64,000 nt of DNA, from contig VGUJ01000002.1 in NCBI GenBank assembly GCA_016874235.1, forward strand, positions 1-64,000, given 5' to 3'. Source of the stretch: Gammaproteobacteria bacterium (GTDB lineage Bacteria; Pseudomonadota; Gammaproteobacteria; Steroidobacterales; Steroidobacteraceae). Below, one piece after another: positions 1-64,000 of the stretch (positions within the stretch are counted from its first letter, which is position 1; each line of letters opens with the position of its first letter). Position numbers and translations under genes: made by a program. The notes under the pieces were generated by a model. The model made no database searches and had not been told where the DNA came from. It saw only the letters and a program-made list of their open reading frames with translations.

Positions 1-525
1 GGCTCGGCGATCACCTGGAAATACCCAAGCTGCGTGTTGCGCGGCGAGAACTCAGTCGGCGAGTTTTATTCGGTTGCCCTCGCCAACCACTGCCAGCAGG
101 CCGATACCGGCACCAAGATGATTCACGTGGGCGCGAACACGCGCAGCACCATCGTCTCGAAGGGCATCTCGGCGGGGCGGGGTCAAAACACGTATCGCGG
201 GCTCGTCAAGATTTTGCCGACGGCGCACGGCGCCCGAAACTTCACGCAATGCGATTCACTCCTCATGGGCGGTCGTTGCGGGGCACACACCTTCCCGTAC
301 GTCGAAGTGAAAAACCCGACCGCGACGGTCGAGCACGAGGCCTCGACCTCGCGGATCAGCGAAGACCAGTTGTTCTATTGCCTGCAGCGCAGCATCAGCG
401 AAGAAGATGCCGTCAACATGATCGTCAATGGATTCTGCAAGAGCGTCTTCAAGGAATTGCCCATGGAGTTCGCCGTCGAAGCGCAAAACCTGCTCGCCGT
501 CAGTCTCGAGGGCGCAGTCGGCTGA
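1..525 (+). CDS. sufB: SufB, Fe-S scaffold subunit of SufBCD (5'-truncated by window edge)
   Basis: The reading frame is open from base 1 to a TGA at 523-525, so only the last 174 residues are present. The visible part is the C-terminal beta-helix region of SufB, with the family stretch around [17 protein letters not shown] and a C-terminal helical domain rich in acidic residues. SufB forms the scaffold with SufC and SufD on which [4Fe-4S] clusters are built in the cytoplasm. It is followed 41 bp later by sufC and heads the visible suf operon. Any sufA, sufE or regulator gene upstream is outside the window. Identification is secure; the start is not visible. Confidence 0.97.
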
Positions 526-566
526 CGCCGTACGGCCACCCAACCTTTACGACCGGAATACACGTC

Positions 567-1316
567 ATGCTCAGCATCAAAGATTTGCGAACCACTGTGG
601 GCAACCGAAAAGTACTCGATGGACTCAGCCTCCAAGTTCCGGCGGGCGAAGTGCACGCCATCATGGGTCCGAACGGATCGGGCAAGAGCACCCTCGCCTA
701 CACGCTCGCCGGTCGACCGGGGTACGAGGTCACGGGCGGTAGCGTGAGCTATCGCGGCCAAGATCTGCTTGCGCTCGAGCCCGAGGCCCGGGCCCAGCGT
801 GGGCTTTTCTTGGGCTTTCAGTACCCGGTTGAGATCCCGGGCGTCAACAACGTTTACCTATTGAAGGCCGCGCTCAACGCCGCGCGCAAACAGCGTGGAC
901 TGCCCGAAGTCGATGCCTTCGAGTTCCTCACGCTCGTACGCGAGAAGATGAAGATCATGCAAATGGACGAATCGTTCTTGTCGCGCGGTGTCAATGAGGG
1001 GTTTTCGGGTGGCGAGAAGAAGCGCAACGAGATTCTTCAGATGCTGGTGCTCGAGCCCTCACTCGCCCTGCTCGATGAAACCGACTCAGGCCTCGATATC
1101 GATGCGCTCAAGGTCGTGGCCAACGGCGTGAACACCCTGCGGTCACCGGAGCGCGCGATCGTGCTCGTGACGCACTACCAGCGCCTGCTCGATTACATCA
1201 AACCCGATCGTGTGCACGTGCTCGCGCGCGGCAAGATCATCCGCAGCGGCGGACCGGAACTCGCGCAGGAGCTCGAAGCGCGCGGTTACGACTGGCTACT
1301 CACGGACGCGGCCTGA
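567..1316 (+). CDS. sufC: SufC, ATPase of the SufBCD cluster-assembly complex
   Basis: This is a 249-residue ABC-type ATPase of normal SufC length. It has Walker A GPNGSGKST at residues 34-42, the SufC-type signature FSGGEKKR near 146-153, Walker B LALLDETDSGLD near 167-178, and a switch histidine in the VTHYQR segment. It powers conformational change of SufB/SufD rather than transport, and no membrane partner is encoded nearby. The ATG at 567 is preferred because the reading frame upstream of it overlaps sufB and carries unrelated sequence. It lies 17 bp upstream of sufD in the same operon. Confidence 0.97.
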   Translation: MLSIKDLRTTVGNRKVLDGLSLQVPAGEVHAIMGPNGSGKSTLAYTLAGRPGYEVTGGSVSYRGQDLLALEPEARAQRGLFLGFQYPVEIPGVNNVYLLKAALNAARKQRGLPEVDAFEFLTLVREKMKIMQMDESFLSRGVNEGFSGGEKKRNEILQMLVLEPSLALLDETDSGLDIDALKVVANGVNTLRSPERAIVLVTHYQRLLDYIKPDRVHVLARGKIIRSGGPELAQELEARGYDWLLTDAA

Positions 1317-1333
1317 GGCAGATCGAGAGACCG

Positions 1334-2497
1334 ATGAGCGCCCTCCCCGTAAGCCTGCCGACGCCTCGCGACGAGAACTGGAAGTACGCGAACCTTCGCG
1401 GACTCTCGCGCGCGCGTTTCGACCCCTCACCGCCGCCCTCGGCCGAGACACTCGCGCGCGTCACGGCCGCCCTGCCCGCACCGATCGACGGGTTCGAGCG
1501 CTTCGTGATCATCGATGGGTTCATCGCGAGCGACGCCTCGGGGGTCAAGCAGTCGGGGAATCCACCGACAACCTCATCTTCGACAATCGGAACCATCGAG
1601 GCCGACCGGTACTTTCTCGAACTCAATCGTCGCCTGCGCTCCGAGACGCTTCGTCTCGAGGTCGCGCGCCACCAGAAGCGAGCCGTGGAAGTCATCGTGG
1701 TGTCTCTGGGTACCTCACACCCGGCGATCGAGGTTGCACTCTCGGAGGGTGCTGAGCTCTCGCTCATCGAGCGTCATGTTCCGATCTCGACGGACACCGT
1801 CATCACCAACCTCGCTGTCTCCGCGATCGTCGGTCCGCATGCCCGACTCGAGCTCTCGCGCATCGCTCAAACGGGCGCCAAGACTCAGCACGTCGAAACG
1901 ATCGAACTGCATCTCGCCGAAGGCTCGACGACGAAGGTCATTCAGCTGACGACAGGCGGAGCCGTCAGCCGTACCACCGCATTCGTGGACCATGCGGGCC
2001 GCGAGTCCACGCTCGAGTGGCACGCCGCGGCGCTCGGCGAAGGCACGCAGTCGCACGACGCGTACGTCCGTGTCGCCCACTCAGCGCCCGGCGCCAAAAC
2101 ACTGCAGCAATTCCGAGGCATCGCCTCCGGTCGATCACGCGTCTCGTTCAACGGGCATATGCGAGTGGATGCCACATCTCCCAATGCGCAGTCCGACCAA
2201 TCTTTGAAGTGCCTGCTCGCAGGACCGGAAGCCGAAGCCGACGTCCGCCCTCAGCTCGAGATCTACACCGATGCCGTCAAAGCGAGTCACGGCGCTACGG
2301 TGGGTAAGCTCGATCCGGATATGCTCTTCTATCTGCTCTCGCGCGGCATTCCCGAAGAGTCCGCTTCTTCGCTCCTCAAGTGGGCGTTCGTAAGCGATGT
2401 AATCCGTCGACTCTCGACCCCTGCCCTGCGCGCGGATATCGAACACTCGCTCGAACGCGTGCTGCCGGGCGCCGTGGCTGCGAGGTCAGGCACATGA
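1334..2497 (+). CDS. sufD: SufD, Fe-S cluster assembly subunit
   Basis: The 387-residue protein has the SufD N-terminal signature (RDENWKYANL near residue 12) and the C-terminal SufBD core with the family pattern SHGATVGKLDPDMLFYLLSRG near residues 315-335. It pairs with SufB on SufC2 and is needed for iron acquisition by the scaffold. The C-terminus runs to the usual ALERVL-type helix. Its TGA overlaps the start of sufS (ATGA, 2494-2497), so translation of the two is likely coupled. The N-terminal 120 residues are divergent, as is usual for SufD. Confidence 0.95.
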   Translation: MSALPVSLPTPRDENWKYANLRGLSRARFDPSPPPSAETLARVTAALPAPIDGFERFVIIDGFIASDASGVKQSGNPPTTSSSTIGTIEADRYFLELNRRLRSETLRLEVARHQKRAVEVIVVSLGTSHPAIEVALSEGAELSLIERHVPISTDTVITNLAVSAIVGPHARLELSRIAQTGAKTQHVETIELHLAEGSTTKVIQLTTGGAVSRTTAFVDHAGRESTLEWHAAALGEGTQSHDAYVRVAHSAPGAKTLQQFRGIASGRSRVSFNGHMRVDATSPNAQSDQSLKCLLAGPEAEADVRPQLEIYTDAVKASHGATVGKLDPDMLFYLLSRGIPEESASSLLKWAFVSDVIRRLSTPALRADIEHSLERVLPGAVAARSGT

Positions 2498-3732
2498 ACG
2501 CGCGCGTCGCTGAAGCGGCCTATGACGTCGCCCGCGTTCGCGCGGATTTTCCGGTGCTCTCGACGACGGTTCGCGGCAAGCGTCTCGCGTTTCTCGACAC
2601 CGCCGCCTCGGCGCAGCGCCCGCTGGCCGTCATTGAAGCCGTCGATCATTACGAACGCACGAGCCATGCCAACGTACACCGCGGCGTTTACCAGCTGAGT
2701 CAGAAGGCGACCGATGCCTTCGAGGGCGCGCGCGAACGCGTCCGCCATTTTCTGAATGCCTCGAGCCTCAAGGAGGTGATCTTCACCCGAGGTACAACGG
2801 AATCGATCAATCTCGTGGCGCAGTCATGGGGTCCGCGGCTCGGCCCTGGCGATGAGATCTTGATTACCTGGATGGAGCACCACGCGAACATTGTTCCGTG
2901 GCAGATGCTCTGCCAGCGCACAGGCGCCACGTTGAAAGTTGCGCCGATCGATCGTCGCGGCGAACTCGACCTCGAGGCCTTCAGAGCCCTACTCTCGAGC
3001 CGCACCAAGCTCGTAGCGTTCACCCAAGTCTCCAATGCCTTGGGCACCGTGCTGCCGATCCAAGACATGATCGCTGCGGCCCGAGCGGTCGGCGCACTCA
3101 CGCTCGTCGACGGTGCTCAGGCCGTCGCGCACCAACGGGTCGACGTGCAGGCACTCAACTGCGACTTCTATGCTTTCTCGAGCCACAAGCTCTACGGACC
3201 CACCGGCATCGGCGTGCTCTGGGCGCGAGAGTCCGTGCTGCGGGACATGCCGCCGTGGCAAGGCGGCGGAGACATGATCTTGACGGTGAGCTTCTCGGGT
3301 ACGACGTACAACGAGCTGCCCTATCGTTTCGAAGCGGGCACGCCGAACATGTCGGGTGCGGTGGGGCTTGCCGCGGCCATCGGCTATCTCGAAGCACTCG
3401 GCATCGAACGCGCCCACGCACACGAGCAGCGCTTACTCGGACGTGCAACCGCTGCGCTGAAAGCGATCGAGGGTGTGCAGATCATCGGCGAGGCCAAAGA
3501 AAAATCTGGCGTAATCTCGTTCGTGGTGGACGGCGTGCATCCCCACGACCTTGGCACCATTCTCGATGACGAAGGCGTCGCGGTCCGTACGGGTCATCAC
3601 TGCGCGATGCCCGTGATGGAATTCTTCGATGTGCCGGCGACGGCCCGCGCGTCGTTCGGCTGCTATTCAGACGACGCGGACATCGACCAGCTTGTGCGGG
3701 CGCTCGGACGGGCGCGTGAGGTATTCGGCTGA
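2494..3732 (+). CDS. sufS: SufS, group II cysteine desulfurase
   Basis: This 412-residue PLP-dependent desulfurase converts cysteine to alanine and delivers persulfide sulfur to the Suf system. The PLP lysine is K232 in SSHKLYGPTG, the catalytic cysteine is C370 in RTGHHCAMP, and the cofactor-binding EHHAN and DGAQ motifs are present. The ATG at 2494, overlapping the sufD stop, is preferred over an upstream in-frame start because the family begins with a short lead into the RADFP motif. The next gene encodes a SufU-type partner rather than SufE, so the sulfur acceptor here is probably SufU. Confidence 0.97.
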   Translation: MNARVAEAAYDVARVRADFPVLSTTVRGKRLAFLDTAASAQRPLAVIEAVDHYERTSHANVHRGVYQLSQKATDAFEGARERVRHFLNASSLKEVIFTRGTTESINLVAQSWGPRLGPGDEILITWMEHHANIVPWQMLCQRTGATLKVAPIDRRGELDLEAFRALLSSRTKLVAFTQVSNALGTVLPIQDMIAAARAVGALTLVDGAQAVAHQRVDVQALNCDFYAFSSHKLYGPTGIGVLWARESVLRDMPPWQGGGDMILTVSFSGTTYNELPYRFEAGTPNMSGAVGLAAAIGYLEALGIERAHAHEQRLLGRATAALKAIEGVQIIGEAKEKSGVISFVVDGVHPHDLGTILDDEGVAVRTGHHCAMPVMEFFDVPATARASFGCYSDDADIDQLVRALGRAREVFG

Positions 3733-4211
3733 TGGATCTCAAAGATCTGTATCGAGACGTCATCCTCGATCACAACAAACGCCCGAGGAATTTTGGGCGG
3801 CTTGAACCCTGCGACACCTCGGCCGATGGCAACAATCCGCTTTGCGGCGATCGCCTCACTCTGACACTACGTCTCGAGGGCGATCGGATCAGCGATATCA
3901 AATTCGACGGTAAAGGCTGCGCGATCTCGACAGCGTCGGCCTCGCTCATGACCGAAGCCATCAAGGGCAAAGACGGCGCGGCCATCAAACATTTGAGCGA
4001 GCTCGTGCATCAGGCGCTGACCGCGCATGGCGATGACTCCGCGCCGCCCGCGGAACTTGGCAAGCTCGCGGCCCTCGCCGGTGTGCGCGAGTATCCCGCG
4101 CGCGTGAAATGCGCGAGCCTGTGTTGGCACACCCTCGATGCCGCGCTGAAACATCGCGCGAATGCACTCGGCGAGGCCCCGATCGGTCCGGCCACGGTTT
4201 CCACGGAATAA
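3732..4211 (+). CDS. sufU: SufU-type zinc protein, sulfur acceptor for SufS
   Basis: This 159-residue member of the IscU/SufU family has putative metal ligands C38, D40, C63 and C127. They match the Cys-Asp-Cys-Cys set that binds zinc in SufU of Bacillus subtilis. The insertion between C63 and C127 that separates SufU from IscU is present. In SufU systems zinc-ligand exchange lets SufS transfer persulfide sulfur. The ATG shares its first base with the sufS stop (TGATG), which indicates tight coupling. Its role as scaffold versus sulfur shuttle is inferred from family knowledge. Confidence 0.93.
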   Translation: MDLKDLYRDVILDHNKRPRNFGRLEPCDTSADGNNPLCGDRLTLTLRLEGDRISDIKFDGKGCAISTASASLMTEAIKGKDGAAIKHLSELVHQALTAHGDDSAPPAELGKLAALAGVREYPARVKCASLCWHTLDAALKHRANALGEAPIGPATVSTE

Positions 4212-4232
4212 CTCACAGACTTTTTCATCCTC

Positions 4233-4784
4233 ATGCGCAGTCACGAAAACGAAGCCTTCGTACTGAGCCGCAACACACCCGCGGTCATGGTCCCCTCGGG
4301 CGATCAGATCGAACTCAAAGCGGGCCTCGCGGGGTTTATCACCCAGGCCTTGGGCGGCAGCTTCACGCTCTACGTCGAGGGCAATCTTTATCGCCTGTCG
4401 GGCGAGAACGCAGACGCCATTGGCAAACAGGGCTTCATTCCGCCCGAGTTACCCCCCGATGCGACCGAAGAAGACGTGAAAGCGCTCGCGTGGAAACAGA
4501 TGCGTACCTGCTTCGACCCCGAGATTCCGATCGATATCGTTGAGCTCGGACTCGTTTACGAGTGCGAGGTACGTTCGAATGACGATGGCTCTCGCACGGT
4601 AGGCGTCAAGATGACCCTCACCGCGCCCGGCTGCGGGATGGGCGAAGTGCTGGTGCAAGACGTTCGCGAGAAAATCGAGATCATCCCGACCGTGTCCAAA
4701 GCCGATGTCGAACTGGTGTTCGACCCCCCCTGGAATCAGTCAATGATGTCCGAAGCCGCCCGTCTGCAGACCGGGATGATGTAG
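4233..4784 (+). CDS. sufT: SufT, MIP18/DUF59 Fe-S maturation factor
   Basis: The 183-residue protein has a SufT-specific N-terminal part of about 85 residues followed by a MIP18-like (DUF59) domain. It carries the DPEIPIDIVELGLVY motif near residues 94-108 and the conserved TAPGCGMGE cysteine segment near 129-137. SufT proteins help mature Fe-S enzymes when demand for clusters is high. Placement directly after sufU is the usual context. The gene lies 21 bp after sufU and 2 bp before the Rieske gene. Confidence 0.93.
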   Translation: MRSHENEAFVLSRNTPAVMVPSGDQIELKAGLAGFITQALGGSFTLYVEGNLYRLSGENADAIGKQGFIPPELPPDATEEDVKALAWKQMRTCFDPEIPIDIVELGLVYECEVRSNDDGSRTVGVKMTLTAPGCGMGEVLVQDVREKIEIIPTVSKADVELVFDPPWNQSMMSEAARLQTGMM

Positions 4785-4786
4785 CG

Positions 4787-5125
4787 ATGGGTGCCTCAGG
4801 CGCCTGGATCGACGTCGGGGAGGCTTCAATCCTCGCCTCCGGCGGCCGACTCGATGCAGAAGTCGATGGGTTCTACGTCGCCGTCGTGCAACTCGACGGC
4901 GTGCTCCATGCGTTCGAAGATCGCTGCACCCACGACGGCGAGTCACTCGCGGGTGCAGACGTCGAACCCGATGCCGCGACGCCCTGCGGCGTCGTCGTGT
5001 GCCCTCGGCATGGCGCAAAGTTCTGCCTTCGTACGGGCAACGCGCTGACGCCACCCGCGTACGAACCGCTCAAAGTGTTCGAGGTACGCGAGCGCGCAGG
5101 TCGGGTCGAGGTTCTCGCCCCGTGA
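4787..5125 (+). CDS. Rieske-type [2Fe-2S] ferredoxin (NirD/biphenyl-dioxygenase ferredoxin-like)
   Basis: The small 112-residue single-domain Rieske protein has both cluster-binding boxes, CTHDG near residue 46 and CPRHGAKF near residue 69, giving two Cys and two His ligands. There is no signal peptide or membrane segment, so it is a soluble cytoplasmic electron carrier. It is the penultimate gene of the suf operon, 2 bp after sufT, and its stop overlaps the sixA start. No oxygenase or nitrite reductase partner is encoded here. Rieske ferredoxins trailing suf genes occur in other Proteobacteria, but the electron acceptor is unknown. Confidence 0.88.
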   Translation: MGASGAWIDVGEASILASGGRLDAEVDGFYVAVVQLDGVLHAFEDRCTHDGESLAGADVEPDAATPCGVVVCPRHGAKFCLRTGNALTPPAYEPLKVFEVRERAGRVEVLAP

Positions 5126-5601
5126 AACGTCTTACGCTGGTTCGGCACGGTCATGCCGAGGCACGGGCCGAAGGGGGAGACTTCTACCGCGCCCTGAGCG
5201 CCCAAGGCCGATCGGAAACCACCCGCACGGCCGCTGCCCTCAGCGCACACCTCCCCGCGCCAGATTCGATGCTCTCGAGTGAAGCGCTGCGAACACGTGA
5301 GACCGCGCAGCTGCTATCCGAGCATTTGAAGTCCCCCACCGTCATTAAAACCTCGAAGGCGCTCTATCACGCGAGCTCATCGACGCTGCTCGACGTCATT
5401 CAGGGCACGCCGAACTCCGTTCAGCATCTGCTGCTCGTGGGGCATAACCCGGGGCTCTCCGAACTCGCGTTGCGCTGGGCTCGAAAATTCGGAGCCCACG
5501 CCGACTTCGGGGGTTTTGCAACGGCAGGATGGTGCTCGGTGACCTTCGACACCGAGGACTGGAGCGTCATCAGCTCGCCGCTCGACGCCGTGTTTGGTTG
5601 A
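5122..5601 (+). CDS. sixA: SixA-like phosphohistidine phosphatase
   Basis: The 159-residue protein belongs to the histidine-phosphatase superfamily. The catalytic RHG motif sits at residues 8-10 of TLVRHGHAE, the second arginine is in LSSEALRTRETA, and the second histidine is in LLVGHNPGL. SixA removes phosphate from histidine-phosphorylated carriers such as HPt domains or NPr. The start is the GTG at 5122 (GTGA overlap with the Rieske stop), which places RHG at the usual distance from the N-terminus. Its 3' end overlaps the convergent radical SAM gene by 32 bp. Confidence 0.88.
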   Translation: MKRLTLVRHGHAEARAEGGDFYRALSAQGRSETTRTAAALSAHLPAPDSMLSSEALRTRETAQLLSEHLKSPTVIKTSKALYHASSSTLLDVIQGTPNSVQHLLLVGHNPGLSELALRWARKFGAHADFGGFATAGWCSVTFDTEDWSVISSPLDAVFG

Positions 5602-7504
5602 GCGCCCGGCGCACAAAATCCCGAGGCACCGTGGTCTTCGGCGCCTTGTTCACATGAGGTAGGAACCACTCCCGCACGTCGCGATCGAGCGCGACGCCGT
5701 GCATGTAGTTGTAGAGCGCAGCATTGAGCGCCTCGCCAAGCGCGTCATGATCGATCCCGCTCGGGTCAATGAAATGGATGTCGTTACGAGCGAACCCCCC
5801 TTTCGGCAAGGGCGCAAGTGATACGCCGTAGGCGGCCGGATCTCGCCCGACGGGTGAGTGCACGGTACAGGTGTAGCGATGGAAGAACCCGGACTGGATA
5901 CACCCTTCGAGAAAGAGCTGTCGCACATATTCAAGCGAATCTACGGTCTCTGCCACGGTCTGCGTCGGAAAGCCGTACATCAAATACGCATGCACCAAGA
6001 CGCCCGCATCGCTGAACGCGCGCGTCACCTGCGCCACCTGGGCGATAGACACGCCTTTTTTCATGAGCGTAAGTAACCGATCGGAGGCGACCTCGAGACC
6101 GCCCGTGATGGCGATGCAGCCACTCGCAGCAAGTAGCTCACAAACATCCGGCGTGAATGATTTTTCGAATCGGATGTTTCCCCACCAGGAGATCTGACGA
6201 TCCCGCCGCAAGAGCTCTTGCGCCATCGCCTTGAGCGCCTTGGGCGGCGCGGCCTCATCGACGAAGTGAAAACCTGTCTCGCCGGTTTCGTGGATGATGC
6301 GATCGATGCGATCGACGAGCACCGAGGCATTGGCCGTTTCATAGCGCGAGATGTAGTCGAGCGAGATATCGCAGAAGCTGCACTTTTTCCAGTAGCAACC
6401 ATGTGCGACAGTCAGTTTGTTCCAACGCCCGTCCGACCATAGACGGTGCATGGGATTCAGCATGTCGAGCAGCGATAGATACCGCCGCAACGGAAGACCG
6501 TCCCACGTGGGCGTACCGACTTCGGCGAACGGCACATCGGGCTCCCCGATGTTGAGATATCTCACCTTCCCCGCCTCACGCACGAAGGTCCGCACGAGCT
6601 GATCGCAGGGTCGCAGTCCTTGCCAGGCCTCGAGGAGTGCAAGCAGCGGACGTTCGCCGTCATCGAGCGTCACTTGATCGAAGAAGTCGAAGACTCGCGG
6701 CTCGGTCAGCTCACGAAGTTCCGTGTTGACGTAACCTCCACCGAGTACGATCGTGGTCTTGGGCGCGACCTCGCGCACAGATTGCGCGATACGAAACGCT
6801 CCATAGACCGCGCCTGGAAACGGCACCGACAACAATACGATGTCAGGCTTATGTCGTGCGATGGCCGAGACCGTAAGCTCGTGCAGCCATTCGTCGATGA
6901 GTGTGCGCGGCGCCTCGAGCGCCGAAGCGAGCGGATCAAAACTCGGCGCGCTGGCCGCTAGTCGCTCAGCATAACGCACGAACTCAAATCGCGGATCGAT
7001 CGCCTCGCGCAGGACATCGGCGATGTCATTGAGATAGAGCGTGGCGAAATGACGCGCGCGGTCGCTGGTACCGAGCGCTCCGAAGGCCCACGCCAGCGGG
7101 TCACCCCCTTCCTCCTCCGCGAGATAGTTCTCAAGCGAATCGAAGCGCGGACCCTCGGGTAGAAACTGTCGCAAGGCGATGCGATGCGCAAGCGTGGCGT
7201 CGCGGCCCTGAAGAAACGCAATCACGCCATCGATGGTCGCGTAATATCGCTCGAACTCCCCAAGAAATCGACTCGTGTACGGTCCGCGCCGGCGTTTAGG
7301 GATGCGCTCGCAGACCTCGCGGACGGACACCAATCCCGTCGAGGACAGGAGCCGCAGTACGAGTTCGAGCGCGAGATCCTCCTGCCGCGCATCGAAGCCG
7401 CGGGAACGCAAGAAGCCCGTGAGATACGCCGTCGACGGATACGGCGTGTTGAGCTGCGTCATCGGCGGGATGACGCTCAGCAGCCGAGGTGAGCGACGAG
7501 CCAT
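5570..7504 (-). CDS. Cobalamin-binding-type radical SAM protein, function unknown
   Basis: The 644-residue protein has an extended helical N-terminus and a Rossmann-like B12-binding-type domain near residues 215-310 (KPDIVLLSVPFPG, then GGGYVNTELREL). A radical SAM core starts near residue 370. The cluster motif reads CYWKKCSFC, which is CX4CX2C rather than the usual CX3CX2C. No DXHXXG cobalamin-ligand motif is seen, as in many class B enzymes. The ATG at 7504 is chosen because the yhhQ stop lies 10 bp upstream. It is the last of four closely spaced genes (sugar dehydrogenase, sppA, yhhQ, this gene). Substrate is unknown; methylation or RiPP-type chemistry is possible. Confidence 0.82.
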   Translation of the reverse strand: MARRSPRLLSVIPPMTQLNTPYPSTAYLTGFLRSRGFDARQEDLALELVLRLLSSTGLVSVREVCERIPKRRRGPYTSRFLGEFERYYATIDGVIAFLQGRDATLAHRIALRQFLPEGPRFDSLENYLAEEEGGDPLAWAFGALGTSDRARHFATLYLNDIADVLREAIDPRFEFVRYAERLAASAPSFDPLASALEAPRTLIDEWLHELTVSAIARHKPDIVLLSVPFPGAVYGAFRIAQSVREVAPKTTIVLGGGYVNTELRELTEPRVFDFFDQVTLDDGERPLLALLEAWQGLRPCDQLVRTFVREAGKVRYLNIGEPDVPFAEVGTPTWDGLPLRRYLSLLDMLNPMHRLWSDGRWNKLTVAHGCYWKKCSFCDISLDYISRYETANASVLVDRIDRIIHETGETGFHFVDEAAPPKALKAMAQELLRRDRQISWWGNIRFEKSFTPDVCELLAASGCIAITGGLEVASDRLLTLMKKGVSIAQVAQVTRAFSDAGVLVHAYLMYGFPTQTVAETVDSLEYVRQLFLEGCIQSGFFHRYTCTVHSPVGRDPAAYGVSLAPLPKGGFARNDIHFIDPSGIDHDALGEALNAALYNYMHGVALDRDVREWFLPHVNKAPKTTVPRDFVRRALNQTRRRAAS

Positions 7505-7514
7505 ACCCCGCGGC

Positions 7515-8276
7515 TCAGTGAGCGAGCGCTTTGAGTCGCTCAGCTTCTTCGTGACCCAGGTAGCTCTTGATGAGTCGCCGCGCAAGGTAAAGGAGCGGAA
7601 TCAGCGCGATGGCCGCGAGCATCTTGTAGAGGTAATTGACCGTGCCGACCGCCAGAAACTGCGGAATCGGCCACTGCTGCGGTCCAAGTACGAACGCAAT
7701 GTACAGCACGACGAAACTATCGATGAACTGCGAGACGGCCGTCGACCCGGTGGCCCGCAACCAGATGAGTTTTTCGCCGGTAACCGCGCGGATCTTGCGA
7801 AACACGGTGATGTCGACCAACTGCCCGATCAAGAACGCGACGATCGAGCCGATGATGGTCCAGAGGCCCTGCCCGAACACCTGTGCATAGGCATGCTGAA
7901 TATCCGGCACGCCGAGCGATCGATTAGCCTCGACCCAGAACCCTGCCGGCGCAAGGCCGATCGAGATGTAAGCTGCGATGAAGGCGTAGGAGATGAACCC
8001 CACCGCGACCCAGGAAACCAGTCGTACGCCCTTCACGCCGTAGTACTCGTTGATGATATCGGTCATCACGAACACCACCGGCCAGAGCAATACGCCCGCC
8101 GTGAAATTGAGGGTTCCTGTTACCCCCAGCAACGACCACTCGATCGGGTCGATGCCGAGCGTCGCCTCGAGCGAGAATATTTTGACGCCGACGAACTCAG
8201 CGAGTAGCGCGTTGGTCAGGAAAAACCCCGCGAGCACCACGAACAGTCGGTTGGTCCGCTGATCGGAAACGTGCAT
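7515..8276 (-). CDS. yhhQ: YhhQ-family queuosine precursor transporter
   Basis: This 253-residue polytopic inner-membrane protein has about six hydrophobic segments and the VUT/YhhQ family signatures TDIINEYYG near residue 72 and SQFIDSFVV near residue 186. YhhQ imports queuosine precursors such as preQ0 and preQ1. The genome also encodes de novo steps (queE, queC at 48-49.6 kb) and the final reductase queG (36.2 kb). It lies between sppA (21 bp) and the radical SAM gene (10 bp), apparently co-transcribed. Confidence 0.92.
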   Translation of the reverse strand: MHVSDQRTNRLFVVLAGFFLTNALLAEFVGVKIFSLEATLGIDPIEWSLLGVTGTLNFTAGVLLWPVVFVMTDIINEYYGVKGVRLVSWVAVGFISYAFIAAYISIGLAPAGFWVEANRSLGVPDIQHAYAQVFGQGLWTIIGSIVAFLIGQLVDITVFRKIRAVTGEKLIWLRATGSTAVSQFIDSFVVLYIAFVLGPQQWPIPQFLAVGTVNYLYKMLAAIALIPLLYLARRLIKSYLGHEEAERLKALAH

Positions 8277-8297
8277 GCGGGGCTCCAGGTGCCGGAG

Positions 8298-10196
8298 TTA
8301 GTACGGCGTGCAGAAGCAGTGCGCGTACACCTGACCCTGAACGGCGTAGCGATTGAACCGCAATACGCTGCGCTCGATGGGGCCGAAGTCGCGGCGCGCG
8401 GCGAGCACGGCGGCCCGAGTCGGGCCCTCAAGCGAGGTCATCGCGCCCAACCCGAAGCCGCCCAACGCCTCGGCATTGACCGTCTTGAGTGCGAGCGCAG
8501 CCGCCTTCGCCTCGAGATTCGTCAGCAACTGCTGAGCGAAGCTCTTTTCCGCCTCGAGGTAATCACGCTCGAACTTGCCTTCCGCCAGACCCGCGCGCTT
8601 GGCGGCCGACGCCACGGCTTCATCCAGCGAGCCGAGCTTGTCGACGAGCCCGAGACGCAGCGCATCGCGCCCCGTCCACACACGACCCTGCGCAATCTTA
8701 TCGATCTCGTCGCGGGTCTTCTTGCGACCGAGCGCCACCCGGGCGAGAAACTCTTCGTAGCCGTGCTCGATGGTCGACTGCAGTAGCATCGACGCCGCCG
8801 GACCGATTGGACGATCGATACGCAGCTCACCCGACAGCGGCGTCGTGCCGACCCCATCGACACCGATACCGAGCTTCTCGAACGTTCGGGGCGCAGTCGG
8901 GAACAGTCCAAAAATTCCGATCGATCCGGTGATCGTCGCCGGGCTCGCCCAGATTTCGTCTGCCGGTGCCGAGATGTAGTAGCCACCCGAGGCGGCGAGA
9001 TCGCCCATCGAGATGACGACCGGACGCTTCGTGCGCTTGAACGCCACGAGCTCTCGGTAAATCTTCTCCGAGGCGGTCACGCTGCCTCCTGGGCTGTCGA
9101 TACGCAGTACGAGCGCCTTGATGTCCTTGTCGAGGCGCGCCTTGCGGATGAGCTCGACCGTATCATCACCAGCGATAACCCCACCACCACCGCCGCCGTC
9201 GACGATTTCGCCGGAGCCGATGATCACGGCGATCCGCGAATCCGGATGCTTCGATATCTTGTCTTCCGCACGCACGACACGCAGATAATCTTTGAGCGTG
9301 ACGGAGCGATAGGACTCGGTCTCCTCGTCCTTCGAGGACAGCGCAATCACCCGCTCTTCGACCTGGATCGGCGTCTTGAGCGCCGTCACGAGGTTGGCAT
9401 CGAGGGCGACCTTGGCCGTGTAACCCTTGGCCGCCTTCACCTGGGTGGCGAGCGTATCGGCGTAGGTGCGCAGATCTTCAGGCTTCAGACCTCTGGCCTT
9501 GGCGACAACACCCACGTAGGTCTCCCAGAGCGAGTTGACGAACGCCTGGCTCGCCTCGCGATCCGCCGGCGACATGTCGTCGCGGATGTAGGGTTCGACC
9601 GCACTCTTGTAGGTCCCGACACGGAAAACATTGATGTCGATGCCGAGCTTGTCGAGCGCCGACTTGTAGTAGTTGCGGTAGCGCTCGTAGCCCTCGAGCA
9701 CCACGAGACCCTGCGGATCGAGATAGACCTCATCCGCATGCGCCGCCACATAGTAAGTATCACGGGAATAACCAAGGCCTGTTGCGACGACTTTCTTGCC
9801 GGACTTGCGGAAGTCCGTGATGGCGCGCGAGAACTCATCGAGGGTCGGTTGACCCGCGCCTGACATTTCGTCGAACTCAAGCACGAGCGTCTTGATGCGC
9901 TTGTCGTCTTTGGCCGCCGCGATGGCATCGGTCAAGTCGCGCAGCGTGGTCTCACTGCCGCCCATGCCTCGCGCCTCGGCGAGTGCGCGATCAAAAGCGT
10001 CGCCACTCGGCTGTTCAACGATTTCGCCGACCGGGCGAATCACCAGTGCCGCGTCAGACGGTAGCTTGGGGATCGAGCTCTGCAGTGCACCGATCAGCAC
10101 CCCGAAGATCACGAGGAGGAGCAGCAAGTGCAAAAACTTGCGCAGACCATCGAAACCCTTGAAAACGACGCGGAAGATTTTTTTGATGAGTTCCAT
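8298..10196 (-). CDS. sppA: SppA, signal peptide peptidase (67-kDa type)
   Basis: The 632-residue protein has one N-terminal membrane anchor (about residues 21-40) and two tandem peptidase S49 repeats, as in the long E. coli-type SppA. The nucleophile is probably S403 (GDLAASGGYY) and the general base K178 (YYKSALDKL). It degrades cleaved signal peptides in the inner membrane from the periplasmic side. The ATG at 10196 is preferred because a longer reading frame would overlap the upstream sugar dehydrogenase stop. A glycine run (GGGGGG near 334-339) between the two repeats is a minor oddity. Confidence 0.95.
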   Translation of the reverse strand: MELIKKIFRVVFKGFDGLRKFLHLLLLLVIFGVLIGALQSSIPKLPSDAALVIRPVGEIVEQPSGDAFDRALAEARGMGGSETTLRDLTDAIAAAKDDKRIKTLVLEFDEMSGAGQPTLDEFSRAITDFRKSGKKVVATGLGYSRDTYYVAAHADEVYLDPQGLVVLEGYERYRNYYKSALDKLGIDINVFRVGTYKSAVEPYIRDDMSPADREASQAFVNSLWETYVGVVAKARGLKPEDLRTYADTLATQVKAAKGYTAKVALDANLVTALKTPIQVEERVIALSSKDEETESYRSVTLKDYLRVVRAEDKISKHPDSRIAVIIGSGEIVDGGGGGGVIAGDDTVELIRKARLDKDIKALVLRIDSPGGSVTASEKIYRELVAFKRTKRPVVISMGDLAASGGYYISAPADEIWASPATITGSIGIFGLFPTAPRTFEKLGIGVDGVGTTPLSGELRIDRPIGPAASMLLQSTIEHGYEEFLARVALGRKKTRDEIDKIAQGRVWTGRDALRLGLVDKLGSLDEAVASAAKRAGLAEGKFERDYLEAEKSFAQQLLTNLEAKAAALALKTVNAEALGGFGLGAMTSLEGPTRAAVLAARRDFGPIERSVLRFNRYAVQGQVYAHCFCTPY

Positions 10197-10203
10197 GAAT
10201 GTT

Positions 10204-11298
10204 TCAGCCTGATTTGTAAATGCGATAAACGACACCGGCCAGGTCATCAGAGATCAACATCGACCCATCTGGCAGAGCCAGCAGATCGACGGGACGTCCC
10301 GTCACCTTGCCGTCAGGGCGGAGCCATCCGCCCACGAATTCTTCGTAAGCCACCGCGCGATGACCTTGGAGTCGAACGCGCGTGAGGCGGTAGCCAATCT
10401 TCTCGGTGCGGTTCCAGGAACCGTGCTCGGCGATGATGACGCTACCCTCGCCATCAAAGAGCATGCCAAGCGGCGCCACGTGAGGACCCAGCTCCTGCAC
10501 CGGTGCGGTGGCATCGCCACATCGACCGAGCTTGCCGAACTGCGGATCGATGACGCCTCGACCGTGACAAAACGGAAAACCGAAATGCTCGCCCACCCGG
10601 CTCGCTCGGTTGAGCTCGCACGGCGGCGTGTCGTCGCCCAACATGTCGCGACCATTGTCGGTGAACCACAGATCACCCGTCTTCGGGTGCCAGCGGAACC
10701 CCACCGTATTGCGAACGCCATGCGCAACGACTTCACGATCACTGCCGTCCGGGTTCATGCGTGTGATCATCGAGTAGCCGTCGCTGTCTCGATCGCACAC
10801 GTTGCAGGGCGCGCCGATCGGCACGTAGAGCTTGTCATCGGGACCAAAGGCAATGTAACGCCAACCATGATGACGATCGGCCGGAAGCGTTGCGACGGTC
10901 ACGGGCGCACGAAGCTTGGCCACACCCTGATCGAGCTGCGTATCGATGTCGTCGTAGCGCGTGATGCGATCGATCTCGGCGACGTACAACGCGCCTTGAC
11001 GGAACGCCACGCCGTTCGGAGAGTTGAGACCACTCGCGATAACTTTGACCTCACGCTGCCCGTCCTTGCCCTCGCGGATGGCGTAGACCCGACCCCCGCC
11101 CGTTCGCGTACCCACAAAAACGGTGCCTCGCGGTGAGCGCACCATGGAACGCGCATTGGCGACCTCGTCGGCCCATACCTCGATGGCATAGCCGGCGGGA
11201 AGACGCAGCTCGGAGAGATTCGGGGCCGCAGCACTCCCCAGCAGGGGTGACACCGCAGCGATAAGGGCCAGCAGGCTGGATGGAAGCCGGAGGCGCAT
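10204..11298 (-). CDS. PQQ-type soluble sugar dehydrogenase-like beta-propeller, secreted
   Basis: The 364-residue protein has an N-terminal Sec signal peptide (hydrophobic core near residues 7-20, AxA-type end SAA) followed by a GSDH/sorbosone dehydrogenase-type six-bladed propeller. Family landmarks are the SPRGTVFVGT, HHGWRYIAFGPD and HGVRNTVGFRWHP segments and a C-terminal LLALPDGSMLISDD. Such proteins oxidise aldoses with PQQ in the periplasm. No PQQ biosynthesis gene is in the window, so cofactor use is inferred. The ATG at 11298 is chosen because it places the signal peptide at the N-terminus. It lies 7 bp upstream of sppA. Confidence 0.82.
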   Translation of the reverse strand: MRLRLPSSLLALIAAVSPLLGSAAAPNLSELRLPAGYAIEVWADEVANARSMVRSPRGTVFVGTRTGGGRVYAIREGKDGQREVKVIASGLNSPNGVAFRQGALYVAEIDRITRYDDIDTQLDQGVAKLRAPVTVATLPADRHHGWRYIAFGPDDKLYVPIGAPCNVCDRDSDGYSMITRMNPDGSDREVVAHGVRNTVGFRWHPKTGDLWFTDNGRDMLGDDTPPCELNRASRVGEHFGFPFCHGRGVIDPQFGKLGRCGDATAPVQELGPHVAPLGMLFDGEGSVIIAEHGSWNRTEKIGYRLTRVRLQGHRAVAYEEFVGGWLRPDGKVTGRPVDLLALPDGSMLISDDLAGVVYRIYKSG

Positions 11299-11366
11299 GC
11301 CTAACCTTTTCTTTGATTGGACGGGACGACCCCGCTCGCTAGGCAGTCTATCAACAGGTCTTGGGC

Positions 11367-11400
11367 GGTGCCATGCGACTGTGACCAGTCCCATGGCACC
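11367..11400 (-). terminator. Strong hairpin just after rplS, probable terminator or mRNA 3' stabiliser
   Basis: The two arms are GGTGCCATG (11367-11375) plus GACTG (11377-11381), pairing with CAGTC (11386-11390) plus CATGGCACC (11392-11400), around a four-base loop. A single C-C mismatch interrupts an otherwise perfect 14-pair stem. It starts 9 bp past the rplS stop, in the gap before the sugar dehydrogenase. There is no downstream T-run on the minus strand, so it is not a classical intrinsic terminator. It may protect the rpsP-rplS transcript or act with Rho. Confidence 0.5.
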
Positions 11401-11409
11401 GCGCCGAAA

Positions 11410-11754
11410 TCAGACCTTTTCTTCGATTCGGGCAGCCTTGCCCGACAGATCGCGCAGGTAGTACAGCTTGGCGCGACGGACGTTACCGCGACGCTTGACC
11501 GAGACCGCCGCGATGGTCGGGCTCTGCGACTGGAAGGTGCGCTCGACGCCCTCGCCGTGCGAGATCTTGCGCACGGTGAACGAGGAGTTGAAGCCGCGAT
11601 TGCTCTTGGCGATCACGACCCCCTCGTAGGCCTGGACGCGCTCGCGGTCGCCTTCGACCACTTTCACGTCGACCACGACGGTGTCACCCGGATTGAAGTC
11701 CGGCAGCTCTCGCGTCGTTCGACGCTTTTCCATTTCGGCAATCACGTTAGCCAT
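11410..11754 (-). CDS. rplS: Ribosomal protein L19
   Basis: The 114-residue protein of the 50S subunit has the conserved L19 segments [29 protein letters not shown] and [17 protein letters not shown]. It sits at the 30S-50S interface. It is last in the conserved rpsP-rimM-trmD-rplS operon, and its ATG overlaps the trmD 3' end by 8 bp, so translation is probably coupled. A strong hairpin follows the stop. Confidence 0.98.
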
Positions 11755-12511
11755 TGTTGTCTTCCTCTAAAAGTTCGCGCTCTTCATCGGTGAGAGCGCG
11801 ACCCGATCCACCTGGTTGGAGTAGGTCGGGTCTGCGCGCTTGCGTGCGCTCCAACGACTCTCGCAACCGCCACCGCCGGATCGCCGCGTGGTTTCCACCC
11901 TGCAGCACCTCCGGCACCGTTCGACCTTCCCACTCGATCGGCCGCGTGTAGTGCGGCCAGTCGAGTCGTCCCGCGGTGAAGGACTCTTCCACGTTTGAAC
12001 GCTCGTCACCAAGCGCCCCGGGCAGAAGTCTCACCGCCGCATCGATCACTGCGAGCGCCGCGAACTCGCCGCCCGAGAGAACGAAATCTCCGAGTGACAG
12101 TTCACGATCGATTCGCGAATCGATCACGCGCTGGTCGAGTCCTTCGTAACGACTCGCCACCAGCACAAACCCAGGCAAGGCGGCGAGTTCGCGCGCCACG
12201 CCCTGGTCAAATCTTTGGCCCTGCGCCGACAGGTGCACCCGCGGCACTCCGGCCGGCAACTGCGCCGTCGCGGCATCTATGGCTGCTGCCCAGGGCGGTG
12301 GTGTACCCACCATACCCGGACCACCGCCGTAGGGCCGGTCATCCACTGTCTTGTGCGGATCATCGGCGAAAGACCGCGGATCGACACACTCGACACTCGC
12401 GAGGCCACGCTCCAGCGCGCGACCCAGCACTCCGTATCCCAGCGCCCCGCGCACCATCGCAGGGAACAGCGTGACCAGCGCAATCTGCAAAGGCGCTTGC
12501 CGCCCGGTCAC
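11747..12511 (-). CDS. trmD: TrmD, tRNA (guanine-N1-)-methyltransferase
   Basis: The 254-residue SPOUT methyltransferase forms m1G37 in tRNAs with G36, preventing frameshifts. Visible family motifs are [12 protein letters not shown] near residue 57, the knot region [10 protein letters not shown] and [11 protein letters not shown], and PHYTRP near residue 185. Length is normal. It lies between rimM (1 bp gap) and rplS (8 bp overlap). Confidence 0.97.
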
Positions 12512-12512
12512 T

Positions 12513-13019
12513 TCAAAACTCCTCCGGCCAATCGACCCGAACGCATCGCGCTTCGGCGTCGATCGACTTCAGGTGCTCTCGGGTCACCGGAAGCCAACGC
12601 TCCTGCTCGCCTCGCACCACCATGACGGCGTTCGCCGGCATGTCTTCGAACCGCTCGATGACGCCGAACTCGACGCCCTCGAGATTGACTACCCGAAAGC
12701 CGATCAGATCGACTCGGTAGTGCTCGTTGGGTGCAGTCGTCGGCAACGCCGAACGCGGCACCTCGATGATCTGACCCACAAAGATCTCAGCCTCTTCGCG
12801 GGTGGTCACTCCTTCTAAGCGCGCCTCGAACCCGTTGGGGTTCTGTCGCGACTCAGCGACCTCCACCTCTCGTCGTTCGCCCGATGTCGAGCGCAGAAAC
12901 CACGAGGGGTAATCAAACAGGGCTTCAGGCGGCTCGGTCCACGACTCGAGATGCAACCAGCCTTTCAGTCCTTTGGGGCGTCCGAGACGTCCCAACTCCA
13001 CCCATGACACGCGGGACAT
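12513..13019 (-). CDS. rimM: RimM, 16S rRNA processing factor
   Basis: The 168-residue protein has the RimM N-terminal beta-barrel (LGRLGRPKGLKGWLHLES) and the C-terminal PRC-barrel (YRVDLIGFRVVN, VMVVRGEQERWLPV). It assists late 30S assembly around S19. The ATG at 13019 is used; an in-frame GTG two codons upstream (13025) is an equally possible start, since no clear Shine-Dalgarno decides between them. It lies 28 bp after rpsP in the same operon. Confidence 0.94.
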   Translation of the reverse strand: MSRVSWVELGRLGRPKGLKGWLHLESWTEPPEALFDYPSWFLRSTSGERREVEVAESRQNPNGFEARLEGVTTREEAEIFVGQIIEVPRSALPTTAPNEHYRVDLIGFRVVNLEGVEFGVIERFEDMPANAVMVVRGEQERWLPVTREHLKSIDAEARCVRVDWPEEF

Positions 13020-13047
13020 TTCCACGCGCGGTTGGGCGGCAAGACCC

Positions 13048-13311
13048 TCAGGCCGCGGCCTGGGTGGCCTGCTTACGGTAGTCCCTGACGAGCGTCTTCA
13101 CGCGATCCGACGGCTTGGCGCCCTGGCCAACCCAGTACTCGATGCGGGAGAGGTCAAGGCGCAGACGCGGCTCGCTCTTGCGGGCCACGGGATTGAAGAA
13201 GCCTACGTTCTCGAGGCTGAGGCCGCCCTGACGCTTGCGGCTATCGGTGACCACGACGTGATAGAACGGCGAGTTCTTGGCGCCACGACGGGTGAGACGA
13301 ATCGTTACCAT
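13048..13311 (-). CDS. rpsP: Ribosomal protein S16
   Basis: The 87-residue protein has the S16 hallmarks [20 protein letters not shown] and the FFNPVA segment. It binds 16S rRNA early in 30S assembly. It opens the rpsP-rimM-trmD-rplS operon. The 71-bp gap to ffh holds a TAGACT -10-like box followed by a GC-rich discriminator, which would suit a growth-rate-controlled promoter, but no good -35 is seen. Confidence 0.97.
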
Positions 13312-13382
13312 GGTCTATACGCCCTTCCAGGGGGTCGAAAAAGAGCGCGGAGTCTACAGAAATCAGGGACTTGATGGAAGCG

Positions 13383-14747
13383 CTAGCGGGGGGGCGTGAA
13401 CCCCGGGGGGAGCCCCCCACCCTTCAGGGCCCCGAGCATGCGGCGGAACTTGCCGCCCTTCATGCCCTTCATCATGCGCTGCATGTCAGAAAACTGCTTC
13501 AAAAGGCGGTTGACGTCCTGAACCTGGGTCCCTGACCCGGCCGCGATTCGGCGCCGCCGGGACCCGTCGATCACCTCGGGGCGACGTCGCTCCCGGTGGG
13601 TCATGGAATTGATGATCGCGATCTGACGGCGAACCTGGACGTCCCCCACCCCCGCAGGCAGACCGCCCTTGGCGAGCTGCGCGGGGAGTTTGTCCATCAG
13701 CGATTCGAGACCGCCCATGTTCTGCAGTTGCTCGAGCTGACTCTTGAGGTCATAGAAATCGAACTTGCCGCCCGTGACAACTTTTTTGGCGAGGCGCTCA
13801 GCCTCGGCCGCGTCGACCTTGCCCTGCACCTGCTCGACGAGTGCGACGACATCGCCCATGCCGAGAATGCGACTCGCCATGCGCTCGGGGTCAAACGGCT
13901 CGAGCGCGTCGGTCTTCTCGCCGACACCGATGAAGACGATCGGTTTACCCGTAATTTGCCGCACCGAAAGCGCTGCGCCACCACGCGCATCACCATCGGC
14001 CTTGGTCAAAATAATACCGGTGAGATCGAGCGCGGCACCAAAGGACTTCGCGGAGTTGAGCGCATCTTGACCGGCCATCGCATCGACGACGAAAAGTTTT
14101 TCGTGCGCCCCGACACGTGAGTCGATCGCTCGCACTTCATCCATGAGTTCGGCATCGACATGCAAGCGGCCAGCCGTATCAACGATGAGCACGTCGTACA
14201 CGCCGCGTCGCGCCGCCTCGAGCGCCGACTCTGCGATGGCGATCGGATCTCCACCGCTCTCTGAGGGATGAAATCCCGCACCCACCTGCTCGGCTAGTCG
14301 CTGCAATTGCAAGATGGCTGCAGGACGACGGACGTCCGTGCTGACGAGTAACACACGTTTCTTGCGTGACTCGATGAGCCAGCGGGCGAGCTTGCCCGCG
14401 GTGGTGGTCTTGCCGGCGCCCTGCAGACCCGCGAGCAACACAACGTAGGGAGGCTGGGCCCGCAGCTCGAAACCCTCCCGGGCACCCCCCATAAGCTCCA
14501 CGAGTTCGCGTTGGAGGATGCTGACGAACACCTGGCCGGGGGTGAGGCTGGTGGCGACGTCGGCTCCCTGGGCCTTGGCCCTCACGGCGTCGATGAAGGT
14601 CTTGATGACGGGCAGGGCCACATCGGCCTCGAGGAGGGCCATGCGGACCTCCCGAAGGGTCTCGGAGATGTTCTCCTCGCTGATCCGCCCCTTCCCTCGG
14701 AGGTTTTGGACGGTTTTCGCGAACTTTTGACTCAGGTTTTCGAACAC
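13383..14747 (-). CDS. ffh: Ffh, signal recognition particle GTPase
   Basis: The 454-residue protein has the N domain (MFENLSQKF start, LLEADVALPV), the G domain with P-loop GLQGAGKTTT near residues 105-114, DTAGRLHVD and TKADGDARGG, and a methionine-rich M domain (MQRMMKGMKGGKFRRML) that binds signal peptides and SRP RNA. It targets membrane proteins to FtsY/SecYEG. The start is a GTG at 14747, fixed by the invariant FENL N-terminus. It diverges from corB with only 3 bp between the start codons, so its promoter lies inside corB coding sequence. Confidence 0.97.
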   Translation of the reverse strand: MFENLSQKFAKTVQNLRGKGRISEENISETLREVRMALLEADVALPVIKTFIDAVRAKAQGADVATSLTPGQVFVSILQRELVELMGGAREGFELRAQPPYVVLLAGLQGAGKTTTAGKLARWLIESRKKRVLLVSTDVRRPAAILQLQRLAEQVGAGFHPSESGGDPIAIAESALEAARRGVYDVLIVDTAGRLHVDAELMDEVRAIDSRVGAHEKLFVVDAMAGQDALNSAKSFGAALDLTGIILTKADGDARGGAALSVRQITGKPIVFIGVGEKTDALEPFDPERMASRILGMGDVVALVEQVQGKVDAAEAERLAKKVVTGGKFDFYDLKSQLEQLQNMGGLESLMDKLPAQLAKGGLPAGVGDVQVRRQIAIINSMTHRERRRPEVIDGSRRRRIAAGSGTQVQDVNRLLKQFSDMQRMMKGMKGGKFRRMLGALKGGGLPPGFTPPR

Positions 14748-14750
14748 TGG

Positions 14751-16028
14751 ATGATTATAGACGTGAGTGATCCCGCGCTCCCGCCGTTACTCGGCCTGCT
14801 GCTCTTGTGCCTGGTGTTATCCGCGTTCTTCTCGGGTACCGAGACGGCACTGATGAGTTTCAACCGTTACCAGCTACGCACCATGGCCAAAGGGGGCCAT
14901 CGGGGGGCCATCCTCGCCGAGCGTCTGCTCGCACGCCCCGACCGACTGATCGGTCTCATCCTGCTCGGTAACAACCTCGTCAACAACCTCGCGGCCACCC
15001 TGGTCACCGTCATCGTGCTGCGAGTCTGGGGCGATGAGTGGGTGGCTGTGGGTGCAGGTGTGCTCACCTTGCTCATGCTGATCTTTTGCGAGGTCGGTCC
15101 GAAAACGTACGGCGCGCTTCACCCTCGCCGCCTCGTCGTCACCTCGTCCTACATTTACATCGTCTTGCAGTGGGTGCTGCGACCCGCCGTATTCGTGATC
15201 GGCTGGATCACGAACGGCGCGCTGAAGCTCATCGGTCTCAACGTCGATCGACACACTCAGCAGACGGCGCTCTCTCGCGAGGAGCTGCGCACGGTGGTGG
15301 CCGAGGCGGGTCTGATGATTCCGAAGAGTCACCAGCAGATGTTGATGAGCGTGCTCGATCTCGAGCGCATGACGGTCAACGACATCATGATCCCGCGACA
15401 GGATATTGCAGGTATCGATCTCGAAGACGATTGGGAGCGCATCCTCGATCAGTTGCGTCAAACGCCGCACACCCGCTTGCCCGTGTATCGAGGGGATCTT
15501 GGGCAGATGGTGGGTCTCTTGCATATGCGACGTATCGCCCAAGAGCTCGCACGCGGAACGCTCGATCGCGACCGGCTCGAAGAAATTGCCACGCAACGCG
15601 AGCCGTATTATGTGCCCGACGGTACATCGCTGACCATGCAGCTCAGCAACTTTCAGCGTGATCGGCGTCGCTTCGCGTTTGTCGTCAATGAATACGGCGA
15701 TGTCGAGGGGCTCGTCACGCTTGAAGACATCCTCGAAGAAATCGTCGGTGAGTTCACAAGCGATCCGGCGACGGTGTCGCATCGAGATATTCATCGCGAA
15801 CCCTCTGGCGCCTACATCGTCAACGCCTCGGCGACCATCCGGGTGCTCAATCGCTCCATGGGCTGGGAGCTGCCCACCGATGGCCCGAAGACGCTGAACG
15901 GCTTATTGCTCGAGAAGCTCGAGACCATTCCCTCGGCGGGCACCTCACTCAGGATCGGCAACCTCGACATGGAAGTCCTCCAGATCGCTGACAACGCGAT
16001 ACGAACCGTTCGAGTACTCAAGCGTTAG
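14751..16028 (+). CDS. corB: CorB-like CNNM/HlyC-CorC family transporter
   Basis: The 425-residue inner-membrane protein starts with a CNNM (DUF21) domain of about four hydrophobic segments. It includes the AFFSGTETALMSFNRYQLR motif near residues 25-43 and CEVGPKTYGAL near 107-117. Two CBS motifs follow (around residues 205-325), then a CorC_HlyC C-terminal domain (VNEYGDVEGLVTLEDILEEIVGE). Relatives handle Mg2+ or Co2+ efflux. The gene corresponds to E. coli yfjD/corB, which also sits next to ffh. The start is ATG 14751 or GTG 14763; the upstream frame lies within ffh. Confidence 0.92.
   Translation: MIIDVSDPALPPLLGLLLLCLVLSAFFSGTETALMSFNRYQLRTMAKGGHRGAILAERLLARPDRLIGLILLGNNLVNNLAATLVTVIVLRVWGDEWVAVGAGVLTLLMLIFCEVGPKTYGALHPRRLVVTSSYIYIVLQWVLRPAVFVIGWITNGALKLIGLNVDRHTQQTALSREELRTVVAEAGLMIPKSHQQMLMSVLDLERMTVNDIMIPRQDIAGIDLEDDWERILDQLRQTPHTRLPVYRGDLGQMVGLLHMRRIAQELARGTLDRDRLEEIATQREPYYVPDGTSLTMQLSNFQRDRRRFAFVVNEYGDVEGLVTLEDILEEIVGEFTSDPATVSHRDIHREPSGAYIVNASATIRVLNRSMGWELPTDGPKTLNGLLLEKLETIPSAGTSLRIGNLDMEVLQIADNAIRTVRVLKR
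14754..14759 (-). promoter_or_regulatory. Candidate -10 box for ffh implying a leaderless mRNA
   Basis: A perfect TATAAT reads on the minus strand at 14759-14754. The predicted transcription start, about seven bases downstream, coincides with the ffh GTG at 14747. No convincing -35 hexamer lies 16-18 bp upstream, so the call rests on the -10 and the lack of room for any other leader. Confidence 0.4.
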
Positions 16029-16103
16029 CGCACCAAATTGACCGGAAACGCAGCGATGCGGGAATGAACTTCGGGGCTACACTTCGACAAGGAGAGTCAG
16101 CCC

Positions 16104-16895
16104 GTGAACACACCCCTCATTTTCGCTGCCGCCCGAACCCACATCGGGCGGGTGCGCTCGCGTAACGACGATACAGCCCTGGCCGACCTCAAGCTCAACC
16201 TTCTGGCCGTCGCAGACGGCCTGGGCGGCCGACCCGCAGGCGACATCGCCAGTCGGCTCGCCATCGAAACCGTCACACACTCCCTCTCGACGATGCCACC
16301 CTCGCCTGAGGTGCCCGCGCACCTCGCCCTGCATCGTGCGGTCAACCGCGCCAACGCCCATGTATACGCCATGTCATCGCGCATCCCCGGGTGCTCGGGC
16401 ATGGGTACCACGCTGGTCGCAGGATGGTTTGTGGCAACGCCTGAGCTTGGGCTGCAACTCATCGTCGCGCATGTCGGTGACTCGCGTCTCTACCGCTTCC
16501 GAATCCAGGACGGTCCGACGCTCACCGCCCTCACCCGCGATCACACCAGCGCACAGCAACTCATCGACGAGGGGCTTTACTCAGCTGAAGACGTCCGACA
16601 TCTGCCGCAGCGGCACATCCTCACGAATGCATTAGGCGTTGAGCCGGAAATCAATATCGATGTGCTGACAACACCCGTCTTACCCGACGATGTGATCCTG
16701 CTGTGCTCTGACGGCCTCAGCAACATGCTCAAAGATTCCGAGATTCAGACCCTACTCGAGGGCGCACCCCGTTCCTCCGACCTCGAGCTACGCGAGCTCG
16801 CGCAAACCTTGATCGACGCAGCGAACGAGCGGGGCGGACAGGACAACATCGCCGTGGCGCTCGCCGCCTCAGCCCGGCCGAGCGCTCAAACGTAA
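16104..16895 (+). CDS. PP2C-family protein serine/threonine phosphatase (Stp-like)
   Basis: The 263-residue metal-dependent phosphatase carries the full set of PP2C motifs: RSRNDD near residue 18, VADGLGGRPAGD near 36, GMGTTLVAG, AHVGDSRLYRF near 127, DHTSAQQL, LCSDGLSNML near 199 and GGQDNIAVAL near 244. It has no membrane segment. A strong AAGGAGA ribosome-binding site (16089-16095) sits 8 bp before the GTG at 16104. No Ser/Thr kinase gene is nearby, so its substrate is unknown. Its last 10 bp overlap the convergent alr gene. Confidence 0.92.
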   Translation: MNTPLIFAAARTHIGRVRSRNDDTALADLKLNLLAVADGLGGRPAGDIASRLAIETVTHSLSTMPPSPEVPAHLALHRAVNRANAHVYAMSSRIPGCSGMGTTLVAGWFVATPELGLQLIVAHVGDSRLYRFRIQDGPTLTALTRDHTSAQQLIDEGLYSAEDVRHLPQRHILTNALGVEPEINIDVLTTPVLPDDVILLCSDGLSNMLKDSEIQTLLEGAPRSSDLELRELAQTLIDAANERGGQDNIAVALAASARPSAQT

Positions 16896-18019
16896 TCAAA
16901 CGCCACGCGACGCGTGACACCGCAGAGCAGCTCATACGAAATGGTTCCGGCGGCTGCGGCGATCTCATCCACTGGAAGACCTTCGCCCCACATCACGGCC
17001 GGCGAACCGATCGTCACCTCCGGCAAGTCAGTCACGTCCACCGTGATCATATCCATCGAGACTCGCCCGACGATCGGCACTCGACGACCCGCGATGAGAA
17101 CTGGGGATCCACTCGGAAGGTGACGCGGAATGCCGTCTGCGTAGCCCACCGCAAGCGTCGCGATTCGCGAGGCTCGCCCCGCACGCCAGGTCGCCCCGTA
17201 GCCGACGCTCACACCCGACTCGATCGATCGCAACGCGATCACCTCCGTCGACAGCGTCATGACCGGTTTCAGCCCTAGAGACTCCGCCGTGCATCCTGCT
17301 ATCGGCGAACCGCCATAGAGCGCAATACCCGCCCTCACCCACTCACGATGGGTGCTTGGCCACGAGAGGATACCGGCGGAATTGGCGAGACCCGTGGCCG
17401 AAGGCTCAAAGCCCTGAAGCGCTACGGCACGCAGCTCGGACTCGAAACGGTGTACTTGCTCGCGGGTCATCGGCGAGTCGGGCTCATCGGCGCAGGCAAA
17501 GTGCGTCATCAGTCTCAACTCGCCCACGAGCGAGAGCGCCCGCAACCGCTTCGTCGCCTCGGCTGCCTGTCCCAATTGAAGGCCGAGTCGGCTCATCCCC
17601 GTATCGAGTTTCACCCACACCACCCGAGGCACCGGTGCGATATTCTTTGACAATCGCAAGAGTTCATATTGCTCGAGTAAATCGACCTGATACTCAGCGT
17701 GGACGACCAGATCGAGTTGGTGATCCATCGCGAGCGAGAGCTCTTCGCCTGAGAACACACCTTCCATCAAAACGATGGGTTGAGCCACGCCGCTTTCGCG
17801 TAACTCGATCGCCTCGCCGAGCCGCGCGACGCCAAAGGCGTCCGCATCATCGAGCGCTCGCGCTGCACGCACCGCCCCATGACCGTAGGCATTGGCCTTG
17901 ATCACGGCCATCATTTTCGACGTCGGTGCAGCCGCTTTCAGTCGAGCGAGGTTGTGACGCCAAGCGTCCAACGAAATAAGCGCCCGGGTCGGGTTCGACA
18001 GAGATTGAAAGTCGGCCAT
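16886..18019 (-). CDS. alr: Alanine racemase
   Basis: This 377-residue PLP enzyme makes D-alanine for peptidoglycan. The PLP lysine is K41 (AVIKANAYGHG) and the second catalytic residue is Y274 (SVGYGATWRA). The C-terminal beta-domain motif GRVSMDMITVDVT is intact. It is last in the rpsF-rpsR-rplI-dnaB-alr group, 16 bp after dnaB, a common gammaproteobacterial order. Confidence 0.97.
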   Translation of the reverse strand: MADFQSLSNPTRALISLDAWRHNLARLKAAAPTSKMMAVIKANAYGHGAVRAARALDDADAFGVARLGEAIELRESGVAQPIVLMEGVFSGEELSLAMDHQLDLVVHAEYQVDLLEQYELLRLSKNIAPVPRVVWVKLDTGMSRLGLQLGQAAEATKRLRALSLVGELRLMTHFACADEPDSPMTREQVHRFESELRAVALQGFEPSATGLANSAGILSWPSTHREWVRAGIALYGGSPIAGCTAESLGLKPVMTLSTEVIALRSIESGVSVGYGATWRAGRASRIATLAVGYADGIPRHLPSGSPVLIAGRRVPIVGRVSMDMITVDVTDLPEVTIGSPAVMWGEGLPVDEIAAAAGTISYELLCGVTRRVAFDYV

Positions 18020-18035
18020 ACGCGATGGCCGCGAC

Positions 18036-19412
18036 TCAGCGCAGCACGCCCTCAGCGTAAGAGTCGGGCGCGTAATTGACGAAGCGTGAGTACTGACCCT
18101 GGAAGGTCAGCAGGAAGGTGCCTGTCTCGCCGTTCCGATGTTTGGCGAGATCGATCTCGGCGATGCCTTTCTTGGTGGTGTTTTTGTCGTACACCTCTTC
18201 GCGATAGATCAGCAGAATCATATCCGCGTCCTGCTCGATGGCACCCGACTCACGAAGGTCAGACATCACGGGCTTCTTGTCTACGCGCTGCTCGACACCG
18301 CGGTTGAGCTGCGACAGCGCGATCACGGGCACGCTGAGCTCCTTGGCCAGCGCCTTGAGACCGCGAGAGATCTCGGCGATCTCAGTCGCGCGGTTTTCTT
18401 TGGTCCCGGGCACCTGCATAAGCTGCAGATAGTCGACGACGACCAAGTTGAGTCCGTGCTCTCGGTGCACGCGGCGCGCTCTCGCGCGAAGCTCGGTCGG
18501 CGTGAGCGCCGGGGTCTCATCGATGAATATTTTGGCCTCGGCCAGTTGCCCGGCAGCGCCCGTGATTCGCGGCCAATCGTCGTCGGAAATCTGCCCGCTA
18601 CGAATATGACCGAGAGAGACTCGACCGATCGACGAAAGCATGCGCGTCAGCAGCTGCTCGGACGGCATTTCCATGGAGAAGATCGCGACCGACGCATTCA
18701 CGCCTGCCTTGAGCGCCGCATACTCGGCCATGTTGACTGCGAAAGTAGTCTTTCCCATCGACGGGCGTCCCGCGACGACGACGAGGTCACCCCCGCGCAG
18801 TCCGCCGGTCTTGCGATCGAACTCGTCGAAACCGGTGGGCAATCCACGCATGCCGTCCGGATTGTTGTGCCACTCGTCGATTTGATCGATGAGTCCCGGC
18901 ATGAGTTGGTGAACGGACACCGCGCCATCGCGCTTGCCCCGAACGCCCTGCTCGGCGATCGCGAAGACGCGACTTTCGGCCGTCTCAACGAGCTCTTGAG
19001 CCGTCTCCCCTTCGTTGTTGAAGACCGAGGCAGCAATTTCGGTGCCGGCCGATAGCAGCTGTCGCAGTAAGGAACGTTCGCGAACGATGGCCGCATAAGC
19101 GCGGACATTGGCCGCGGTCGGCGTATCCCGCGCGAGCGCACCGAGATAAGCGAGCCCGCCGGCATCGGCGAGCCGACCGCTGCGCTCGAGATGCTCACTC
19201 ACGGTCACCGCATCGGCGGGCTTGCCTTGAGTGGCGAGCAAACCGATGGATTCAAAGATGAGTTTGTGATCGGGACGGTAGAAGTCTTCAGGACGAAGAA
19301 CGTCGGCGACGTTGTCCCACGCGGAAGCGTCGAGGAGCAGGCCGCCCAATACGGCCTGCTCCGCCTCGAGAGAGTGCGGCGGCGTTCGAACGTCTCCGCC
19401 GCGGGTGCTCAC
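18036..19412 (-). CDS. dnaB: Replicative DNA helicase DnaB
   Basis: The 458-residue hexameric helicase has an N-terminal DnaG-interacting domain (PPHSLEAEQAVLGGLL) and a RecA-like domain with Walker A GRPSMGKTT, VVDYLQLM Walker B and the ALSQLNRGVE motif. The start is the GTG at 19412. A GAGGAG sequence at the rplI stop lies 10 bp upstream as the probable ribosome-binding site, and longer frames overlap rplI and look non-native. It is 7 bp after rplI. Confidence 0.96.
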   Translation of the reverse strand: MSTRGGDVRTPPHSLEAEQAVLGGLLLDASAWDNVADVLRPEDFYRPDHKLIFESIGLLATQGKPADAVTVSEHLERSGRLADAGGLAYLGALARDTPTAANVRAYAAIVRERSLLRQLLSAGTEIAASVFNNEGETAQELVETAESRVFAIAEQGVRGKRDGAVSVHQLMPGLIDQIDEWHNNPDGMRGLPTGFDEFDRKTGGLRGGDLVVVAGRPSMGKTTFAVNMAEYAALKAGVNASVAIFSMEMPSEQLLTRMLSSIGRVSLGHIRSGQISDDDWPRITGAAGQLAEAKIFIDETPALTPTELRARARRVHREHGLNLVVVDYLQLMQVPGTKENRATEIAEISRGLKALAKELSVPVIALSQLNRGVEQRVDKKPVMSDLRESGAIEQDADMILLIYREEVYDKNTTKKGIAEIDLAKHRNGETGTFLLTFQGQYSRFVNYAPDSYAEGVLR

Positions 19413-19419
19413 GGAGTGA

Positions 19420-19869
19420 TTACTCCTCAGCGACGATCGTGACCGGCAGCTGCACGTCGACGTCGGTGTGCAGATGCAACACGATCTGGTGGTCGCCCAC
19501 CATGCGGATCGGACCGTTCGGCAAACGGACTTCCGAACGCACCACTTTGTGACCTTGGGCCGTGCAGGCTTCGGCGATGTCGGTGGTGCTGATGGAACCG
19601 AAAAGCTTGCCTTCGTTACCCGCCTTGGCGGTGATGCGCAGCGTGAACTCCTTGAGCGCAGCGGCACGCGACTCAGCGTCCGAGAATTGCTCACGAGCAA
19701 TCTTCTCGAGCTCAGCCCGACGCGCCTCGAACTTTGCAACGTTCGCCGGCGTGGCGAGCGTGGCTTTGCCCGAGGGCAACAGGAAGTTGCGGCCGTAGCC
19801 CGACTTCACTTTGACGCGATCACCGATGTTGCCAAGATTCGCGACTTTGGTAAGCAGAATAACGTCCAT
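19420..19869 (-). CDS. rplI: Ribosomal protein L9
   Basis: The 149-residue two-domain 50S protein has the L9 signature [22 protein letters not shown] at the N-terminus and the C-terminal RNA-binding domain ([15 protein letters not shown]) joined by a long charged helix. It lies 15 bp after rpsR and 7 bp before dnaB, as in most Gammaproteobacteria. Confidence 0.98.
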
Positions 19870-19884
19870 GGTTGCTCCTGCCTC

Positions 19885-20136
19885 TTAGTGCTGATCGGTG
19901 TACGGCAGCAACGCGAGGTATCGCGCACGACGTACGGCCTGAGCGAGCTGGCGCTGATAAAACGAGCGCGTACCGGTGATACGGCTCGGCACGATCTTGC
20001 CGGTCTCGGTGATGTAACCCTTGAGCGTCGCCAAATCTTTGTAGTCGATCTGCTTGACGTCTTCCGCAGTGAAGCGGCAGAACTTCTTGCGACGGGTGAA
20101 TCGGCTCGCGCCGCCCGACTGTTTGTTGTCTCTCAT
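19885..20136 (-). CDS. rpsR: Ribosomal protein S18
   Basis: The 83-residue 30S protein has the S18 motif [16 protein letters not shown] and the basic segment [28 protein letters not shown]. It forms a heterodimer with S6, encoded immediately upstream. It lies 6 bp after rpsF. A single cysteine (C20) is present instead of the zinc-ligand set seen in some lineages. Confidence 0.98.
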
Positions 20137-20142
20137 GTTCGA

Positions 20143-20544
20143 TTACTCCCCGATCTGCTCGTCATCGCCCATATCGTCGCGACGCCCGCGACGAGGACGA
20201 TCGAAACCACCCTCAGCCTCTTCCTCGTTGGCCTTGGCCATCGGTGAGGGCTCGGTGACCGGGCCATCCATCTTGATGACGAGGTGACGCAACACCGCAT
20301 CGCTGAAGCGGAACGCACCGGTGAGCTCGGCCAGCGTCTTCTGGTCGGTCTCGATATTGAGGAGAAGGTAGTGAGCCTTGTGGACCTTGGAGATCGGGAA
20401 CGCCAGTTGGCGACGACCCCAGTCTTCGACGCGATGCACCTGGCCACCGCCCGACGTGATCATGCTCTTGTACCGCTCGAGCATGGCCGGAACCTGCTCG
20501 CTCTGGTCTGGATGGACCAGAAACACGACTTCGTAATGCCTCAT
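20143..20544 (-). CDS. rpsF: Ribosomal protein S6
   Basis: The 133-residue protein begins [18 protein letters not shown], the conserved S6 start, and has the [16 protein letters not shown] segment. The ATG at 20544 is supported by AAGGAGA 5 bp upstream. The acidic, charged C-terminal tail (after residue 100) is longer than the folded domain and may receive RimK-type glutamate additions, though it does not end in EE. First gene of the rpsF-rpsR-rplI-dnaB-alr group. Confidence 0.97.
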
Positions 20545-20622
20545 GTTGTCTCCTTGTGGATGTGAAGCTCCCCGGCGAGGCTGCCAGTGGAGCAAGGAAT
20601 TCCCGGTAAAACGGGCTGGCGG

Positions 20623-20651
20623 ACTATAGCGGAGGGCCCTCCCCCGGGCAA
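20623..20651 (-). promoter_or_regulatory. rpsF operon promoter with GC-rich discriminator
   Basis: On the minus strand TTGCCC (20651-20646) is followed by exactly 17 bp and TATAGT (20628-20623). A CCGCC discriminator follows, typical of stringently controlled ribosomal promoters. The predicted leader is about 70 nt to the rpsF ATG. It contains a CCCG/CGGG hairpin and a distal GCCAG/CTGGC pairing, which could be an S6:S18 autoregulatory element. Confidence 0.6.
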
Positions 20652-20703
20652 GGGCGCCCCCGACAAGGGTAGCGCCCCCAGGCAGGACCGCCGCGGGGGC
20701 GGG

Positions 20704-21450
20704 TCAGGGCTTCTGACGCTGCCGAACCGCCTCGTACAGCAGCATCCCGGTGGCCACCGACACATTCAGGCTTTCGACCGCCCCTAGGGACGGCAGGCGG
20801 ACGAGTAGATCGCAATGCTCTCGGGTATTGTGCCGAAGCCCACTGCCCTCTGCGCCCATCACAAGCACGATCGGCCCCTTGAGATCGACCTCGTCGGCGC
20901 GCTGGGTGGCCGCGGCATCCGCCCCGACCACCCAGAGTCCTCGCTCTTTCAGCTCACGCAGACAACGAGAGAGATTGGTGACGACCGTGAGCGGCGTGGT
21001 TTCGGCCGCACCCGCCGCGACCTTGCGCACCGTGGCATTGAGTTGAACCGCTCGATCTTTGGGAATGACCACTGACAACGCACCGCAGGCATCGGCCGTC
21101 CGCAAACAGGCGCCAAGATTGTGGGGGTCTTGAACGCCATCGAGCGCGAGCACGATCGGTGCTGCGCCCGACCTGTCGATGGCAGCGCCGAGATCGTCTT
21201 CGCTCCAGGGCGCCATCGGTCGAACTTCCGCGATGACGCCTTGATGCGCGGCACCACCGGCGATTTTCTCGAGACGCTGCGTCTCGACACGCTCAACCGA
21301 GATCTTGGCTTTCGTCGCCGCGGAAAGCAGGGCTGTCATACGCGCATCCTCGCGACCGCGCGCCACGAAAACTTTGAGCACGCGATCGGCATGACGCTCA
21401 AGCAGCGCCTGAACCGCGTGCAGACCGTGAACCATTTCGGTGGATCCCAT
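20704..21450 (-). CDS. rlmB: RlmB, 23S rRNA (guanosine-2'-O-)-methyltransferase
   Basis: The 248-residue SpoU-type SPOUT enzyme methylates G2251 in the 23S P-loop. N-terminal substrate-binding domain EMVHGLHAVQALLER; SpoU motifs ALDGVQDPHNLGACLRTADACG, VMGAEGSGLR and LPSLGAVESLNVSVATG. The ATG at 21450 is used because the rnr stop lies 10 bp upstream and the longer frame would overlap it. Paired with rnr as usual. Confidence 0.95.
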   Translation of the reverse strand: MGSTEMVHGLHAVQALLERHADRVLKVFVARGREDARMTALLSAATKAKISVERVETQRLEKIAGGAAHQGVIAEVRPMAPWSEDDLGAAIDRSGAAPIVLALDGVQDPHNLGACLRTADACGALSVVIPKDRAVQLNATVRKVAAGAAETTPLTVVTNLSRCLRELKERGLWVVGADAAATQRADEVDLKGPIVLVMGAEGSGLRHNTREHCDLLVRLPSLGAVESLNVSVATGMLLYEAVRQRQKP

Positions 21451-21460
21451 CCCGCACATC

Positions 21461-23575
21461 CTACCTCGGCCGACGCCGATGCCGCGCACCCTCGCGAGGC
21501 GAATGATGCGGCGCACGGCGAGGCTTTCCCTCGACCACCGGAACCGGATCGTCGAGCTCGAGATCGATGAGCCCCTCGACGGGGTTTGCGTTCGTCACGA
21601 CCACGCGCACGGGCGCGCCAATGCCGAGCCGCTGCTTGCGACGCTTGGCGAACCAGGCCTGCCCATTCGACTCCATGACGTATTCATTGTCATCGAGAGA
21701 ATCGAGACGTAGCAAGCCGTCGATACCGAGACCTCGCAACTGCACAAAGCAACCGTATTCCACGACCGTGGTGATGAGCCCATCGAACGTCTGCCCCAAG
21801 CGCTCGCGCAGGTAACTGCACTTCAAGAAGGTATCGACGTAACGGTCGGACTCATCTGCACGCTTCTCGAGTCGCGAGAGATCTTGGCCGAGACTGCCTA
21901 GCTCGTCGGCGCCGTATCGTCGGCCCGTCGGATCGTTCGCCTCCACCACGGCCTTGAGCGCTCGGTGCACGACGAGATCGGGATAACGGCGGATCGGCGA
22001 AGTGAAGTGCGCGTACTCATCGAGCGCCAGACCAAAGTGGCCAATGTTGGTGGGCTGGTAAATGGCCTGTGGCATCGAGCGCACGACCAGAGACTCGATG
22101 AACGGCAAATCGGCACTGCCACTCGCCCGTTCGGTGATCTGTCGCATGTCCCGCGGCTCGATTTCCTCGGGCAGATCGACATCGATTCCGAGTGCAGCCA
22201 ACTGCGTGAGTAGCTGATCGATTTTCTTTTCTTCAGGGGTTCCGTGAACGCGGTAGAGACCCCCCGCTTTCGCTGCCTTGAGCTGACGCGCAGCGGCGAC
22301 ATTCGCGAGAATCATGCACTCTTCAATGAGTTTGTGCGCATCGTTGCGGCCGTAAAGCCCGATGCTTCTCACGCGCCCCTCCGTATCGAATTCGAACGCG
22401 GGCTCAGTACTCTCAAAATCAAGCGCCCCTCGGCGATGCCTCGCTTTGAGCAATGACCGGTAGAGATCGACGAGCGGCGATAACTTGGGCAGCAACGCAC
22501 CCACCGTGTGACGCGCCTCGGGTCGCCCCTCGAAGAGCGCTTCGAATGCCAGTTTGTACGTGAGCCGCATATGGCTGCGCATCACCGCCGGATAAAAACG
22601 AAACTCGAGTAGCGCGCCCCCACGACTGACCAGCATGTCGGCCACGAAACACAACCGATCGACCTCAGGCTCGAGCGAGCACAAGTGGTTGGACAGTGCA
22701 GTCGGCAACATCGGTAACACGCGATTTGGAAAATAGACCGACGTGCCCCGCTCGAGCGCATCGACATCGAGGCCCGAACCCGATCGAACGTAGTGACTGA
22801 CATCGGCGATCGCGACGACGAGTCGGAACCCCTTCGCATGGGTTTCGGCGTAGACGGCATCATCAAAATCGCGAGCGTCTTCACCATCGATGGTGACGAG
22901 CGGCATGTCACGAAGATCGATACGCCCTTTCGCTTCGCGCGGATCGATGCGCTCGCCGTACGCCTCGGCCTCTTGCAGTGCTGCCGCACGAAACTCCACT
23001 GGCAATGAATGACGCGCGATCGCGGTTTCTGTCGCCATCTCGAGAGGACGTTCGGGATCGAGGCGTCGGACAACTTCGGCCATCGCGCTGCGATGCGCCT
23101 CAGGATAGCGCGTGATGCGCGCGATGACCCAATCACCCGCGCGTGCGCCCGCGAGTTTTTCGGGGGGCACGAGACATCGCAGACTGAGCCGACGGTCGAC
23201 CGAATGCACGAAGAGCGTACGACCGACCGCCTCGACCGTTCCCAGAAATGCCGTGACACCCCGCGAGAGGATCTTCTCCATCTCGCCCGAGAGCCGCCCG
23301 TCACGAGCGCGCTCCACGCGCACCCGCACGCGATCGCCTGAGGTGAGTCCCGTCATTTGCGGAGGCGGAAGAAACACGCTCTCCTCTTGTCCCTCGACCC
23401 GAACGAAACCGAAGCCCGATCGATGGGCCGACACGACACCTTCCAGAGTTCCGATGCTGCTGCGACCGTGGACGCTCCGAGCGCCATGGGCAGCTCGACT
23501 GCCGCGGCGCTCGCCTGGGCGCGCATCACCGCGCTGGCCGTGGCGAGATCCACGGCTCGATTTTCGTGACTTCAA
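21461..23575 (-). CDS. rnr: Ribonuclease R
   Basis: The 704-residue 3'-5' exoribonuclease of the RNB family has cold-shock domains near residues 40-200. The catalytic core has the acidic cluster IDGEDARDFDDAVY near residues 230-243 and DEYAHFTSPIRRYPDL near residue 519, followed by an S1 domain (TFDGLITTVVEYGCFVQLRG) and a basic tail. It degrades structured RNA and defective tRNA/rRNA. It starts at a TTG (23575) backed by AGGA 9 bp upstream. The N-terminus is short and basic and lacks the usual HTH-like lead, so the protein is shorter than the E. coli enzyme (about 810 residues). Confidence 0.95.
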   Translation of the reverse strand: MKSRKSSRGSRHGQRGDARPGERRGSRAAHGARSVHGRSSIGTLEGVVSAHRSGFGFVRVEGQEESVFLPPPQMTGLTSGDRVRVRVERARDGRLSGEMEKILSRGVTAFLGTVEAVGRTLFVHSVDRRLSLRCLVPPEKLAGARAGDWVIARITRYPEAHRSAMAEVVRRLDPERPLEMATETAIARHSLPVEFRAAALQEAEAYGERIDPREAKGRIDLRDMPLVTIDGEDARDFDDAVYAETHAKGFRLVVAIADVSHYVRSGSGLDVDALERGTSVYFPNRVLPMLPTALSNHLCSLEPEVDRLCFVADMLVSRGGALLEFRFYPAVMRSHMRLTYKLAFEALFEGRPEARHTVGALLPKLSPLVDLYRSLLKARHRRGALDFESTEPAFEFDTEGRVRSIGLYGRNDAHKLIEECMILANVAAARQLKAAKAGGLYRVHGTPEEKKIDQLLTQLAALGIDVDLPEEIEPRDMRQITERASGSADLPFIESLVVRSMPQAIYQPTNIGHFGLALDEYAHFTSPIRRYPDLVVHRALKAVVEANDPTGRRYGADELGSLGQDLSRLEKRADESDRYVDTFLKCSYLRERLGQTFDGLITTVVEYGCFVQLRGLGIDGLLRLDSLDDNEYVMESNGQAWFAKRRKQRLGIGAPVRVVVTNANPVEGLIDLELDDPVPVVEGKPRRAPHHSPREGARHRRRPR

Positions 23576-23604
23576 TTGACAGTCCTCATGGTGCTGCGTA
23601 ATTT
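23576..23604 (+). promoter_or_regulatory. tRNA-Leu promoter
   Basis: A consensus TTGACA (23576-23581) is followed by a 17-bp spacer and TAATTT (23599-23604) on the plus strand. The predicted start lies about 8 bp before the tRNA. The -35 directly abuts the rnr start codon on the opposite strand. Confidence 0.6.
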
Positions 23605-23618
23605 ACGCGGCCCACCTT

Positions 23619-23703
<85 letters not shown>

Positions 23704-23724
23704 AATTAGGGGATCGTCGACGAC

Positions 23725-24957
23725 TCAGTCGGCAATCTCGAAAGACAGTCCCGCTCGCGAGACGAGCCGCGATAACAGACTCTCGCCGAACATCGTCGAG
23801 GGCGTCCAAAAACCCCCGCTGCGCTCCGATTTTTGAACCTCGAGTGCCAGACATACCGCGGCCTCTCCGAGCATCTTGGCTGTTGATCCGTAGCCCGGAT
23901 CACGATCGCCTGTGACCTTGGCGCTAATCACCTGACCGTCGTCTGTTCGCCCGAGGAAACGCAGATCAAAGAAACCTCGCCGTTGTGCCTCGGGACTCGG
24001 GCCCTCACCTGGCTTCGGCAACACATACCGCTCAAGCAACGCACGCGTCGGTCCGATTGCACTAGCGAACATAAACGCCCCCAAACCCAAAGCCGTTCCA
24101 ATCGCCGCGAGGCGCCCTTGGAATCCTCGACCCGTCGAGACCGCTTCGTCATAACGGAAATCGCGCGTGTAGGCGTACCCACTCAAAGCGTTGCTTCGGT
24201 GTACGATGCGCGTGTTGATGGCTGCCATGACGAAGGGCGCGACGAAGCCTTTGAAGTCTGCATCGTAAAGCGCCGACGAAACATTCGGTTGGCGCACATT
24301 CGCGCCACCCGTCACGCCGACGCAGAGTGAGTACGGGTTGGCGAGCTCTTTGCGCAACGCAGGATTTGCGCGAACTTCCTTGGCGACGTTGAGCAAACTC
24401 GCGGCGGTACCGCCCGAGAATCCTCCGCGCATCGCTCGTACGCGCATTTTGATGCGACTTGCGGGACGACCGAGACGTCGACGCGCTTCTTGCTGAAGAA
24501 AGAACACGCCGAAATCGGACGGGATGGAATCGAAGCCACAGCAATGAACGATGCGTGCACCGCTCGCCTTGGCTGCAGACTCGTACCGCTCGATCATTCG
24601 GCGAATCCACTGCACCTCGCCGGTGAGGTCGCAGTAGTCAGTCCCGGTCTCGGCACACGCCTTGACCAAAGGCTCGCCATAGAGCGCGTACGGTCCGACG
24701 GTCGACACCACGACTTTCGCGCGCACGGCCAGCGAGCGCATGGCCGTCTCATCGGCAGCATCAGCCACGATGACGGGCAGCCCATCAGCCGCCCCATCGA
24801 GCTCATGCTTGAGCTCGGCGAGGCGAGCCGCCGAGCGCGCCGCGATCGCCCAACGCAGCCGACTGCCGTCGTTACCGTAAGTATCGAGAAGATAGCGACA
24901 CAGAATTCGACCCACGAAACTCGTGGCTCCGAACACAACGATATCGAATTCGCGCAT
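23725..24957 (-). CDS. Saccharopine dehydrogenase-like / trans-acting enoyl reductase family oxidoreductase
   Basis: The 410-residue protein starts with a Rossmann motif DIVVFGATSFVGR and shows the Sacchrp_dh_NADP pattern VVSTVGPYALYGEPLVKACAETGTDYCDLTGE near residues 78-109 and CCGFDSIPSDFG near 131-142. Relatives act as NADP-dependent reductases of lipids (mycobacterial trans-acting enoyl reductase) or have unknown substrates. A GGGGAGG ribosome-binding site precedes the ATG at 24957; the longer frame overlaps purA. It is 23 bp downstream of purA. Substrate cannot be told from sequence. Confidence 0.8.
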   Translation of the reverse strand: MREFDIVVFGATSFVGRILCRYLLDTYGNDGSRLRWAIAARSAARLAELKHELDGAADGLPVIVADAADETAMRSLAVRAKVVVSTVGPYALYGEPLVKACAETGTDYCDLTGEVQWIRRMIERYESAAKASGARIVHCCGFDSIPSDFGVFFLQQEARRRLGRPASRIKMRVRAMRGGFSGGTAASLLNVAKEVRANPALRKELANPYSLCVGVTGGANVRQPNVSSALYDADFKGFVAPFVMAAINTRIVHRSNALSGYAYTRDFRYDEAVSTGRGFQGRLAAIGTALGLGAFMFASAIGPTRALLERYVLPKPGEGPSPEAQRRGFFDLRFLGRTDDGQVISAKVTGDRDPGYGSTAKMLGEAAVCLALEVQKSERSGGFWTPSTMFGESLLSRLVSRAGLSFEIAD

Positions 24958-24980
24958 GGGTCCTCCCCTGCATTCGCCCA

Positions 24981-27166
<2,186 letters not shown>

Positions 27167-27167
27167 G

Positions 27168-28301
27168 TCAGCGCTCCACTCGCGCGCGCGGATCCGCGGC
27201 GGCTTCCTCTCCGGCTCCCGCTCGGGGGGCGACCACGGAGATTTCAGTTTCGTTGTTGCGACGTTGCTGCTCGATCAGCTTGTCGAGCGGCAAATAAAGC
27301 ATTTGGTTGTTGCCCTTGGTGTCGACGACCACCTTCTGCGAGCGAGACAGCACCGACTCGACCGCCTCGATATAGAGACGCTCGCGGGTGACCCGTGGCG
27401 CCTTTTCATACTGCGCAACGAGCTGACGGAACCGATCGGCTTCACCCTCGGAGATTGCGATCACTTGGGCTCGATACGCCTCGGCCTCCTGCATCTGGCG
27501 CGAGGCGCTACCTTCGGCGACCGGCAGGATGCCACTCGCGTAGGCCTCGGCTTCTTTGACGAGCCGCTCTTTGTCGGCGATCGCCTTGTTGGCGTCCTCC
27601 TGCGAGGGGCGCACGTCCGTCGGCACCTGGATATCGGTGAGGTTGACGCTGGTGATGAAAATACCGGCGCCGTATTGGTCGAGGGTGCGCTGGATGAGCT
27701 CCTTGGTACGAGTCGTGGCCTGCTCACGCTTCGAGATGAGGATTTCTTCGAGCGTGCTGCGACCGACGATTTCGCGGATCGCCATTTCACCGACTTCGCG
27801 CAGCGTCTGCTCCGGATCTTTGACCTGGAACAAAAACTTGACCGGGTCACGCAGCTGATATTGAACGGCGAGCGACATGTCGATGAGGTTGATGTCCTGC
27901 GTCAGCACCTTGGCGGTGTAATTGACGCTGCTCACCTGCTGGGTGTTGACCTTGGTCAGGGTCTCGATGGGCCAAAGATGAAAGCCGAGACCCGGGTCGC
28001 GCACCGACACGAACTGACCGAAACGCTGAATGACTCCGCGTTCGGCTTGATCGATGGTGAAGACACTTTGGTAGGCCCAAACGAGCACGGCGAGGCCCGC
28101 GATGATGCCAATCTGAAACTTCCCCTCGCCCGCTGCCTGCTCAGGGCCATCACCCTCGGGGCCACCGCCACCGGGGCCCGAGCCCTTCAAAATGTTGTCC
28201 AGCTTGCGCTGAAACTTGCGAAATGCGTCATCGCCGCCCGCCCTTCCGGAGCGTTTGCCCCAAGGATTTTTCGGACCGCCGCCAGGTTCATTCCATGCCA
28301 T
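27168..28301 (-). CDS. hflK: HflK, FtsH-modulating band-7 protein
   Basis: The 377-residue protein has the HflK hallmarks: a glycine- and proline-rich cytoplasmic N-terminus (MAWNEPGGGPKNPWG), a short hydrophobic anchor near residues 63-80 and an SPFH domain with RDPVKFLFQVKDPEQTL. A proteolysis-resistant helix of Ala/Glu repeats follows. The C-terminus is extended and charged. It partners HflC in the inner membrane and is 27 bp downstream of hflX. Confidence 0.96.
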   Translation of the reverse strand: MAWNEPGGGPKNPWGKRSGRAGGDDAFRKFQRKLDNILKGSGPGGGGPEGDGPEQAAGEGKFQIGIIAGLAVLVWAYQSVFTIDQAERGVIQRFGQFVSVRDPGLGFHLWPIETLTKVNTQQVSSVNYTAKVLTQDINLIDMSLAVQYQLRDPVKFLFQVKDPEQTLREVGEMAIREIVGRSTLEEILISKREQATTRTKELIQRTLDQYGAGIFITSVNLTDIQVPTDVRPSQEDANKAIADKERLVKEAEAYASGILPVAEGSASRQMQEAEAYRAQVIAISEGEADRFRQLVAQYEKAPRVTRERLYIEAVESVLSRSQKVVVDTKGNNQMLYLPLDKLIEQQRRNNETEISVVAPRAGAGEEAAADPRARVER

Positions 28302-28328
28302 AGGTATTTTTCGTTAGCGCCGAGTGGA

Positions 28329-29672
28329 TCAAGAGGGGCGCGAAGAGAGGTTGGATTGTATGTACCCCCCCTCCACCGCACAAGTTTGTGAGGGCTCGGG
28401 ATCGAACAATTCGACGCCAGGCGCCCGGGCGAGTTCCCGCGTCTCGAGGTCCGGCAGATTGGCGATCAGCTCGAGGCTGCCGTCCTCGAGCACCCGCTCG
28501 CTCTGAACGACGCCCGAGGCGAACAGCCGCGCTCTCAACGCCCCCGCATGCCGGGCGTCGACCCTGACCGTTCTGGGTCTCGCAAATCGCGATAGCCGCT
28601 CAGCGATGACCCCCATCAACTCAAATAAGCCGAGGTGGCGAGCGGCCGAGATCCAGACGCTTTGCGCCTCTCCCGCCTCGTCCCGCTCGACTCTCGGGGT
28701 CAGCTCCAGTCGATCGATTTTATTGAAGACCTTGATCTGCGGAAGATCGCCGGCCCCCACCTCCCGCAGCACGGCGTTAACCTGATCGATCCGCTCATCA
28801 CGCCGCGGGTCGCTGGCATCGATGACGTGCAGCAGTAAAGTCGCCTCGCGAGCCTCGGTCAAAGTGGATTGGAAGGCCGCGACGAGCTCGTGAGGCAACT
28901 CGCGAATGAACCCGACCGTATCGGCCACGACGATCGGCGAACCGCCCGGCAAATTGACCCGACGTACAAGCGGATCCAGCGTCGCGAAGAGCTGATCGGC
29001 CACGTAGGCCTCTGCGCCTGTCAGCGAACGGAACAACGTGGACTTACCTGCGTTGGTGTAGCCGACGAGCGCCACCGACGGAATGGGGATTTCGATTCGA
29101 CGCTGACGTCCGGTTTCACGTTGTTGCTTGAGTTTCTCGAGTCGTCGGCTCAACACGCGAACGCGTTCGCCGAGCAATCGGCGATCAGTTTCGAGCTGGG
29201 TTTCGCCCGGTCCGCGAAGACCGATACCACCTTTTTGACGCTCAAGGTGAGTCCAACCGCGAACGAGCCGGCTCGAGAGATGTCGCAATTGCGCAAGCTC
29301 AACTTCGAGCTTGCCTTCGTGGCTACGCGCTCGCTGAGCAAAGATATCGAGGATGAGCGCATTCCGATCGAGCACTCGAAGGCCAGTCAGTTTTTCGAGG
29401 TTACGTTCTTGACTCGGCGAGAGTGCGTGATCGACCAGGATCACCTCGGCACAACTGTCGACCGCCGCCTGACGAATCTCTTCGGCCTTGCCGCTGCCCA
29501 CGAAGTACCGCGGATCCGGTCGCTCGCGGCGACCGGTGACGGTGACGGCCGCGCTCACTCCCGCAGACTCCGCAAGCTGCGCGAACTCCTCGAGATCTTC
29601 GCTTTCTACCGGCCCGTCAAGACCAATGCGAACGAGGACGGCGCGTTCGCCGCCGCGGGGACGCTCAAACAC
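28329..29672 (-). CDS. hflX: HflX, ribosome-splitting GTPase
   Basis: The 447-residue protein has an N-terminal nucleotide-binding domain (RPDPRYFVGSGKAEEI), the GGIGLRGPGETQLE linker and a G domain with VGYTNAGKSTLF near residue 203, DTVGFI and NKID. HflX rescues stalled ribosomes during stress. The start is a GTG at 29672 (VFERPRGG). It lies 12 bp after hfq, the standard hfq-hflX-hflK-hflC order. Confidence 0.96.
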   Translation of the reverse strand: MFERPRGGERAVLVRIGLDGPVESEDLEEFAQLAESAGVSAAVTVTGRRERPDPRYFVGSGKAEEIRQAAVDSCAEVILVDHALSPSQERNLEKLTGLRVLDRNALILDIFAQRARSHEGKLEVELAQLRHLSSRLVRGWTHLERQKGGIGLRGPGETQLETDRRLLGERVRVLSRRLEKLKQQRETGRQRRIEIPIPSVALVGYTNAGKSTLFRSLTGAEAYVADQLFATLDPLVRRVNLPGGSPIVVADTVGFIRELPHELVAAFQSTLTEAREATLLLHVIDASDPRRDERIDQVNAVLREVGAGDLPQIKVFNKIDRLELTPRVERDEAGEAQSVWISAARHLGLFELMGVIAERLSRFARPRTVRVDARHAGALRARLFASGVVQSERVLEDGSLELIANLPDLETRELARAPGVELFDPEPSQTCAVEGGYIQSNLSSRPS

Positions 29673-29684
29673 GAGTGATCGAGA

Positions 29685-29945
29685 TCACTCGACGGGAGGG
29701 GCATCCGCGTCACCCTCTTCCTCACCAGGAACGGGGACACGGACGTTTCGCGCAGGGACGATGGTTGAGATGGCGTGCTTGTAGACCATTTGGTTCACGG
29801 TATTTTTGAGTAGCACGACGAATTGGTCGAACGAATCGATCTGACCCTGCAACTTGATGCCATTCACCAAATAGATGGAGACCGACACACGCTCTTTTCG
29901 AAGCTGATTGAGGAAGGGATCCTGCAGGGATTGGCCCTTGGCCAT
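29685..29945 (-). CDS. hfq: Hfq, RNA chaperone
   Basis: The 86-residue Sm-like hexamer subunit has the N-terminal [17 protein letters not shown], Sm1 with [10 protein letters not shown] and the Sm2 KH motif in VYKHAIST. The C-terminal tail is short and acidic. It binds sRNAs and poly(A) tails. AGGAG precedes the ATG. The 87-bp gap after miaA could hold its own promoter, but no convincing boxes were found. Confidence 0.98.
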
Positions 29946-30032
29946 GATGACACTCCTAATTTTTTTGACTCACTCCGGGCCCCGCCCGAAGCGTCTCCCC
30001 CCTGTAGACCAATCTACCATGGGAGGGGTTCC

Positions 30033-30971
30033 TCATCCTGCCGTCTGGCACACATAACTCATTTCGACCACCCAGCGTTCGCATTCTTTTGGGTCAACAG
30101 GGTCCCAAACTCTCCAGTCCGAGTCCGCTCGAATCCAAGTCAATTGGCGCTTCGCCAGCTGGCGTGAGGCGGCGATCGCCCGTCGGATTGCCTCGTCGAG
30201 TTCGTACTCCCCGGCGAGATGGGCCGAGAGCTGTCGATACCCCACCGCACGCATGGCCGTCGCACAAAGATCAAAATCGGGGCGAGCCCGAAGCTTTTCA
30301 ACCTCCTCGACGAAGCCTGCAGACATCATGTTCAAAAACCGTCGCTCGATACGCTCGTGCAGCCGGGCGCGATCGGCTGGGACCAAGGCCTCGCGACGAA
30401 AACGAAGCCCCTTCGCAGGCGAGGTTTCGCGCTGCCAGGTACTGATCGGTTGGCCGCTCACCTCAAAGACCTCGAGGGCGCGCTGTATTCGCTGCGGGTC
30501 GTTGGGATGGATGCGGGCCGCGGCCTCAGGGTCGACCCGGGCGAGCTCACCATGAAGCGCAGACCATCCAACCGCTCTCGCTCGCGCGTCGATCCGCGCG
30601 CGAACGGCAGGATCGGCCATCGGCAAAGCTGCGATGCCATACACCAGCGAATTGAAGTACAGCATGGTTCCGCCGACGAGCACCGGCATCCGACCACGCG
30701 AGCGAATGCCTTCGATGGCCGATGTCGCCTCGGCGACGAACTCGCCCGCGCTATACGTTTGCGAGGGTTCACGAATATCGATGAGATGATGCGGAACTCG
30801 CGCTCGTACCTCGGCGTCCGGTTTCGCCGATCCGATGTCGAGTCCGCGATAGACTTGCGACGAATCGACGCTGACGATTTCGATGGGTGCACGCGCTGCG
30901 AGCGCCAGTGCGAGGTCTGACTTACCGCTCGCGGTGGGCCCGGCGAGCAGAATGGCATCGAACTCGCTCAT
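30033..30971 (-). CDS. miaA: MiaA, tRNA dimethylallyltransferase
   Basis: The 312-residue enzyme adds the isopentenyl group to A37 of tRNAs reading UNN codons. P-loop GPTASGKSDLA near residues 11-21, DSSQVYRGLDIGSAKP, VGGTMLYFNSL and DLCATAMRAVGYRQ are the MiaA landmarks. The ATG overlaps the mutL stop by 4 bp. It is upstream of hfq. Confidence 0.97.
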   Translation of the reverse strand: MSEFDAILLAGPTASGKSDLALALAARAPIEIVSVDSSQVYRGLDIGSAKPDAEVRARVPHHLIDIREPSQTYSAGEFVAEATSAIEGIRSRGRMPVLVGGTMLYFNSLVYGIAALPMADPAVRARIDARARAVGWSALHGELARVDPEAAARIHPNDPQRIQRALEVFEVSGQPISTWQRETSPAKGLRFRREALVPADRARLHERIERRFLNMMSAGFVEEVEKLRARPDFDLCATAMRAVGYRQLSAHLAGEYELDEAIRRAIAASRQLAKRQLTWIRADSDWRVWDPVDPKECERWVVEMSYVCQTAG

Positions 30972-32719
30972 CGCCCGCGCAAGAACAATTGATCGAGCTG
31001 CTCAAGACTGAGTACGGTCCAGGTCGGCCGACCGTGATTGCACTGCCCCGCACGCTCGGTGGCCTCCATGTCACGTAACAAGGCATTCATCTCAGGCAAG
31101 GTCAGTTTGCGATTGGCCCGAATGGCGCTGCGACAGGCGATGTTGCCGAGCAATACATGCGCCGCCGCCTCGAGGTGATGACTGCCCTGATCGTCGCGTA
31201 AATCTTTGAGAACTTCTCGCACCAACGGCGCCGGATCAACCTGCGACAGTAGAGCAGGCATGGCGCGTACGGCTAAACGACCGGGGCCGATCACGTCGAT
31301 CTCGAATCCCGCGCGGGCGAAGTCATCCGAATGCGCCGCGAAGCTCTCGCTTTCGTGCGCAGCCACTTCGACGACGCGTGGCTCGAGTAAGCGCTGGACC
31401 GCCGGCGAGTCACCGAAGTCTCGTTTCATCCGTTCATAGAGCACCCGCTCGTGGGCGGCATGCGCATCGACCAAGATCAATCCCGACTCGCTCTGCGCCA
31501 GGATGTAGGTGCCATGAAGCTGAGCGAGCGCGGTACCGAGCGACCCGGGCGCGGTCGTTACCGATGCGGGCGTCGATCCGAGTGCCGGCTCCTCCACGAA
31601 CGCCGACCTCACTCCGATCGCCTCCCCTACGCCTGTCGCCAGATCGAAGCCAGACTGAGCCGCATCACTGCGAAAGGCATCGACCCCGAGAGTCGTCGTG
31701 CGCGCGGTCGGCGCTGCCGACCCCGCCCCGACGCCTAAGGCGTCATGCACCGTTCGAAACACGAAATCATGGATCTGGCGGACGTCACGGAATCGGACTT
31801 CCAGTTTTTGCGGATGCGCATTGACGTCGACCCACTGCGGATCGAGCTCAAGATAAACAAGGTACGCCGGCTGCCGACCATGGTAGAGCACGTCGCGATA
31901 ACCGAGTCGCACCGCACCGGCGAGCATCCGATCGCGTACGGAGCGCCCGTTGACATATGCAAATTGTTGATCGCTCGCCGCTCGCGCGGCGTGCGGCTGA
32001 CCCAGCCAACCCCAAAACGTGACAGATCCCGACTGACGCTCGACAGGTAGCGCCTCGACAATGAACTGCTCACCCATGATCGAAGCGATGCGTACCCGCT
32101 GGGCCTCGGGTGTAGTCGCAAGCGGCGTATCGATCAGCGTACGCCCTTCGTGTCGCAACCTGAACGCCACGTCGAAACGAGCGAGTACGAAACGCTCGAC
32201 CAGTCGTGCGATATGACCGAGCTCGGTGCTCTCGGTACGCAAGAACTTTCGGCGCGCGGGTACGTTGTAAAAAAGATCACGAACCTCGACGAGCGTGCCG
32301 CGAGGCTGCGGCGAAGGCGCGACCGGCGAAATCTCCCCGCCTTCGACTCGAACCTCCGCGCCCTGCGAGGAACCGACGGCGCGCGAGGCGATACGCAGGC
32401 GAGCGACGGAACCGATGGAAGGCAGCGCCTCACCGCGAAAGCCCAAAGTGCGGATGGCAGCGAGATCCTCGAGGTTGCCGATCTTGCTCGTGGCGTGTCG
32501 CTGCACGGCGAGCGGCAGTTCATCGGCAGCAATACCGTGACCATCATCGAGAATCCGGACGAGCCGCGACCCGCCCGCCTCCACATCGACGTCGATCGAG
32601 CGCGCACCCGCATCGAGCGCATTCTCGATGAGCTCTTTGACGAGCGACGCCGGTCGCTCGACCACCTCGCCCGCGGCGATCTGATCGACGAGCGCACTCG
32701 GCAGCAAACGAATGGGCAC
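30968..32719 (-). CDS. mutL: MutL, mismatch repair protein (endonuclease-type)
   Basis: The 583-residue protein has the GHKL ATPase motifs ENALDAGA, DDGHGI and TLGFRGEALPSI at the N-terminus. Its C-terminal domain has the metal-dependent nicking endonuclease motifs DAHAAHERVLYE (D-x-HA-x2-E-x4-E), ACRSAIRAN and CNHGRP. E. coli MutL lacks these and depends on MutH. Hence this organism probably runs MutH-independent repair. It lies 8 bp after the amidase gene and overlaps miaA by 4 bp. Confidence 0.96.
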   Translation of the reverse strand: MPIRLLPSALVDQIAAGEVVERPASLVKELIENALDAGARSIDVDVEAGGSRLVRILDDGHGIAADELPLAVQRHATSKIGNLEDLAAIRTLGFRGEALPSIGSVARLRIASRAVGSSQGAEVRVEGGEISPVAPSPQPRGTLVEVRDLFYNVPARRKFLRTESTELGHIARLVERFVLARFDVAFRLRHEGRTLIDTPLATTPEAQRVRIASIMGEQFIVEALPVERQSGSVTFWGWLGQPHAARAASDQQFAYVNGRSVRDRMLAGAVRLGYRDVLYHGRQPAYLVYLELDPQWVDVNAHPQKLEVRFRDVRQIHDFVFRTVHDALGVGAGSAAPTARTTTLGVDAFRSDAAQSGFDLATGVGEAIGVRSAFVEEPALGSTPASVTTAPGSLGTALAQLHGTYILAQSESGLILVDAHAAHERVLYERMKRDFGDSPAVQRLLEPRVVEVAAHESESFAAHSDDFARAGFEIDVIGPGRLAVRAMPALLSQVDPAPLVREVLKDLRDDQGSHHLEAAAHVLLGNIACRSAIRANRKLTLPEMNALLRDMEATERAGQCNHGRPTWTVLSLEQLDQLFLRGR

Positions 32720-32727
32720 GAGAGAGA

Positions 32728-34089
32728 CTAGAGCTTGCCCGAACGAGCCGGCGCCCCGTCAGTCGCCGTCGCGATCACCGTTCGACCCGACTCACGCGCT
32801 TGAGCAAAGCGCGAGCCATCCGGCGGATGATCAAGGAAGAACTGCTTCACGCCGTCAAAGATAGCTTCGGCGAGATCTTTTCGGCGTTCTGGCTTGTTGA
32901 GCAATCGCTCGTCCGCCGGACTCGAGATGAACGCGGTCTCGACGAGCATCGAGGGAATATCAGGACTTTTGAGCACGACGAAACCCGCTTGCTGCACGAG
33001 GGGCTTGCGGACCTCGTTCACGCGAGAGAGAGACCGCAGCACGCGCTCGGCCGCCACCATGCTTTGGCTGATCTGCGCGGACTGCGCGAGATCGACGAGT
33101 ACCGAGGCGATCACGGGGTCTTTGTCGTCGAGGGATACCCCACCCGCCAGGTCGGCCGCGTTTTCACGATCGGCCAGCAACCTCGCCTGCTCGTCGGTCG
33201 CGCCCTTCAGTGACAGCACGTACACCGAGGATCCAGATACCGACGGGTCACGGACGGCATCCGCGTGGACGGAGACGAACAGTTCTGCGCCGGCGTCTCG
33301 CGCCCGACGAATTCGTTGACGCAGCGTCAGAAAATAATCGCCATCACGGGTGAGGATGGCTCGCATGCCGGGCTCCCGGTTGATGCGTTCGGCGAGCTCT
33401 TTAGAAATGTCGAGGACGACGTCTTTCTCGCGGGTTCCCGCTCGGCCGATCGCCCCCGGGTCCTGCCCACCATGACCCGCGTCCACCGCCACGATGACGT
33501 CGCGACCCCCAACGGGCAAATGCTCAGCCTTGATCGGCTTGATGCTCGGCTCCGCGACGGGCGTGATGACGGGTGCAGTCGGAATCGGCGCGGTCGAACT
33601 CGTCGCGGTGACCGCAGGGGTCGACGCAGCCATTGCAGCAACAGCAGGCGTACTCCGCCCTCCCGCGACCTCCAGGGTGAACTGTCGAGCCGCCGTATCG
33701 CCACCCGCCCATCGAACGCGGGCACCCGCAGCAAGATCGAGCACGAGTCGCAAGGAACCGTCGGCCTGCGGACCCGCTCGGACCGCGCGTACGGCGCCCT
33801 GCGCCGCGGGCAGTCGAACCGAGGACGCCAAGCGAGTTCCTGGGAAATCGACGACGGCGCGCAACGGCCGCTCGAGCACAAAGAATTTGGGGACGGTGTC
33901 GGCTTCGACTTCAATGACGAGGCGCATCGAGTCGGTCGGTGCCGAAGGCGCCTCGAAACGAAGCTCACGAAGCGTTTTGCCGGCGGCGCTCGCCGTGTCG
34001 GTAATGAAAAACGCGACCCCCGCAAGCAGAGCCAAAGCCACAATCGCGCGCCGCGCGCGGGTTTCCGACGACCCCTGAGGACGTGTCAT
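32728..34089 (-). CDS. N-acetylmuramoyl-L-alanine amidase with AMIN domain (AmiB/AmiC-like)
   Basis: The 453-residue periplasmic enzyme has a signal peptide (hydrophobic core about residues 15-30, ending TASAAG) and an N-terminal AMIN domain for septal targeting. A Pro/Ala/Thr linker follows, then an Amidase_3 domain. The zinc ligands are in VAVDAGHGGQDPGAIG, the glutamate of EKDVVLDIS and FVSVHADA; a catalytic glutamate is in LVETAFIS. There is no C-terminal LysM, unlike AmiB. It splits daughter-cell septa, probably with EnvC/NlpD activators. The ATG at 34089 is preferred over an upstream TTG because it gives a clean signal peptide. Confidence 0.93.
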   Translation of the reverse strand: MTRPQGSSETRARRAIVALALLAGVAFFITDTASAAGKTLRELRFEAPSAPTDSMRLVIEVEADTVPKFFVLERPLRAVVDFPGTRLASSVRLPAAQGAVRAVRAGPQADGSLRLVLDLAAGARVRWAGGDTAARQFTLEVAGGRSTPAVAAMAASTPAVTATSSTAPIPTAPVITPVAEPSIKPIKAEHLPVGGRDVIVAVDAGHGGQDPGAIGRAGTREKDVVLDISKELAERINREPGMRAILTRDGDYFLTLRQRIRRARDAGAELFVSVHADAVRDPSVSGSSVYVLSLKGATDEQARLLADRENAADLAGGVSLDDKDPVIASVLVDLAQSAQISQSMVAAERVLRSLSRVNEVRKPLVQQAGFVVLKSPDIPSMLVETAFISSPADERLLNKPERRKDLAEAIFDGVKQFFLDHPPDGSRFAQARESGRTVIATATDGAPARSGKL

Positions 34090-34133
34090 GAGCCGAAAGA
34101 TTACGCGGAACGCAGGCAATATTTCAACCAAAA

Positions 34134-34628
34134 TCAATGCTCTGCAGAGGAAAACTCAGGTTCCCTTGAGGCCTGATGCAGCCACTCGGCACCGAGTGGT
34201 GTTCGGGCTTCAACGCTTACCCAATGACCTGTCGAGGAGCCTTCCAACACCAACTCCAGGTCGGGCTGGGGCAACACCCCCTCGCCACGCTCTGGCCATT
34301 CGATCAGCCAGAGCGCGCCCTCATGGTCGTGATCGGGAAGCCCCAAAGACACCAGATCGCGGGGCTCCGCCAGTCGATACAGATCGAGATGAACGATACG
34401 CCAGGGTCCGCGCTCATAGGTTTCAAGCAGACTGTAGGTCGGACTTTTGACGGTCCGCGTCTCGCCAAGGGCTTGTAACAACCCTCGAACGAATGTGGTC
34501 TTGCCCGCGCCGAGATCGCCCTTCAAAAAAATACGTAACGATCGGGTGGGAGGTCTTGGCAGCGTACGAGCGAGCGCCGCGCCAAAGCGGCGCGTGCATT
34601 CGTCATCGGGCGAAAGGAGCCTGATCAT
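34134..34628 (-). CDS. tsaE: TsaE, t6A tRNA modification ATPase
   Basis: The 164-residue P-loop ATPase has Walker A GDLGAGKTTFVRG near residue 36, the SPTYSLLETY motif and HLDLYRL near residue 82. With TsaB, TsaC and TsaD it makes N6-threonylcarbamoyl-A37 in ANN-decoding tRNAs. The ATG at 34628 overlaps the nnr stop by 4 bp. Order nnr-tsaE-amidase-mutL is conserved in Gammaproteobacteria. Confidence 0.95.
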   Translation of the reverse strand: MIRLLSPDDECTRRFGAALARTLPRPPTRSLRIFLKGDLGAGKTTFVRGLLQALGETRTVKSPTYSLLETYERGPWRIVHLDLYRLAEPRDLVSLGLPDHDHEGALWLIEWPERGEGVLPQPDLELVLEGSSTGHWVSVEARTPLGAEWLHQASREPEFSSAEH

Positions 34629-36148
34629 GATGTGAGCACACGGGGCAGATGCCACGAAACTTCACTCGCGAGCACGCCACGATCAACACCCCGTGCAGCC
34701 GCCTCGCCTGCCAGGGCGTGCCACAGGACGCCAAGTCTTGCCGCCTCAACCGTCGAAAAACCTTGGCCCAGCAAAGCCGCGATGACGCCCGTCAGTACAT
34801 CGCCCATGCCAGGCGCGGCCATCGCGGGCGTACCGCGATCACACATGAACGGAATATGGTCGGACACCAGACTGCCTGCACCCTTGAGCACGATCGTCGC
34901 TGTATATCGATCTTGCATTTCTTTGAGCGATCGCACGCGATCACGCTGAACATCGGAGGTCGACCGTCCGAGTAGTCGAGCGGCCTCGCCAGGGTGCGGC
35001 GTCAAGATAGTTCGCGTCGGCAGTTCGAGCCCGGGTTGCTCGGCAAGCAGGTTGAGCGCATCCGCATCGAGAACAACCGGCAACTCGCGCGCTCGCGCCG
35101 CCGACAGGGCGTTCGCAAAACTCACTCGACTCCATTCGCTGCGCCCGAGACCCGGCCCGATCGCTAGGATATCGGCCGACTGCAGTAGGTCGGCCGAAGC
35201 TGCGCCCGTACCGAGGCCGCGCACCATGAGCTCGGGGCAACCGGCGGCGACCGCTGTCGCCGATTCGGGTGCCACCCAGGCCGTCACGCGCCCTGCCCCC
35301 GCCCGCAACGCCGCCTCACCCGCGAGTCGTGCCGCACCCGGCATACCCTCACCCCCGCCGACCACGAGCACGTGGCCGAAATGCCCCTTGTGAGCATCGC
35401 GAGGACGCGACGGTAATCTCGTGGTCAGATTGCTTGGACTCAAAAGATTGAGCGTGGGCGAAACCGTCGTCGCATCAATTCCGAGATCCGCGAGCACCAC
35501 CTCGCCCGCATGATCGGGCCCAGCGCCCAACCACAACCCGGCTTTTCTCGCGATGAATGTCACGGTCACCGCCGCATGCACGGCGACACCTCGCACCGCA
35601 CCGGTGTCGGCACACAGACCCGAAGGCACATCCAGCGCGAGCACGGGTCGGTTCAATTTATTAGTGGCACGAATGATCTCGGCGAGATCGGCGCGCACCT
35701 CGGACTGCAGGCCGATTCCGAGCAAGGCATCCACGATGACATCAGCACCCGCCAATCGCTCGACGTCAAAGCGTCCTGCCCTCAGATTTTCGACGGGCGT
35801 ACCGTCCTTCATGCATTGCGTCGCGGCGCGCGCTGCATCGGCTGTCAAGCGATCGATCGGCACCGCTGCGAGCACGCGTGGCGTGAGACCGGCCTCACGA
35901 GCGAGCTTCGCAAGGGCGTAGCCATCGCCGCCGTTATTTCCCCCACCGCACAACACGAGCAGATCACGGGCCACTGGCCATCGCGCACGCAGCTCTCGAA
36001 GCGCGGCAGATGCTGCGCGAAACATGAGTTGGGCGCCTTCGACACCTGAGACAACCGTCGACGTTTCAAGGGCCCGAACGTCTTCGACGCGGTAAAGTCC
36101 GGACGGTCTCCCGCGATGCCCACCGTACTCGTAATGTCCTGGGTTCAT
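34625..36148 (-). CDS. nnr: Bifunctional NAD(P)HX epimerase/dehydratase
   Basis: The 507-residue fusion repairs hydrated NAD(P)H. The N-terminal epimerase half carries LCGGGNNGGDGYALA near residue 66 and DVPSGLCADTG. The C-terminal dehydratase half has the ribokinase-like motifs GHFGHVLVVGGGEGMPGAA, LAIGPGLG, VLDADALN and AAPGMGDVLTGVIAALL. The ATG at 36148 is used; the frame open further upstream would run into queG. An in-frame start closer to the conserved LYRVEDVRALE was not found, giving a slightly long N-terminus. Confidence 0.94.
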   Translation of the reverse strand: MNPGHYEYGGHRGRPSGLYRVEDVRALETSTVVSGVEGAQLMFRAASAALRELRARWPVARDLLVLCGGGNNGGDGYALAKLAREAGLTPRVLAAVPIDRLTADAARAATQCMKDGTPVENLRAGRFDVERLAGADVIVDALLGIGLQSEVRADLAEIIRATNKLNRPVLALDVPSGLCADTGAVRGVAVHAAVTVTFIARKAGLWLGAGPDHAGEVVLADLGIDATTVSPTLNLLSPSNLTTRLPSRPRDAHKGHFGHVLVVGGGEGMPGAARLAGEAALRAGAGRVTAWVAPESATAVAAGCPELMVRGLGTGAASADLLQSADILAIGPGLGRSEWSRVSFANALSAARARELPVVLDADALNLLAEQPGLELPTRTILTPHPGEAARLLGRSTSDVQRDRVRSLKEMQDRYTATIVLKGAGSLVSDHIPFMCDRGTPAMAAPGMGDVLTGVIAALLGQGFSTVEAARLGVLWHALAGEAAARGVDRGVLASEVSWHLPRVLTS

Positions 36149-36157
36149 TCGGGTGTG

Positions 36158-36181
36158 GAGTATACGGTCGCCGATATACTC
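36158..36181. promoter_or_regulatory. Symmetric divergent -10 boxes between nnr and queG
   Basis: The 38-bp gap holds a perfect inverted repeat, GAGTATA (36158-36164) and TATACTC (36175-36181), with 10 bp between. Each arm contains TATACT reading outward, giving candidate -10 boxes for nnr (minus) and queG (plus). The plus-strand box ends 6 bp before the queG ATG, so that mRNA would be leaderless. No clear -35 boxes were seen. Confidence 0.5.
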
Positions 36182-36186
36182 ACCGC

Positions 36187-37278
36187 ATGTCGCCCTCCGA
36201 CTTGCATGCCTTTCGAAACGAACTGGATGCTCTCGCCTCCGGGCTCGGCTTTGCAGCGATCGGCATCGCCCATCTCGACCTCGCGGAAGATGAGACGCAT
36301 CTGCTTCGCTGGCTCGCGGAAGGCCGGCACGGCGACATGCATTACATGGCGCGTCACGGCACACGGCGGTCGCGGCCCGCCGAGCTCAAGCCTGGAACCG
36401 TCTGCGCCATCAGCGTTCGACTCGATTACTGGCCAAGCGAAGCCACCAGCGCAGAGGCCGTACTCAACGCGCCCGATCTCGGCTATGTGTCTCGTTATGC
36501 ACTCGGCCGCGATTACCACAAGATTTTGCGAAACGCCCTGCAAGACTTCGCCGACCGCATCGAAGCAAAGATCGGGGCGTTCGGCTACCGCGTATTCGTC
36601 GACTCCGGCCCCGTACTCGAGAAAGCGCTCGCGCGAAACGCCGGACTCGGCTGGATCGGCAAACACACCAACCTCATCTACCAAGATGCCGGGTCATGGT
36701 TTTTTTTGGGCGAAATCTACACCGACCTGCCGCTGCCCATCGATCCGCCCACGGGCGCGCATTGCGGCACTTGCGAGGCCTGCATTCCGGCCTGCCCCAC
36801 GGGTGCAATCACGGCACCGTGGCAACTCGACGCGCGGCGCTGCATTTCCTATCTCACCATCGAGTTGCAGGGCGCGATCCCCGAACCCCTGCGACCCTTG
36901 ATCGGCAACCGCATCTACGGCTGCGACGATTGCCAGCTCGTTTGCCCCTGGAATAAGTTCGCACGTGCTGCCTCACACCCCGATCTCAAAGCGGTTCGTC
37001 ACAACCTAGATCAGACACCGCTCGTCGAGCTGTTTCTTTGGACCGCCGAAGAATTCGAGTCACGCCTGCGAGGCTCGGCAATCCGCCGTATCGGCCACGA
37101 GCGCTGGTTGCGTAACATCGCCGTCGCTCTCGGTAACGGAAGTCGCATAGGACCTGCCGCAGAGCGCGCTCGGACGGTGCTTCGTCAGCGCGCACAAGAC
37201 GCTTCGCCGCTCGTTCGCGAGCACATCGAGTGGGCACTGGATCGACTGAATGAAGGGGCTCGAACCGAGCCGAACTAG
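36187..37278 (+). CDS. queG: QueG, epoxyqueuosine reductase
   Basis: The 363-residue cobalamin- and Fe-S-dependent enzyme reduces epoxyqueuosine to queuosine at tRNA position 34. Two [4Fe-4S] motifs are visible, CGTCEACIPACPTGAI near residue 194 and CDDCQLVCPWNKF near 244. The family N-terminal part has YVSRYALGRDYHKILR near residue 100 and the FVDSGPVLEKALA segment. A C-terminal HEAT-like segment follows. Its 3' end overlaps panC by 4 bp, convergently. Confidence 0.97.
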   Translation: MSPSDLHAFRNELDALASGLGFAAIGIAHLDLAEDETHLLRWLAEGRHGDMHYMARHGTRRSRPAELKPGTVCAISVRLDYWPSEATSAEAVLNAPDLGYVSRYALGRDYHKILRNALQDFADRIEAKIGAFGYRVFVDSGPVLEKALARNAGLGWIGKHTNLIYQDAGSWFFLGEIYTDLPLPIDPPTGAHCGTCEACIPACPTGAITAPWQLDARRCISYLTIELQGAIPEPLRPLIGNRIYGCDDCQLVCPWNKFARAASHPDLKAVRHNLDQTPLVELFLWTAEEFESRLRGSAIRRIGHERWLRNIAVALGNGSRIGPAAERARTVLRQRAQDASPLVREHIEWALDRLNEGARTEPN

Positions 37279-38135
37279 AGACGGGTGCAGCGCTTGTTGT
37301 CGATCAGACGGGCTTTGCCGAGACGCGCCGAGCACAACACGATGAGATCGCTTTCTGAGATACCCGGTTTACGAAGGGTGTGAACGCTCGCCACCGTAAA
37401 GTAATCGACCGTGAATCCATCCTCTCGCAGGGCGGCCCGCGACTTCGACTCGAGCTGCATGATCTCTGACAGCGACCCCGCACCCATCTCGATCGCTTCG
37501 GCCACCTTACACAGCTCTTCGTAGATACGCGGCGCGAGTGGACGCTCGTCTTCGGTGAGGTATTGATTGCGCGAACTCATCGCAAGTCCGTCAGCCGTTC
37601 GAACCGAGGGAGCAGCCACGACGTTGATCGGCATCTTGAGCTCTTCGACCATCCGTCGAATGACGACGAGCTGCTGAAAATCTTTTTCGCCGAGCACGGC
37701 GACGTCCGGCTGCACGATGTTGAAGAGACGATTGGTCACGCTGACGAGCGCTTCGAAGTGACCCGGTCGAACGGCACCACAAAGGAGGTCGGTGTAACCC
37801 GGCACCTCGATGTGCACCGAGTTGAGCAATCCCTGCGGGTAGATCTCGTGCGGATCGGGTCGGTAGAGCAAATCGCAATTGACCGACTTGAGCAGCTGCT
37901 CGCCCCGCTCAGGCGTGCGCGGGTGATGGTCAAAATCGTCGTTTGGCCCGAACTGCATCGGACTCTCAAAGGCGCTGACGACGTAATGCCGGGTGACTTT
38001 TCGGGCCGGCCGACAAAGCCCCAAATGGCCATCGTGGAGATTGCCCATGGTCGGCACATAACCCACCTTACGGCCGGCCGTCCGCCACTCCTTGACCTTC
38101 TCCCGCACCTCGGCGATGGTCGTCGCTACCTGCAT
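37275..38135 (-). CDS. panC: Pantoate-beta-alanine ligase (divergent active-site loop)
   Basis: The 286-residue PanC joins pantoate and beta-alanine using ATP. It keeps VPTMGNLHDGHL (HxGH), GEKDFQQLVVIR and SSRNQYL. Two normally conserved segments differ. The FVNPxQF loop reads FESPMQF, replacing an Asn that lines the pantoate/ATP site in characterised PanC. The RPGHFxGVxTVV segment reads RPGHFEALVSVT. The frame is intact and the length normal. No panB is adjacent; a deoxynucleoside kinase gene lies upstream where panB often sits. Activity is likely but less certain than family membership. Confidence 0.9.
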   Translation of the reverse strand: MQVATTIAEVREKVKEWRTAGRKVGYVPTMGNLHDGHLGLCRPARKVTRHYVVSAFESPMQFGPNDDFDHHPRTPERGEQLLKSVNCDLLYRPDPHEIYPQGLLNSVHIEVPGYTDLLCGAVRPGHFEALVSVTNRLFNIVQPDVAVLGEKDFQQLVVIRRMVEELKMPINVVAAPSVRTADGLAMSSRNQYLTEDERPLAPRIYEELCKVAEAIEMGAGSLSEIMQLESKSRAALREDGFTVDYFTVASVHTLRKPGISESDLIVLCSARLGKARLIDNKRCTRL

Positions 38136-38184
38136 ATTTATGGGATGTTAACCGAATTTCGGCCAAAGTGCGGCCGAATAAGGG

Positions 38185-38841
38185 TCAAATGACCGCGTGC
38201 CGAAGCGGGTTGAAGTAAAGCTTGCCCCGCTTCATGCGCCGAACGGCGCCCAGCAGCTCTTCGTAGTCGGCATCGTTGGCGGTCGGGTCGATGGCAGCCG
38301 CATTCACGATCAGCAGCGGAGCCGCCTCATAGTCGTGAAAAAATCGGGCGTAGGCCTCATTGAGCCGCTCGAGGTAGGCCCGCTCGATCAGCTGTTCAGC
38401 CTTGATGCCCCGACGACTGATGCGCTGCAGCAGTACATCCACCGGCGCCTGCAAAAAAATCACCAGGTCGGGCTTCGGAGGGTCGATCACCACCCGCGAA
38501 TAGATTTGATCGTAGAGCCCAAACTCGGCTTCATCGAGCGTCACTCTCGCAAACAATCGGTCTTTCTCGAGCAGGTAGTCCGAGACCCGAATCGTCGAGA
38601 AGAGATCGTCCTGCCGAAACGCAGCGAGTTGCTGAACGCGCTGAAAAAGAAAATGCAGCTGAGCGGGCAAGGCCGCGCCCACCGGGTCTCGGTAAAAACG
38701 TTCAAGAAAAGGATTCGACTCTGCCTGCTCGAGAATGAGATCGGCCGAGAGTGTTTCGGCGAGTCGTCGCGCAAGCGAGGTTTTGCCGACGCCGATCGGG
38801 CCTTCGATGACGATGTAACGTTGGGGAACCGGTTCCGTCAT
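38185..38841 (-). CDS. Deoxynucleoside kinase (dNK/dGK family)
   Basis: This 218-residue P-loop kinase has Walker A EGPIGVGKTSLARRL near residues 13-27. The ERFYRD and FLFQRVQQL segments and RVSDYLLEKDRLFARVTL follow, with the lid-like LLQRISRRGIKAEQ near 140. The family phosphorylates deoxynucleosides for salvage. Its position directly after folK is common in Gammaproteobacteria, where it is often linked to the pan genes. Specificity (dG, dA, dC) cannot be read from the sequence. Confidence 0.88.
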   Translation of the reverse strand: MTEPVPQRYIVIEGPIGVGKTSLARRLAETLSADLILEQAESNPFLERFYRDPVGAALPAQLHFLFQRVQQLAAFRQDDLFSTIRVSDYLLEKDRLFARVTLDEAEFGLYDQIYSRVVIDPPKPDLVIFLQAPVDVLLQRISRRGIKAEQLIERAYLERLNEAYARFFHDYEAAPLLIVNAAAIDPTANDADYEELLGAVRRMKRGKLYFNPLRHAVI

Positions 38842-38843
38842 GT

Positions 38844-39344
38844 TCAGTCGAGTCGCTCGATGCCTCGATCGGCCACTCGGGCCGCAAGCTCGGCCGCCCT
38901 GCCCATCATCGGGATCAGTAACTGCGGCGCGATGTCCCGAAGAGGATACAGAACGAAATCACGCTCCGGAATCCCGGGATGAGGCAGCGTCAGTTCATCA
39001 GTCGCGAGGATCGTGTCGCCGAACGTCAGCAGATCGAGGTCGATTTCTCTGGGACCCCACCGCGCACGCCCCTCAGCACGCCCGAGTTGGCGCTCGAGCG
39101 TTCGAAGTGCACGAAGGAAATCCAAGGGTGGGTGCCGCGTAATCACACCCGCTACGGCGTTGATGAACGCACCCTGCTCAACCGGCCCGAAGGGTACGGT
39201 ACGGTAATGTGGGGATGTGGCGATGACCCGAGTGTCCGAGAATGAGCCGAGCGCCTCGATGGCGCGGCGAATGACACCCCGTGAGTCGCCGAGGTTGCTG
39301 CCGAGACCCACGTAGGCGGGCTGCCACAGAACGGGCTGCGACAT
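38844..39344 (-). CDS. folK: FolK, hydroxymethyldihydropterin pyrophosphokinase
   Basis: The 166-residue enzyme transfers pyrophosphate to 6-hydroxymethyl-7,8-dihydropterin in folate synthesis. Landmarks are AYVGLGSNLGDSRG near the N-terminus, SPHYRTVPFGPVEQGAFINAV, RARWGPREIDLDLL near residue 93 and LPHPGIPERDFVLYPL. The ATG at 39344 is used; a GTG directly before it is also possible. It is 14 bp after pcnB and 2 bp before the kinase gene. Confidence 0.96.
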   Translation of the reverse strand: MSQPVLWQPAYVGLGSNLGDSRGVIRRAIEALGSFSDTRVIATSPHYRTVPFGPVEQGAFINAVAGVITRHPPLDFLRALRTLERQLGRAEGRARWGPREIDLDLLTFGDTILATDELTLPHPGIPERDFVLYPLRDIAPQLLIPMMGRAAELAARVADRGIERLD

Positions 39345-39358
39345 CACCGTCCCGACGC

Positions 39359-40870
39359 TCAGCCGCCGCCCGGTCCGCCGCCGCCACGCCCTCGACGACG
39401 ACCCCCACGGCGGCGTCGACTGTTGCGTCCGCCTGAGGAAGCGCGTCCCTCCCCGCCGCCCGTCCGCCCGATCGCTTCGCTCATCGTGGCGCGTTGCTCA
39501 GGGCTTGCAGTCTGCAACCTCGTCCACCACTCGACGACGGCCTTGTCTGCCATGCCGAACTCGGCGCGAAGTTGCAGTAAATCGAAGGCCGCGCGAAATC
39601 TTGGATGCTCGAGTGTGCGCAGCGCACGACGCCCTTTCGGCACCTCGAGGCGCGGCTGTAAGGCGAACATATCGCGCATCCCGAGAATGAAACGCCGGTG
39701 TACGGCGACTCGCGAATAGATGTCACGCACAGCAACATCCACTGCATCGAGAATGGTCGAGATCTCATGCCACTCGGCCTTCGGCCGTTTCTCGATGGCG
39801 AGTCCGATCGGTCCGTAAAGCAGCAGCGCGAAAAGAAATGACGGGGTCACCGGGCGATCGGCGCGAACACGCGCGTCGGTGTTGATCAAACCCTGAATCA
39901 GCATGCGTTCGGGCGCGCTTCCCGGGTGCTTGCGTGCGAATGCCGCCACGCCCGGGAGTAACTCGTCGAGCAATCCTCGCTCGAGCAGTACTCGATAACT
40001 CTCGGCGCCGTGACCCGTGAGGAATAATTTGAGTGTTTCGTCGAACAGACGCGCCGGCGGAACCCCTGCCAACAATCCGCTCAAATTCGCGATGGGCTCG
40101 GCAGTGGCGGGCTCGATCTCAAAACCAAGCTTGGCTTGAAAACGCGCGGCACGCAGCATGCGCACGGGGTCTTCGCGATAACGCGTCTCGGGATCACCGA
40201 TGAGGCGCAGACGACGAGCTTTGACGTCCTCGAAGCCTTGGCAGTAATCCCAAACCGAGAAATCGGCGATGTTGTAGTAGAGGGCGTTACAGGTGAAGTC
40301 GCGGCGCCAGATGTCATCGTCGATGGTGCCGTAGGCGTTATCGCGAAGAATGCGACCACTCTGATCGACGACACGCTCGAGTGACTCGTCGAAATCGTGA
40401 ACGTCACGCGAGTCTTCGACCTCGATCGCCTCCTCGGCTTCGAGCGGCGCATCATCGAGCGATGCGTCTTCAAGCGAACCATCCTCTAGCGTGACATCCT
40501 CGGGCGGCAGCTCATCACCCTGGGGTGGTGCACCCGAGGCACGAAACGTCGCCACCTCAATGACCTCGCGGCCAAAGAAAACATGCGCGAGACGAAACCG
40601 ACGTCCGACGAGACGGCAGTTTCTGAAGAGGCGTTTGACCTGCTCAGGCAAGGCGTTGGTCGCGACGTCGAAATCCTTGGGCTCGAGTCCGAGCGTGAGG
40701 TCGCGTACACAACCTCCGACGAGATAAGCCTCGAACCCAGCTTCTCGGAGACGATAGAGAACGCGAAGCGCCTCGGGGGCAATCTTCGAGCGCGAAATCG
40801 GATGCGAGTCGCGCGGGATGATACGAGCCAGGCGGGGAACGGCCTCAGACGAGGCGTGTGGGGAATTCAA
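39359..40870 (-). CDS. pcnB: PcnB, poly(A) polymerase I, with acidic insert
   Basis: The roughly 503-residue class II nucleotidyltransferase adds poly(A) tails to RNA. Landmarks are IIPRDSHPIS, LVGGCVRDLTLGLEPKDFDVATNA with the catalytic DFD, RNCRLVGRRFRLAHV and YREDPVRMLRAARFQAKLGF, with a basic, Gly/Arg-rich tail. Between the first sheet strands there is an acidic insert (about residues 115-166, with repeats such as LEDGSLEDASLDDAPLE) that E. coli PcnB lacks. No ATG lies before the conserved core, so TTG 40870 is the likeliest start; the frame upstream runs into tRNA-Glu. Confidence 0.92.
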   Translation of the reverse strand: MNSPHASSEAVPRLARIIPRDSHPISRSKIAPEALRVLYRLREAGFEAYLVGGCVRDLTLGLEPKDFDVATNALPEQVKRLFRNCRLVGRRFRLAHVFFGREVIEVATFRASGAPPQGDELPPEDVTLEDGSLEDASLDDAPLEAEEAIEVEDSRDVHDFDESLERVVDQSGRILRDNAYGTIDDDIWRRDFTCNALYYNIADFSVWDYCQGFEDVKARRLRLIGDPETRYREDPVRMLRAARFQAKLGFEIEPATAEPIANLSGLLAGVPPARLFDETLKLFLTGHGAESYRVLLERGLLDELLPGVAAFARKHPGSAPERMLIQGLINTDARVRADRPVTPSFLFALLLYGPIGLAIEKRPKAEWHEISTILDAVDVAVRDIYSRVAVHRRFILGMRDMFALQPRLEVPKGRRALRTLEHPRFRAAFDLLQLRAEFGMADKAVVEWWTRLQTASPEQRATMSEAIGRTGGGEGRASSGGRNSRRRRGGRRRGRGGGGPGGG

Positions 40871-40902
40871 TGCTGTGATGTCCGCTGAGAAAAACAGGCC
40901 GC

Positions 40903-40930
40903 TTGAGCAATTGGGGCGGGCGCCTATAAT
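40903..40930 (+). promoter_or_regulatory. tRNA-Glu promoter with GC-rich discriminator
   Basis: TTGAGC (40903-40908), a 16-bp spacer and a consensus TATAAT (40925-40930) are followed by ACCGCGCC, the GC-rich discriminator of stringently controlled stable-RNA promoters. The tRNA begins 33 bp after the -10, leaving a short 5' leader for RNase P to remove. Confidence 0.65.
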
Positions 40931-40963
40931 ACCGCGCCTTCCCGGCCTGTACTCCGGTACCCC

Positions 40964-41039
40964 GCTCCTTTCGTCTAGAGGCCCAGGACATAGCCCTCTC
41001 AAGGCTGTAACACGGGTTCGAATCCCGTAAGGAGCGCCA
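40964..41039 (+). tRNA. tRNA-Glu (anticodon CUC)
   Basis: A 76-nt tRNA has acceptor GCTCCTT (40964-40970) pairing with AAGGAGC (41029-41035), then G and encoded CCA. The stem TAGCC/GGCTG encloses loop CTCTCAA, giving anticodon CTC for GAG codons. This is the extra CUC isoacceptor often found in GC-rich genomes, not the common UUC type. It ends 7 bp before the LOG gene. Confidence 0.95.
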
Positions 41040-41046
41040 TCCGACC

Positions 41047-41814
41047 ATGGATCACAGTCGCCTCAAAGACATCCTCTCTAGCCCGAGCTATCGCCTTGCC
41101 GAAGACGATGGCGATTTCCTCGAGAGTGACCACGCGAGAGCCGTTCGGCTCGCCCTCGAGTTCGACCGCGCCGACACCTATTTACGCGCCTACGGTATCG
41201 AGAGCACGGTCGTCGCGTTCGGCAGCGCACGCATCCCCTCGCCAGAGACTCCCGGCGCAACGCTCGAGCAACGGCATTTTTACGAAGAGGCGCGTCGCTT
41301 CGGTTACGAGATCAGTCGTGGCGCCACGCACACGCCGGGCTGCCATCGACTGGTCGTGGCCACGGGCGGCGGGCCTGGCCTCATGGAGGCGGCGAATCGT
41401 GGCGCGAGTGAAGCCGGAGCACCGACCATCGGGTTCAACATCCGCCTGCCTCACGAACAGTTTCCGAACCCCTACATCACACCCGGCCTCGCATTTCAGT
41501 TTCGTTATTTTGCACTACGCAAGATGCATTTCATGTTCAGGGCGCGCGCACTCGTCGCACTACCCGGCGGATTCGGCACGCTCGATGAAGTCTATGAAGC
41601 GCTCAATTTGGTGGCGACGCGGACGATCTCTCCGATTCCGATCGTACTGGTGGGACGAAAATATTGGGACTCGGTGTTACCGCTCGATGCGTTAATTGCC
41701 GACGGATATGTTGCACCCGAAGATCGCCAGCTCGTTCATTACACCGAGTCGGGTGCCGACGCCGCGCAGTATGTGCTTGCGCACTGCGGCTGCGCCGACG
41801 AACCGACGACTTAA
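41047..41814 (+). CDS. LOG-family protein (lysine decarboxylase-like nucleotide phosphoribohydrolase)
   Basis: The 255-residue protein has a Rossmann core with VVAFGSARIP, the ATGGGPGLMEAANRGASEAG segment and the LOG signature PGGFGTLDE near residues 174-182. Family members release bases from nucleoside 5'-monophosphates and are often misnamed lysine decarboxylases. It belongs to the longer bacterial group with an N-terminal helical extension. It starts 7 bp after tRNA-Glu and may be read through from its promoter. It is convergent with the SDR gene (1 bp gap). Confidence 0.88.
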   Translation: MDHSRLKDILSSPSYRLAEDDGDFLESDHARAVRLALEFDRADTYLRAYGIESTVVAFGSARIPSPETPGATLEQRHFYEEARRFGYEISRGATHTPGCHRLVVATGGGPGLMEAANRGASEAGAPTIGFNIRLPHEQFPNPYITPGLAFQFRYFALRKMHFMFRARALVALPGGFGTLDEVYEALNLVATRTISPIPIVLVGRKYWDSVLPLDALIADGYVAPEDRQLVHYTESGADAAQYVLAHCGCADEPTT

Positions 41815-41815
41815 G

Positions 41816-42598
41816 TCAGCGCGGTGCCATTCGAATGGCACCGTCGAGCCGCACGCAGGCACCATTGAGATAGCCGATCTCGATCATCGAAACCGCGAGC
41901 GCGGCATATTCCTCGGGTAAACCGAGCCGCTTGGGGTGCGGTACGGTCGCCGCCAACGCGTCGGTGACTTTCGCCGGCAAGCCCGCGAGCAGCGGCGTCG
42001 CAAAGATTCCCGGCAGAATCGTGTTCACGCGAATGGCCTCGTTCATGAGGTCGCGCGCGATCGGCAAGGTCATCCCCGAAATCGCTGCCTTCGACGCCGA
42101 GTATGCCGCCTGACCGATCTGACCATCTTCGGCCGCGACCGATGACGTGTTGATGATTGCCCCGCGATCACCCTCGGGTAGCACGGGCAGCGCAAGCATC
42201 CCCGCTGCGGACTTGGCGATGCAGCGAAACGTACCGATCAAATTGATTTGGATCGCACGCTCGAAGTCGGCCATCGGGAAGTGTCGTGCCTCACCGCTCT
42301 CGCGATCACGAAACGCCGTCTTGAAGCCATTGGCGATGCCGGCGCAGTTTACGAGGATGCGCTCCTGGCCGTGAGCCGCCCGAGCTTTTGCAAAACCCTC
42401 ATCGACGCTCAGGTCATTCGTCACGTCGACTTTGCAAAAGAGACCTTTGATACCGCGCGCGACCGTCTCACCGCGCTCGACCGACAGATCGAAGATGGCA
42501 ACGCGAACACCGCGTGCGGCGAGCGCACGCGCCGTCGCCTCACCCAAGCCGGAGGCGGCGCCCGTCACGACGGCAGAGAGGGAAGAGTCGAGTTTCAT
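41816..42598 (-). CDS. SDR dehydrogenase, 3-hydroxyacyl-CoA dehydrogenase (HSD10)-like
   Basis: The 260-residue short-chain dehydrogenase has the NAD motif TGAASGLGEATARAL near residue 12, the LVNCAGIAN strand, catalytic serine in INTSSVAAEDG and YSASKAA (Tyr-x3-Lys), and LPGIFATPLL. The D in AIFDLS after strand 2 favours NAD. The insertion around the RDRESGEARHFP region resembles type II 3-hydroxyacyl-CoA dehydrogenases. It follows the acyl-CoA dehydrogenase by 18 bp, so the pair could catalyse successive beta-oxidation-type steps. Substrate unknown. Confidence 0.87.
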   Translation of the reverse strand: MKLDSSLSAVVTGAASGLGEATARALAARGVRVAIFDLSVERGETVARGIKGLFCKVDVTNDLSVDEGFAKARAAHGQERILVNCAGIANGFKTAFRDRESGEARHFPMADFERAIQINLIGTFRCIAKSAAGMLALPVLPEGDRGAIINTSSVAAEDGQIGQAAYSASKAAISGMTLPIARDLMNEAIRVNTILPGIFATPLLAGLPAKVTDALAATVPHPKRLGLPEEYAALAVSMIEIGYLNGACVRLDGAIRMAPR

Positions 42599-42616
42599 GT
42601 TGGGCGAACCTTTGAA

Positions 42617-43780
42617 TCAGTACGAGCGCGGCAAGCCAAGCTCGTGCTCGGCGATGTAAGACAGGATGAGATTCGTCGAGATCGGCGCCACCTGATACAG
42701 CCTCGTCTCGCGAAACTTTCGCTCGACATCGTACTCGGCTGCAAACCCGAACCCACCATGGGTCTGCAAACAAGCGTTACCCGCTTCCCAAGAGGCCTTG
42801 GCTGCGAGGTACTTGGCCATATTGGCCTCGGCACCACAGGGCTGTTTGGCATCGTAGAGCTCACAAGCCTTGAATCGCATGAGGCTCGCGGCCTCGGTCT
42901 CGATATAACTCTCGGCGATCGGAAACTGCACGCCCTGGTTCTTGCCGATCGGTCGATCGAACACGACGCGCTCATTGGCGTACTTCGTCGCACGTTCGAC
43001 GAACCAGTAGGCATCGCCGATGCACTCGGCAGCGATGAGTACTCGCTCGGCGTTGAGCCCGTCGAGGATGTATTTGAAGCCCTTACCCTCCTCGCCGATG
43101 AGATGACTCGTCGGGATCTCGAGATGGTCGAAGAAGAGTTCATTGGTCTCGTGATTGACCATGTTCGGGATGGGCCGTAGCGACATCCCCTTGCCGAGGG
43201 CCTCTCGAACATCAACGAGGAACACCGAGAGTCCCTCGGACTTGCGCTGTACCTCGGCCAGCGGCGTGGTGCGCGCGAGCAGCACGATGAGATCGGAGTG
43301 CTGCACTCGCGAGATCCATACCTTCTGCCCATTGATGACGTAGCGGTCGCCTTTGCGGACGGCCGTCGTCTTGAGCCGCGTGGTGTCGGTGCCCGTCGTC
43401 GGCTCGGTGACCGCCATCGACTGCATGCGAAGTTCGCCCGCGGCAATCTTCGGCAAGAACTCGCGACGCTGCGCCTCGCTGCCATGACGGACGAGCACGT
43501 TCATGACGTACATCTGCCCATGACACGCACCCGAGTTACCCCCCGAGCGATTGATTTCTTCCATGATCACCGAAGCCTCGGCAAGCGAGAGGCCCGATCC
43601 GCCGTACTCTTGCGGAATGAGCGCTGCGAGCCAGCCCGCTTCGGTCAATGCGTCGACGAACTCGACGGGATAACCGCGCTCGGCATCGACCTTGCGAAAG
43701 TACTCATCCGGAAATTGCGCACAGAGCGCGCGCACCGCGGAGCGGATTTCGGCAAAAGGATCGTTAGCTGACTTCGACAT
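42617..43780 (-). CDS. Acyl-CoA dehydrogenase
   Basis: The 387-residue flavoenzyme has the ACAD N-terminal helical domain (IPQEYGGSGLSLAEASVIMEE), the FAD-contact segments MAVTEPTTGTD and GQKVWISRVQHSD, and QTHGGFGFA near the C-terminus. The usual C-terminal YEGT catalytic Glu position reads VAPIST. The likely base is instead the Glu in LNAERV of helix G, as in isovaleryl- and long-chain-type enzymes. It starts only 3 bp after the cysNC stop, so it is almost certainly co-transcribed with the sulfate-activation genes. Substrate unknown. Confidence 0.9.
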   Translation of the reverse strand: MSKSANDPFAEIRSAVRALCAQFPDEYFRKVDAERGYPVEFVDALTEAGWLAALIPQEYGGSGLSLAEASVIMEEINRSGGNSGACHGQMYVMNVLVRHGSEAQRREFLPKIAAGELRMQSMAVTEPTTGTDTTRLKTTAVRKGDRYVINGQKVWISRVQHSDLIVLLARTTPLAEVQRKSEGLSVFLVDVREALGKGMSLRPIPNMVNHETNELFFDHLEIPTSHLIGEEGKGFKYILDGLNAERVLIAAECIGDAYWFVERATKYANERVVFDRPIGKNQGVQFPIAESYIETEAASLMRFKACELYDAKQPCGAEANMAKYLAAKASWEAGNACLQTHGGFGFAAEYDVERKFRETRLYQVAPISTNLILSYIAEHELGLPRSY

Positions 43781-43783
43781 GGA

Positions 43784-45637
43784 TCATCCCCCTGCCGCAA
43801 GGATACCGCGTGCCTCGAGCAAGGCGAGCACCCGCTCGGCGGCCTCGTCCGCCGTGCAATCGACCGTGTTGATTCGCAGCTCGGGGGACTGCGGCGCCTC
43901 ATAGGGCGCGTCGATGCCGGTGAAGTTTTTGAGTTCTCCTCGGCGTACCTTGCGGTAGAGCCCCTTGGCATCCCTCGCCTCGGCGACCTCGAGCGGCGTG
44001 TCGACATACACTTCGATGAACTCTCCCTCTTCGAGCAGCTGCCGCGCCATGTCGCGCTCGGCTCGATACGGAGAAATGAACGCCGTCAGCACGATGAGAC
44101 CCGAGTCGACCAGGAGCTTGGCGACCTCGGCGATACGGCGAATATTCTCGACGCGATCGGCAGCCGTGAATCCGAGGTCTCTGTTGAGACCGTGACGGAC
44201 GTTATCGCCGTCGAGCAGATAACTGTGACATCCCCTAGCGAGCAACCTCTGCTCGAGCGCATTGGCGATGGTGGATTTGCCTGATCCCGATAACCCCGTG
44301 AACCACACCACGACGGGCTTTTGTCGCTTGAGCGCCGCGCGCGTCGCTTTATCAACGCTCACCACCTGTCGATGAATGTTTCGAGAGCGACGCAAGGCGA
44401 ATCGGATCATGCCCGCCCCAACCGTCGCGTGACTCAGGCGATCGATCACGACGAATCCACCCATCGCTCGATCGAGCTCATAGGGCTCAAACGCCACGGG
44501 CTGATCGAGCGCTACGTTACAGGTTCCGATTTCATTGAGCTCGAGCTGTCGCGCTGCGAGCAACTCGAGCGTGTTCACGTTGACCTTATGCTTGGGCGTA
44601 GAGAACACGGCACCCATCGTTCGCGCGCCGATCTTGAGCAGATAAGACCGGCCAGACAGCATCGGCTCGTCACCGAGCCAAACTAGCGTCGTTTCAAACT
44701 GATCAGCGATCTCGGCGGGGTCGGTTGCGGCGCTGATGACGTCGCCTCGCATCACATCAACGTCATCGGTCAGCGTAACCGTGATCGACCGCCCTGCCGC
44801 CGCCTCGACGAGATCGCCGTCAGCAGTCACGATGCGCGCGATCTGAGTTTGACGACCCGAGGGCTGGATCCGAACCCGATCACCGACACGCAGCACACCG
44901 CTCGTGACCAGACCACTGTAGCCACGAAAATCAGGCGATGGCCGATTGACCCACTGCACGGGCAGTCGCAGAGATCGATCGATTTGTTGCGACACCTCGA
45001 TCTCGACGGTCTCGAGATGACTCAGGAGTGTCGGACCGCGATACCACCGCATCCGCGCGCCATGGGTGACGACGTTGTCACCGCCAAGCGCCGAGATCGG
45101 AATGGCGATGATCTCGGTCAACCCGATACGCTGCGCGAACTCGCGGTAGTCGGCAACGATGCGATCGAAGTCATCTTGCGAGTAGTCGACGAGGTCCATC
45201 TTGTTGACGGCCAACACGACGCGTCGGATACCCATCAAAGAAACCAGATAGGAATGACGGCGGGTTTGCGTGAGCACGCCTTTACGCGCATCGACGAGAA
45301 TCAACGCGAGCTCGGCCGTGGAGGCGCCGGTCACCATGTTGCGCGTGTACTGCTCGTGCCCAGGCGTGTCGGCCACGATGAACTTCCGCCGCGGCGTACT
45401 GAAAAACCGGTAAGCCACGTCGATCGTGATGCCTTGTTCGCGCTCTGCCGAGAGCCCATCGACGAGCAGTGCGAAGTCGATGGCCTCGCCTTGCGTCCCC
45501 CACTTTTTGCTGTCGGCTTCGAGTGCAGCGAGTTGATCGTCGAGCACCTGACGAGACTCGTAGAGTAAACGACCGATCAGCGTGCTCTTGCCATCATCGA
45601 CGCTGCCGCAGGTAATGAAGCGCAGAAGATCGGACAT
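43784..45637 (-). CDS. cysNC: CysNC, ATP sulfurylase GTPase subunit fused to APS kinase
   Basis: The 617-residue bifunctional protein has an N-terminal EF-Tu-like GTPase ([54 protein letters not shown]) with beta-barrel domains. The APS kinase domain begins near residue 440 ([33 protein letters not shown]). CysN drives APS synthesis by CysD; the kinase makes PAPS. Both catalytic parts appear complete. Its ATG overlaps the cysD TGA by one base, and the acyl-CoA dehydrogenase follows 3 bp after it. Confidence 0.97.
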
Positions 45638-47322
45638 CAGAAGTACCCCTCTCGCTTCTTGCGCTCCATCGACGCGGGCCCATCATGGTCGATCAAACGA
45701 CCTTGACGCTCGCTGTATGTCGATTGCCGCATTTCTTCGATGATGTCGGGCAGCGTCTCTGCCGCGCTTTCGATGGCTCCGGAGAGCGGATAACAACCGA
45801 GCGTGCGAAATCTCACCTTACGCATGACCGGGACTTCTCCCGGCTGCAAGGGGAATCGCGCATCGTCCACCATGATGAGCATGCCGTGACGCTCGACGAC
45901 CGGACGCTCTTTTGCGAAATACAGCGGGACGATCGGAATGTTTTCGAGCCCGATGTACTGCCACACGTCGAGCTCGGTCCAGTTTGACAACGGAAATACG
46001 CGGATCGACTCACCGGGCGCCTTGCGAGCGTTATAGAGATTCCAGAGCTCGGGCCGCTGGCTGCGTGGATCCCAACGATGATGCGCGTTGCGAAACGAGA
46101 AGACGCGCTCTTTGGCACGTGACTTTTCTTCGTCGCGACGCGCGCCACCAAATGCCGCGTCGAACCCATGCTCATCGAGTGCCTGTCGCAGACCTTCAGT
46201 GTTCCATTGATCGGCATGTACCTGCGAGCCGTGGGTGAACGGATTGATCCCAAGACGAACGGCCTCCGGGTTGCGATGTACGATGAGCCGAAGACCATAC
46301 TCGCGCGCAACCCTCTCGCGCATGTCGTACATCTCGCGAAACTCCCAGGTGCTGTCGATGTGCAGCAAAGGACAAGGCAGCGGCGACGGAAAGAACGCTT
46401 TGCGCGCGACATGCAGCATCGCCGCGCTGTCCTTACCGCCGGTGTAAAGCAGTACAGGCCGCTCGGTCTCCGCGATCACCTCGCGCATGATGTGGATGCT
46501 CTCAGCTTCGAGTTGCTGCAGGTGAGGAAACTCATCCCTCTTCGCTGAGGGTCGCACTACCGGAATCGCTATCGGACCCGGACCGCGCGGAGCACCCATG
46601 AGTTGCACGCTCGAGTGCTGGGCCGCCCACTCGCGAACCTCGGGTCGTGCTACGTCGATGCCGTGCAACAACACGCCGCGCGTCTTCGGCCAAGCCTCGA
46701 TCACACGATCGAGAAACGACAGCCAACTTTCGAGACGAAACGGTTCGATGAGAGGCCGCCACGCCACCTGACCGCGCAAGGTTTGCGCGACGAGCACACG
46801 CGCGGATGCGCCGATCTTGCACTCACCACACCACAAGATCTCGCCGGGTACTCGACGCGTTTCTTTGATGAGCGACACGACAACGTTGGCTCGCCAATCT
46901 GCCATCGTACGATCGGCCGCTGCGGACTCGGCGAGCGTCGGCAATCCGAGCCCCGCGCGCGTCAGCAATCGAGAGAGGGCGCGACCCTCAAGCGTCACAC
47001 CAAAGATTTGATGCACCTCACGTGCAACCGCCTCGGCAGTCCACAGCGAATCGTCGCCCACGGGCGCCGCGGTCGAAAATCGGTTGACGAGCGCGGCTTC
47101 ATCCTCGGCACGAAGCACTCGCCTCGCCCCGACGGGACGCCCTCGGCGACGCTGATCGAGCGCCTCCCAGCCGCCTTCCGAAAACACTCGGGCGGCCTCG
47201 ATGATGGTCGGTGCACTGAGACCTGTCTCGGCGCGAACCTCGGCCAGGGTCCGCCCGGCCAGGCGCATTTCGACCGCGCGGCGTCGACGCTCGACGAGTG
47301 AGACGGATGGAGTCTTGGGCAT
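45637..47322 (-). CDS. cysD: CysD (ATP sulfurylase catalytic subunit) with N-terminal IS630-transposase-like HTH/DDE-derived domain
   Basis: One open frame of 561 residues (ATG 47322; an upstream TTG at 47346 would add 8). Residues about 260-561 are a complete CysD: LRQLE-type [17 protein letters not shown]-loop [43 protein letters not shown] and [11 protein letters not shown] at the end. Normal CysD is about 300 residues. The first 255 look like an IS630-family transposase: HTH ([36 protein letters not shown]), winged HTH ([16 protein letters not shown]) and a DDE-like fold. The DDE-like catalytic positions read WCGEC and LHGID, so the Asp residues are lost. An internal ATG (46599) lacks a ribosome-binding site. 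It probably binds DNA while keeping sulfurylase activity. Confidence 0.93.
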
Positions 47323-47342
47323 TGATGAGATAACCTGTTGTC

Positions 47343-47400
47343 CCAATTGGTGAATTTTATGTCTATTAATTATTTAATCAAGGGTCTAGAAAAATACATC
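47343..47400. promoter_or_regulatory. AT-rich divergent control region between cysD and cysQ
   Basis: This stretch is strikingly AT-rich against the GC-rich surroundings. It holds the palindrome CCAATTGG (47343-47350) and the inverted repeat ATTAATTATTTAAT (47365-47378). It covers the likely promoters of both genes and is the natural place for an operator bound by the HTH part of the CysD fusion. No confident -35/-10 pair could be fixed. If cysQ starts at ATG 47359, part of it would be coding. Confidence 0.45.
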
Positions 47401-48174
47401 GTCGACCCTGTGTTTTTGGAAGCAGTGGTCGGTATCACTCGGAACGCCGGTCGGGTCGTGGCTGAGGTTTACGCCACGGACTTCGCCGTATCCGCCAAAC
47501 CTGATGCCTCACCGGTCACGGTCGCCGACGAACGAGCGGAAGCCGTCATCGTGGCGGGTCTCTCAGCCCTGACCCCCGACCTACCCGTCGTGGCCGAGGA
47601 ATCCGTTGCTGCAGGACGTATCCCGACCGTCGATGCGGCGCGAGATGCGTTTTGGCTTGTTGACCCTCTCGACGGGACCCGAGAGTTCGTCAGCCGCAAT
47701 GGCGAGTTCACAGTCAATATCGCCCTCATTCAGGCGGGTGAACCCGTTCTCGGGGTCGTACTCGCACCGGCCCTCGACAGCCTTTACGCGGGCGCTAAAG
47801 GCCTGGGCGCCTTCAAAGAGCAGAGCGGCCGTCGTCTCGCCATCGCTTGCCGCAGACCACCCGCAGAGGGGCTCGCAGTCGTGGAGAGTCGGTCGCACGG
47901 CGACGGCACAGCACTCGATGCCTGGCTACAGCAGCTCGCGCGACCCATCGCCTCGCGAGTGAAAGCAGGCTCATCGCTCAAGCTCTGCGTACTCGCTGAG
48001 GGTGGCGTCGATCTCTACCCTCGCCTCGGGCGAACCATGGAATGGGATATCGCCGCGGGCCATGCGGTCTTGGCCGCGGCCGGCGGACGCGTGACGAGGC
48101 TCGATGACCGGCAAGCGCTTCGCTATGGAAAATCGGGGTTCGAGAACCCGGGGTTCGTCGCGGAGGGGTTGTGA
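47359..48174 (+). CDS. cysQ: CysQ, 3'(2'),5'-bisphosphate nucleotidase
   Basis: The inositol-monophosphatase-like enzyme hydrolyses PAP (and PAPS), clearing the by-product of sulfate reduction or sulfation. Metal-site motifs are [29 protein letters not shown] and [16 protein letters not shown]. The start is uncertain. ATG 47359 (271 residues, GGTG six bases upstream) gives a 17-residue AT-rich-coded lead that the family lacks. GTG 47410 (254 residues) matches the family N-terminus but has no ribosome-binding site. Divergent from the cysD fusion, consistent with one sulfate-activation module. Confidence 0.92.
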
Positions 48175-48180
48175 GAGGGT

Positions 48181-48256
48181 TGGTGGGTCCTGCGCGATTC
48201 GAACGCGCGACCAACTGGTTAAAAGCCAGCTGCTCTACCGGCTGAGCTAAGGACCC
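48181..48256 (-). tRNA. tRNA-Lys (anticodon UUU)
   Basis: A 76-nt tRNA on the minus strand has acceptor GGGTCCT, T loop TTCGAAT, encoded CCA and anticodon loop CTTTTAA, giving anticodon TTT. It lies 24 bp after queC, the position it has in many Gammaproteobacteria at the end of the tol-pal-que cluster. It ends 6 bp from the convergent cysQ. Confidence 0.96.
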
Positions 48257-48277
48257 GTACCCGTCGAGAGGGCGGGA

Positions 48278-48283
48278 ATTCTA
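48278..48283 (-). promoter_or_regulatory. Candidate -10 box for tRNA-Lys, overlapping the queC stop codon
   Basis: TAGAAT reads on the minus strand at 48283-48278, and its TAG is the queC stop codon. A TCCCGCCC GC-rich discriminator follows, and the tRNA begins 22 bp further on. No good -35 is visible. The same TAGAAT plus GC-rich discriminator precedes tRNA-Ala (62902-62907). Confidence 0.4.
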
Positions 48284-48982
48284 CACATATCGCGTCGGAT
48301 CCGGCACACCGGCCGAGACGAAACCTTCCCGACGCAACCGACAACTGTCGCAACGCCCGCAGGCTCGCCCTTCCGAGTCAGCCTGATAACAGGAAACCGT
48401 GAGGGAAAAATCGACTCCGAGTCGATGGCCTTGTCGAATGATGTCGGCCTTCGAAAGCCGAACCAAGGGTGCCTCGACGCGGATGGCCGCGCCCTCGATG
48501 CCCACCCGCGTCCCGAGACGCGCCGCCTCCGCAAAGGCCGCGATGAACTCCGGACGGCAATCGGGATAGCCCGAATAATCGACGGCATTCACGCCAATGA
48601 AAATAGCCTCGGCACCCAGCACCTCGGCCCATCCGAGCGCCAAAGAGAGCATCAAAGTGTTGCGCGCCGGAACATAAGTGACGGGTATTCCCGCAACGGG
48701 GGATGTCGGCACTGCGATCGAAGAATCGGTGAGCGCCGAGCCGCCGATGCCCGTGAGCTCGACGCCCATGATGCGATGCTCGCGCGCACCGAGTGTCGTC
48801 GCCACGCGAGCCGCGGCGGCAAGTTCAGCCGAGTGTCGCTGTCCGTAATGCACAGAGAGCGCATAAGCGTCATAGCCCTGCTCGATCGACATAGCGAGGA
48901 CGGTGGCGGAGTCGAGCCCCCCTGAGAGCAAGACCACGGCTCTCGGTTTCGAGACCGACGAAAACTGCGATGTGGTGTTCAT
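48281..48982 (-). CDS. queC: QueC, 7-cyano-7-deazaguanine (preQ0) synthase
   Basis: The 233-residue ATP-dependent enzyme converts 7-carboxy-7-deazaguanine to preQ0. PP-loop [15 protein letters not shown] near residue 18, [27 protein letters not shown] and the zinc site [14 protein letters not shown] are all present. The ATG at 48982 overlaps the queE stop (ATGA). The pair is followed by tRNA-Lys. Confidence 0.97.
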
Positions 48983-49626
48983 CGTCCGGGTACGTCGCCC
49001 CAAAGATATTTATGGAGCTGAACCTGAAACCGCACCGGTAATCGGTCTTCGAGAATCCAGTCGGCCAAGTCACGCGCGGGTAACTCAGCATGGCTCGGCG
49101 AGAACAACACCGTACAGCGTTCGGAGAGTGCTCGCTCACGCAACTGCGAACGACTCCACTCGTAATCGGTGCGATCAGCGATCACAAATTTGATGAGGTC
49201 TTTGGGCTGTAGTCGCTCGAGTTCATCGTAGCGATTGCGCGCCGCTTCGCCGGAGGCTGGCGTCTTGATATCGACCACCTTCACGACGCGCGGATCGACC
49301 CGCTCGAGCGGCATCGCGCCGCTGGTTTCGAGCGATACGCGATACCCCTCATCACAGAGTGCCGTCATCAAGTCAAAGACCGCAGGCTGTGCCAACGGCT
49401 CGCCACCGGTCACGCAGACGTGAGTGGCCTCGAGCTCTTTGACGCGAGAAAGAATGTCAGCGAGCGTCCACCACTGACCGCCATGAAACGCATAGGCGGT
49501 GTCACAGTATTTACACCGCAGCGGGCAGCCTGTGAGCCGAACGAAAATCGTCGGGATGCCGACGGAGTCCGCCTCGCCTTGCAGCGAACGGAAGATTTCC
49601 GTGAGCTTGAGCCGACTCGCGTTCAA
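48979..49626 (-). CDS. queE: QueE, 7-carboxy-7-deazaguanine synthase
   Basis: This 215-residue radical SAM enzyme has the CX3CX2C motif in [19 protein letters not shown] near residues 33-48, the N-terminal [11 protein letters not shown] and [10 protein letters not shown] near residue 72. It makes the deazaguanine core of queuosine. Initiation is probably at TTG 49626, 9 bp after the cpoB stop, because no ATG or GTG lies before the conserved start. No clear ribosome-binding site, so translation may be coupled to cpoB. Confidence 0.95.
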
Positions 49627-49634
49627 AGTATTGT

Positions 49635-50483
49635 TTAGCGCAGGCGGCCGAGTTGCTCGCGCGCCGTGCGCGCCGCCTCGTTTTGCGGATATCTTCGTAG
49701 CACTTCGTTGAACGAGGCGCGGGCTGCGTCGTTACGGCCAAGACTCAATTCCGAAAGCCCCTTCTTGAGCAGCGCATCAGGGGCCTTCGACGAATCAGGC
49801 GAGCGGCTACCGACTGATGCAAAGGCATCGATGGCCTTGGTGTAATCACGCGTGACGTAGTAAGTCTGTCCCAGCCAGTACTGCGCGTTGTCGGCGAGCG
49901 GGTGCGTCGGAAACTGCGCCACAAACCCGCGCATTCCCGAGATCGCTTCGGGATAGTTCGCTGCCTTGAGGGCGTCGAAGGCCCGACCGTACAACACCTC
50001 GGGGCTTTCGGTCGGTACGGGCGCTGCGGTTGATGCCGGAGCGGACGAAGCCGTCGGTGCAGTCGGAGTCGTCGGCCCCGCAGGCGACATCAAGGCCACA
50101 CTCCCCGTCTCGCCTGCATCGATAGGCGGCTCGCCGGGGATCGGCGCCACGGCAGACGGCAACGTCGGCGCCACGATCACTGCAGCGAGACGAGCTTCGA
50201 TCGCCGCGATACGACGATCGAAATCAGTCGCAAGGTCAGCTTGCTGCTTACGTCGGTCTTCGTTCTCTCGCTGCAGAATGTCGAGGTCACCTCTCAGGGC
50301 CCGGGCTTCGGCCTCGAGCGCATCGAGACGCTGCGATAACTCGACGAGCGCCTGACCCCGCACCGCCTCTTGCAACTGCGTCACCTGCGACTCAAGACTC
50401 GCAAGTCGCTCTCGCGTCGATTGCGCGTGAGCCGGCAGGACCCACAACGCAAGCGACGCTGCTACAAGACACGCGCGAAGCAC
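49635..50483 (-). CDS. cpoB: CpoB (YbgF), Tol-Pal-linked cell division coordinator
   Basis: The 282-residue periplasmic protein has a signal peptide ending AHA-Q near residue 21 and an N-terminal coiled coil (about residues 22-105, ERLASLESQVTQLQEAV). A Pro/Thr/Ala linker and a C-terminal TPR domain (FDALKAANYPEAISGMRGFV, NAQYWLGQTYY) follow. It links peptidoglycan synthesis (PBP1B) to Tol during constriction. It starts at GTG 50483, 5 bp after pal. Confidence 0.95.
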   Translation of the reverse strand: MLRACLVAASLALWVLPAHAQSTRERLASLESQVTQLQEAVRGQALVELSQRLDALEAEARALRGDLDILQRENEDRRKQQADLATDFDRRIAAIEARLAAVIVAPTLPSAVAPIPGEPPIDAGETGSVALMSPAGPTTPTAPTASSAPASTAAPVPTESPEVLYGRAFDALKAANYPEAISGMRGFVAQFPTHPLADNAQYWLGQTYYVTRDYTKAIDAFASVGSRSPDSSKAPDALLKKGLSELSLGRNDAARASFNEVLRRYPQNEAARTAREQLGRLR

Positions 50484-50488
50484 GTGAA

Positions 50489-51034
50489 TCAGCCTCCAGC
50501 GACGTAGACGATTTCGACGCGGCGATTACGCGAATAGGCAGACTCATCCTCGCCGGCAACGGCGGGACGCTCTTCACCATAGCTCACCGTGCTGAGCCGT
50601 GTGTCGGCGACACCTTGAAGACCGAGCACTCGTCGAACGGCCTGTGCACGACGCTCGCTGAGACCAATGTTGTACTCGCGAGTGCCTCGCTCGTCAGTGT
50701 GACCTTCGAGACGCACCCGCAAACCCGGGCGGCTACCCAGAAACTGAGCATGCGCGGCGAGCAAGGTTTGGTCATCAGTGCTGATCGCGTCGCTGTCGAA
50801 AGCAAAGTAGATAATCGTGCGATTAGCCAGGTCGGGCGGAAGCGCCACGGTGGTTTCGCTCGATGTGCCGACTTCACCCGCCGAGACGGGTCCGGCTGAG
50901 TCGTCCGGCTGAGCGATGGCTGAGGCGTCCGATTTGTTAGCGAGATCGGCACCCGATTCTTGCTTCACTGGAGGCGCCGACTTACAGGCGGCGAGTAATC
51001 CGAGTAGAGCCAGAACAGCAATCAGCTTTTTCAT
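50489..51034 (-). CDS. pal: Pal, peptidoglycan-associated lipoprotein
   Basis: The 181-residue outer-membrane lipoprotein has lipobox LLAAC near residue 16 and a low-complexity tether. Its OmpA-like domain carries IIYFAFDSDAIS, LEGHTDERGTREYNIGLSERRAQAV and YGEERPAV. It anchors the outer membrane to peptidoglycan. The ATG at 51034 has AGGAG 10 bp upstream; an ATG seven codons earlier (51055) is less suited to the signal peptide. Confidence 0.97.
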   Translation of the reverse strand: MKKLIAVLALLGLLAACKSAPPVKQESGADLANKSDASAIAQPDDSAGPVSAGEVGTSSETTVALPPDLANRTIIYFAFDSDAISTDDQTLLAAHAQFLGSRPGLRVRLEGHTDERGTREYNIGLSERRAQAVRRVLGLQGVADTRLSTVSYGEERPAVAGEDESAYSRNRRVEIVYVAGG

Positions 51035-51064
51035 CTTCTTAAAACTCCTAAACATGAGGGATGA

Positions 51065-52333
51065 TTATTGCACGGCCACAGCGTCTGGCAGGAAGGGCCC
51101 CCAAGCAGGCTCACGGACCTCGCCGCGGTCTGCAGCGAGCCGTTGCGCGATGAGGCCATCGGCGCTCACCGTCGCGAGCACGCCCTGGCCGCGTTCTCTC
51201 GAGGCGTACACGATCGTGCCGCCATCAGGCGAGAAATAGGGTGACTCATCCTGTCGGCTCTTCGACAGGACGCGAACATTTCCGTTCCCTAGGTCTTGCA
51301 CAGCGATTCGATACGCGCCCTCTTCTCGGGTCACCATCGCAAGCAAGCGCCCATTAGGGCTTACCCTAGGTCTAGCGTTGTACGCGCCCGCAAAAGTGAT
51401 TCGTTGAGGCCGCGAACCGGGCTCGATATTCACGCGATAAATCTGTGGGCCGCCCGCGCGGTCCGAGGTGAAATACACCTGCGTCCCATCGGGCGACCAC
51501 TCAGGCTCCGTATCGATCGCAGGATGATCCGTCAGCCGAGTCAGCGCGCCCGAGGCGATATCGAGTAAGTAGACGTCGAGGTTACCACCTGAGGACGACA
51601 GCGTAAGAGCCAATCGACTGCCATCGGGTGACCACGTCGGCGCGTTGTTGACCCCCGCCCGCGATGACACGCGGCGACGCTCGGCGGTCCGTACACGCTG
51701 CACGTAAACCGACGCAGAACGCGTCTCGAATGACACGTACGCCAGCCACTCTCCATCCGGCGACCAAGCAGGCGACATCAAAGGAAGTCGCGACTTCAAA
51801 ATAACCTTGGCATTTTCGCCATCGGAGTCGGCGACGATGAGCTGGTAGCGCTGCGACGGCGGTTGCCCATCGACCGAGACGTAAGCGATGCGAGTTGCAA
51901 ACGCGCTTCGCGCTCCGATGATTTTTTGGTAGAGCCGGTCGCTGATGCGATGCGCAGCGTTACGCCAGGCCGCCGGCGAAGCGCTGATACGCTCGATTAG
52001 CAAACGCTGGCCCGTCAGCAGATTGAGCAGCTCGAAGTCGATCGTGGTGCGTCCGTCCGCCCCAACGCTCGTACGACCCGTGACCAAATAGTCGGATACC
52101 GTACGTTCGCCCACGAGAAAACGCCCGCTGCGCGCGAGGTTACGACGAATCAACTCAGCCGAGCGCTGCGGATCCGCCGAAAAATTTTCGATGGCGATAG
52201 GGATCGGCGCCGTGACTCCAGAGGTGATGTCGACCTGCAGCTGAGCTTCGGCGACCGGAGGCGCGGAAAGACCGACCAGGGCGACGCACAACATCGCCCA
52301 TGCACCACTCGCTAATTTTTTGATGTCAATCAT
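51065..52333 (-). CDS. tolB: TolB, periplasmic beta-propeller of Tol-Pal
   Basis: The 422-residue protein has a signal peptide (ending VAEA-Q near residue 30), the N-terminal TolB domain (IPIAIENFSAD) and a six-bladed WD40-like propeller built from SPAWSPDGEWLAYVS-type repeats. It binds Pal and colicins and takes part in outer-membrane invagination at division. It overlaps tolA by 8 bp. Confidence 0.97.
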   Translation of the reverse strand: MIDIKKLASGAWAMLCVALVGLSAPPVAEAQLQVDITSGVTAPIPIAIENFSADPQRSAELIRRNLARSGRFLVGERTVSDYLVTGRTSVGADGRTTIDFELLNLLTGQRLLIERISASPAAWRNAAHRISDRLYQKIIGARSAFATRIAYVSVDGQPPSQRYQLIVADSDGENAKVILKSRLPLMSPAWSPDGEWLAYVSFETRSASVYVQRVRTAERRRVSSRAGVNNAPTWSPDGSRLALTLSSSGGNLDVYLLDIASGALTRLTDHPAIDTEPEWSPDGTQVYFTSDRAGGPQIYRVNIEPGSRPQRITFAGAYNARPRVSPNGRLLAMVTREEGAYRIAVQDLGNGNVRVLSKSRQDESPYFSPDGGTIVYASRERGQGVLATVSADGLIAQRLAADRGEVREPAWGPFLPDAVAVQ

Positions 52334-53183
52334 TGGGTCTGAATCTCAGCTCGATGTTGCGCTCGAAGAGCGAGGGCTCCGGCGGCGGTGGCAGCGGTGA
52401 CGCACGGAACACGGCCGCTTCGAGCGACTGTCGTACCGCCTCGTCGCCATTGCATTCTTTGACCTCAGCCCGGATCACCGTTCCGCCTGCTGCCTGAATC
52501 ACCGAAACCCGACAATCGAGACCCGCCTGCGCTGAAGGTGGTCGTATCCACGCGCGCTGTACTCGCGCCTGAATGGCTGCTGCCCATTGCGCAGAAAGCG
52601 ACGCCGCGCGAGCCGCAGCAACTCGCCGCGCCTCGGCCGCTTGGGTTGCCGCAAGCTCCTCGGTGAGCGCCCGCTGCAAAGCAGCTTCGCGCTCAGCTCG
52701 AATGCGGGCATCTTCCTGACGACGCCGATCTTCGGCCTCGAGCTCGTCTTTCATTCGGCGTGCTTCAGCCTCGCGGCGTGCTTGCTCTTGGACACGCGCT
52801 CGCTCCTCCAGACGAGCCCTCTCCGCCTTCAGCGTCGCATCCTTACGCGCCTGAGTCTCTTTGCGAATCTGAGCCTCGTTGAGTGCCTGCACTTCTTTCT
52901 CGCGTCTGGCGTTCTCGACCGGCGCCGGCCTGGGAGGTTCCGGCTCGGGCTCCAGCGCCGACTCGGGAGTCGGCTCTGGCTCTACTTTCTTTGGTGGCGC
53001 ACGTCGTGCGAGTCGAGCGAGCTCGTTGGCATCGACCGCCACAGCCTCGATCGCCATCACCTGCGGCACCTCAGACTCGGTGCGCCAGTTCTGAAGGCCC
53101 AACACGACAATCACCCCGACCAACGCCGCATGAAGCGCAATCGACAAAAAATAGGGGCGAAGTCGCGACGTCACGCCCGACAT
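52326..53183 (-). CDS. tolA: TolA, periplasm-spanning Tol-Pal protein
   Basis: The 285-residue protein has one N-terminal transmembrane helix (LSIALHAALVGVIVVLGL) and a long Ala/Glu/Arg/Lys-rich helix across the periplasm (about residues 95-195). A C-terminal domain with WIRPPSAQAGLDCRVSV carries a disulfide-capable cysteine pair. It couples TolQR energy to TolB-Pal. The ATG at 53183 is used with GAGGGC upstream; a GTG six codons earlier (53201) overlaps tolR. Confidence 0.93.
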   Translation of the reverse strand: MSGVTSRLRPYFLSIALHAALVGVIVVLGLQNWRTESEVPQVMAIEAVAVDANELARLARRAPPKKVEPEPTPESALEPEPEPPRPAPVENARREKEVQALNEAQIRKETQARKDATLKAERARLEERARVQEQARREAEARRMKDELEAEDRRRQEDARIRAEREAALQRALTEELAATQAAEARRVAAARAASLSAQWAAAIQARVQRAWIRPPSAQAGLDCRVSVIQAAGGTVIRAEVKECNGDEAVRQSLEAAVFRASPLPPPPEPSLFERNIELRFRPND

Positions 53184-53190
53184 GGAGCCC

Positions 53191-53637
53191 TCAACGTCCA
53201 CCTCGGACGGTCACCGGATCCGTCAAGAAGCCGACCTTCTTCGCGCCTGCGCTTTGAAGCAACACCATCGCTTCGACGACGCGACCATAGGGCACTTCGC
53301 GATCGCCTTTGACAAAGACCGGCACCCCCGGGGCGCCACGCAGCACCGCTGCGACGCGCGCCTGCAGCAACGTATCTTCGAGCGGCTGAGAAGGATCATC
53401 CCCTTCATTGAGATAAAGTCGTCCTTGACGATCAACGGACACGACCAGCGGCGGCCGGTCCTGCAGATCCGCGGGGTCGATCGCCTGCGCGGCGGCATCA
53501 GGCAAATCGACCTTGATGCCCTGCGTGAGCAACGGCGCCGTGACCATGAAAATGATGAGCAGTACCAGCATCACGTCGATGTAGGGCACGACGTTGATCT
53601 CACTCATGGGTTTTCGACTTCGACCCGGTTGCGGCAT
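53191..53637 (-). CDS. tolR: TolR, Tol-Pal stator component
   Basis: The 148-residue ExbD/TolR-family protein has a single N-terminal membrane helix (VVPYIDVMLVLLIIFMV) with the essential Asp (YIDVM) and a periplasmic domain with VPVFVKGDREVPYGRVVEAM. It forms the proton channel with TolQ. It lies between tolQ (14 bp) and tolA. Confidence 0.97.
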   Translation of the reverse strand: MPQPGRSRKPMSEINVVPYIDVMLVLLIIFMVTAPLLTQGIKVDLPDAAAQAIDPADLQDRPPLVVSVDRQGRLYLNEGDDPSQPLEDTLLQARVAAVLRGAPGVPVFVKGDREVPYGRVVEAMVLLQSAGAKKVGFLTDPVTVRGGR

Positions 53638-53651
53638 GGCGCGGTCCTATC

Positions 53652-54329
53652 TCAGCCTGCATCACGCGTCGCATGACGCTGCAAGATAGTCGAGAACTCT
53701 TCCATGAACGCGTCGTAGCGAGCTTCGATCCGCCAGACTTGATCCGCGAACCGGTTGTAGGCGACAACCGCCGGAATCGCGGCAAACAGCCCAATAGCGG
53801 TGGCGACGAGCGCCTCGGCGATGCCCGGCGCAACCGTTGCCAGCGTCGCCTGCTGCACGGAGCCGAGCCCCACAAAGGCGTGCATGATGCCCCACACCGT
53901 GCCGAAGAGGCCCACGTACGGACTTGTCGACCCCACCGTCGCCAGCGTCGATAAACTCTTCTCGAGATACTCGATTTCTTTGATCTGCTGCGCCTTCATC
54001 GCCCGACGCGCACCTTCGAGCAACAAATCGACGGCGCTTTCGCCCTGCTGGCGCAAACGGGCGAATTCGCGAAACCCCGTACGGAAGATACTGTCGATGC
54101 CTATGGGGTTACCTCGGGCCTCGATACTCTTATAAAGATTGGAGAGATCGCCGCCCGACCAAAAGTCGCGCTCGAATCTCGCTAAATCGTCCTTGGCCCG
54201 ACCGAGCACCGATCTTTTTTTGAAAATGATGCTCCAGGAGTAGATCGAGGCCATCACCAGCATGAGCATCACGGCCTGCACGATGATCGTGGCCTCGAGA
54301 ATGAGCTTCAGAATGGACAGGTCGTTCAC
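53652..54329 (-). CDS. tolQ: TolQ, Tol-Pal proton channel subunit
   Basis: The 225-residue MotA/TolQ/ExbB-family protein has three membrane helices (near residues 12-36, 128-155, 163-190) and the signature GSTSPYVGLFGTVWGIMHAF. With TolR it uses the proton gradient to drive TolA. The start is GTG 54329, overlapping the ybgC stop. Confidence 0.97.
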   Translation of the reverse strand: MNDLSILKLILEATIIVQAVMLMLVMASIYSWSIIFKKRSVLGRAKDDLARFERDFWSGGDLSNLYKSIEARGNPIGIDSIFRTGFREFARLRQQGESAVDLLLEGARRAMKAQQIKEIEYLEKSLSTLATVGSTSPYVGLFGTVWGIMHAFVGLGSVQQATLATVAPGIAEALVATAIGLFAAIPAVVAYNRFADQVWRIEARYDAFMEEFSTILQRHATRDAG

Positions 54330-54745
54330 GACAGGTACTCCCCAATGCGACGCGGCCGCAAACTTTTTTCATCTACACACACGACTCGGACCCGCGCTTC
54401 GACGAGCAGTTCCCGAACACCCTTTTTGAGCGGATCACTCCCCTCACCCGATTCACGCCAAATTTTTTGGTCGAACATCGCGGTGGTGCGTCCCTCAGGT
54501 TGCATGTCGCAGGTCACGACAAGCGCATCGTCGAGTCGCGCTGCGGCCTTGTAGTCGATGGAAAGTCCGAGAACCATGAACTGCACGCCCCGAGTAGCCG
54601 CGAGTTCCCGCTGGGCGATCCCTCGACTTCGGAGCCACTCCGTTCGGCTCCGCTCTAGAAACCGAAGATAATTAGCGTAATAGACAACACCGCCGGCGTC
54701 GGTGTCTTCCCAATACACGCGTATGGGCCACTCGAACGCGCTCAA
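54326..54745 (-). CDS. ybgC: YbgC, acyl-CoA thioesterase of the Tol-Pal cluster
   Basis: The 139-residue hotdog-fold 4HBT thioesterase has the active-site motif [29 protein letters not shown] near residues 11-39. YbgC hydrolyses short acyl-CoAs and is linked to phospholipid metabolism. The start is TTG 54745, sharing TTGA with the ruvB stop. It is first in the ybgC-tolQRAB-pal-cpoB group. Confidence 0.94.
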
Positions 54746-55779
54746 GTGTCCTCCTCGAAAAGTGGCATCACGCCCGTCGGTCGCTGCGGAGGCGCCAGGC
54801 CAAAGTGCAGATAAGCCGCGCGCGTCGCGATGCGCCCTCGGGCGGTACGCATCAAAAATCCTTGCTGAATGAGAAAGGGCTCGATCACGTCTTCGAGCGT
54901 GCCGCGCTCCTCACCGATGGCGGCTGCCAGACTGTCGATGCCGACCGGACCCCCATCGAACTTCTCGATGATGGTCGTCAACAACTTTCGATCGAGCATG
55001 TCGAATCCAACCGGATCCACCTCGAGCAGATCGAGCGCCGCGACGGCGAGCGCCGACGTGATGGTTCCGTCGCCCTTGACCTGCGCGTAGTCACGCGCGC
55101 GTCGCAGCAAGCGATTAGCGATACGCGGCGTGCCGCGCGAGCGCTCCGCGATACGTAATGCGCCCTCGGGATCGAGCGGCACACCCAGAATTCCGGCCGA
55201 GCGTTGCACGACACTCTTGAGGTCTTGCACGTCGTAAAACTCGAGTCGCTGTACGATTCCGAATCGATCGCGCAGCGGCGAAGTTAAAAGTCCTGCACGG
55301 GTCGTCGCACCCACCAAGGTGAACGGCGGCAACGATAGTTTGATGGATCGTGCTGCCGGACCTTCGCCAATCATGATGTCGAGTTGGTAATCCTCCATCG
55401 CGGGATAAAGGACCTCCTCGACGATCGGCGAGAGGCGATGGATTTCATCTACGAACAACACGTCGCGCGGCTGCAAATTGGTGAGGATCGCTGCGAGATC
55501 ACCGGGACGCTCGAGCACGGGACCGGACGTCTGCCGCAGACTGACACCGAGCTCAGTGGCAAGGATATTGGCGAGTGACGTCTTGCCAAGACCGGGCGGC
55601 CCAAAGATCAACACGTGATCGAGCGCCTCAGACCGCGCACGCGCTGCACCCACGAAAATCTCGAGCTGCTCTTTGACGGGACGTTGTCCGACGAAGTCCG
55701 CAAGACGCTTCGGACGTATCGCCCGATCGATCGCCTCTTCCTCGCGGCCACCCTCGGCACTCACGATGCGTTCGGTCAT
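54742..55779 (-). CDS. ruvB: RuvB, Holliday junction branch-migration ATPase
   Basis: The 345-residue AAA+ motor has Walker [12 protein letters not shown] near residue 60, Walker [13 protein letters not shown] near 108, sensor GATTRAGLL and a C-terminal winged helix ([17 protein letters not shown]). It drives branch migration on RuvA. It overlaps ruvA by 4 bp and ybgC by 4 bp. Confidence 0.98.
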
Positions 55780-56366
55780 CGGAGCGCCCCCTGTAACGCA
55801 CGACGGATGAGTTCTTCGGAGCCTTCGATGCCCGAGCCGGTCGCCGCTTTGATGAGCCGAGTGGCTTCGGCGGGTTTGTAGCCGAGCGCCACGAGCGCCG
55901 CGAAGGCCTCGCCCTCCGCGCCCCCGGCCGAGGCTTCTGCAGGTAACGTGATACCGAGTTGATCGGCGGAGAGTCGATCTCGCATCTCGATGACAAGTCG
56001 CTCGGCGGTTTTGCGGCCCACGCCCGGAATCTTGGTGAGTGCCGTCACGTCATTGGACGTGACGCACGTGGCGAAACCCTCGGCCGTCGTACCCGAGAGA
56101 ATGGCCAACGCGATCTTCGGACCCACTCCCGATACTTTGAGCAAGTTGCGAAACAGATGTCGCTCGGCCACCGTCGCGAATCCATAAAGGATATGCGCGT
56201 CTTCTCGTACGACGAGATGCGTCAACAACCGCACCTCCTCACCCACGGCCGGTAGTCCATAGAACGTCGACATCGGTGCTTCGAGCTCATAGCCGACGCC
56301 ACCGACTTCGATGAGCAACTGCGGCGGTGCCTTGACCGCGATGCGACCCCGCAGTGAGCCGATCAT
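55776..56366 (-). CDS. ruvA: RuvA, Holliday junction-binding protein
   Basis: The 196-residue protein has an OB-fold start ([27 protein letters not shown]), tandem helix-hairpin-helix motifs ([15 protein letters not shown] and [19 protein letters not shown]) and a C-terminal RuvB-binding domain ([17 protein letters not shown]). Overlaps ruvC and ruvB by 4 bp each. Confidence 0.98.
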
Positions 56367-56950
56367 CCGGCGACTCCCTGATGACCCGCGATGAGACTGG
56401 CAAGCTTGCGCTGTTGCGCGTGGCAGAGCGCAACCGCCAGCGCATCGGCCGCGTCTGAGGTGAGACGACCCTCCACGTTGAGCAGCGTACGCATCATGTG
56501 AGCGACCTGAAGCTTATCGGCACCACCGAACCCCACTGTCGCGAGCTTGATGGCTCGTGGCGCGTACTCAGCAATCTCAAACTCGCCGAGCGCTGACAAC
56601 GCGGCGCCACGTGCTTGCCCGAGCTTGAGCGCACTGTCGATGTTGCGATTGACGAACACTTTTTCGATGGCGACTTCTCCAGGTGAGTGTTCGAGCACGA
56701 GCGCACGAACGCCTTCATGAATTCGGGCGAGCCGTGCGGCCATCGGCAATCCGTCGACCTCGATACGTCCATGCGTCACGCATCGACAATCGGGACCCCT
56801 GACATCGATGATGCCGTAGCCAAGCCGACGCGATCCCGGGTCGATTCCGAGAATGCGGCAGTTCTGCGAAACGAGAGTCGTCGGGGCCTCGACCGAGCCG
56901 GAGGACGCCGGATCGTAGCTACGCCAAGACTTGGACCGATATCGCGCCAT
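56363..56950 (-). CDS. ruvC: RuvC, Holliday junction resolvase
   Basis: The nuclease has the four catalytic acids in LGIDPGSRRLGYG, VAIEKVF, and TSDAADALAVALCHA. The N-terminus is about 30 residues longer than the usual start just before RILGIDPG, because no alternative ATG, GTG or TTG lies closer in frame. Some of that extension may be untranslated if a rare start is used. A TATCAT -10-like box lies at 56997-56992. First of the ruvCAB group. Confidence 0.94.
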   Translation of the reverse strand: MARYRSKSWRSYDPASSGSVEAPTTLVSQNCRILGIDPGSRRLGYGIIDVRGPDCRCVTHGRIEVDGLPMAARLARIHEGVRALVLEHSPGEVAIEKVFVNRNIDSALKLGQARGAALSALGEFEIAEYAPRAIKLATVGFGGADKLQVAHMMRTLLNVEGRLTSDAADALAVALCHAQQRKLASLIAGHQGVAG

Positions 56951-57008
56951 GCGCTCGCAACCCCGAGGATGCGCTGTAAAGCGACCGGCCTATGATAGCT
57001 GGAAACCC

Positions 57009-58436
57009 TCAGCGATTCGGCATGTCGATGGCGCGCTTGTCGGCCGCAAGAGCGGCCTCATGCAGCGCCTCAGACAAGGTCGGGTGTGCGTGGATCGTGC
57101 GCTGCAGATCCTCGGCGCTCGCCGAGTACTCCATCGCGAGCACCGCCTCAGCGATGAGCTCGCCCGCCATCGGGCCGATGATGTGTACGCCCAGAATCTG
57201 GTCGTCGTCCTTGGCGGCGATCAACTTAGCAAAACCCTGGCTGGCCTCCATGGCCCGCGCGCGACCGCTCGCGAGGAACGGAAAGCTGCCAACCTTATAC
57301 GGCCGACCACTCGCCTTGACCTGCTCCTCGGTCTGGCCGACCCACGCGATCTCCGGCGCCGTGTAAATCACCGAGGGAATCGTCTGGTAGTTCACGTGGG
57401 CATAGAGACCGGCGATACGGTCCGCGACCGCAACGCCCTCTTCCTTACCTTTGTGGGCCAGCATCGGACCGCGAACGCAGTCTCCGACCGCCCACACGTT
57501 CTCGATGCCGGTGTGGCAATGATCGTCCACTTTGATGAACCCTCGCTCGTCGATGACAACCCCCGTGCCTTCACCGAGCAGATTGGCCGTATGCGGCCGT
57601 CGCCCGATACAGACAACGAGCTTGTCGACGGTCAGCGAGTGCGAGGCGCCGGCCTCGTCGATGTAGCTGACCTGCACCTCGCCCTTGACGACCGTCGCAC
57701 CGGACACCTTGGCTCCGAGTCGGACGTCGAGACCCTGTTTCTTGAAGTGCTTCATCGCCTCTTTGGCAAGCTGCTGATCGGCCATGGCGAGAAAACTCGG
57801 CATGGCTTCGAGTACGGTGACATCGGCGCCGAGTCGACGCCACACGCTGCCGAGTTCGAGCCCGATCACCCCCGCACCGATCACCCCGAGGCGTTTCGGG
57901 ACGGCGTCGAATTCGAGCGCCCCCCAACTGTCGACGATGTGCTGTCCGTCGAAAGCCGCCGTCTTGAGTGGCGTCGGATGGGACCCGCTCGCGAGCACCA
58001 CATGCTTGGCGGAAAACGTCTTGACGCTACCGTCGTGGGCCGTGAACTCCACTTTGCGACCCGCGAGCAACTTGCCGTGCCCCTGCATCGCCGTGACACC
58101 CGCGGCTTTCAGCAACTGCACGATACCTCCCGTCATGTTCTTCACGATGCCGGCCTTGCGCTTCTGCATCGCTGCGATATCCATGGCGACCGGACCCGTC
58201 TTGATTCCGTGCGAGGCGAACTCGACCTGCGCGCGATGGAATAGCTCGGAGGACTCGAGCAAGGCCTTGGATGGAATACAGCCCGCATTGAGGCAGGTGC
58301 CTCCGAAAGTGGCGCTACCGTCGTAATTCTTCCATTCGTCGATGCAGGCGACCTTGAGTCCGTTCTGTCCCGCACGGATCGCAGCCGGGTAACCGGCGGG
58401 ACCGCCGCCGATGACGATGACGTCGTAATCACTCAT
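57009..58436 (-). CDS. lpd: Dihydrolipoyl dehydrogenase (E3)
   Basis: The 475-residue flavoenzyme has the FAD motif IVIGGGPAGYPAAIRA, redox disulfide GGTCLNAGCIPSK near residues 45-57, NAD motif GVIGAGVIGLELGSVW and the C-terminal HAHPTLSEALHE base. It reoxidises the lipoyl groups of SucB and other E2 proteins. It is third in the sucA-sucB-lpd operon, 18 bp after sucB. Confidence 0.97.
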   Translation of the reverse strand: MSDYDVIVIGGGPAGYPAAIRAGQNGLKVACIDEWKNYDGSATFGGTCLNAGCIPSKALLESSELFHRAQVEFASHGIKTGPVAMDIAAMQKRKAGIVKNMTGGIVQLLKAAGVTAMQGHGKLLAGRKVEFTAHDGSVKTFSAKHVVLASGSHPTPLKTAAFDGQHIVDSWGALEFDAVPKRLGVIGAGVIGLELGSVWRRLGADVTVLEAMPSFLAMADQQLAKEAMKHFKKQGLDVRLGAKVSGATVVKGEVQVSYIDEAGASHSLTVDKLVVCIGRRPHTANLLGEGTGVVIDERGFIKVDDHCHTGIENVWAVGDCVRGPMLAHKGKEEGVAVADRIAGLYAHVNYQTIPSVIYTAPEIAWVGQTEEQVKASGRPYKVGSFPFLASGRARAMEASQGFAKLIAAKDDDQILGVHIIGPMAGELIAEAVLAMEYSASAEDLQRTIHAHPTLSEALHEAALAADKRAIDMPNR

Positions 58437-58454
58437 GATTTTTTTCCGCTAATG

Positions 58455-59642
58455 TCAGAGGCCGAGCAGGATGCAACCCGGATCCTCGAGGCAATCTTTG
58501 ATTGCCACCAGGAACTGCACCGCCTCGCGGCCGTCGATGATGCGATGGTCATAGCTCACCGCGAGATACATCATCGGGCGAACGACGATCTGCCCGTTGA
58601 CCACGACCGGACGCTCCTGAATCTTGTGCATGCCGAGGATCGCACTCTGCGGCGCGTTCACGATTGGCGTCGACAGCAGCGAGCCGAAGACTCCACCGTT
58701 CGTCACGGTAAACGTGCCGCCCTGCAACTCCTCGATTGTCAGCGACCCCGAACGGGCACGCGTACCGAAATCCCCGATCTGGCGCTCGATCTCGGCGAAG
58801 CCAAGATTTTCGGCGTTACGCAACACGGGCACTACGAGGCCACGATCCGTCGAGACCGCGACGCCGATGTCGTAGTACTCGTGATAGATGATGTCGTTTC
58901 CGTCGACCGCCGCGTTCATCACCGGCACCTTGCGAAGTGCCTCGATGCTCGCCTTCACGAAGAACGACATGAAACCGAGTTTCACGCCGTGATGCCTCTC
59001 GAAACGATCTTTATGACGCGCGCGAAGCTCATTGATCGCCGTGAGATCAACTTCATTGAAGGTCGTGAGCAGCGCTGCCGTATGCTGAGCCTGAACGAGG
59101 CGCTCGGCTATGCGCTGACGGAGCCGCGTCATCGGCACACGCTGCTCGGCACGAGGACCGGACGGCACCGCCGCCACCGCTGCAGGGGCCGATTTTTTTT
59201 CCGCATGCGCGACGACATCGGCCTTGGTGACACGACCATCGCGACCCGTTCCGCTGACCGCTGCCGCCTCGACACCCGTCTCCTCGACGACCCGACGCGC
59301 TGCGGGTCCGAGTTTGGCGCCGGAGCTCGCCTTCGCTGCAGTCTCGGTTTTAACTGCCGCAGGCTCCGACCTGGGCGACGCCTTGGGGGCCGCGGCAACG
59401 GCAGTGCTCGGCTCGAAAATCGCGAGCAAATCGCCGCTTTTTACAGTGGCACCCTGCTGCACTTTGAATTCTTTGATAACGCCAGCCGACGGAGCCGGCA
59501 CCTCGAGTACCACCTTGTCGGTTTCGAGATCGGCCAGATTCTCGTCGCGCTGCGTTGCCTCACCAGGCTGCTTACGCCAGGCGACGAGCGTCGCATCGGC
59601 GACAGATTCGGGAAGTTGGGGAACGCGGATTTCAATGGTCAT
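58455..59642 (-). CDS. sucB: Dihydrolipoyl succinyltransferase (E2 of 2-oxoglutarate dehydrogenase)
   Basis: The 395-residue E2 has one lipoyl domain with lipoylated K43 in [12 protein letters not shown], an Ala/Lys/Pro linker, a peripheral subunit-binding domain ([21 protein letters not shown]) and a catalytic core with [16 protein letters not shown]. It transfers succinyl groups to CoA. It lies 18 bp after sucA. Confidence 0.97.
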
Positions 59643-59660
59643 GATGTCGATATTTCCTGA

Positions 59661-62576
59661 TCAATGCTTGCCAGTGCCCGTGGCAGCGCGCACGGGTTTG
59701 GTGTTGTCCTCGGTGAGTCGGCGAGTGACGCGCGTATCGCCCTCGCGCGCAATCGATTGCAGAGCAGCCTTGACGAGACCCGACTGCTCAGCATCGTGGA
59801 TCTTGCCGATACCGGTCGCCGGAGCGGCCGCCGGCGCGCGCCCTGCATAGAGCAACGTGCGCTGGCCCGCAAACGGACGCTCGAGGCGATGACGAATCTG
59901 GTACCACGCGCCCTGGTTTTGCGGCTCTTCCTGACACCAGACGATCTCCTGTGCATTCGGGTATCGCGCAATCGTCGCCGCATATTCGTCGGCCGGGAAC
60001 GGATAGATCTGCTCGAGCCGAACCAGCGCGACATCGGTTTGCCCCGATGCGCGACGCGCCTTGAGCAAGTCGAAATACACTTTACCGCTCGAGAACACGA
60101 CTCGCTTCACCTTGGCACGGTCGATGGCATCGATCTCATCGATGATATTTTTGAAGGAGCCACTCTCGAGGTCTTCGAGCGCCGACACCGACAAGTCATG
60201 GCGCAACAAGCTCTTCGGCGTCATCACGATCAGCGGCTTGCGGAACTCTCGCAGCATCTGCCGACGCAGCATGTGGAACATCTGCGCGGGCGTCGAGGGG
60301 ACACAGACCGACATGTTGAGCTCGGCACACAACTGCAGGAATCGTTCGAGTCGCGCAGACGAGTGCTCGGGCCCCTGTCCTTCATAACCATGCGGCAAAA
60401 ACAGCGTGAGCCCGCAGTAGCGACCCCACTTCGCCTCACCCGAGCTGATGAATTGATCGATGATCACCTGCGCACCGTTGGCGAAGTCGCCGAACTGCGC
60501 TTCCCACACCACGAGTACACCCGGATCGGTTTGCGAGTAACCGTACTCGAAGGCCAACACGGCCTCTTCCGAGAGGACTGAGTCGATGACCTCGAATCGA
60601 GGCTGACGCTCTGCGATGTGTTTGAGAGGCACGTGAGCGACACCGGTGTTTTGATCGTGCAGCACCGCATGTCGATGGAAGAACGTACCGCGTCCCGAGT
60701 CCTGTCCCGAGATGCGAACGGCATAACCATCTTCGAGCAAACTCGCGTACGCGAGCGACTCCGCACAACCCCAGTCGAGCGGCAGCTCGCCAGCGATCAT
60801 CTTCGCCCGATTGGTGATGACCTGTTGCACGCGCGGATGCAACATGTGCCCCTCAGGAGTCGACACCAGCCGCGCGCCAAGCGCCTTGAGACGCTTCATC
60901 TCGACGCCCGAACGGATCGTCGACGTCCAGTCGATGCTGCGCATGTAGGCGCTCCAATCGACCGTGTACTTGTTGCCGATCATACCGAGCGAGGCCTTCG
61001 CCTGTGGCCGTCCCTCATCAAGACCCGCACGATACTGCTCGATCAATCCGTCAGCATCGAACTGCGTGATCACACCCTCGGCGACGAGCCGATCCGCATA
61101 CAGCTTTCGGGTAGTCGAGTGCTTCCGGATGACGTTGTACATCACCGGCTGCGTGGCCGCCGGCTCATCCGCCTCGTTGTGTCCCAAACGTCGGTAGCAC
61201 ACGAGATCGATCACCACGTCTTTGTGGAAACGCTGGCGATACTTCATCGCGAGGCGCGTCACGAAGACCACGGCCTCGGGGTCATCACCGTTGACGTGGA
61301 AAATCGGCGCCTCGAGCATCTTCGCGACATCCGAGCAATACATCGTCGAGCGCATGTCGGACGGATTCGAGGTCGTGAAGCCCACTTGGTTGTTTACGAC
61401 GATGTGCATCGTGCCGCCCGTGTAATAGCCCCGAGCCTGCGATAACTGCATCGTCTCCATGACGACGCCCTGACCGCCGAATGCCGAATCACCGTGAATG
61501 AGACACGGCACGACGCGCTCGCCGAGGGAGTCTCCGCGACGCTCTTGACGCGCTCTGACCGAGCCCTCGACCACCGGATTGACGACCTCGAGGTGCGAAG
61601 GGTTGAACGCGAGCCCAACGTGGACGTTGCCACCCGGCGTGCGTAGGTCAGCCGAGAAGCCCTTGTGGTACTTCACGTCACCCGAACCCTTGATTTGCGA
61701 GATGTCGTATTTGCCTTCGAACTCACCGAAGAGTTCGGACGGCGCCTTACCGAGAACATTGACGAGCACGTTGAGGCGACCACGATGCGCCATCCCGATG
61801 ACGAATTCTTCGACACCGAGGCTGCCACCCGTCTGGATGAGATCATCGAGCAGCGGAATCAGCGAGTCGCCGCCCTCGAGCGAGAAACGCTTTTGACCGA
61901 CGTACTTAGTGTGCAGGTAACGCTCGAGCCCTTCGGCGGCCGTCAGCTCCCAAAGAATATTTCGGCGCTCTTCGGTCGAAAATCGATGGTGCATGCGCCC
62001 CGACTGAAACTCGTCCTGCAACCACAGACGCTCGTCGGTGTTTGAAATATGAGCGAACTCCGCTCCGACTGACCCGCAATACACATATTCGAGCGTCGCG
62101 ATGATTTCGCGCAGTGTGGCGCGACCCGGAACGTTACCGACGCGACTGCCCGTGAAGAAAGGCGTATCCAGATCGCCCTCCGTCAGCCCGAAATAAGAGA
62201 GCCCCAAGACCTTCGGTCGCTCTCGCTGCATGAGATTGAGTGGATCGAGTTTGGCGATCAGATGACCGCGGTTCGCGTAAATCTGTACGAGACGAGAGAC
62301 CGCGCCCTGCTTCGCGCTGGCATCACCATCGAGCGCTGCGGCAACCGCGACGCCTACCTGTCGGGCGGTCTGCGCGCGCTCCGCGATCGCGTCCTGGATC
62401 GCGCGGTGCGAACGCTCCGGCCCGGAGGGCTGAGGCATACGAGCAAAATAGTCACGCCAGGCGGCCGAGACCGACGCCGGGTCATTCAAGTATTGCTCGT
62501 AGAGGGACTCGACGTAGTCGGCATTGCCGCCGTAAAGCGGAGAGGAAGCGAGTTGATCGCTGCGCGAAGCGCCCAT
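59661..62576 (-). CDS. sucA: 2-oxoglutarate dehydrogenase E1
   Basis: The 971-residue ThDP-dependent decarboxylase has the N-terminal YVESLYEQYLNDPASVSAAWRDYF, the GMAHRGRLNVL and GDSAFGGQGVVMET segments, the ThDP/Mg site and LFLPHGYEGQGPEHSSARLERFLQ. ATG 62576 places the E2-binding helix at the same distance from the start as in E. coli SucA. ATG 62615 is an alternative. No sdh genes precede it; tRNA-Ala and tRNA-Arg lie upstream on the same strand. Confidence 0.96.
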   Translation of the reverse strand: MGASRSDQLASSPLYGGNADYVESLYEQYLNDPASVSAAWRDYFARMPQPSGPERSHRAIQDAIAERAQTARQVGVAVAAALDGDASAKQGAVSRLVQIYANRGHLIAKLDPLNLMQRERPKVLGLSYFGLTEGDLDTPFFTGSRVGNVPGRATLREIIATLEYVYCGSVGAEFAHISNTDERLWLQDEFQSGRMHHRFSTEERRNILWELTAAEGLERYLHTKYVGQKRFSLEGGDSLIPLLDDLIQTGGSLGVEEFVIGMAHRGRLNVLVNVLGKAPSELFGEFEGKYDISQIKGSGDVKYHKGFSADLRTPGGNVHVGLAFNPSHLEVVNPVVEGSVRARQERRGDSLGERVVPCLIHGDSAFGGQGVVMETMQLSQARGYYTGGTMHIVVNNQVGFTTSNPSDMRSTMYCSDVAKMLEAPIFHVNGDDPEAVVFVTRLAMKYRQRFHKDVVIDLVCYRRLGHNEADEPAATQPVMYNVIRKHSTTRKLYADRLVAEGVITQFDADGLIEQYRAGLDEGRPQAKASLGMIGNKYTVDWSAYMRSIDWTSTIRSGVEMKRLKALGARLVSTPEGHMLHPRVQQVITNRAKMIAGELPLDWGCAESLAYASLLEDGYAVRISGQDSGRGTFFHRHAVLHDQNTGVAHVPLKHIAERQPRFEVIDSVLSEEAVLAFEYGYSQTDPGVLVVWEAQFGDFANGAQVIIDQFISSGEAKWGRYCGLTLFLPHGYEGQGPEHSSARLERFLQLCAELNMSVCVPSTPAQMFHMLRRQMLREFRKPLIVMTPKSLLRHDLSVSALEDLESGSFKNIIDEIDAIDRAKVKRVVFSSGKVYFDLLKARRASGQTDVALVRLEQIYPFPADEYAATIARYPNAQEIVWCQEEPQNQGAWYQIRHRLERPFAGQRTLLYAGRAPAAAPATGIGKIHDAEQSGLVKAALQSIAREGDTRVTRRLTEDNTKPVRAATGTGKH

Positions 62577-62646
62577 GTGTGACACAAACCCCCGAAACCG
62601 TCGAAAGTCCGCCATTCTACCCGAAGGGTATGGCAAGGTTGGGTCA

Positions 62647-62678
62647 TGGCGCCCCCGGCCGGAGTTGAACCGACGACC
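62647..62678 (-). repeat. Perfect 32-bp copy of the tRNA-Arg 3' end (tRNA fragment, att-like)
   Basis: Bases 62647-62678 are identical to 62715-62746, the T arm, acceptor 3' strand and CCA of tRNA-Arg(CCU). The copy lacks any 5' half, so it cannot fold as a tRNA. It lies 36 bp beyond the full gene and 70 bp upstream of the sucA start. A tRNA 3'-end direct repeat is the footprint left by site-specific integration and loss of an element, or of tRNA gene duplication and decay. Confidence 0.85.
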
Positions 62679-62714
62679 ATGAAGTGCCCCGATAAGCGGA
62701 GACTCAGGAGGTAG

Positions 62715-62790
62715 TGGCGCCCCCGGCCGGAGTTGAACCGACGACCTACCGCTTAGGAGGCGGTCGCTCTATCCACTGAGCTACGGGGGC
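62715..62790 (-). tRNA. tRNA-Arg (anticodon CCU)
   Basis: A 76-nt tRNA has acceptor GCCCCCG pairing with CGGGGGC, encoded CCA and T loop TTCAACT. Anticodon stem ACCGC/GCGGT encloses loop CTCCTAA, giving CCT for AGG codons. tRNA-Arg(CCU) is a frequent integration site. It lies 21 bp after tRNA-Ala and is probably co-transcribed with it. Confidence 0.95.
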
Positions 62791-62811
62791 AGACCCGGCA
62801 TCCGAGGGAAA

Positions 62812-62887
<76 letters not shown>

Positions 62888-62901
62888 ACACGAGGGCGGC
62901 G

Positions 62902-62907
62902 ATTCTA
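62902..62907 (-). promoter_or_regulatory. Candidate -10 box for the tRNA-Ala/tRNA-Arg unit
   Basis: TAGAAT on the minus strand (62907-62902) is followed by CGCCGCCC, a stringent-type discriminator, with the tRNA starting 15 bp further on. A -35 would fall in the AT-rich padR operator region, but no good hexamer was found. It mirrors the tRNA-Lys box. Confidence 0.45.
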
Positions 62908-62927
62908 GCACCACCCCATCAGTGATT

Positions 62928-62947
62928 TTATATCGATCCGATATAAT
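62928..62947 (+). promoter_or_regulatory. padR promoter overlapped by a perfect dyad (probable operator)
   Basis: TTATATCG (62928-62935) and CGATATAA (62939-62946) are perfect inverted arms with a 3-bp centre. The right arm overlaps a consensus -10 TATAAT (62942-62947). The padR ATG is 8 bp past the -10, so transcript and coding sequence would begin almost together. The arrangement suggests autorepression by PadR and could also affect the divergent tRNA promoter. Confidence 0.6.
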
Positions 62948-62954
62948 TTTGCCC

Positions 62955-63470
62955 ATGGATGCCAAAACACTCTGTCTCGGCCTGCTCTCTTTCGGTGAAG
63001 CGAGCGGGTATGACCTCAAACAACACGCCGAGTCGGCGGGCGATCATTTTTTCGCCTCAGGGTTCGGATCGATTTATCCCGCGCTGTCCGCTTTGATGAA
63101 AAATGGACTCATCGAGCGTGTGTCGAAACCTCGCGAAGGGCGTCGAGATCGAAAGGTTTACCGCATCACCCCTGCAGGCCGCTCGGAACTCATTCACCTG
63201 CTCTCGCTCGTGGAGCCGCGTCACGTACTTCGATCGGATCTGTTCGCGCTTCTTTACTTCTCTCATCTCGTGACGCCGGAGCGCATCACCCAAGTGATTG
63301 ATGAACGCCTCATCGCAATCCGTGCAGATCTCGGGGCGACCAAGCGCTCCGATACGACGCTCAAGCATCCAAGCCCGCCGAGCGTCCGATTCGTGAGTGG
63401 CCTCAAGAAGGCTCTCTTCGAAACGACTCTCCACTATTTTCGCGAAAATCGGGCATTGCTCGAACGCTGA
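62955..63470 (+). CDS. PadR-family transcriptional regulator
   Basis: The 171-residue protein has the PadR winged helix (LCLGLLSFGEASGYDLKQHAE, SIYPALSALMKNGLIERVSKPREGRRDRKVYRITPAGRSEL). A C-terminal helical dimerisation domain of the Vir_act_alpha_C type follows. PadR proteins are usually repressors lifted by phenolic or other small ligands. A 19-bp dyad over its own -10 suggests autoregulation. No catabolic or efflux gene is adjacent, so the target is unknown. Confidence 0.88.
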   Translation: MDAKTLCLGLLSFGEASGYDLKQHAESAGDHFFASGFGSIYPALSALMKNGLIERVSKPREGRRDRKVYRITPAGRSELIHLLSLVEPRHVLRSDLFALLYFSHLVTPERITQVIDERLIAIRADLGATKRSDTTLKHPSPPSVRFVSGLKKALFETTLHYFRENRALLER

Positions 63471-63495
63471 ACCTACGCCCAAGCTCAATGATCGA

Positions 63496-64000
63496 TCAGT
63501 AGCGAAGCCTCAATAGGGACGGCGGATCATGATCCCCGATTATGACGATGAACAGTGCGTCGTACTCGTCGTCACGCAAAGCGACGGACTCACGCCCTCT
63601 CGTCAGTAAAGAAATCATTTCCGGCACCGTATTCGAGTGACCGACGATCAAAATAGTCTGGCCCACATGCTCTTTGAGCGATCGCTCAAGCAGTGCGTTG
63701 ACCGCTCGACCCGGATAAATCTCTGCAGCGAGACCGAGTGAGTCCGTAATAGGTTCGGCGGTCTCCTTCGCTCGGCGCGTATCGCTCACATACACCGCCG
63801 CGACGCCGACATCGCGCAATACACGACCGAGGCGGCGCGCTCGCTCTTGCCCGATATAACTCAGCGGAGGATCTTGAGCGGCATCATTCGACTTCTCCGC
63901 ATGGCGCACCACGATCAACGTGGTGGGTTTTACAGTCGAAACAGGCTCTGCTCGCGCGGCATCCGCAAGCAGGGCCATCGTGACCCCGATGACGGTGATC
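63496..64000 (-). CDS. Exported histidine-phosphatase-family protein (5' end outside window)
   Basis: The frame is open to the window edge. Residues encoded upstream of the ATG at 63978 (ITVIGVT) continue a hydrophobic stretch into MALLADAARAEP, so the true start lies beyond 64000 and the protein probably has a signal peptide. The phosphatase core has VVRHAEK (catalytic His), the second-Arg segment VSDTRRAKETAEPI and VGHSNTVPEMI. It is a periplasmic SixA/phosphoglycerate mutase-like protein with unknown substrate. The C-terminus ends in a normal stop. Confidence 0.82.
   Translation of the reverse strand, partial: ITVIGVTMALLADAARAEPVSTVKPTTLIVVRHAEKSNDAAQDPPLSYIGQERARRLGRVLRDVGVAAVYVSDTRRAKETAEPITDSLGLAAEIYPGRAVNALLERSLKEHVGQTILIVGHSNTVPEMISLLTRGRESVALRDDEYDALFIVIIGDHDPPSLLRLRY

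Follow-up and report, generated by a model that had tools for sequence, protein, structure and literature searches.

Why should CysD, subunit 2 of sulfate adenylyltransferase, carry some 260 extra residues that resemble an IS630 transposase, and what might these residues do for sulfate activation? The question is raised by a gene in the window (the whole stretch of 64,000 nucleotides that was analysed, from a genome of the Steroidobacteraceae), the features of which are collected in Table 1.

An IS630-like domain in frame with CysD

The fusion frame is uninterrupted from the ATG at 47322 to the stop codon at 45637–45639. The ATG is common to the nearest relative (L003), and a TTG at 47346 is the alternative start. 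The sequence-only reading, which described one frame joining an IS630-type part to a complete CysD, is borne out by the profile matches on both sides of the junction: the N-terminal part matches transpos_IS630, and residues 259–561 match the CysD family NF009214 over its full length (511 bits, for a cut-off of 413). The CysD part also matches the structure 1zun_A of the PDB (E 5e-136). The genome of the window contains a single match to the whole fusion protein, and the sole CysD match that was found there is the fused gene. The gene cysNC is directly downstream, and its ATG overlaps the stop codon of the fusion. On the other side, the divergent frame is presumably cysQ-like, a name given from sequence likeness. 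A tRNA-Lys (ttt) is located at window positions 48181–48256, between the cysQ-like gene and queC, and the order is the same in L004 and L005.

Table 1. Features of the fusion locus and of its neighbours, in window positions.
Feature	Position	Strand	Basis
Fusion gene, 561 aa, IS630-like domain and CysD	45637..47322 (including stop codon)	minus	open frame
IS630-like N-terminal part, residues 1–257, read as domesticated	46550..47322	minus	transpos_IS630, Pfam HTH_33/HTH_28
First helix-turn-helix, residues 9–57	47152..47298	minus	predicted helices 9–21, 26–33, 37–57
GR(P) linker, residues 58–69	47116..47151	minus	G61 and R62 invariant in 10/10 rows of alignment A3
Second, winged helix-turn-helix, residues 72–122	46957..47109	minus	HTH_33 at residues 90–125; predicted helices
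Predicted DDE/RNase H-like fold without acidic triad, residues 160–245	46588..46845	minus	profile match to IS630 DDE half
CysD, sulfate adenylyltransferase subunit 2, residues 263–561	45640..46536	minus	NF009214; PDB 1zun_A
cysNC, 617 aa	43784..45637	minus	Pfam GTP_EFTU and APS_kinase
cysQ-like gene (presumed), divergent from the fusion	47338..48174	plus	longest frame; start codon uncertain
Palindrome ATTAAATAATTAAT (minus-strand reading), proposed operator	47365-47378	none	motif and genome searches
Predicted -35 TTGATT of the fusion promoter	47376..47381	minus	promoter prediction
Predicted -10 TAAAAT of the fusion promoter	47354..47359	minus	promoter prediction

The kinship with IS630 proteins is supported by several comparisons. 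Residues 12–185 match the NCBIfam model transpos_IS630 at model positions 1–169 of 299, with E values of 1.4e-14 to 6.2e-14 and scores of 52–54 bits, which is below the family cut-off of 100 bits, and all ten members of alignment A3 match this model. The match to Pfam HTH_33 exceeds its cut-off, and HTH_28 is also matched. When the DDE-like half alone is compared, profile against profile, with the corresponding half of ordinary IS630 proteins, the E value is 2.5e-15, versus 0.32 for the reversed control. The strands and helices predicted in this region follow the RNase H order, and matches to integrase cores were obtained from a structure model of low confidence. A sequence search at E 1 returned no solved structure related to the N-terminal part. 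The best-conserved part is the first helix-turn-helix, which holds most of the invariant columns of A3 (10 rows). The domain is present as one copy in the genome of the window, and at the same place in four members of the genus.

The catalytic centre had been described as dead from the motifs WCGEC and LHGID. In the alignment with ordinary IS630 proteins, the two Asp columns are indeed occupied by G166 (WCGEC) and H220 (LLHGID), and no residue aligns with the third acidic column. Across the 41 cysD-linked domains that were aligned, the D-D-E triad is never intact: the first Asp is present in one, the second in one, and the Glu in none. The triad is kept in 18 of 18 ordinary IS630 proteins, a figure that is partly built in, since these proteins were chosen with a pattern requiring the ELNP.E region and an Asp near the first site; three distinct ordinary rows (L049, L052, L081) were dropped before this alignment. 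The reading of the N-terminal part as a domesticated IS630 transposase, one that has kept its two predicted DNA-binding domains and lost its catalytic triad, is well supported at the level of sequence.

Distribution, selection and trees

The earlier reading had considered that the fusion might be absent from close relatives and result from an assembly error. On the contrary, the fusion is present in 4 of the 24 genomes of the genus, as well as in another genus of the same family and three additional families. Its occurrence in three more assemblies from the genus excludes an assembly error, and the fusion recurs in many independent assemblies.

A search with the whole protein matched 61 of 98 related genomes, mostly in CysD alone. 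Besides the window, the matches that extend over both parts are those of G018 (86%), G002 (68%) and G003 (66%, where the contig ends inside CysD). G013, whose contig ends in the linker just short of CysD, is probably a fifth carrier. A hairpin-like repeat, probably an assembly artefact, is seen at the contig end of G013 (L006, 2300–2537), where the N-terminal part of the fusion would start. A scan of named genomes gave a single locus (L032), in a metagenome-assembled genome of Steroidobacteraceae (class Gammaproteobacteria). The profile of the N-terminal part matched in 4 of 24 genomes of the genus, 22 of 217 of the family, 26 of 396 of the order and 26 of 369 of the class; the non-fused matches are mostly ordinary IS630 transposases or pieces of them, as judged from the length of the open frames, a subset of which was read.

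The fusion was read in G189, which belongs to another genus of the same family and where cysQ is also divergent, and further in G304, G792, G598 and G801. In total, 40 frames, each from a different genome, were read with a CysD core behind the domain, and they represent four families; at least two of these frames (L005, L142) are cut by contig ends, and L138, which was missed by the CysD pattern, is not counted among them. In family f160, around G792, the domain profile matched in 42 of 48 genomes, in 38 of them in frames of at least 569 aa. Around G801, 5 of 27 genomes match the domain and four of these carry fusions. In a fifth family, two genomes (G803 and G944; loci L091, 1495–2277, and L155) encode the domain on its own, immediately ahead of cysD and cysN, and 5 of the 145 genomes of that order match the domain. 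In L091, the gene that diverges upstream of the separate domain is presumably ion-transporter-like.

The linkers that precede CysD differ in length and in sequence among the fusions. A trimmed form of 416 aa in G697 (L099, 547–1794) has only the first helix-turn-helix and the GR linker ahead of CysD, and a frame of 415 aa in G839 is similar to it by its length alone. Regarding plasmid-borne copies, a tblastn search of plasmids with the whole protein matched 356 records, none of which covered at least 80% of the query.

The IS630-like domain is under purifying selection. The dN/dS ratio of the N-terminal part is 0.09–0.25 in 11 of 13 pairs, the other two being saturated; that of the first helix-turn-helix and linker is 0.03–0.18 in 10 of 13 pairs (three saturated), and in 9 of the 10 unsaturated pairs, it is below the value for the N-terminal part as a whole. 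In a quick tree without bootstrap, built from 30 of the domains, the cysD-linked domains form one side of a branch with the ordinary IS630 proteins on the other (SH-aLRT 95). In the CysD tree, the fused state as labelled needs seven changes, so that a single fusion event is not established; it is important to note that the labels of L128 and L152, both fusions, are wrong in this tree, and that L006 is cut by the contig end.

A palindrome ahead of the fusion gene

The sequence-only reading had pointed to the divergence from cysQ and to a palindrome in the gap, and both were recovered: the cysQ-like gene diverges upstream, and the 14-bp palindrome ATTAAATAATTAAT is located 43 bases ahead of the fusion start codon. 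In the window, the two strand matches of this one site compare with 0.01 expected from 100 shuffles. The predicted promoter of the fusion, of which one was found versus 0.2 expected, agrees with the consensus at 9 of 12 positions with a spacer of 16, and the palindrome overlaps its -35 element and the spacer. Among four members of the genus, the -35 element and the palindrome are covered by 16 consecutive invariant columns, the longest such run in the alignment of 144 columns.

Motif discovery upstream of the fusions, from the 35 of 42 stretches left by a redundancy filter, gave the palindromic motif ATTAAATATTTAAT. Its log-likelihood ratio is 125, versus 22–32 in five dinucleotide shuffles; these control runs had a smaller number of starts and rounds, and the shuffles ignore the kinship of the upstream sequences. 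The motif scores above 4 in 29 of the 35 stretches and below zero in the other six; the three fusions of family f173 that were tested all score below zero. Ahead of 14 unfused cysD genes from relatives, the palindrome is not found, the best match reaching 6–8 of 14 positions; these genes are 15 recognised loci out of 26, minus L006, which was set aside as a fusion probably cut by its contig end. In a longer arrangement, seen upstream of the fusion in the subgroup of L090 and L121–L125, AAAAGTTT... and ...AAACTTTTATAG are inverted and approximately 60–70 bases apart, and replace the compact palindrome.

The site is also rare at the scale of genomes. In that of the window, WTTAAWTAWTTAAW occurs exactly once; one more site has one mismatch and lies inside a frame that we take to be dprA-like, and the reversed pattern used as a control also gives one site at one mismatch. 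In 37 other genomes, 16 exact sites were found in 13 genomes, versus two sites for the reversed pattern, and 24 genomes have no exact site. Eleven of the 16, in 11 genomes, are directly upstream of the fusion gene. The other five were inspected as candidate members of a regulon, an idea that was rejected: three (L173, L174, L177) are inside the 3' part of a presumably cyoE/ctaB-like frame, one (L171) is 17 bp before what we take to be a groES-like gene, and one (L166) is between two short frames.

It is possible that the proposed operator descends from a terminal repeat of IS630. Among 23 rows of ordinary IS630 loci, the inverted repeat that best matches at the two flanks starts with (T)TATTAA in seven and with TACTAA or TTACTAA in four, while the other 12 differ. 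The half site of the palindrome is TATTAA, and its likeness to the IS630 tips amounts to six AT bases. A wider and tentative scenario, which we consider doubtful, is that a single, early domestication of a DDE transposase in the Gammaproteobacteria took in the tip of its terminal repeat as operator, and that fusion to CysD would have made the transposase a sensor-regulator of sulfate activation. If both the domestication and the sensor-regulator reading were true, a transposon would have given rise to a one-gene feedback circuit of metabolism.

Proposed function and known systems

We propose that the fusion protein is a single-target autoregulator of the cysD–cysNC operon, namely a trigger enzyme in which a domesticated transposase provides the DNA-binding part, and we give this reading a probability of about 0.6. 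It follows from the selection on the helix-turn-helix parts, from the single palindrome in the promoter, and from the fact that most divergent fusions, unlike unfused cysD genes, are preceded by the palindrome; as the regulator is CysD itself, a trigger enzyme is the plain reading. The free fusion protein would bind the palindrome and lower transcription; when engaged with CysNC and its substrates, it would be relieved from DNA, so that the output of the operon would track the demand for activated sulfate. DNA binding by the N-terminal part is predicted. We infer repression, rather than activation, because the palindrome overlaps the -35 element, and the state of the enzyme would be sensed through CysD, since the regulator part is fused to it. 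The operator-like site suggests that the fusion may control sulfate activation, as the sequence-only reading had it.

The autoregulation could also operate without any sensing, the join to CysD serving just to keep both parts in one transcript and at one copy number. That the domain is a separate gene before cysD in G803 and G944, and that the linkers are so variable, are consistent with this idea. However, the fused state is nearly universal in f160 and the only CysD match of the window genome is fused, which would be pointless if separate proteins worked equally well. We consider this alternative to be rather unlikely.

The role of CysB has to be considered here. A CysB match is found in 13 of the 20 fused genomes tested, so that another regulator of the operon is often present. 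The hypothesis that the fusion replaces CysB is therefore not general, and in most hosts, control by the fusion seems to come on top of that by CysB. In the genome of the window, no CysB match was found at E 1e-40, whereas other members of the genus have one, and none was found in the f173 genomes, fused or unfused. In G002 (C3, 29260–29829), CysB is present only as a piece with stops.

The frequent presence of CysB gives some room to another hypothesis, in which the N-terminal part would be an assembly or stability module of CysD–CysN, and the palindrome would belong to another regulator, CysB for example, or be just an AT-rich promoter. The f173 fusions, which lack the motif, are in line with it. 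On the contrary, the window genome has the palindrome but no CysB match at that threshold; the motif is absent before the 14 unfused cysD genes and nearly unique in each genome, unlike the site of a regulon regulator; and the first helix-turn-helix is both the best-conserved part and the one retained alone in G697. These observations make a stability module quite improbable.

The sequence-only reading had also considered that CysD might be translated only from an internal start, the upstream frame being a separate protein or untranslated. This is very unlikely as a general explanation: within the 20 codons that precede the CysD core, a possible start (ATG, GTG or TTG) is missing from 7 of the 40 fusions and an ATG from 19, and the window has no ATG there, just a GTG that lacks an SD-like 4-mer. 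What stands is that an ATG with an SD-like 4-mer precedes the core in 7 of the 40, which may make free CysD as well. Last, the N-terminal part could be a degenerate IS630 copy, inserted recently or passively, in frame by chance and tolerated without function. This is scarcely credible: the IS630 ancestry is clear, but dN/dS far below 1, conservation over four families and the branch apart from ordinary IS630 proteins already contradict it.

If the fusion is indeed a trigger enzyme, a captured transposase lets a core enzyme of assimilation control the operon that encodes it, with one gene and one site per genome, which would account for the additional 260 residues of CysD in a family where the domain is found in 42 of 48 genomes. 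The protein and its 14-bp site would then be a test system for the transition from transposase to regulator.

Compared to IS630-family transposases (NF033545), the fusion has the same order of helix-turn-helix, GR(P) linker, winged helix-turn-helix and, as predicted, DDE/RNase H-like fold, but it lacks the D-D-E triad, the third acidic region and the stretch after the first Asp; the cysD-linked domain also differs in being fused to or adjoining cysD, and in scoring below the family cut-off. Compared to CysD (NF009214; 1zun_A), it has the whole protein, followed by cysNC, and adds about 260 N-terminal residues with two DNA-binding folds.

PutA, BirA and NadR are described as trigger enzymes in excerpts of two articles (PMC8249747, PMC6978683), and the enzymes listed there do not include one of sulfate activation. 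Like the fusion, they combine an enzyme and a DNA-binding part in one protein, that of the fusion being known by sequence; the fusion differs in that this part comes from a DDE transposase and that binding is predicted. According to the excerpt of PMC8249747, PutA binds solely the spacer between putA and putP, which resembles the single palindrome between the fusion and the cysQ-like gene, a site known here as a sequence and from which the f173 fusions are excepted. PutA is the nearest working parallel. Searches of the open-access literature gave no description of a fusion of CysD to a transposase or to a helix-turn-helix. Trigger enzymes are thus already known, while the combination of CysD with a domesticated transposase appears to be new, and would, if our reading is true, add another enzyme to a short list.

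Bacterial regulators have also been derived from proteins of mobile elements. TldR derives from the transposon-encoded TnpB. Like the fusion as we read it, TldR is a bacterial regulator (PMC13418256), but it is RNA-guided, involves no DDE transposase and has no metabolic enzyme as a partner. In eukaryotes, FHY3/FAR1 are transcription factors derived from transposases, according to excerpts of PMC13306707 and PMC10027918. They reuse a dead transposase for DNA binding, as we propose for the fusion, although they come from other transposase families and are not fused to a metabolic enzyme. If our reading is true, the CysD fusion is, in bacteria, a clear counterpart of the transcription factors that plants and animals have derived from transposases.
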